Positions 1-22,105 of a stretch of DNA of 22,105 bases are shown piece after piece; positions within the stretch are counted from its first letter, which is position 1; each line of letters starts with the position of its first letter. The DNA comes from a virus: the IMG/VR virus record IMGVR_UViG_3300002460_000183, positions 1 to 22,105 of that record. The stretch is one strand, 5' to 3'. Below the pieces are notes generated by a model. That model saw only the letters and a list, made by a program, of their open reading frames with translations, did no database searches and was not told the DNA's origin. Position numbers and translations under genes: made by a program.

Positions 1-1
1 T

Positions 2-469
2 GACCTGCCTGTGTTCTTTCACGACTACACCAAGGGTGACCTGTTCCAAATCGACAAGATGGTCTTGGACCTTGAGCCGATGCGGTTCACACGCCACCCG
101 CTGGACATGTCGTCAGCAGGCAACTGGAATGGCCGCGTCGTGCTGGTCGGTGAAGCCTTTGCCGAGCGCAAAGACTGCGACGCGTTCTACCAATGGCCCT
201 TCGCTTCATTCAGTGGCGAAGGTTGCAGCCAATGGCTGGCTGAGAAGCTAGATCTGGCAGAAGTCGGTGAAGACGAGATCCTCTGGCTCAACTCAGACCA
301 AGACCTGTCTGTGCTTCATGACCTAACTCCTGAGCGCGTCATCACGCTCGGCACTGAAGCCTACCAACAGCTGTACCGCCTGAAGATCAAGGCGGCAAGT
401 GTCCAGCATCCTCAGAGCTGGAAGCGATTCAAACATGGCCAGCGGTATCCTCTGCTGGACCTCATCTAA
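2..469 (+). CDS. Uracil-DNA glycosylase superfamily-like protein, 5'-truncated by window edge
   Basis: The reading frame is open to the left edge, so the gene probably starts upstream; a GTG at 11 is possible but has no visible ribosome site. Numbering from that GTG, the C-terminal part looks like the UDG superfamily: a VVLVGEAF segment (residues 43-50) resembling motif 1 (GExPG), PFASFSG (63-69) resembling the PFxGxxG that follows it, VITLGTEA (110-117) resembling the conserved strand-helix, and VQHPQSWKRF (131-140) in the place of the HPS motif. The Pro-Gly of motif 1 is not kept, so glycosylase activity is doubtful. The first 40 residues do not look like this fold and may be the end of another domain. 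It lies 9 bases before the thymidylate synthase homologue, which suggests a role in nucleotide or modified-base metabolism. The fold assignment is moderate; the activity is unknown. Confidence 0.55.
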   Translation, partial: DLPVFFHDYTKGDLFQIDKMVLDLEPMRFTRHPLDMSSAGNWNGRVVLVGEAFAERKDCDAFYQWPFASFSGEGCSQWLAEKLDLAEVGEDEILWLNSDQDLSVLHDLTPERVITLGTEAYQQLYRLKIKAASVQHPQSWKRFKHGQRYPLLDLI

Positions 470-478
470 GGAAGCATC

Positions 479-1261
479 ATGGACTTTTCAAGAACTTGGC
501 TCGACGCCCTCAATGACATCCTGACCAATGGTGACCCAGTGGCGCCACGCGGCAAGATGACTCGTGAGATTCCCCAACGTACCATGGTAGTCGACATGCG
601 CCGCCCGGTGCTTCGTGTACCTGACCGCAGCCTGAGCTACAAGTTCATGGCCGCCGAGGCATACTGGATCCTGTCTGGTGATGACCGCGTGGAGACCATT
701 GCTCCATACAACAGCCGCATCAAGGACTTCAGCGACGATGGTGAACGCTTCTTTGGCGCCTACGGCCCCAAGATCAAAGCTCAGTTGCCCTACATCATCG
801 ACAAGCTGTTGGCCGACGAGGACAGCCGTCAAGCTGGCCTGACCATCTGGCGTGAGTGCCCACCAAACACCAAGGACGTGCCTTGCACCGTGGCGATCTT
901 CTTCAGCATCCGCAGCGGCAAGGTGAACGCCCACGTGTTCATGCGATCAAGCGACGTCTGGCTTGGTGTGCCGTATGACGTCTTCAACTTCAGCATGCTG
1001 GCTCATCTGGTCTGCGGCTTGTTGAATGAACACCGTCCGACTGCCGACGCAGTGAAACCTGGTCGCCTCTTTTTGACGGCAGCCTCAAGCCACCTGTACG
1101 AGACCAACTGGGCAGATGCTAAGTTGTGCCTGGCCAGCGAGGTCCTTGAGCAACCTGAGACAGACATCCTGCTTTGGAACGACGCGGCACACTTGATGAA
1201 GGTCTTGGCCGCCTTGCGCGAGACCAAGGCTGGTGACGACCTTCGCTGGTGGGAGAACTAA
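479..1261 (+). CDS. Thymidylate synthase-family enzyme, possible dCMP (hydroxy)methylase
   Basis: A 260-residue pyrimidine C5-methyltransferase-family protein. Visible landmarks are E60 (E. coli TS Glu58), DEDSRQ (113-118, phosphate-binding Arg region, second Arg replaced by Gln), the nucleophile C136 in VPCT, MRSSDVWLG (155-163) and SHLY (204-207). The residue matching E. coli Asn177, which reads the uracil ring, is D167 in VPYDVFNF. In this family Asp at that place is the mark of dCMP-specific enzymes: T4 dCMP hydroxymethylase has it, and TS Asn-to-Asp mutants act on dCMP. The protein is about the usual length, but the end is divergent and lacks the TS C-terminal PVAI-type tail. AAGGA precedes the ATG. 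It is followed directly by a dCMP deaminase. The family is certain. Substrate (dCMP against dUMP) and product (methyl or hydroxymethyl) are inferred. Confidence 0.85.
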   Translation: MDFSRTWLDALNDILTNGDPVAPRGKMTREIPQRTMVVDMRRPVLRVPDRSLSYKFMAAEAYWILSGDDRVETIAPYNSRIKDFSDDGERFFGAYGPKIKAQLPYIIDKLLADEDSRQAGLTIWRECPPNTKDVPCTVAIFFSIRSGKVNAHVFMRSSDVWLGVPYDVFNFSMLAHLVCGLLNEHRPTADAVKPGRLFLTAASSHLYETNWADAKLCLASEVLEQPETDILLWNDAAHLMKVLAALRETKAGDDLRWWEN

Positions 1262-1262
1262 G

Positions 1263-1757
1263 ATGAGACTCAGCCGCGACGAATGGGCCCTCAAGCTGGC
1301 CTTGCTGACCGCTCAGAGAACAACTTGCTGCCGCCGCGCCGTGGGTTGTGTCTTGCTGAATGCCCGTGGCCATGTACTCTCAACCGGGTACAACGGCGTC
1401 GCGGCTGGGCTTCCTCACTGTAATCACATGGAGGTTGTCACTGATGACGATGGCCACAACACCTATGTGGTTGAGGTCTTTCCTCATGCTTGCTCAGGAG
1501 CCAAGGCGCCAAGCGGCACGAACCTTGATGGCTGTCAGGCGATCCACGCCGAGCAGAATGCCTTGCTCCAGTGCCGAGACATGTATGCAATCCACACAGC
1601 CTACGTGACGGCCAGCCCATGCATGACCTGCTGCAAGCTGTTGCTGAACACGAGTTGCCAGCGGATTGTCTACGTGGAGGAGTATCCTCATTCGGCAGCC
1701 AAAGACTTGTGGACTGGTGCCGGAAGGACCTGGGAGCAACTTCTTGTGGAACTTTGA
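1263..1757 (+). CDS. Deoxycytidylate (dCMP) deaminase
   Basis: A zinc-dependent cytidine/deoxycytidylate deaminase-fold protein of 164 residues that should convert dCMP to dUMP in the cytoplasm. The catalytic motif is complete: H95-A-E97 (zinc ligand and proton-shuttling Glu) and P119-C120-M-T-C123 (two Cys ligands). RRAVGCVLLNARGHVLSTGYNG (within 24-45) matches the family's substrate-loop strand, and C22/C23, C53 and H55 could form the extra structural zinc site known in T4-type enzymes. The ATG at 1263 is chosen over an in-frame start 30 bases upstream because GGGAG lies 7 bases before it and it sits one base after the upstream stop, implying coupled translation with the TS homologue. Together they form a pyrimidine cassette. 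Some dCMP deaminases also accept 5-substituted dCMP, which matters given the neighbour's Asp substitution. Confidence 0.93.
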   Translation: MRLSRDEWALKLALLTAQRTTCCRRAVGCVLLNARGHVLSTGYNGVAAGLPHCNHMEVVTDDDGHNTYVVEVFPHACSGAKAPSGTNLDGCQAIHAEQNALLQCRDMYAIHTAYVTASPCMTCCKLLLNTSCQRIVYVEEYPHSAAKDLWTGAGRTWEQLLVEL

Positions 1758-1796
1758 TCCAACTTGAGCCTCAGGAATGACCCGAGGCAAACAACT

Positions 1797-1839
1797 AAGG
1801 CCTAGCCAGTAGTAAGTACTGGACTAGGCCTTTCTTTTT
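1797..1839 (+). terminator. Strong stem-loop terminator, probably bidirectional
   Basis: Two 15-16 base arms (1797-1811 and 1817-1832) pair fully except for one bulged A at 1823, around a GTAAG loop, and are followed on the plus strand by a T-rich run (1831-1839). It closes the dCMP deaminase operon. The minus strand past the hairpin is only moderately U-rich, but the late operon converges on the same spot, so the hairpin may stop both. A second weaker stem (1768-1772 with 1784-1788) lies just before it on the plus strand. Confidence 0.9.
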
Positions 1840-1868
1840 AATCCTGCATGGTTCCTGTAAGTCCCTGC

Positions 1869-2288
1869 CTACTTCGTAGCCCCTCGGACCTTCTCCCAGG
1901 ACCGTCCGGCAACGTAGCCAGTCATCACGACACCAAAGAGGGTCAGCACTGGCTCAGGGATGGCCAGCATCCAGGCCTTGAAGCCCAAAGTGAATGCCGC
2001 CGCAGCTTCAGGTTTGAAGATAGTCAAGACGCCCATGGGGATACTCCACAAGAGCAGTACGTAGACCACATACAAGAACGACGGTCTGGCTCGACTGGTC
2101 CAAGGATCTGTGGACTGAGCTTCAGCAATGATGGCGCTGAGCTGCACCTTGATCTCGTCCAGGTCACCAGCTTGCTGCATCTTCAGAAGCTCAAGTTGGG
2201 CCTGCGCTTTCTGCGCTGGGTCTGGAAAGATCTTGTCAATGATCTTTGATCCGATACCGAAGATTGAACTGAGAGTAATTGGGTCCAT
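1869..2288 (-). CDS. Putative holin (3TM-type phage holin)
   Basis: A 139-residue protein with an amphipathic, charged N-terminal half (Ala/Gln-rich helix about 24-58) and a hydrophobic C-terminal half: one membrane segment at about 69-91 (FLYVVYVLLLWSIPMGVLTIF) and one or two more at about 100-127 (GFKAWMLAIPEPVLTLFGVV), ending in GYVAGRSWEKV. This matches the layout of the 3TM holin family, in which the protein permeabilises the inner membrane to release or trigger the endolysin. The start at MDPITL is preferred over an upstream in-frame ATG because AAGGAG precedes it and the ATG shares its A with the endolysin stop (TAATG), so translation is coupled. It is the last gene of the late operon. 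Family fit is good; the exact number of membrane spans is uncertain. Confidence 0.75.
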   Translation of the reverse strand: MDPITLSSIFGIGSKIIDKIFPDPAQKAQAQLELLKMQQAGDLDEIKVQLSAIIAEAQSTDPWTSRARPSFLYVVYVLLLWSIPMGVLTIFKPEAAAAFTLGFKAWMLAIPEPVLTLFGVVMTGYVAGRSWEKVRGATK

Positions 2289-2671
2289 TATGGGTACTCC
2301 TTCCATGGTAATTGCCAATGTGGTCCGTCCTTGAATGTCGTCCAGTCGCCACCCCATTCAATTGGGATCTGCAACTCGGCGGCAGCCTGCTTGACGGCAA
2401 CAGCAAGCTTGTGGTAGAGAGGCCAATCCCAGCGCACTGAGCCAGCCACATAGGCACCAAGATCGACAGCGTGGCCAGTCAGGTGGCGTGACCTCACGGT
2501 CTGACTGGCACCCGCTTTTACAAGTTGTTCTTGCCGAGTCTTGGAGCGAACTCCTTCAAGCACAGCAAAGTCAATCTCCGTGATTTCAATGGCGCGCTCA
2601 ACAACTTTGACGAGGTCCGGGTGGACCCCAGCAAGGCGGTCTCGCGACTTTTTGCTGAGGTTGTAGGTCAT
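2288..2671 (-). CDS. Endolysin, M15-family L-alanyl-D-glutamate-type peptidase
   Basis: A 127-residue zinc peptidase of the VanY/M15 type, close in size to the T5 endolysin. Zinc-site motifs are visible: SRHLTGHAVD (61-70) provides H63 and D70, and DGPHWQL (115-121) provides H118; EGVRSKTRQEQL (39-50) matches the family's substrate-side helix. It should cut the peptide stem of peptidoglycan. There is no signal peptide or cell-wall-binding domain, so it needs the neighbouring holin to reach the periplasm. Its ATG overlaps the stop of the upstream membrane protein by four bases (ATGA), and its stop overlaps the holin start, giving a tight lysis cassette. Confidence 0.93.
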   Translation of the reverse strand: MTYNLSKKSRDRLAGVHPDLVKVVERAIEITEIDFAVLEGVRSKTRQEQLVKAGASQTVRSRHLTGHAVDLGAYVAGSVRWDWPLYHKLAVAVKQAAAELQIPIEWGGDWTTFKDGPHWQLPWKEYP

Positions 2672-2922
2672 GGCTTATCCGCCTTCTTGTCGATCTTGTC
2701 TTCAATCCTGTCCAACTTGGCAAACAGGGCATTAACTGAACTGGTGAACTCATCCTTTTTGACGTAGGCGCCAGCCACCAAGACTTCAATTTCAGAAACC
2801 TTGGCGGCAAGTTCCTTATCGGCTGTCTGGAGGTCTTTGACGGCCTGCCAAACCGCATTGAGAAGAAAACCAATCAGGGCACCAAATCCTGCAAGTAGCC
2901 AGTTGACAATTGTTTGATCCAT
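2668..2922 (-). CDS. Small membrane-anchored coiled-coil protein of the lysis cassette
   Basis: 84 residues: a hydrophobic segment at about 6-27 (VNWLLAGFGALIGFLLNAVW) followed by a long charged helix with heptad-like spacing (about 28-80, ending KLDRIEDKIDKKADKP). There is no signal-peptide cleavage site. The topology, one N-terminal anchor and a coiled coil, would fit an inner-membrane spanin subunit or an accessory holin/antiholin, but no family motif decides this. The AAGGGG ribosome site overlaps the tailspike stop codon, and the 3' end overlaps the endolysin start. Function is inferred from position between tailspike and endolysin only. Confidence 0.7.
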   Translation of the reverse strand: MDQTIVNWLLAGFGALIGFLLNAVWQAVKDLQTADKELAAKVSEIEVLVAGAYVKKDEFTSSVNALFAKLDRIEDKIDKKADKP

Positions 2923-2934
2923 GTTTGTTGCCCC

Positions 2935-4617
2935 TTAAGTAAATGTGCCGGTTTTCTTGTAAGTGGCACGAACAATAATGCTGTGGCCGTCAGTGGCGCC
3001 ATATGAAACCCAAAATCCTCCAGTTGCGTCCCCTGCCGCCGGTCGTGGTTCACCGTTGCCTCCTCGAATAACTCCTACTGTGAACAATTCAAGCGTGTAC
3101 CCAGCAATTGCAGAGATGAAGAATTGCTTATTACCTACTGACGCTGGGGTGTTGTTGTACCACATTTGGTAAACCACCCGACCAGAAGCATCAAGTGGAG
3201 TAACAACGGTGCGTGCAGTTTCTGTCAGTGTACCATCACCACCAGTAATTGTTGGAACGGCGGGAGAACCACCAAGCGGAGTGAGTATAGTTACGCCCTG
3301 GCCTGTTACAGTTTGGCCACCTCCAGCATTACCTATCCACAGTGGGCGAATTCCAATTGTGTCGATGAAGCTGGTGCCAGCGCCACTGAAATAATTCCTC
3401 ATCACAACACTAGATGAACCGTCAGTAGAAGCAGTGGAATTAGTAGCAATGTTTGTGGCAATTAACTCAAACCAGCAGCTTTCTACAAGGGTGTTCTGAC
3501 CCATGACAACACCGGTTGCACCTGGGCAATCTTCAAACTCACAGTTTCTTACCGTCACTCCAGTACAGTCGGCCGCGTTGATGATCGTGTTGCACCCACC
3601 CAACGCATAAAACCAGCAGTCCCTGATTTCAACAATGTTTGGGTTGCTGAAGACACCTGCGCCGTTATTGTTCAGCGAGATGACTTGAGATGGACCGTAG
3701 TTGACTTCGCAACTAATGCCTTCAAACACATTCTGGTAGGACAAATACGGGTTGGCGGCCAAGTCAATAAATTTGCCAACTGAACCTGACGTTGTTGTAA
3801 ACGACTTGTAGGCAATCCGTTTAAAGAAGGCGTTGTTCCAACCGCTCAGCACTAAAGCCTTGTGCGAAAGATTAGTCTTGTCGCTTGCAGCGTTGGCTCG
3901 CACAGTAAAGTCAGAAAGTATTGCGCCATCAATACGACCCGCAGTTTGAACTTTGCGGATGATGGGACCTGCCGCAGTGGCCATCTGCAAAATTGCGCTG
4001 GTCATAGATTCACCAACCAAGTTTACAATTTTCGGTTGGTTTGGGAACTCCAATGTAGAGATGAGGTAAGTACCAGCAGGAAGGTACACTGTGCCGCCGT
4101 TGACTGGGGTTGAGTCGATGGCCGCTTGCACTGCAGCAGTGACGTTGATAGAGGCCGTATTTGATTCAACATCTGCAATCTGCGCAGCAGTCATGAAGTC
4201 AAAGGCACTGATGACGTCGCGTAGTTTGCTCTGAGCGCTTCGAGCCACTGCACCAATACCGGACTGAAGAAAACTGATTTCATCTGCTGAGTAATCTCCA
4301 GTTATCACGACGTCACTAAACCGATCTGTCGCTGTTGGAGAAGTGTAAATAAATGATCTGTTCTTGTTCAACACCTTGATGGAATAATCACCATTGGCAT
4401 AAAGACGTGCGGGCGTGCCATTGCGCGATGGGTAACCACCATTTGTTCTGATAGGTTGAATTGCTGGGATTGTTAAATCAACATCCCAATAGACTGGTGT
4501 TGGCACAACTTCTGGATTTTGATTGGCCACGCCAATATAGACGTAACCGTCATTAAGTGGATTGCCATCGACGTCAGTAAAAACTGGGTAGGGCGGATTG
4601 ACAGACAAAGTAGACAT
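2935..4617 (-). CDS. Tailspike protein with P22-type head-binding domain and beta-helix
   Basis: 560 residues. The N-terminal ~105 residues (PPYPVFTDVDGNPLNDGYVYIG, then VYWDVDLTIPAIQPIRTNGG and DYSIKVLNKNRSFIY) match the head-binding domain of the P22 tailspike, which docks the trimer on the tail hub. After a linker, VTAAVQAAIDSTPVNGGTVYLPAGTY is the typical start of a right-handed beta-helix (pectate-lyase fold), followed by repeated short strands with Asn/Val/Ile ladders (RDCWFY, VRNCEFEDC, VESCWFE) to about residue 420, and a beta-rich C-terminal domain. Such proteins bind and often cut surface polysaccharide; active-site residues cannot be assigned here. AGGAG precedes the ATG. Codon use looks more A/T-ending than in the packaging and portal genes, common for exchanged receptor-binding modules. 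Confidence 0.88.
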   Translation of the reverse strand: MSTLSVNPPYPVFTDVDGNPLNDGYVYIGVANQNPEVVPTPVYWDVDLTIPAIQPIRTNGGYPSRNGTPARLYANGDYSIKVLNKNRSFIYTSPTATDRFSDVVITGDYSADEISFLQSGIGAVARSAQSKLRDVISAFDFMTAAQIADVESNTASINVTAAVQAAIDSTPVNGGTVYLPAGTYLISTLEFPNQPKIVNLVGESMTSAILQMATAAGPIIRKVQTAGRIDGAILSDFTVRANAASDKTNLSHKALVLSGWNNAFFKRIAYKSFTTTSGSVGKFIDLAANPYLSYQNVFEGISCEVNYGPSQVISLNNNGAGVFSNPNIVEIRDCWFYALGGCNTIINAADCTGVTVRNCEFEDCPGATGVVMGQNTLVESCWFELIATNIATNSTASTDGSSSVVMRNYFSGAGTSFIDTIGIRPLWIGNAGGGQTVTGQGVTILTPLGGSPAVPTITGGDGTLTETARTVVTPLDASGRVVYQMWYNNTPASVGNKQFFISAIAGYTLELFTVGVIRGGNGEPRPAAGDATGGFWVSYGATDGHSIIVRATYKKTGTFT

Positions 4618-4636
4618 GTGATTCTCCTATAAAAAG

Positions 4637-6535
4637 TTACTCGCCCAGGGCCTTGCGGACCTTAGCTCTTGTTTTCGCATCTTTGATGCCTTTAGTCATC
4701 AGACGGAAACTTGTCATGATGGGTGCAGGTACTCCTGCCGTGCCGCTGATAGCAATGTCCATCATGCCAGCTAAGACGCTGGCGGTGTTGCTTGTGTTGA
4801 CGCTACCAGGTGGTGCAACAAGCACATCCTTGGCCACATCATTGATAATACGAAGTTGCTCTGCGCCCTTCTTGCCAAACACAAAATCAAGTTTGCCAGA
4901 CTTGTCCAGCTGACTGACCACACGGTCAAGTTGGCCTGGCGACAAGATGGGGTTCCCAAGTTCGTCACGACCAACTCCTTTAGTGGCCTCATCACGCAAG
5001 AACTTAAGCGTGCCGCCTTGCAATTCCTTCCAGGCTTGTTGGCCATTAGGACCCTCAGTCTGAAGCAAACGACGAACTTGCCGAACGGTATCAAGAGAGG
5101 TAGATGGGTCAATGACTGAGCGGCGTAGAACATCTTCCATGGCGATGGCGCGATCATTTGAACCACGCTTCTGGCCAAGCAGGTTCTTTACCAAACCAAT
5201 GTTCTCGTAATCACTGCCAAACCGGGCTCGTGCTGCACGGGCTTGCTTGTACATGTTGCCACCAAGGCCGTCAGTTGAGGCATCAATGAGGCTGCGCATC
5301 TGCGAAGCTTGCATGATGTTGGTTGGCTCAGTGTTGGTAGCTCCACCAATAGACCGGCGGAATAACTCGGCCGTCTTGAGAGCCACAGGTTGGGCAACCA
5401 ATGTTCCATCAGGCGCTTCAGTGGCCACGCCGAGCTGTAGCGCTTTGGCACGAGTTGCCTTGAGCACGTTGGCCACCTCAGCCTCAGGTGCGTTGTCAAC
5501 CAAATGCTGAACCACGGTGTCGAGCTTGACAGGGGCTTCCATCTCGCCGGCCTTCTCGGCCTCCTTGTACAAGGTGCGGATGCGTGTCTTGTCACGAGCA
5601 GCCCGGTCACGAAGCGCCTTGTCTACGGTCAGGCCAATGGAACGCAAATCAGGTGCCTCAGCTCCAGTCATGTCGATGAAGGTCTCAAGGTTTTGTTGGA
5701 GCTGCTTGTTCTGAGTGGCGAAACGCTCACGAATGGGTGCACCTACTTCAGGCAACTTGGCTGTTTCGCGTTCAAAGCGTTGCTGCTCAAACTGGCGTGT
5801 CTTTTGACCTTCGGTCAACTTGATGGGCACTGGCAATTCTTCGGCTTTGGCTTGGCGCAGGGTGGCCAAATCAACACCAGCGGCCCCACCGGAACCAGGC
5901 GTGCCAGGAGTGGGCTTCTTAGAAGTTGCACCAGGCAGTATCTCAGTGATTGGCTCAGCAACTTTGGCTACAGCTTGACCAGCACGCTTTGTGGCAGCAA
6001 CGACGGGAGCCGCAACACGACCTGCAGTTGCTGCCACAGCTGGCATTGCGGCTTTTACACCTGAGGACACTGCACCAATAGGACCAACAACTGGGATGAC
6101 AGGAGGGACATTCTGAAGCACTTCACCGACGGCTTGTACCTGCTCCTGGCCTGACTGAGTGCGAGGCGCGTAGGTCAATGCCTGAGCTCCCTGCATGGCT
6201 GACTTCTGGACCAGGTCAGCCGCTTGCTGGCTACCAAACTGGCCAGACAGGATCTGCTCAGCCAGACCCTTCAGCGTGCCGCCAATAAGACCGGCTGCTC
6301 CTCCAATTGCACCAGTGCCAATGGTCAATGCTGCCTCGCCAGCCCCAACAATCTTCTCACCAACAGATGGTTCAACGTACTCCTGAGTTGTGCCAGGCAC
6401 AATCGTGTCTGGGATCTGGTTTGTGGTATCTTGGCGTGCCTTGACAAGCACGGCAGCCAAGCGCCGAGCGGCATCAAGGTCACCCGCCTTGTCGGCGTTG
6501 ACCAAGGCCAGCTCAAGTTCTTGGAGTGTTGCCAT
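4637..6535 (-). CDS. DNA ejection / internal virion protein (P22 gp16 position)
   Basis: 632 residues. The N-terminus (ALVNADKAGDLDAARRLA, about 10-27) is a helical motif often seen at the start of phage ejection proteins. A glycine/alanine-rich hydrophobic stretch (about 62-92, IGTGAIGGAAGLIGGTLKG) and an Ala/Val-rich one (about 150-190) could insert in membranes. The rest is long, charged and mainly helical. It is the third and largest of three consecutive ejection-type genes, just before the tailspike, the place of gp16 in P22. Such proteins leave the capsid and help DNA cross the envelope. No lytic transglycosylase or protease motif was recognised. Its ATG shares one base with the preceding stop (TAATG). 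Role by position and style; no strong sequence match claimed. Confidence 0.7.
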   Translation of the reverse strand: MATLQELELALVNADKAGDLDAARRLAAVLVKARQDTTNQIPDTIVPGTTQEYVEPSVGEKIVGAGEAALTIGTGAIGGAAGLIGGTLKGLAEQILSGQFGSQQAADLVQKSAMQGAQALTYAPRTQSGQEQVQAVGEVLQNVPPVIPVVGPIGAVSSGVKAAMPAVAATAGRVAAPVVAATKRAGQAVAKVAEPITEILPGATSKKPTPGTPGSGGAAGVDLATLRQAKAEELPVPIKLTEGQKTRQFEQQRFERETAKLPEVGAPIRERFATQNKQLQQNLETFIDMTGAEAPDLRSIGLTVDKALRDRAARDKTRIRTLYKEAEKAGEMEAPVKLDTVVQHLVDNAPEAEVANVLKATRAKALQLGVATEAPDGTLVAQPVALKTAELFRRSIGGATNTEPTNIMQASQMRSLIDASTDGLGGNMYKQARAARARFGSDYENIGLVKNLLGQKRGSNDRAIAMEDVLRRSVIDPSTSLDTVRQVRRLLQTEGPNGQQAWKELQGGTLKFLRDEATKGVGRDELGNPILSPGQLDRVVSQLDKSGKLDFVFGKKGAEQLRIINDVAKDVLVAPPGSVNTSNTASVLAGMMDIAISGTAGVPAPIMTSFRLMTKGIKDAKTRAKVRKALGE

Positions 6536-7830
6536 TAACGTGCTCCTTGGGTATACTTCTTCACAAGCGCATCGATGTCGCCACCAGACGTGCTCACGGC
6601 CGGTGTGTCAGGGATGGTCTCAGGCAGGCCTGCACGAGCAGTCATGTTCTTGCGAGCCTTCATGACCAAGCGCTGAGCTTCCTTGACGTTCTCGAGCAGA
6701 CGCTCAGGAGACTGCTTCAAACTGAAGTTCTGCAAAGCTGCTTGAAGCTTCTCGCCTTCGGCGTTGGACAATGCGCCCATGCCCTTGATGTTGGGGATCT
6801 GGGCCATGAATGACTGTGAACCAAGCGTCTCAACCAGAGCCTCGAAGTCGGCCGTGTCTTGGCTGAGAGTGGGCATGCGCGACGACACCGGACCGGCAGC
6901 TGAACCAATCACACCAATCGGCGTCTTCAGGATGCGATCAGCCGTGTTAAGCATATTGTCCATGTTGGTTCGAGCAGACTCAAGGTCTGCGGCCTTGGCG
7001 CGCACCGCATCATCACGTTTTTGCACCATATCCTGCAACTTAAGTTGGTTTTCTTCACGCTTGATCTGGTTACCCTCGCGAGCAATCTGAGCATTCATGG
7101 CTGCAATGCCAGCATTTTGCTTGGCAATCTTGATGTCCTCTTGGATCTTCGTGATGTCCCAACCTTTCTTCTGCAGGTCAAGCACCGCACCAGACTCAGC
7201 GAACTTGGCCTCAACAGCGGCTTTCTGGGCCTTGGCCTGAGACTCAGTCAGCTTCGATGGTTGAAGTTCTGCATCGCGCTGCTCGCCCTGAAGCTTTGTG
7301 AAGGTTTCAGTAAACTTGTCAGGCCCCATGGCCGACGCCAGAAAGAGGCCGGTGGAAGTCTTGGCCGTTTCAGGACTAGTCTTGATCAACACGCCCAGGT
7401 CTTCAAGTGTCTTGGCTTCGCGCTCTTGACCTGAGTTGCGGTAGGCGGTAGCCTGCTCAGTCAATAACTGTTGGGCAATCTCTGGATTGCCAGATTGAAG
7501 CGCAGCATAGACCTGCGTGGCTTGACCCAGGCGTGAGTCCTTCTGCTCAGTGCTGAGCACGTCGTAGGTCCGCTTGAAGTTCTCGCTCAGACTTGGATAC
7601 TTGACCATCATGCTGGCCAAAGCTGAGGGCGTCGGATTTTGAGATAGCGTACCAAGATCAGCTTCCATCTTTGCTTGGGTCTCACGCGCCTTTTGGAGGT
7701 CGAGAGCTTTTTGCTCGGCCAAGTTACGCTGGGACATCATGTTGGAGATGTTGAGTGCGTTTTGAACTCCACCCATGACCGACTGTGTCGGATCTGGGAC
7801 GTTGAGCATGTAGTTGAATGGTTGTGCCAT
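6535..7830 (-). CDS. DNA ejection protein (P22 gp20-like position)
   Basis: 431 residues, highly helical with few aromatic residues and long Gln/Ala/Lys/Glu coiled-coil-like regions (about 35-70 and 195-300). MAQPFNYMLNVPDPTQSVMGG at the start and the C-terminal segment TLGSQSFMAQIPNIKGMGALSNAEGEKL are of the kind found in phage internal DNA-transfer proteins. It lies between a gp7-like and a gp16-like gene, so it is most likely the middle member of the ejection set. The start follows the preceding stop by one base and the end overlaps the next start, indicating coupled, stoichiometric expression. No enzymatic motif is visible. Confidence 0.7.
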   Translation of the reverse strand: MAQPFNYMLNVPDPTQSVMGGVQNALNISNMMSQRNLAEQKALDLQKARETQAKMEADLGTLSQNPTPSALASMMVKYPSLSENFKRTYDVLSTEQKDSRLGQATQVYAALQSGNPEIAQQLLTEQATAYRNSGQEREAKTLEDLGVLIKTSPETAKTSTGLFLASAMGPDKFTETFTKLQGEQRDAELQPSKLTESQAKAQKAAVEAKFAESGAVLDLQKKGWDITKIQEDIKIAKQNAGIAAMNAQIAREGNQIKREENQLKLQDMVQKRDDAVRAKAADLESARTNMDNMLNTADRILKTPIGVIGSAAGPVSSRMPTLSQDTADFEALVETLGSQSFMAQIPNIKGMGALSNAEGEKLQAALQNFSLKQSPERLLENVKEAQRLVMKARKNMTARAGLPETIPDTPAVSTSGGDIDALVKKYTQGAR

Positions 7831-7831
7831 G

Positions 7832-8476
7832 TTAGAACACCTTTAGAGCTTTGAGCGTGGCAACATTGCCGATGGTCCCGCCGATGTTTCCCCACATCTG
7901 GGCTTGAGCCTGACCTTGAGCCAGAGCTGCACCGGCGGCCGCCTGTCCTTGTTGTGTCAATGCATTGCCAATGTTGGCGCCAGTTTGCTGGGCGGCAGCT
8001 GCCTGGCCTGCGGCCGATGCTTGGCCCAAGCCTGAGATGGTACCAAGCTTACTGAACTGCGACTCAATCAACTGGCTTAAAAGCTGTGGGCGAAACTGAG
8101 CAAGAGTAGCCTGCACGTTGCCGCCACGAAGTCCGCCAGTTGCTGACGCGTTTTGCAAGATGGCGTTCTCACCTTGCTGCATCATTGATTGAAACTGAGG
8201 CGATGATTCGATGCCGGCAATTGCTTGTTGCTGGGCTGCCGGTCCTGCAAGGCCAAGTAGACCTTGTTGGCCACCGATGGCCTGCTCACCAGCTCCTACG
8301 TAAGGAGCCAGCAACTTTTGAACGGCGTCGAACTGACGCCGCTGCTCCTCAATTGATGCTTGGCTTGCTGCAGTCTGGGCACCAGCAGCTGATTCTGCAG
8401 CACTAGACTGCGCGTTGCTGGACATCACGCCAGTGATGACTGATCCGGCCACGACAGCCGTTGCGATTCCGCTCAT
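7832..8476 (-). CDS. DNA transfer/ejection protein (P22 gp7-like position)
   Basis: 214 residues, strongly Ala/Gln/Gly-rich. It begins with a hydrophobic helix (VVAGSVITGVMSS, about 8-20), continues with EEQRRQFDAVQKLLAPYVGAG (about 43-63), and has a central GENAILQNASATGGLRGGN segment (about 101-119) that is characteristic of small phage DNA-transfer proteins, then ends in low-complexity QGQAAAGAALAQGQAQAQ. P22 gp7 is an ejection protein of similar size and composition. The ATG overlaps the stop of the cupin-SET gene (ATGA), with an AAGGAG ribosome site inside that gene. Confidence 0.75.
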   Translation of the reverse strand: MSGIATAVVAGSVITGVMSSNAQSSAAESAAGAQTAASQASIEEQRRQFDAVQKLLAPYVGAGEQAIGGQQGLLGLAGPAAQQQAIAGIESSPQFQSMMQQGENAILQNASATGGLRGGNVQATLAQFRPQLLSQLIESQFSKLGTISGLGQASAAGQAAAAQQTGANIGNALTQQGQAAAGAALAQGQAQAQMWGNIGGTIGNVATLKALKVF

Positions 8477-9339
8477 TGGGATTCTCCTTCAATTAGATTG
8501 ACGCCCGAGAGGGCGAGGGCTTGGCGGTAGTCAACTGTCACCTCCTCACCTTGATTGCCACCGGCGCATCCAGCAATGCGCTTCAAGGCTACAAGCCAGA
8601 TGTCACCACTTTCGTCCTTGACAAACTTAGCGTTGGGGTTCTTAGCGTGGTTGGTGTAGCGACCTGCTGGTGTGCGCATGCCATCGATGCGCGCTGGTGC
8701 GATGACCTCACCTTGCTCAACTGAAGAGCTGAGGAAAACACCTTTGCCCTCAATGGCCGAGTCACGCACGGTGAACTTAGGTGCAAAACCACTTGGCATC
8801 TTGATTTGGTCATGCGGATTCTCAGACTGAGCGCGGACTGCAGCAGGCGTGAAACCTGCAAGGCGCACAACAAGTTCAAAGTCTTCACGGTCTTCACGGC
8901 GGTGATAGGTCTCAAGTTGCTTAGCAACCTCAGCGTGCGCTTGCCACGTGGCGCTCTTGTCGAGGAACATGGCCTCAAGCTTATCGATGTCGCGCTCGTC
9001 AGTGGAGTAGACATTCTGCCAGATGCAGGTCTCAAGCACGTAGCCAAGTTTGCGGCCAGGCTTGCCAACAAAGATCATGGGTGCTCGCAGCACTTTGGTC
9101 TGACCATCGTCACCTACCATGGCAACTGCACCAGTCAACATGATGTTGAGGTGCTCAAACCGCTGGGCGTGGCCGATGGCGAGAGTGCCAGCCGGCAGAG
9201 TGACTTCGCGGATGTAGATACCCGGGCCGAAGTGGTGGACAACTGGGCACTCGACTTGAGGCAGGTCCAAAAGGTGTGATTCAACCTGCTCGATTTTAGC
9301 AGGGTCCACAATACTGTGGGATTTGGCTTCAGCCAGCAT
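8473..9339 (-). CDS. Cupin-SET domain fusion protein
   Basis: 288 residues in two recognisable domains. Residues about 32-120 form a cupin: IREVTLPAGT, GHAQRFEHLNIMLTG (H57 and H63 as possible metal ligands), then VGKPGRKLGY and a WQNVY strand. A helical linker (about 120-175) leads to a SET lysine-methyltransferase-like domain (about 188-272): EGKGVF (197-202, the GxG motif), GRYTNHAKNPNAKF (226-239, matching the RxxNHxxxPN motif that binds S-adenosylmethionine), and GEEVTVDY (264-271, the GEELxxDY motif with the catalytic Tyr). All three SET signatures are intact. The zinc-binding pre/post-SET cysteines are absent, as in many short SET proteins. It sits between a small structural protein and the ejection genes, so a virion or assembly protein is a plausible substrate. 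A good AAGGAGA site precedes the ATG. Confidence 0.8.
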   Translation of the reverse strand: MLAEAKSHSIVDPAKIEQVESHLLDLPQVECPVVHHFGPGIYIREVTLPAGTLAIGHAQRFEHLNIMLTGAVAMVGDDGQTKVLRAPMIFVGKPGRKLGYVLETCIWQNVYSTDERDIDKLEAMFLDKSATWQAHAEVAKQLETYHRREDREDFELVVRLAGFTPAAVRAQSENPHDQIKMPSGFAPKFTVRDSAIEGKGVFLSSSVEQGEVIAPARIDGMRTPAGRYTNHAKNPNAKFVKDESGDIWLVALKRIAGCAGGNQGEEVTVDYRQALALSGVNLIEGESQ

Positions 9340-9395
9340 TCAAACTCTCCTTTTCAGGGTGGTATGAGCTGCTGGCTGCTCGTTAGGCTCAGCTA

Positions 9396-9448
9396 CTGTG
9401 GTCTCTAGTACCACAGGTGGTCAGATACTAACACGCATCTGACCACCT
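9396..9448 (-). promoter_or_regulatory. Tandem hairpins / palindromic operator-like element
   Basis: In the 118-base gap before the cupin-SET gene, 12-base arms at 9415-9426 and 9437-9448 are perfectly complementary around a 10-base loop. Directly next to it, 7-base arms 9396-9402 and 9410-9416 pair around a 7-base loop. The inner segment (9410-9421, ACCACAGGTGGT) is itself nearly palindromic, so alternative folds compete. No U-run follows on either strand, so it is not a standard intrinsic terminator. On the minus strand a TTTACA lies just upstream of the large palindrome and TAGTAT falls inside it, a weak promoter pattern. It may be an operator, RNA processing site or attenuator. Confidence 0.55.
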
Positions 9449-9457
9449 TGTAAACCA

Positions 9458-9793
9458 TCAGGTTATTTCACGACCGGAGGCGACAATAGTAAGTGAGTTG
9501 GCCGCGCTTGCAATTGTGGAGATGATACCGCCGTCGCCCAAAGATTGACCAACAAGTTCAGGAAATGTGTATGTCTCTCCTGGAGCCACAAACCGAGTTT
9601 TCACCACAAGGTTATTTGTACCAGCAACTCCACCTTGGGCAATTAAATTTACAGACAGCGCCACATTTGCAGCAGACGTGTTTGTGGCAGTGAATTTGTC
9701 AATGATAACTTTACACCCATTGGCTGTGTATTGGGCGGTTTGTAATGCCTCAGCTTGCTTTGCTGGGATCAGATTCTTTACTGTGACAGTCAT
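9458..9793 (-). CDS. Small beta-rich structural protein, unknown function
   Basis: 111 residues, no recognised family. Alternating hydrophobic strands rich in Thr, Ser, Asn and Val (KVIIDKFTATNTSAANVALSVNLI, then NLVVKTRFVAPGETYTFPEL and SLTIVASGREIT) suggest a beta-sandwich like a decoration, fibre-accessory or adaptor protein. The start MTVTVKNL is preferred over an ATG 18 bases upstream because AAGGAG lies at the proper distance and only one base separates it from the tail-fibre stop. Its place directly after the tail fibre suggests a virion role. Confidence 0.6.
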   Translation of the reverse strand: MTVTVKNLIPAKQAEALQTAQYTANGCKVIIDKFTATNTSAANVALSVNLIAQGGVAGTNNLVVKTRFVAPGETYTFPELVGQSLGDGGIISTIASAANSLTIVASGREIT

Positions 9794-9794
9794 T

Positions 9795-12530
9795 TTAGAC
9801 TCCTTGTTCAATTAGTGAAAGGCGCTCCTCAAATCCTCGAGATATGAACGCCAAGAGTTGATCCATACGGAACCCGTACTTATTACCAGCCTGCTGAATT
9901 TCAGTCCAAGCCTCTTTAACAACAACCTCTTTGTAGATCTGGTTGCCATCTTTGTCTAACAACCCAGTGTCAACTTGGTCAACTTGGGCGTTGTGAGTTG
10001 TGATCTTTTCATCCCACTCATCGTAACATATAAAACCATAGGACATGGCATCAAGTCCACATGACGTCATTATTTCAATGGCTCTTTGCACGGTCATGCC
10101 GATGTGCTTCCGAGCCAAATCGCCCTTACTGTTGACTGCCTCGATGAATTTGTAAGTGCCAATTTCCTTAGACAGTTGCTTTGCCGCAGCCAGTTCACCA
10201 GAAGTAAAGGCGGATACTTGTGTCTTATCCCTCGCATCTGATGTATTGATCAACGCCGTGCCGGCATAAATCACAGACCAGCGCAGTGCTGCCGTTCCGC
10301 AGCTCCTGGTGTTATCAGCACTTGGTCTGAAGTTGCCTCCTGAGTCAAACCGCGCAACCTCTGTGGCTGTTACTGCACCGGAAGTCAGACTGACGCCAAA
10401 TGCAAGTTCACTGACGCCGCTCGAGCCTCCGCCGATGCCCTTGACATACGACTGACTTGTACCGCTGAAGTTGTTTGCCACCTCGAACAACACGGTTGCG
10501 TCTGATGCTGTTGCAGTGGTAGTCTTAAGTCTGATTGCGGTCGCTGTTGACTGCTTGGCGTCGATGGTGTAACTGGCGCTGGTATCTCCAATTGCAAGAC
10601 GCGTGTTTGCGTTGTCAAACAGGAAGTTAGCATTAGTTGCAATGGCGCTGGCGCTGTTTCCAAACAATATGCGACCGTTGCCGAATGTTGTGTTGCCAGT
10701 ACCGCCATTTGGCACGCCGAGAGTGCCTGCCAACGTCAATGTACCAGAGCCAGTGACTGGTCCGCCAGAAAATGACAAACCCGTCGTGCCGCCAGAAGCA
10801 TTCACAGATGTCACAGTTCCTGTACCGTAAGCTGTCGTGTCCAGAGCCCAAGTATTTGCGGCTGTTTTCTTTAGCAGACCTGTAGTGCCAGCAAGAGCAG
10901 CAATGGCATCTAGATCAGCATCCCAAGCTTGGACATTGCTGCCTATGGCAACACCAAGATTTGTCCTAGCTGTTGATGTGTTAGTCAGGTCGCTTAGGTT
11001 ATTACCGGCGAGAAGTACGCCGACAAGGTTGTGCTCTAAAACAAACCAAGACGAACCCACTGCAGCCTGGGTACCACCTGCGTTGTCAGCGGACGCAACC
11101 ACCATGTCACCAACATCAACATTTACACCAGATGCCCCACCGATCTTGCCAGCAACTGAAACTGCATATGTGTCACCTTTCAAGGCCGCTGGATAATTTG
11201 GGTTGGTACTGCAGTTGATGTTACCTTTGAAATCCAACAACCCAGTCACTGCGTTATCGACGTAAGTTTTCACAGCTTTTTGCGTTGCCACGCGCAAGTC
11301 GCTGTTGGCAGCCAAAGTTCCGTCAGCGTCACTGGTAAGCGTTGAGACGGTCCCAAGTCCGTGCACTGACGTACCAGTTGCTCCGGTGTGCGCATCCAAC
11401 TCTGCTTGGGTTGCCATGTCTACGGCGAATCCAGGATTAGGATAGGTCCCAGAAAGAACACCGCCAGCCGACCCTGTTGGGGCAGCTCCAGCCACGGCAA
11501 TGGTGATTGCGCCATCAGCATTAGTGATGGTGACATTGGTTCCGGGCGTTAAAGAAGCAGCTTCCCATCTTTTTTGCGTGGCATCATAGATCAGGACATT
11601 TCCGGCCGCCGGTGTGGGAGCATACACGTCATTGAGGTGCCCTAAATCTTCGCCGGTCTTCATGCGCACAAAGATGGAACCAGCTCCGCCTGAAGCCGCA
11701 TTGATCACAATGGCTACAGGCGCCCGTAGTTTCGGGGCGTCTGGTGCAATTTTGGTCAGGCCTCCGGCAATTGTTGGATTGAAATAGAGCAGGTCGCCAT
11801 CAACCCAAACCTCGCCGTACGGCGTGCCCGAGGTATTGATTCCTCGCACCAGTCCAAAACTGGTAACATATCCAAAGGCGTTGTTTGCAATATCTTGTGT
11901 TGCCACGCCAAGCATGTACTCGCCAGAAATAGTTCCATCTGCGACGGCTGGGGCACAAGTGATTTTGCCAGATGCGCCAATAGCGCCAGTAGCCATCACA
12001 GAACTTCCATCGGTGATGGTCGCACCTGAAGTATTCTTCACGTAGAAGTGGGTTTCCTGTCCAACTTGAAGCACAACACCGTTGAACAGTCCTACGTCGA
12101 TGGTCCCGTCATCAGCATTCCATTGAACACGGCGCTCTTGAGTAACGTGCGGTCCGTTGACAGGAAAGTCAATGTAGTCACCAGACAAAAATGTGTCTTG
12201 GCGAATCACTGGTTCCATGGCCAACAACTCAAGAGATTGCGCTATTTTGTTAAGCAGGTCCAAAGCTTGCGTGGCTTTGTCATCGGCCGACCCGGCATTG
12301 ATAGCCGCATCTTGGACAACTTGCCCAAGTTGATCAAGAGCAGACTGGGCCGTTGACTGGGCCGTCGAGGCGTCAATTGAGGCTTCTTGTATGAGTGAGA
12401 CTAATGTTGCAATTTCAGCTGGGGTCAATTCACCAGCCACGTAGAAAAGACGTTCAAACCTTCTTATTGATTCAGGGTCTGGAAGGAATTTAGCCAGAGC
12501 ATCTCTGGTTAGTGGACGTGGATCTGCCAT
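9795..12530 (-). CDS. Long tail fibre with C-terminal S74-type intramolecular chaperone
   Basis: 911 residues. The N-terminal part holds a helical, heptad-like region (about 55-100, DASTAQSTAQSALDQLGQVV). The middle is made of Gly/Thr/Ser/Asn-rich beta repeats typical of trimeric fibres (GTVTSVNASGGTTGLSFSGG, LGVPNGGTGNTTFGNGRILF; about 560-650). The C-terminal ~150 residues (from about 762) are a peptidase S74/endosialidase-type chaperone: NTSDARDKT carries the Ser-Asp...Lys signature used for self-cleavage (S764 candidate), followed by YKF, KHIGMTVQ and a terminal helix. This domain drives trimer folding and is normally cut off. The gene follows the gp10-like hub gene by two bases, where P22 has its tail needle. 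It is probably a receptor-binding fibre attached to the hub. Confidence 0.85.
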   Translation of the reverse strand: MADPRPLTRDALAKFLPDPESIRRFERLFYVAGELTPAEIATLVSLIQEASIDASTAQSTAQSALDQLGQVVQDAAINAGSADDKATQALDLLNKIAQSLELLAMEPVIRQDTFLSGDYIDFPVNGPHVTQERRVQWNADDGTIDVGLFNGVVLQVGQETHFYVKNTSGATITDGSSVMATGAIGASGKITCAPAVADGTISGEYMLGVATQDIANNAFGYVTSFGLVRGINTSGTPYGEVWVDGDLLYFNPTIAGGLTKIAPDAPKLRAPVAIVINAASGGAGSIFVRMKTGEDLGHLNDVYAPTPAAGNVLIYDATQKRWEAASLTPGTNVTITNADGAITIAVAGAAPTGSAGGVLSGTYPNPGFAVDMATQAELDAHTGATGTSVHGLGTVSTLTSDADGTLAANSDLRVATQKAVKTYVDNAVTGLLDFKGNINCSTNPNYPAALKGDTYAVSVAGKIGGASGVNVDVGDMVVASADNAGGTQAAVGSSWFVLEHNLVGVLLAGNNLSDLTNTSTARTNLGVAIGSNVQAWDADLDAIAALAGTTGLLKKTAANTWALDTTAYGTGTVTSVNASGGTTGLSFSGGPVTGSGTLTLAGTLGVPNGGTGNTTFGNGRILFGNSASAIATNANFLFDNANTRLAIGDTSASYTIDAKQSTATAIRLKTTTATASDATVLFEVANNFSGTSQSYVKGIGGGSSGVSELAFGVSLTSGAVTATEVARFDSGGNFRPSADNTRSCGTAALRWSVIYAGTALINTSDARDKTQVSAFTSGELAAAKQLSKEIGTYKFIEAVNSKGDLARKHIGMTVQRAIEIMTSCGLDAMSYGFICYDEWDEKITTHNAQVDQVDTGLLDKDGNQIYKEVVVKEAWTEIQQAGNKYGFRMDQLLAFISRGFEERLSLIEQGV

Positions 12531-12532
12531 TG

Positions 12533-13933
12533 TTACACCGCCAAAGGTTCAAGACGCGCCTCAAGGCGCGCAACTGAGATGAATGATCTGCTGTCGCCAC
12601 GAAAACGTTGGACGCGCCAGTTTCTCATGTGGCCTTGCTGCAACCAAACTATGCGCTTAGATCTGTCACCTCGCTTGCCGATCTTCACTGACTTTTCTTG
12701 GCTCCATGTTTCTCCGTCAACTGAATAAGATGTGCTGATCTGAGGATCTTCACCAAACGCAACGCGACCGGTCAAACATACGAGTTCAAGCTCATGGAAA
12801 ATAGCGCCACGCCCCTCGTTGTAGACTACAAGGGTACCAAACTCCCATCGTACATCTTGATCGAAATGCGTGGAGATTGAGTCATCAAGGTAGCCAACAA
12901 TGCTAGAAGACGGGTGGCCTACTAACCACTTGTTGTAGCACCAAACTAGGTCTTTGGCCAGGTACTCTGAAAACCCGACAATGGAACTAGTTAAATGATA
13001 CCAAACAGGTTCTTGCAATGTTTGAGATGCGGCCGCGTCATACACCAGAGTTTGATCTGGAAGGCGCACCCAAAGATGCTGGTGCGCTTTGTTGACACGC
13101 GACTCCAAAATGGCTTGGGATAATTCTGTCTCAGTGTACGTCTGAAGTATCTCGTCTATCTCTTGAGTGCTGATTTTTATTGCAGATGCATTGGCGCCAA
13201 TGTAAATAGACGGGGCTTCATTGCGCCCACTACCCAAGAAAGCCACGGCATCAACAAAGGTGCAGGCGCAGTAAGTGCCAAGAGCTCCTTTTGGTACCTG
13301 TGCTCCATCGATGCGCTGGAACGGAAAGAAGTCTCCACCAATGTTGTCAAAGACCTCAATGGTATAACGGTTGATGGCGTAGACCTCGTTGCGAATTTTG
13401 ACAACGCCAACAATTGGGTCTGGATCAACTTCAGAGCTCCCGTACTTTAAGGGGTTGACAGAAAATGGATTGTTCAACTCTGTGACAACAAGATTTTCGC
13501 CATCGGTGGTCATAAAATAACCATCCACCCAAACAAAATCTACAACAGTTCCAAGATCTGGGTCGGTAACTTGCTGAAGAGACGCTCCATTCCAATAGTA
13601 AAGTCTTCCGCCTGAGGAGATACCAAGTCTGTCAAATGAGTAGTCAAGCGTACACTGCCCTCCTTGACCGACGTCACCCAATATGTTTACCGAACCATCA
13701 CTTGTGATGGACACAAATTTTGTCCCCATCACTCGGTAACAAATACCATTCCAGTTTATTGCGCCGCGGCTTGGTCCAGGCCCTACGCCATTTTGTGTCA
13801 GTCCATCAGCTGGTCTCAGATACCCATTGGAAATTCCCTGTTCTTTTGGAACAGGGACCATGTTCACGGGATATGAGGTGCGGAAGTCCGCGACCCCGTC
13901 CGTGTAAACTCCGTTCAGAACAGGGATTTGCAT
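12533..13933 (-). CDS. Tail hub / packaged DNA stabilisation protein (P22 gp10-like)
   Basis: 466 residues from MQIPVLNGVYTDG, which matches the way P22 gp10 proteins begin (short strand, then SYPVNMVPVP, about 20-29). The body is beta-rich with many Trp/Tyr/Gly-containing blades (VWVDGYFMTTDGENLVV, RNEVYAINRYTIEVFDN, LGSGRNEAPSIYIG) and a C-terminal WRVQRFRGDSRSFISVARLEARLEPLAV strand pair usual in the family. It should plug the portal-gp4 tube and provide the site for fibre or spike. The start 42 bases upstream would overlap the preceding gene and adds residues without family resemblance; GAGTGGG upstream of 13933 is a weak ribosome site, so coupling to the preceding stop, four bases away, is likely. 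Confidence 0.85.
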   Translation of the reverse strand: MQIPVLNGVYTDGVADFRTSYPVNMVPVPKEQGISNGYLRPADGLTQNGVGPGPSRGAINWNGICYRVMGTKFVSITSDGSVNILGDVGQGGQCTLDYSFDRLGISSGGRLYYWNGASLQQVTDPDLGTVVDFVWVDGYFMTTDGENLVVTELNNPFSVNPLKYGSSEVDPDPIVGVVKIRNEVYAINRYTIEVFDNIGGDFFPFQRIDGAQVPKGALGTYCACTFVDAVAFLGSGRNEAPSIYIGANASAIKISTQEIDEILQTYTETELSQAILESRVNKAHQHLWVRLPDQTLVYDAAASQTLQEPVWYHLTSSIVGFSEYLAKDLVWCYNKWLVGHPSSSIVGYLDDSISTHFDQDVRWEFGTLVVYNEGRGAIFHELELVCLTGRVAFGEDPQISTSYSVDGETWSQEKSVKIGKRGDRSKRIVWLQQGHMRNWRVQRFRGDSRSFISVARLEARLEPLAV

Positions 13934-13937
13934 ATCA

Positions 13938-14405
13938 TTAGCCCACTCGGTACCAAGTTTGAGTAGCGATGTCAAACTTCAGTCGGAAGAAGTCATCGGC
14001 TCCAAGAGATGCTGGCTCACCAGTCACAGACACGGCCCCATTGCCGTTGACCGTCAATGTTGTGACCTGTTGAGTGCAATTGACAAGTATTTCCTGCTTG
14101 TCCACGCAGTTGGCCAACGTAGGCAGAGTGATCGTGCCGGCAGCAAGACCTGCAGTGGGAGTCAAGATCAGGTGGGTGTTATTTCCGTTGTCGGTGATTT
14201 GGACATTGAAGCCAGTTGATGACGGAGCCGCGTACTGGGTCTCAAACTGCTGAACACCAGTGGCTGACGGTACCTGTGCCAAAATGTATTGGGTCAACAC
14301 GCTGAGCGCAACTTTGCGGGCATCACCATTAGCTTGACTGTAAACAGGAAACTGGTCACCTGCTGCCAGTTGGTCCAAGGCGGACAATTGATTGATTTGC
14401 GGCAT
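13938..14405 (-). CDS. Putative small virion protein between gp4-like and gp10-like genes
   Basis: 155 residues. The start MPQINQLSALDQL is chosen because AAGGAG lies 7 bases before it; the longer in-frame extension runs antiparallel-style through the upstream gene and reads as non-coding. The first 45 residues (LSALDQLAAGDQFPVYSQANGDARKVALSVL, about 7-37) are a short module seen at the start of phage fibre-like structural proteins; the rest is beta-rich (TGFNVQITDNG, ITLPTLANCVDKQEILVNCT, TTLTVNGNGAVSV), ending FKFDIATQTWYRVG-like. It may be a trimeric head or tail fibre or adaptor. It has no counterpart in P22 at this place. Function is not known. Confidence 0.6.
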   Translation of the reverse strand: MPQINQLSALDQLAAGDQFPVYSQANGDARKVALSVLTQYILAQVPSATGVQQFETQYAAPSSTGFNVQITDNGNNTHLILTPTAGLAAGTITLPTLANCVDKQEILVNCTQQVTTLTVNGNGAVSVTGEPASLGADDFFRLKFDIATQTWYRVG

Positions 14406-14418
14406 GGCAAAGTTCTCC

Positions 14419-14901
14419 TTAGTTAAATTCGATTGGGCCGTCTTCACCGGCCAGCAGCGGATCCACCGGCTTATCCAAGAACGGATTGTCATATGTTCTC
14501 CATGGCTTGTTGCCAGCACCAGCAGGCATCGTGCCTGGAAACTGTTGCTGAGGAGGCATGGCGGCGCGTGATAGCAATGTGTCGTAGGCCATCTTGGCAG
14601 ACGCCTTGGTCTCAGTTGCCACGACCTTGCCAAACCCGGGGGCGAGTTTAATGCCCAAGTTCAGGTAGATGGCCTCATTGGCTGAGTCAGGCACGTTGGT
14701 CTCTTGGTCAAGTTCACTGTTTTGTGGACTTGACGGAATTGGGTAGCCGAGTCGGATGCCTTTGGCGTTCCATGCAGCCATCATGGCATCCAATCGGCGG
14801 AGTGCACTCTCAAGCTGTTCTGGAGTCAGGTCGAAGACGTAAGCCGCCAACCCGATTTCCTCGAAGGCCTGTGTGACGAATTGGCGCTTAGTCCAGCCCA
14901 T
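14419..14901 (-). CDS. Tail accessory / head completion protein (P22 gp4-like)
   Basis: 160 residues. Helical N-terminus MGWTKRQFVTQAFEEIGLA and ALRRLDAMMAAWNAKGIRLGYPI (about 32-55) are the marks of the P22 gp4 family, the dodecameric adaptor that binds under the portal ring. IYLNLGIKLAPGFGK (about 78-92) and the following KMAYDTLLSRAAMP are also typical, with a flexible Pro/Gly-rich tail. P22 gp4 has a murein hydrolase activity; this cannot be judged here. It lies two bases after the upstream stop, with AAGGAG within the end of that gene, and in the order coat - gp4 - gp10 seen in P22. Confidence 0.87.
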   Translation of the reverse strand: MGWTKRQFVTQAFEEIGLAAYVFDLTPEQLESALRRLDAMMAAWNAKGIRLGYPIPSSPQNSELDQETNVPDSANEAIYLNLGIKLAPGFGKVVATETKASAKMAYDTLLSRAAMPPQQQFPGTMPAGAGNKPWRTYDNPFLDKPVDPLLAGEDGPIEFN

Positions 14902-14903
14902 GA

Positions 14904-15233
14904 TTACTCCTTGGCGAGTGCGGCGGTGATCGCGTCGCTGAGTTCAGCGTCGGTCGTCTTTTTGTCGAACTTGATACCCAGTTCTTTGGCCTTGGTCTCG
15001 AGCTCCTTGCGGGTCGGAGGATCATTGTCCTCAGACTTCACGACAGGTTTGTCGTGGGCGTCAATGGCTTCAGGCAGCGTGGTAAACCAACCATCAGCCA
15101 GTTTGGTATCGAACTCCTCCTTGTCATTGGCGGCCGCGTAGTCGTAGGTGCCACCAGCACGGGAGTGAGGGCCATGACCTTTGTAGACGAGCGTAGGGAA
15201 CTGGTCGTCGGCAGTTTGAACTTGTTCAGTCAT
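14904..15233 (-). CDS. Small head/connector-region protein with C-terminal HeH/SAP-like motif
   Basis: 109 residues. The N-terminal half contains [21 protein letters not shown] (about 13-33) and [13 protein letters not shown] (about 47-59), a pattern met in small phage head-gene proteins of unknown role. The C-terminal ~35 residues ([19 protein letters not shown], then [15 protein letters not shown]) read as helix-extended loop-helix, as in HeH/LEM or Rho-N-like nucleic-acid-binding modules. Start overlaps the upstream stop by four bases (ATGA). It may bind DNA or the connector; no firm function. Confidence 0.65.
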
Positions 15234-15382
15234 TTCTTGTTACCTTTCTTGGTTGCGGCTTTGGCTTTCTTTGCCACGCTCAGAGCAATTGCAACTGCTT
15301 GCTTCTGAGGTTTGCCGGATTTCATTTCGCGGCGGATGTTCTCCGACACGGACTTTTTGCTGTAACCTTGTTTGAGTGGCAT
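15230..15382 (-). CDS. Small basic conserved phage protein
   Basis: 50 residues from [20 protein letters not shown], followed by [20 protein letters not shown] and a Lys-rich tail. The [22 protein letters not shown] pattern is common in very small phage proteins that lie beside head genes; their role is not established. The high Lys content suggests nucleic-acid contact. AGGAG precedes the ATG. It begins just after the terminator that follows the coat gene, so it is expressed from read-through or from a promoter not recognised. Confidence 0.75.
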
Positions 15383-15401
15383 GTCAGTCTCCTGGAGGTT
15401 G

Positions 15402-15423
15402 AAGAAAGGGGCCGAAGCCCCTT
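15402..15423 (-). terminator. Terminator after the coat protein gene (UUCG tetraloop)
   Basis: On the minus strand AAGGGGC-TTCG-GCCCCTT forms a seven-base stem with a stable UUCG loop, followed by TCTTC. It lies 13 bases past the coat stop codon. The short, interrupted U-run suggests partial termination, which would raise coat transcripts over the connector and tail genes downstream. Confidence 0.8.
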
Positions 15424-15435
15424 CCCTCAATCAGC

Positions 15436-16710
15436 TTAGGTTTGGCTGAACATCATCAAGCCGGCCATCTCAGGCTGCTTGCAGACCACACCAAAGAGAG
15501 TGTCCAAGCGGTACTTGGTCTTCATCGTGTCAATGTCGTAGAACTTCTGCATGACCAGTTCGATACCCTGATCGGTGGAGGCGCGCATCACTGCGGTGCC
15601 AGCATCGGACGGGACGGCGTAGCGGCCAGGCAGAATTTCCAGCGCGTCCTTCTGCCAGAACGGGTTGACGTAGCCGGCAACGGTGTTCAGGAACACGATG
15701 GCCGAGGTCGCAGACTTGGTGTTCACCACGCAGTTCTGGTACTGTGCTGCCGCGTCGTTGGCCACCTGGTTGCTGATGATTGGCGGGCTGATCGTCATGG
15801 TCGTGCCGCTGTCCACCGAGATGACACGGAAGGTCTTCAGCTGGCCGGTGTCGCCCTTGGTGATGTGATGCACGGCGTTGACGGCAGCGATCGTGAAGGC
15901 GTCGCCCGCAGCCACCGAGGCGGTGCTGGAAACGGTCACGGTCTGATAGCGGTTGTCAACGTTGATCTTGCCGCCCACGGAGGTGCTCGTGGCCTTGGGG
16001 ATGTAGTAGTTGACAGCAGCGTCCAGAGTGCTGATCGTCAGACCGGCGCCACCAGCTGCAGCAGCTTGGCGATTGGCGTAGTCCAACTTGTACGTGTCGA
16101 AGGACGCGATCATGCCGACGTAGGCGCGGCGGTAAGCTTCCTTGGGCAGGTCAGTCATGTTCTGACGACCGGCCAGGTTGCTTGCCATGCCGTTGTAGTC
16201 ACGCGTGCTCAGAGCGAGGTAGCGGTCGTACGAGGGCACGCCTTGTTCGTTGAAGATCGCTTCAGCTTGTGCCACGTCATCGAAGCCGGAAGCAGCAGCG
16301 GTGCGCTTCACAAACAGGGTACCTTGCGCAGATGCCACGTTCATGAGTGCCACGTTGATGTCGCTCGCCAGTTTCTGCTTGGCGCTGTCACCCAGACGGT
16401 TTTCTTGCAGTGCGTCGCGCAACTCCTTGGCGTTCAAGGTCCACGGCACAGTCTTGCTGAAGCCGATGGTGGCCGGCACAGACAGTTGAGTCATGTTCTT
16501 GTACGATGCGGAGATGTCCGTACCAGGCGCACCATCAATGGACGTGGCGATGTACGGTTGTGGACGCCAGATGATGTCGTTGGTGCGCTCCATCATCGTG
16601 GAGTCGGTAGAGTAAGTCGCGACGTTGCGGCTCAGGACCAAGGCGTCATTAAAGCCTTCGAGGATGTCTTCGAACGCGACGCGTTCTTCTTTGGAAAATG
16701 CATTTGCCAT
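15436..16710 (-). CDS. Major capsid (coat) protein, P22 gp5-like
   Basis: 424 residues, close to the 430 of P22 coat. Family features are visible: N-terminal helix SKEERVAFEDILEGFNDAL, then TDIIWRPQPYI-like stretch at about 43-55 (NDIIWRPQPYIATSIDG), VPATIGFSKTVPWTLNAKELRD (about 78-99), KLASDINVALMNVASAQG (about 113-130) and a C-terminal FYDIDTMKTKYRLDTLFGVVCKQPEMAG. Residues about 225-340 are beta-rich (VDNRYQTVTVSSTASVAAGDAFTI) and lie where P22 has its inserted telokin-like domain. It forms the HK97-fold shell of the procapsid. AGGAG precedes the ATG, and a terminator follows the stop, both in line with high expression. Confidence 0.93.
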   Translation of the reverse strand: MANAFSKEERVAFEDILEGFNDALVLSRNVATYSTDSTMMERTNDIIWRPQPYIATSIDGAPGTDISASYKNMTQLSVPATIGFSKTVPWTLNAKELRDALQENRLGDSAKQKLASDINVALMNVASAQGTLFVKRTAAASGFDDVAQAEAIFNEQGVPSYDRYLALSTRDYNGMASNLAGRQNMTDLPKEAYRRAYVGMIASFDTYKLDYANRQAAAAGGAGLTISTLDAAVNYYIPKATSTSVGGKINVDNRYQTVTVSSTASVAAGDAFTIAAVNAVHHITKGDTGQLKTFRVISVDSGTTMTISPPIISNQVANDAAAQYQNCVVNTKSATSAIVFLNTVAGYVNPFWQKDALEILPGRYAVPSDAGTAVMRASTDQGIELVMQKFYDIDTMKTKYRLDTLFGVVCKQPEMAGLMMFSQT

Positions 16711-16734
16711 GATTGGCTCCTATTTCAATGTGGT

Positions 16735-17658
16735 TTACTTGGCTGTTTGCTTCGACTTCTTGTACTGGATGACTTTGGTGAAGTCACCAGACTTTGCCGC
16801 CTCAGTGCGCAGCCGCTCGAGGGTTGAGTCCACAGTTCCAGACTTGTTGCCAGTTCCCTGGACAGTGCGTTCCGGTGCTGTGGCTGCTTTGCGTTGCGTA
16901 ACTTTCAATTGAGTCTCCAGTTTAGCCACCGCGAAAGCAAATTTCACGGGGTCGGTGATGGTCGAGATTTCCTTCGCCTTCTTCGGGTTCTTGCCCAGCG
17001 CGTAGATAACCAATGCGGGGTTCTCAGCTCCTTGAAGCACGATGCCTTGCTGGGTAACGTTGAAGACATCTTGGGCTACTGCCTCGGCGTCATCAAAGTC
17101 CTTCACCTTCAGTGCGGTTTTTGCCGCGCCATAGGCATCCAGTTTGGCTTGCCAAGCTTTCTGCTGCTCTTTCTGAGCGGCTTCGGCTTGGACGGCAGCT
17201 TGATCGGCTTCCCGTTTCCGGTCGTACCAGGCTGTCAGTGCTTGCTCGAACTTCTCAGTGTCATAGTCGTGGTCTTCAAGAGTGGGTTTCTTGCCCAGGG
17301 CTGCCGGCTTGGTCTCAGCTGCCTTGGTGGCTGTCAACTTCTCTTCAAGTTCACGGATGCGACGCTTGTCCTCGCGGTTGGTCTTGCGCAGTTCACGTAC
17401 CCATTCAGGCGCATGAGCCTCTTCCTCGGTGGGTGGCGCTTCCTCACCAATGGTCACGACAACGTCGTCAGACTCAGCGGTAGTTTCCTGGTTGCCTTCA
17501 CCTTCGTTGTCATCGGACTGGGTTTCGTCTGTGGTCTGTTCACCACCTTCTTCGCCCTCGCCGTCCACAACCGTGGTTTCGTCGTCCAAGGTTACCACTT
17601 CATCGTCTGTCGTTGCCTGACCGTCTGCCTTTTTGTTCATTTCAATGACCCCATTCAA
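16735..17658 (-). CDS. Scaffolding protein (P22 gp8-like)
   Basis: 307 residues (301 if it starts at MNKKADG, 18 bases further in; both starts have only weak purine-rich sites). The first ~90 residues are very acidic (Asp/Glu/Thr/Gly-rich) and probably disordered. A central charged helical region (about 85-185, with RELRKTNREDKRRIRELEEKL) is followed by helices and a basic C-terminus, FTKVIQYKKSKQTAK, comparable to the coat-binding helix-turn-helix of P22 gp8 (303 residues). It should direct coat assembly and leave the procapsid before DNA entry. The order portal - scaffold - coat supports the call. Confidence 0.87.
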   Translation of the reverse strand: MNGVIEMNKKADGQATTDDEVVTLDDETTVVDGEGEEGGEQTTDETQSDDNEGEGNQETTAESDDVVVTIGEEAPPTEEEAHAPEWVRELRKTNREDKRRIRELEEKLTATKAAETKPAALGKKPTLEDHDYDTEKFEQALTAWYDRKREADQAAVQAEAAQKEQQKAWQAKLDAYGAAKTALKVKDFDDAEAVAQDVFNVTQQGIVLQGAENPALVIYALGKNPKKAKEISTITDPVKFAFAVAKLETQLKVTQRKAATAPERTVQGTGNKSGTVDSTLERLRTEAAKSGDFTKVIQYKKSKQTAK

Positions 17659-17705
17659 AACTCACCCATTAAAGCGGCTGGGTGGGAACCGCATAAACAA
17701 AGATC

Positions 17706-19784
17706 TTACAGTGGAATGCCAGTCTGTGATACAGTTTCTGCCCCTTGTGGCTGGACTTGGCCCAAACCACCGAACTTTTCAATGACCTCCATGGCCTGGC
17801 GCTGTTCTGACGAGTCCACATCGGCCAAGGTCTTCATGGTTTTGGCCTTCGTTTCGTCAGCCTGAGCCACCGTGAGGATGGTCTTGGCTCGCGCTTGAGT
17901 GGCGTTAGCTGTGGCTTCGTCGGCCGCCGCCTGCAGGTACTGGGTATTTGGGTCAGGCTGTTGATTGGCCTGCTCCTCAGCCATGGTCCGCTGTTCTTCC
18001 TCTGTGGGTTTGACAACTCCCATACGAAGCAGCTTCTTGCGGAAGTAATCTCGCACTTCAGTGATGCCCTCACCTTCCATGTTCATCATGGCCATAGCAC
18101 CCAAGACCTGCTTGGTCTCAGCGTCATCGGTCAGGGAAGCCATGCCAGTTAGGGCTCGGACCGTGGCAGCACGCTTACTTGAAGACGACGGACCAACGTC
18201 CACATTGACGTCGAACTCGGCTTCAGACAGGTCGTTCTCGGTCTCAATCTCGCCCTTCTCGTTGACCATGGGCTTGGCCAACTCGACTGACTGCATCTCG
18301 CCTTGTGGACCAATGGACTTCATCTTGCGACCTTCTTCGACCAGCACGTCCTTGGCCATGCTCAACCAAATTTCACCCGATCGCTTGACGGCTTTACTCA
18401 TGTTGCTCATGTAGATGAAGGTCTGCATGTCAAGTTTGTTCTGCACGAGTTCAACTGCCTTGCCACTGATGTTCGGCTGCAGTTCTTCACCGGCTTGCTG
18501 GTTGCCCAAGAGATCTTGCATGTCCTGCTCGGTGATCTGCAACAGAGCAGCCAAGGCCTGAGGGATCTGAGGCGGCTTGGTGTAGCCGATCGGGCCTGAG
18601 ATGGCTTGGTTACCGTTGGCATCGGTGATGGGATTCACCAGCAGGTAGGGAAAGTTCTTGATGTTGTCATCAGCCCACATCATCTGGTGGCCAGCAACTT
18701 GTTCAGGTGTCAGGATCGGTTTCTCAACCGAGGACAGAGCACTGATTTCACCAAGCTTCGACAGCTGCATGTTCTTCAGGCGCTGAGCATCCTTGGCCAA
18801 GCGGACATGGCCCATGCAGCGTTCCACGTTGTCGACGAACCAGCGCTTGCCGTACATGGGCACGATGGGGATGCACTTGCCAGCGATGTAGCCGCAGTCC
18901 TCGAGGATCTTGGCGCCTGACAGGATGTACTTGCGGACACGGCGACGCTTGATGTTCTTCTGGCGAACCTCCTTGCTGCCCACTGCCAACAAGCGTTCTT
19001 CCAAGGTCTCATCATCCTCGAAGTCAGCGTCCTTGTAGCGTTCTTCCTCACCGTCAATGGTCTCCCAGACGTAAACGGTCTCGCGAGTTTCCTCGACGCG
19101 GTAGTACTCAGCCACGAAGACGACGTCAGGCGTCAGCCAGTCGAACTCGTACTGATGGACTTCCTTCGGCCACGAAGCAGGATCATCGCCCCATTCATCC
19201 TTGTAGGCTTGGCGCGTCATGGACGTGATGACGAAGCAGCGCTTGGAGTCTGCCTTGTCTTGGCGTTTGGCGTTCAGGTCAAAGAACACAGACGAATCGG
19301 CATCAAAGATTGGCTCAATGCGGATCCGTTGCTTCTCGTCTTCCTCATCCTCTTCATTCTCGTACACGGTGCGCAGACGCCAGGCTCCAAAGCCACCGGC
19401 CACACCTTCCTCAAAGGCGTTGTCGTAAGCTTCCTCAGCACCACTGTCCTGCTCATCGGCGCGGTACAGGCCGTCGCACGTGTCAGCCAGCTTGTCGTAC
19501 TCCTTGCCTTCCTTGCTCACGAAGTCGACGGTGATGCGGTTGTTGCGGTACTCGTTGATGATGCGGATGACGGCCAAGTGGATCTTGTTGACCTCAAACT
19601 TGGGTTTGTTCTCAAACTGCTCGCCCAGCGGACCTTCCCACTGAGCACCTGCGATTGAGTAGAAGCGCCGGTCTTGGAGGCACTGCAGTCGCTCGTCGCG
19701 CAGGGCAGATTGGATGTTGTCAAACTCAGTGAGCGCCTCCTGGTGGATGGCAGCAAGTCGTTGCTCTTTGGATGGTCGGGCCAT
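17706..19784 (-). CDS. Portal protein, P22 gp1-like
   Basis: 692 residues (P22 portal: 725). Signature stretches include QCLQDRRFYSIAGAQW (about 35-50), KPKFEVNKIHLAVIRIINEYRNNR (about 60-83), FEEGVAGGFGAWRLRT (about 123-138), a CGYIAGKCIPIVPMYGKRW wing strand (about 300-318) and VRLAKDAQRLKNMQLSK (about 328-344). The C-terminal ~130 residues are helical, Ala/Gln/Glu-rich with coiled-coil spacing, like the barrel of P22-type portals. It forms the dodecameric DNA channel at the unique vertex, docks terminase, and later binds the gp4-like adaptor. AAGGA overlaps the terminase stop, nine bases before the ATG. Confidence 0.93.
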   Translation of the reverse strand: MARPSKEQRLAAIHQEALTEFDNIQSALRDERLQCLQDRRFYSIAGAQWEGPLGEQFENKPKFEVNKIHLAVIRIINEYRNNRITVDFVSKEGKEYDKLADTCDGLYRADEQDSGAEEAYDNAFEEGVAGGFGAWRLRTVYENEEDEEDEKQRIRIEPIFDADSSVFFDLNAKRQDKADSKRCFVITSMTRQAYKDEWGDDPASWPKEVHQYEFDWLTPDVVFVAEYYRVEETRETVYVWETIDGEEERYKDADFEDDETLEERLLAVGSKEVRQKNIKRRRVRKYILSGAKILEDCGYIAGKCIPIVPMYGKRWFVDNVERCMGHVRLAKDAQRLKNMQLSKLGEISALSSVEKPILTPEQVAGHQMMWADDNIKNFPYLLVNPITDANGNQAISGPIGYTKPPQIPQALAALLQITEQDMQDLLGNQQAGEELQPNISGKAVELVQNKLDMQTFIYMSNMSKAVKRSGEIWLSMAKDVLVEEGRKMKSIGPQGEMQSVELAKPMVNEKGEIETENDLSEAEFDVNVDVGPSSSSKRAATVRALTGMASLTDDAETKQVLGAMAMMNMEGEGITEVRDYFRKKLLRMGVVKPTEEEQRTMAEEQANQQPDPNTQYLQAAADEATANATQARAKTILTVAQADETKAKTMKTLADVDSSEQRQAMEVIEKFGGLGQVQPQGAETVSQTGIPL

Positions 19785-19793
19785 GGTGGTTCC

Positions 19794-21119
19794 TTAACGG
19801 TTGAAATGATTGGTGGACGCGATCGGCTCGACCTTGACGTCCTTTTTGAAGTTGATCGGCCATTCGTAGTCGACGCAGTAGCCGACTGCAGTGGTGATGT
19901 GCTGGTACTCGCTGTCCTCCTCGAGGAAGGTGCTGCCCTTCTTGATCTGCACGGTGGCAAAACCCTTGTGAACGTACTTGGCCTTCTCAATGTTCACGAA
20001 CAGACTGACTTCGCCCTTGGCATTCTTGATCTTGGCTCGCACAGCGTTCTGCCGGTCCTTGATGGCTGGTGCCGCGTTCTTTACCTTACGGGTCACGGTC
20101 CAGTTGTTGGCACGAAGCACCTGTTCCATCTCGGTGTAGTCTGAGGCGTGCCCATGCTTCTCACCGGCTCGGCCTGCAGGGTCACCGTAGATGATGACGC
20201 TGCGGTTGGTGTGGTTCTTGTACTTCTCAACGAACTCGAGTGACGACTGCCGAGCCACTGCGGACTGGAGGACAATCTCGTCAAGGATGTAGAAGTCATT
20301 GCCACGACGCACACCGACGCCTGAGCTCATGGGCGTGAAGTTGAAGTCATGGTGCCACATCAGTTGCTCATTGGGCTTGATGACCTCAGTCGTGTAGTTG
20401 TCTGGGCTGTAGTCCTCGTACACACGGCCCGATGCAGTCTCGAAGCTGGCCTCATACTCTTGCCGGTACTGACGAGGCGACATGCGGCGCTTGGCAGCAT
20501 CGATCACGTCCTTGGGCAGAATGTCTGAGCTCTTCCACGTGTACAGCTTCCAATCAGGGTCACCTGAGGACCGAGCATACTCAGCCATCTCGAAGTAGTG
20601 GTTCAAGCCGTCAGGGACACCGATCAGCCAGCACCATGGGCGGTAGTCAGGCTTCAGCGGGTTGAACGTGTCGAGTGCCGGGCTGATGTTCTCTTGCCAT
20701 GCACCTTCACGCACGTCGGCAATCTCATCGATGACGCCTCCGATCCAGAGCACACCTTCCATGCGCTGAGGCTGATCAAGGCCGATGAGGCTGATCGTGC
20801 TGCCGTTAGGAAGACGAATCTGAAGCTCGGACTCACTGACTGAGCGGTCACCAAGGACCGAGGTGAAGCAGAGGCGCTTGAGGTCTTGCCAGTAGATCCG
20901 CTTGACCTGGTCCCGAGTAGGAGCGGCGACGAAGTAGGGTCCTGGTTCTCTCATGGCCTCACGCACCACAAAGCGCTTGGCTCGCTCAGTCTTGCCTGAC
21001 CGTCGCCCTGCTGGGACCACCTTGAACCGCACCTTGTCATTGACGAGGTCGGTTTGAACGGAGTGCTCAGTCAGCGGGTACCAGCGCTCCATGTCCTTCT
21101 GATGGGCAAGTTCAATCAT
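19794..21119 (-). CDS. terL: Terminase large subunit
   Basis: 441 residues with the two domains of a packaging motor. ATPase: Walker A AGRRSGKT (37-44), a strand YFVAAPTRDQVKRIYW, Walker B GGVIDE (127-132, D131/E132), and a coupling motif region near GVPDG. Nuclease (RNase H fold): HHDFNF (256-261, D258) and IYGDPAG (310-316, D313); the third acidic position, usually in a helix like xxDAxxY, falls in QHITTAVGYCVDY, where the expected Asp is a Thr. The protein pumps DNA into the procapsid and cuts the concatemer. Its ATG overlaps the stop of the small subunit (ATGA). Confidence 0.93.
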   Translation of the reverse strand: MIELAHQKDMERWYPLTEHSVQTDLVNDKVRFKVVPAGRRSGKTERAKRFVVREAMREPGPYFVAAPTRDQVKRIYWQDLKRLCFTSVLGDRSVSESELQIRLPNGSTISLIGLDQPQRMEGVLWIGGVIDEIADVREGAWQENISPALDTFNPLKPDYRPWCWLIGVPDGLNHYFEMAEYARSSGDPDWKLYTWKSSDILPKDVIDAAKRRMSPRQYRQEYEASFETASGRVYEDYSPDNYTTEVIKPNEQLMWHHDFNFTPMSSGVGVRRGNDFYILDEIVLQSAVARQSSLEFVEKYKNHTNRSVIIYGDPAGRAGEKHGHASDYTEMEQVLRANNWTVTRKVKNAAPAIKDRQNAVRAKIKNAKGEVSLFVNIEKAKYVHKGFATVQIKKGSTFLEEDSEYQHITTAVGYCVDYEWPINFKKDVKVEPIASTNHFNR

Positions 21120-21484
21120 ACTGGAAGCTTCTCCGCGATCGACTTGAGTGTCTCGGACACGGCGTCTGAGTTGCCGCTGACGGAAACAGTTTGCACAGCA
21201 AGGCGTGGTGCATAGAACGGAGCAGCTGCTTTCGCAGCATCGATGCGAGTAGGAAAGTCTGCGTAGACTTCTTCCTCCACAAGTTCCTTGCTCTTCTCAT
21301 TGCCCTTGGCGTCGTACTTGACGACCCAGCGTTTATGCACGATGCCTTCACCACGGCTGACCTTCAACAACCACTCATGTGGGAGCAATCCGGTCTCCAT
21401 GGCGGCTTCGCGGGCCTTGGCAGTGACCTTTGTCACCGAGCCTTTCGGCCGTCCACTGCCTGGTCTTGGTCCACCAACTGCCAT
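21116..21484 (-). CDS. Putative terminase small subunit
   Basis: 122 residues. It begins with a Gly/Arg/Pro-rich stretch ending GRPKGSVTK (11-19), an AT-hook-like or small-terminase start motif, then helical segments (AKAREAAMETGLLPHEWLLKV, about 22-42, and IDAAKAAAPFYAPRLAVQTV, about 81-100), the last being typical of phage small terminase C-termini before a short tail. It should recognise the packaging site and hand DNA to TerL, whose start it overlaps. GGAG lies nine bases before the ATG. It is the first gene of the late operon. Confidence 0.75.
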   Translation of the reverse strand: MAVGGPRPGSGRPKGSVTKVTAKAREAAMETGLLPHEWLLKVSRGEGIVHKRWVVKYDAKGNEKSKELVEEEVYADFPTRIDAAKAAAPFYAPRLAVQTVSVSGNSDAVSETLKSIAEKLPV

Positions 21485-21513
21485 AATCTAATCTCCACAA
21501 AGGTTTTCTGGTT

Positions 21514-21542
21514 GTTTACCACGATGGAAGTGGATCGTAAAC
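21514..21542. promoter_or_regulatory. Imperfect inverted repeat with GTTTAC half-sites
   Basis: GTTTACCAC (21514-21522) faces GTGG (21530-21533) and GTAAAC (21537-21542), forming a two-part inverted repeat with a four-base bulge. A further GTAAAC lies at 21558-21563 and a GTTTAC at 21876-21881, the latter overlapping the -35 box of the rightward promoter. The spacing and the position upstream of the terminase genes suggest binding sites for one regulator. No known consensus is claimed. Confidence 0.4.
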
Positions 21543-21632
21543 TGTTTCCACGCCGGCGTAAACCGCTCTAACACATGTGGGAAACCTCGTACACCCTCTA
21601 AATGGGCGAACACTCACTCTGATGGAGCGGCC

Positions 21633-21676
21633 TGTGTAGCGAGTTGTGTAGCAACCTAAGTTGTTGATTTATAAGA
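21633..21676 (+). repeat. Direct repeat copy A (two GTGTAGC boxes plus 22-bp element)
   Basis: GTGTAGC occurs at 21634-21640 and 21646-21652, followed by a 22-base element (21655-21676) starting CCTAAGT and ending TATAAGA. The same order is found again at copy B, 173 bases further for the 22-base element. The arrangement resembles iterons of a replication origin or a protein-binding packaging site. Confidence 0.6.
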
Positions 21677-21717
21677 CAAACTACAGATACTACTTCTACT
21701 ATAGTCTCTTTTTAATA

Positions 21718-21742
21718 GAAGAAGAAGAAGAAGAAGAAGAAG
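21718..21742 (+). repeat. (GAA)8 trinucleotide tract in a polypurine stretch
   Basis: Eight perfect GAA units plus one G, continued by a purine-rich stretch to about 21766 and preceded by pyrimidine-rich sequence. It lies midway between the two direct-repeat copies. Such mirror-like polypurine tracts can form triplex DNA or vary in length by slippage; whether it has a role here is unknown. Confidence 0.9.
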
Positions 21743-21776
21743 TATAGAGAGAAGAGAGAATAGGGTTTGGCGTAGC

Positions 21777-21849
21777 GTGTAGCGACCGCTTTGTTGTGTA
21801 GCAGAGCGCAAAGAGCCAAGTTCTGAGCCTAAGTGGTTGATCTATAACA
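21777..21849 (+). repeat. Direct repeat copy B (two GTGTAGC boxes plus 22-bp element)
   Basis: GTGTAGC at 21777-21783 and 21796-21802, then the second 22-base element (21828-21849), identical to the first copy at 19 of 22 positions. An extra GTAGC at 21772-21776 abuts the first box. The box-to-box and box-to-element spacings differ from copy A, so the conserved parts are the boxes themselves, which favours protein-binding sites over a recent duplication. Confidence 0.6.
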
Positions 21850-21876
21850 GCTTTTCACCCTACTGGTAACCCATTG

Positions 21877-21905
21877 TTTACAGCTCATCCGCTACAGATT
21901 AGAAT
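21877..21905 (+). promoter_or_regulatory. Sigma70-like promoter, rightward
   Basis: TTTACA (5 of 6 to TTGACA) and TAGAAT (5 of 6 to TATAAT) are separated by exactly 17 bases. The predicted start of transcription, about 21912, falls at the first base of the long inverted repeat, giving a leader of about 165 bases before the gene at the window edge. The -35 box overlaps a GTTTAC motif. Confidence 0.6.
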
Positions 21906-21911
21906 CTCGAC

Positions 21912-22001
21912 TGTTCGCCCTGCTGTGTCGTGTCTCCTTCGGTTGCCCACAACCTTGGTCCGCGTCGATCGCCCTCAGCAAGTGATGTAGCAGGGCGAAC
22001 A
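21912..22001 (+). promoter_or_regulatory. Long inverted repeat forming a structured 5' leader
   Basis: Thirteen-base arms at 21912-21924 (TGTTCGCCCTGCT) and 21989-22001 are perfectly complementary, enclosing 64 bases that hold a smaller stem (GGTTG-CCCA-CAACC, 21941-21954). CCTTTT follows the right arm, and another stem CATGCG/CGCATG (22008-22013 with 22020-22025) comes next. In the rightward transcript this would close a multi-branched hairpin at the very 5' end. It could stabilise the messenger, act as an attenuator, or be a protein-binding site in DNA. Confidence 0.55.
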
Positions 22002-22076
22002 CCTTTTCATGCGGCTGAGCGCATGGTTGGCCGATGCTGAGGCGGCTATGATCGACGAATTGAGGACCGAAACAAG

Positions 22077-22105
22077 ATGGCAACCACAAAAAAGAAGACC
22101 GCACC
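22077..22105 (+). CDS. Start of a rightward gene, cut by the window edge
   Basis: An ATG with GAGGA ten bases upstream begins MATTKKKTA, running off the window. The Lys/Ala/Thr-rich start resembles basic nucleoid or histone-like tails, but nine residues are too few to name it. Another open frame in a different register starts at 22009 or 22048 and also runs off the edge (MRLSAWLADAEAAMIDE), with GAGG before 22048, so which one is used is not certain. Confidence 0.45.

Follow-up and report, generated by a model that had tools for sequence, protein, structure and literature searches.

A thymidylate synthase-like gene and its neighbours

The window (the whole 22,105-nucleotide stretch of viral DNA analysed, nearly all of a 22,295-base contig that is itself a fragment) begins with a run of three genes, encoding a kinase-like protein, a thymidylate synthase (TS)-like protein and a dCMP deaminase, followed by lysis and structural genes on the opposite strand (Table 1). 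The TS-like gene has AAGGA directly 5' of its ATG, and the likely deaminase ATG, at 1263, lies one base after the stop of the TS-like gene. The product of the truncated kinase-like gene is 35% identical to gp29 of the Stenotrophomonas phage AXL3 (E 2e-31); full-length relatives of this gene have a P-loop N-terminus, and the full-length protein of the relative L010 belongs to PHROG 761 (thymidylate kinase). The slot before the TS-like gene varies among relatives that are >90% identical, holding a kinase-like gene in the window and L010 (9080-9991) and, in L007, L008, L011 and L013, a 131-residue domain similar to the C-terminal half of AXL1's pyrophosphohydrolase. Elsewhere in the window, a gene at 8473-9339 (minus strand) encodes a 288-residue protein whose residues 14-148 resemble short tail fibre or adhesin PHROGs and whose residues 213-271 weakly match the SET domain (PF00856, 23.5 bits versus a cut-off of 22.4).

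Table 1. Positions of genes and key codons in the window, and of the methyltransferase gene in relatives (record:positions).
Feature	Position	Strand	Remarks
Kinase-like gene, C-terminal part (AXL3 gp29 family)	2..469	+	cut by contig end
TS-superfamily gene, predicted dCMP 5-hydroxymethylase	479..1261	+	ATG start, 260 aa, PF00303
Arg117-Gln118, phosphate site	827..832	+	codons 827 and 830; Gln usual in branch
Asp133, three residues before Cys	875..877	+	equivalent of T4 Asp145; alignment, T4 role PMC6400193
Cys136 (nucleophile) and Thr137 (ThyA position 147)	884..889	+	codons from 884 and 887; alignment
RSSD, residues 156-159	codons from 944	+	window protein
Asp159 (ThyA position 169), folate orientation	953..955	+	alignment; Asn in RB69-type 5-hydroxy-dCMP synthases
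Asp167, predicted to read cytosine	977..979	+	equivalent of ThyA Asn177 and T4 gp42 Asp179; alignments
SHLY, residues 204-207		+	window protein
dCMP deaminase, HAE and PCxxC zinc motifs	1263..1757	+	PF00383 E 4.9e-19; 65% identical to AXL3 gp27
SAM methyltransferase	L010:7876-8694; AXL3 gp31, L003:17644-18468		equivalents in L007-L053

The TS-like protein belongs to the TS superfamily, as it matches PF00303 (E 1.1e-21, 77.6 bits versus a Pfam gathering score of 24.3) and has the nucleophile Cys136 and the phosphate-binding Arg156. The catalytic Cys, RSSD and SHLY signatures listed in the original prediction were all located (Table 1). Every NCBIfam thymidylate synthase cut-off was missed, the best score being 59.5 bits versus 174.55, and this shortfall together with Asp167 speaks against a true ThyA. 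The prediction had placed an Asp at the position of ThyA Asn177, and alignment with E. coli ThyA, T4 gp42 and the SP8 dUMP hydroxymethylase indeed aligns Asp167, not an Asn, with ThyA Asn177 and T4 Asp179. This Asp is conserved and no chance change, because a scan with six peptide patterns that omit the residue recovered Asp at 177 in 47/47 viral relatives; a genome scan likewise blind to position 177 gave 24/24. A second viral scan, whose pattern contains the Asp, was therefore left out of the conservation evidence.

Two other features had been thought unusual. One, the Gln of the SRQ motif, proved to be family-wide, following the first phosphate Arg in 120/129 aligned rows and also in SP8. 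The other, the C-terminus, is nearly as long as in ThyA (53 versus 55 residues beyond the SHLY Tyr), but it does differ, since structural alignments of the predicted model to E. coli TS stop at residue 253/264, so that the protein, like T4 gp42, lacks the closing tail of ThyA. Long C-terminal extensions (~100-128 residues after the SHLY Tyr) occur in Asp177 homologues from Micromonosporaceae/actinobacterial and Comamonadaceae genomes (L141-L158).

A residue code shared with dCMP hydroxymethylases

In the MetaGPA study, positions 177 and 147 best separated the TS homologues of cytosine-modified from those of unmodified contigs, the modified set carrying Asp at 177 (PMC8670742). T4 gp42 uses Asp145, which lies three residues ahead of the catalytic Cys (position C-3), to activate water, and its D145N mutant makes no 5-hydroxymethyl-dCMP (PMC6400193). 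We sorted reference enzymes by known DNA or gene neighbours and compared them at four diagnostic positions (C-3/147/169/177, ThyA numbering). The window protein reads D/T/D/D, as do T4 gp42, Xp15 and the enzymes of glucosyltransferase-linked relatives (see below), and differs from dUMP hydroxymethylases (D/N/D/N), ThyA (L/H/D/N), the 5-hydroxy-dCMP synthases of RB69 type (E/T/N/D, a pattern derived here from two sequences only, RB69 and Thanatos) and relatives of the 5-methylcytosine phage Xp12 (N/P/D/D, derived here from AXL1 and PaMx28, which represent the class in place of the Xp12 enzyme itself). Asp177/Thr147 occurs in T4 (5-hydroxymethylcytosine, 5hmC) and in Xp15, which has a carbamoyltransferase neighbour, and Asn177/Asn147 in SP8 (5hmdU) and in Sonora and Montesquieu, whose neighbours include an alpha-glutamyl/putrescinyl thymine pyrophosphorylase.

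Asp at 177, Asp at C-3 and the lack of a TS C-terminal tail, which mark the T4 gp42 type of dCMP hydroxymethylase, were thus all found in the window protein, and Thr147 and Asp169 extend the likeness. Overall sequence similarity to gp42 is nonetheless low, Gln replaces the second phosphate Arg, and the counterpart of T4 Ser94 is Gly93 (in Gly93-Ala94-Tyr95), so that no Ser or Thr lies two residues before the Tyr. Ser94 is a proposed signature of hydroxymethylation only; T4 S94A retains ~25% activity (PMC6400193), and SP8 has Ala at this position. ThyA Trp80, considered as a methylase mark, was dropped, because the alignment around it is uncertain and T4 gp42 has the Trp as well.

The predicted structure of the window protein (pLDDT 94.6) has the CMP 5-hydroxymethylase MilA of the mildiomycin pathway as its best solved match (Z 27 versus 24.6 for the best thymidylate synthase); T4 gp42 was not among the 50 matches listed, which has no bearing either way. 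In the tree, a 31-row clade unites the window protein with the glucosyltransferase-linked relatives (support 87/90), and AXL1 and PaMx28 fall beside ThyA, where long branches make placement unsure.

Gene content of the relatives

A separate thymidylate synthase gene, ThyX, occurs in 10/34 records, among them AXL3, PW916 and each of the five closest long relatives, whose TS-like enzymes are 90-95% identical; in those phages, therefore, the TS-like gene need not supply dTMP. Hydroxymethylases give back tetrahydrofolate and do not need a dihydrofolate reductase (DHFR). We found no DHFR in the 33 records of the window's clade, although the AXL1 DHFR used as a control scored just under the cut-off, and a divergent DHFR could therefore be missed. 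A pyrophosphohydrolase (PF01503) is grouped with the TS and deaminase genes in relatives, and co-occurrence of these three was often specific to modified contigs in MetaGPA (PMC8670742).

In five relatives (L043, L044, L045, L049 and L050; three without near-copies, 42-44% identical, one clade), the TS-like gene is directly followed by a beta-glucosyltransferase of T4 type (PF09198; E 6e-24 for L043), whose start overlaps the final codons of the gene before it. T4-type beta-glucosyltransferases act on 5hmC. A carbamoyltransferase (PF16861) was not found in 37 records, and 5-carbamoyloxymethylcytosine is therefore not supported for the window's clade.

Upstream of the TS-like gene, 43 of 50 loci carry a SAM methyltransferase of the AXL3 gp31 family. 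The seven others are the five with the beta-glucosyltransferase and two on contigs that stop short of this position, and the two genes never occur together in the 50 loci, an exclusion that may stem from a single evolutionary event. Among 50,697 phage records the methyltransferase was detected in five (four phages), all with the TS-like gene in the same cassette; the Pelagibacter phage HTVC200P has a TS-like gene without an annotated methyltransferase nearby, and the link therefore runs one way. The methyltransferase model matches only generic class I methyltransferase folds. It is conceivable, if doubtful, that the enzyme decorates the hydroxymethyl group (for example to 5-methoxymethylcytosine), taking the role of the beta-glucosyltransferase in the sister branch. 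In the window phage the gene would lie outside the contig, and we infer its presence there from the relatives.

AXL3 itself offers a published phenotype. Its gp28, annotated as thymidylate synthase, is 56% identical to the window protein; of 37 restriction enzymes, its DNA was cut by only two, whose sites consist of A and T alone, and its authors took gp28 for the dTMP synthase, left the modification unknown and noted the ThyX gp50 as a puzzle (PMC7504290). If gp28 is a dCMP hydroxymethylase, gp50 is simply the source of dTMP. AXL3 is another type of phage, but the cassette of kinase, pyrophosphohydrolase, methyltransferase and deaminase genes recurs in AXL3 and the relatives.

A predicted route to 5-hydroxymethylcytosine

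Judged from its sequence, the window protein is very probably a folate-dependent dCMP 5-hydroxymethylase, and so adds one more to a kind of enzyme already known; the gene neighbours in relatives firm up the case beyond a single residue. The original prediction had argued from Asp177 to a dCMP substrate and to modified cytosine, and this step gains support from the residue code, the tree and the ThyX of close relatives, and further from the glucosyltransferase-linked relatives and the restriction resistance of AXL3 DNA. Points against a dCMP hydroxymethylase are the replacement of T4 Ser94 by Gly93 and the preference of MilA, the nearest solved enzyme, for CMP; the 42-44% identity and single clade of the glucosyltransferase-linked relatives, and the chance of having missed a divergent DHFR, weaken the case as well.

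As to the product, the prediction had left the choice between 5-hydroxymethyl- and 5-methyl-dCMP, of which the former is much likelier because the window protein has the Asp at C-3, its clade yielded no DHFR, and the Xp12 relatives form a separate Asn/Pro branch. A dCMP 5-methylase like that of Xp12 would transfer a folate hydride to yield 5-methyl-dCMP, and thus DNA with 5-methylcytosine. In its favour, Asp177 is common to the window and Xp12-relative enzymes (AXL1 and PaMx28 also share the dCMP deaminase neighbour), the DNA of Xp12 and its relative AXL1 resists restriction (PMC9206674), and true TS carrying an N-to-D mutation produces 5-methyl-dCMP (cited in PMC8670742). AXL1 and PaMx28, however, combine Asn at C-3 and Pro at 147 with a DHFR gene in the vicinity, and they cluster with ThyA apart from the window protein, which has at C-3 the Asp that drives hydroxylation in T4 and lacks the ThyA tail. 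As this Xp12-type pattern was not found (DHFR being searched for in the relatives, since the window contig is a fragment), we consider a 5-methylase unlikely. The RB69-type phages (Mosigvirus) show another outcome on the same fold, making 5-hydroxy-dCMP (PMC13390438) with an FAD-dependent synthase, the 5-hydroxycytosine serving as base for later glycosylation. The RB69 enzyme (PDB 9iqc, a dCMP- and FAD-containing monooxygenase of the TS fold; 211 residues align with the model at an rmsd of 1.9) shares Asp177 and Thr147 with the window protein, but RB69 and Thanatos, the two sequences on which the contrast is drawn, carry Glu (C-3), Asn (169) and Thr-Phe-Tyr in place of the Asp, Asp and Gly-Ala-Tyr of the window protein, and the glucosyltransferase linked to the clade is of the T4 type, acting on 5hmC. 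Such a synthase is thus very unlikely here.

An ordinary thymidylate synthase or a dUMP hydroxymethylase, fed by the adjoining dCMP deaminase, would fit the family name and the deaminase neighbour, and the homologues of AXL3 and AXL1 were interpreted as thymidylate synthases in the papers on those phages (PMC7504290, PMC9206674). The SPO1/SP8-type dUMP hydroxymethylases also resemble the window protein in their APRG start, the Gln after the phosphate Arg and the Asp at C-3. They modify uracil, however, and SP8, whose DNA contains 5hmdU, and the thymine-hypermodifying phages have Asn at both 177 and 147, whereas every member of the window's family has Asp177 and Thr147; with the NCBIfam TS cut-offs all missed and ThyX separate in close relatives, a dUMP-directed enzyme is highly improbable. 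MilA, the best match by sequence as well as by fold, likewise has Asp177, Thr147 and the Asp at C-3, and would suggest a CMP 5-hydroxymethylase acting on ribonucleotides. Its ribose-favouring Ala176 and Lys133 are, however, Ser157 and Arg117 in the window protein, and MilA came to prefer dCMP once Ser and Arg were restored (PMC5175136). Because both ribose-favouring residues are absent, dCMP and not CMP is the expected substrate; the gene moreover sits in a phage, among DNA-precursor genes, and a CMP enzyme has next to no chance of being correct.

For the preferred dCMP 5-hydroxymethylase, we infer the substrate, product, pathway and modified DNA from the enzyme family, its residues, the gene order and the presence or absence of other genes in relatives. 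Cys136 would attack C6 of dCMP, with Asp167 pairing with and protonating the cytosine ring; methylene-tetrahydrofolate would donate its methylene group to C5, and water activated by Asp133 would convert it to a hydroxymethyl group; the products would be 5-hydroxymethyl-dCMP and tetrahydrofolate. Complete relatives would obtain their dCMP from dCTP through a PRA-PH-type pyrophosphohydrolase and use a kinase to lift 5-hydroxymethyl-dCMP towards the triphosphate for the phage polymerase, with dTMP coming from the dCMP deaminase and ThyX. As a result, the phage genome would contain 5-hydroxymethylcytosine, perhaps with further decoration, making the DNA restriction-proof. The T4 system likewise has a dCMP deaminase and a dCTP-pyrophosphatase-type partner, and some relatives of the window phage share its beta-glucosyltransferase, but the window phage is small, its close relatives use ThyX for dTMP and its own branch is without the glucosyltransferase.

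On this reading, widespread 'thymidylate synthases' of small phages would be re-labelled probable dCMP hydroxymethylases, and a likely cause can be offered for the restriction-resistant DNA of AXL3. The short residue code separates five products of one enzyme family, and the methyltransferase, if our reading of it is true, may produce a new cytosine derivative.

Follow-up and report, generated by a model that had tools for sequence, protein, structure and literature searches.

What does a protein that reads as a cupin fused to a SET methyltransferase domain do among the assembly genes of a phage? The question is raised by an ORF on the minus strand of a 22,105-nucleotide stretch of viral DNA (IMG/VR record IMGVR_UViG_3300002460_000183), the whole of which is referred to here as the window. 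A sequence-only reading of this DNA had proposed that the ORF joins a cupin to an intact SET domain within the virion operon, and that it methylates lysines of other proteins.

The ORF at 8473-9339 joins a cupin to a SET domain

The ORF matches the full-length profile of PHROG 34170 (E 6e-91, residues 14-281). It thus belongs to an already catalogued phage family, whose function is unknown and which has no domain annotation. An AlphaFold2 model built from 27 sequences (pLDDT 87, pTM 0.81) runs from a beta-barrel (residues 33-112) through linker helices (118-172) to a SET domain (189-277). Fold searches of this model with Foldseek and VIA-align related the N half to cupins and the C half to SET enzymes, including the viral enzyme vSET. 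Together with the Pfam match described below, these folds confirm a cupin and a SET domain with a helical linker between them, as follows.

8473..9339, minus strand: cupin-SET fusion gene, 288 aa, ATG start, stop included
8959..9258, minus strand: cupin barrel, residues about 28-127; cupin fold matches at Z 9-10, PHROG 12032 and 24280, dN/dS 0.024
8785..8958, minus strand: helical linker, residues about 128-185, from the secondary structure of the model
8509..8784, minus strand: SET domain, residues about 186-277; Pfam SET, vSET fold match, dN/dS 0.087
8734..8748, minus strand: GxG motif GKGVF, residues 198-202; G198 and G200 invariant in 27 members
8632..8652, minus strand: NHxxxPN motif, residues 230-236; N230, H231, P235 and N236 invariant in 27 members
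8527..8550, minus strand: GEEVTVDY motif with the catalytic-type Y271, residues 264-271; G264, E266, T268 and Y271 invariant in 27 members

The window protein scored 23.5 bits for Pfam SET (PF00856; E 7.9e-5), above the gathering cut-off of 22.4, and all 27 aligned family members matched this family at E ≤ 0.1. The NCBIfam scan of the protein returned no match. Searching the PDB with the single sequence gave no match either, so SET structures were reached only with the family profile, which found the MLL/KMT2 SET structures (human MLL, 2e-8) and vSET (6e-4). The MLL alignments span the GxG segment and the segment from NHxxxPN to GEExTxDY. When the SET part of the model was compared with known structures, it matched MLL1 at Z 10.9 and vSET at Z 9.9 (rmsd 1.9 over 80 residues, 32% identity); the SET fold expected from the letters alone was therefore obtained.

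All three motifs named in the sequence-only reading are present, the second as part of a longer stretch, RYTNHAKNPN (residues 227-236). Their invariance was determined in an alignment of 27 members reaching down to 42% identity. Across 58 SET-bearing relatives, GxG and NHxxxP(N/S) occur in every protein and the tyrosine motif ExTxxY in 57, the sole exception (L020) being a protein cut off by the contig end. In Rhodoferax phage P26218, serine replaces the last asparagine of NHxxxPN. The description of the domain as intact thus holds for the conserved motifs but less well for the variable SET-I region, which makes up one flank of the substrate channel and looks shortened: the aligned span is 86 residues compared to 103 in vSET, about 17 shorter, which makes substrate binding uncertain.

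In most members, Phe or Met occupies residue 239, three past the asparagine of PN. The degree of methylation is governed in DIM-5 and SET7/9 by a Phe/Tyr switch, and by analogy Phe or Met at this position would favour di- or trimethylation. A G-C-x-G-G insert just ahead of GEEVTVDY (residues 257-263, window 8551-8571) is conserved in the main clade and missing in distant relatives such as L335, L337 and PH1.

A close known parallel for the fold and the GxG, NHxxxPN and ExTxxY motifs is vSET of PBCV-1 (A612L, a histone H3K27 methyltransferase). Unlike the fusion, it is a stand-alone enzyme of a eukaryotic virus that acts on a host histone and has no cupin. One database record, that of Podoviridae sp. 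ct1fd225 (MW202744), labels its homologue 'pbcV-1 histone H3-lys 27 methyltransferase structure'.

For the N half, no cupin family was matched in the Pfam scan of the window protein. The cupin assignment rests on weak Cupin_2 matches in six of the 27 family members (best E 0.001) and on the fold of the model, in which a double-stranded beta-helix was found. At the metal positions, H57 is invariant, residue 59 is Q or H, and residue 63, the Glu position, is H. The histidine of motif 2 is missing in the 27-member alignment, so the classical metal site of three His and one Glu is incomplete. Judged from the model, membership of the cupin fold stands despite this, as many cupins have no metal.

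Spread of the family and selection

The same fusion, which the sequence-only reading had proposed to look for in other phages, is present in many freshwater short-tailed phages and in dozens of environmental phage contigs. Our IMG/VR scan found 61 loci with relatives. Cultured relatives are Rhodoferax phage P26218 (54%), which carries the fusion, and the distant Pseudoalteromonas phage PH1 (32%). Bacterial assemblies also carry it; one case is a 369-kb contig from a Paraburkholderia MAG. In Paraburkholderia ferrariae, the cupin and the SET domain are encoded by two adjacent, overlapping genes, which fits interacting partners, while L338 and L339 have a SET domain without a cupin.

The fused proteins cluster in a tree of the cupins, with at least three label changes. 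L055, a cupin without SET, is nested within the fused group, which makes SET dispensable there, and PH1 groups with the cupin-only proteins. The tree points to at least one loss of SET and perhaps to a second fusion event. For 16 close relatives, the overall dN/dS is 0.063, with 0.024 for the cupin and 0.087 for SET; by this sequence measure, the SET part is under purifying selection.

Three other loci are worth recording. In L059 (247-1158), the cupin-SET is broken over overlapping frames, with the cupin in two frames and SET in a third ORF, which may reflect a frameshift or an assembly error. In L338 (6010-9717), the cupin-less SET gene is close to an ORF resembling the bacterial sigma-70 gene rpoD, perhaps in a prophage or remnant. 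A 34-kb contig in a Lentisphaera MAG (L327, DYMC01000001.1) has an 82% identical cupin-SET and a gp7-like gene and is likely a mis-binned phage contig.

A fixed position before the first ejection gene

The location in a virion operon, also proposed from the letters, was borne out. The genes follow the order of P22: portal, scaffold, coat, gp4-like, gp10-like, tail fibre, a 117-aa protein, the cupin-SET, and then a gp7-like protein, a PHROG 2534 ejection protein and a 632-aa protein. The features downstream of the fusion are the following.

8473..8476, minus strand: ATGA overlap of the fusion stop and the gp7-like start, read from the sequence
7832..8476, minus strand: P22 gp7-like DNA ejection protein, 214 aa; Pfam P22_gp7 E 1.8e-12, PHROG 598 E 3e-39; candidate substrate or client
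6535..7830, minus strand: second ejection protein, in the position of P22 gp20, 431 aa; PHROG 2534 'released from the phage upon host infection', E 2.7e-31
4637..6535, minus strand: 632-aa protein in the position of P22 gp16, third ejection protein by gene order only; no match in Pfam or PHROG

The ribosome site of the gp7-like gene, AAGGAG at about 8484-8489, falls within the final codons of the fusion. In most relatives, the next gene, which usually begins MSG, starts four bases before the fusion stop, and in nearly all others it starts within a few tens of bases. The fusion therefore overlaps or abuts a gp7-like gene in nearly every relative, including those in bacterial assemblies. Past the end of the virion operon, on the opposite strand (window 479-1757, plus), are thymidylate synthase-like and dCMP deaminase-like genes, possibly for nucleotide supply or base modification.

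The place occupied by the fusion, which we call the slot, alternates between a cupin, a cupin-SET, a cupin plus a GNAT protein, and a GNAT-fold protein; this is a positional pattern and not homology. The cupin-only phages (of Vibrio, Shewanella, Dickeya and Sphaerotilus, and the Zobellviridae) have a cupin here. Podophage cupins (PHROG 12032/24280; BPP-1 bbp23, VvAW1 gp4) are homologous to the N half of the fusion and precede the first ejection protein in the same way, but they have no SET domain. In BPP-1, the GNAT acetyltransferase bbp24 is followed by the cupin bbp23 and then by bbp22.

A cupin-less GNAT gene is found in Limnohabitans phage DC33, ctEw122 and IMG/VR loci, where it precedes a small protein ending GTMLTGPQGVD..LGKNTLLGG. 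The C-terminus of BPP-1 bbp22 has this same ending. The family of this small protein, PHROG 16847, is encoded downstream of the cupin-SET in L048 and downstream of the GNAT in DC33. The slot GNATs, such as bbp24 and that of DC33, are small group-transfer enzymes whose genes come right before that of a cupin or a PHROG 16847 protein. They differ from SET in having an unrelated fold and in using acetyl-CoA rather than AdoMet as cofactor. The canonical acetyl-CoA loop R-x-x-G-x-G is kept in bbp24 (HRPGGAG) and ctQRb9 (HRKSGIG). DC33 itself (L160, PQ492659.1) is filed under Inoviridae, which is probably a taxonomy error, as its 39-kb genome looks podophage-like.

P22 and T7 have proteins without cupin or SET homology in the slot. 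That of P22, immediately before gp7, is gp14 (L078:8911-9366), annotated only as head morphogenesis / DUF2824. Its model (24 sequences, pLDDT 85) shows the GNAT fold clearly (Z 16.3, rmsd 1.9 over 137 residues, TM 0.76-0.80), with an acetyl-CoA loop that looks degenerate (RGFSKE). T7 gp13 (L077:808-1224) lies immediately before T7 gp14, and its sequence looks faintly GNAT-like by eye. Profile-profile comparison of P22 gp14 or T7 gp13 with the slot GNATs gave no signal with the shallow profiles at hand, and the window protein matched neither DUF2824 nor Phage_T7_Gp13 in the Pfam and PHROG scans.

Possible roles in virion assembly

Our tentative preference is that the fusion is a protein-modifying enzyme acting at the time of assembly. 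The C-terminal SET domain would bind AdoMet and most likely methylate a lysine on a phage protein. Our best guess for the substrate is one of the ejection proteins encoded next door, a positional suggestion taken from gene order. The cupin, the conserved part of the gene slot, would probably dock the enzyme onto the freshly synthesised ejection protein, and methylation might then stabilise or pack the ejection proteins or prepare them for ejection. The cupin-SET may accordingly methylate a virion protein during assembly, both activity and target being putative.

Several results point this way. SET was recognised by Pfam, by the PDB profile search and by fold; its motif residues are invariant in the 27-member alignment and present in 57-58 of 58 proteins, with a dN/dS consistent with constraint; the gene is tied to the gp7-like gene by the ATGA overlap or by abutment; P. 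ferrariae encodes the two halves as overlapping genes; and the GNATs that BPP-1 and ctQRb9 have in the same slot keep a canonical acetyl-CoA loop. Arguing against it are the short SET-I region, the loss of SET in L055 and the gp7-like proteins of SET-bearing phages, which have no conserved lysine (best columns 12/25). Two other targets suggested by the sequence-only reading fared poorly. The Lys-rich small protein (15230-15430) belongs to a separate phage family, PHROG 2423, and showed no link to the SET gene; no such link was found for the scaffold tail either.

More doubtful is a wider idea, in which the slot would be an exchangeable station for group-transfer enzymes (SET or GNAT, with the cupin docking) that modify ejection proteins for packing or for threading out, and P22 gp14 would fall into the same functional class. 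This would bear on the question of how ejection proteins are packed and later expelled: if methyl or acetyl transfer does prepare them, phage assembly would include an extra maturation step. P22 lends itself to a test of the idea, its slot gene 14, a GNAT fold by model, being amenable to genetics.

A literature search that took in few subscription journals gave nothing relevant on cupin-SET proteins of phages or on lysine methylation in phages, and no SET enzyme was reported there from the virion operon of a phage. The P26218 genome paper mentions neither SET nor the P26218 homologue gene, and we found no statement about the slot gene in work on the ejection proteins of P22 and T7. SET domains have a precedent in phages, in cyanophage P-SSM7. 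What is new is that SET is fused to a cupin in the ejection-gene slot, and that there is exchange with GNAT proteins.

The negative lysine test leaves a non-catalytic role as a serious rival, though we consider it rather unlikely. The fusion would then be an assembly factor or chaperone for the gp7-like protein, its SET fold binding a partner or ligand and being kept as a scaffold. This rival gains weight from the degenerate loop in P22 gp14, which may act likewise from the same slot, and it agrees with the cupin-only versions that work in the slot of other phages and with the stronger constraint on the cupin than on SET. A pure scaffold, however, would not need the catalytic-type SET residues, all of which are invariant over deep divergence.

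We give still less weight to a host protein as the target of methylation, whether late in infection or after injection alongside the ejection proteins, to the benefit of the phage. vSET of PBCV-1, one of the fold matches, does act on host histone H3, and the stand-alone SET protein of P-SSM7 sits among metabolic and not virion genes. In contrast, the fusion is coupled in a fixed way to the first ejection gene in phages that differ widely, which suggests a role in the virion.

Finally, a tail fibre or adhesin component is very improbable: the PHROG labels of the N half (12032, 'short tail fiber protein'; 24280, 'tail fiber adhesin') and a Shewanella phage X14 record naming the cupin-only homologue a structural gene speak for it, but the single cupin barrel has no fibre repeats, its dN/dS is only 0.024 and the SET motifs are retained. 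We judged the 'short tail fiber' label to be an annotation carry-over.
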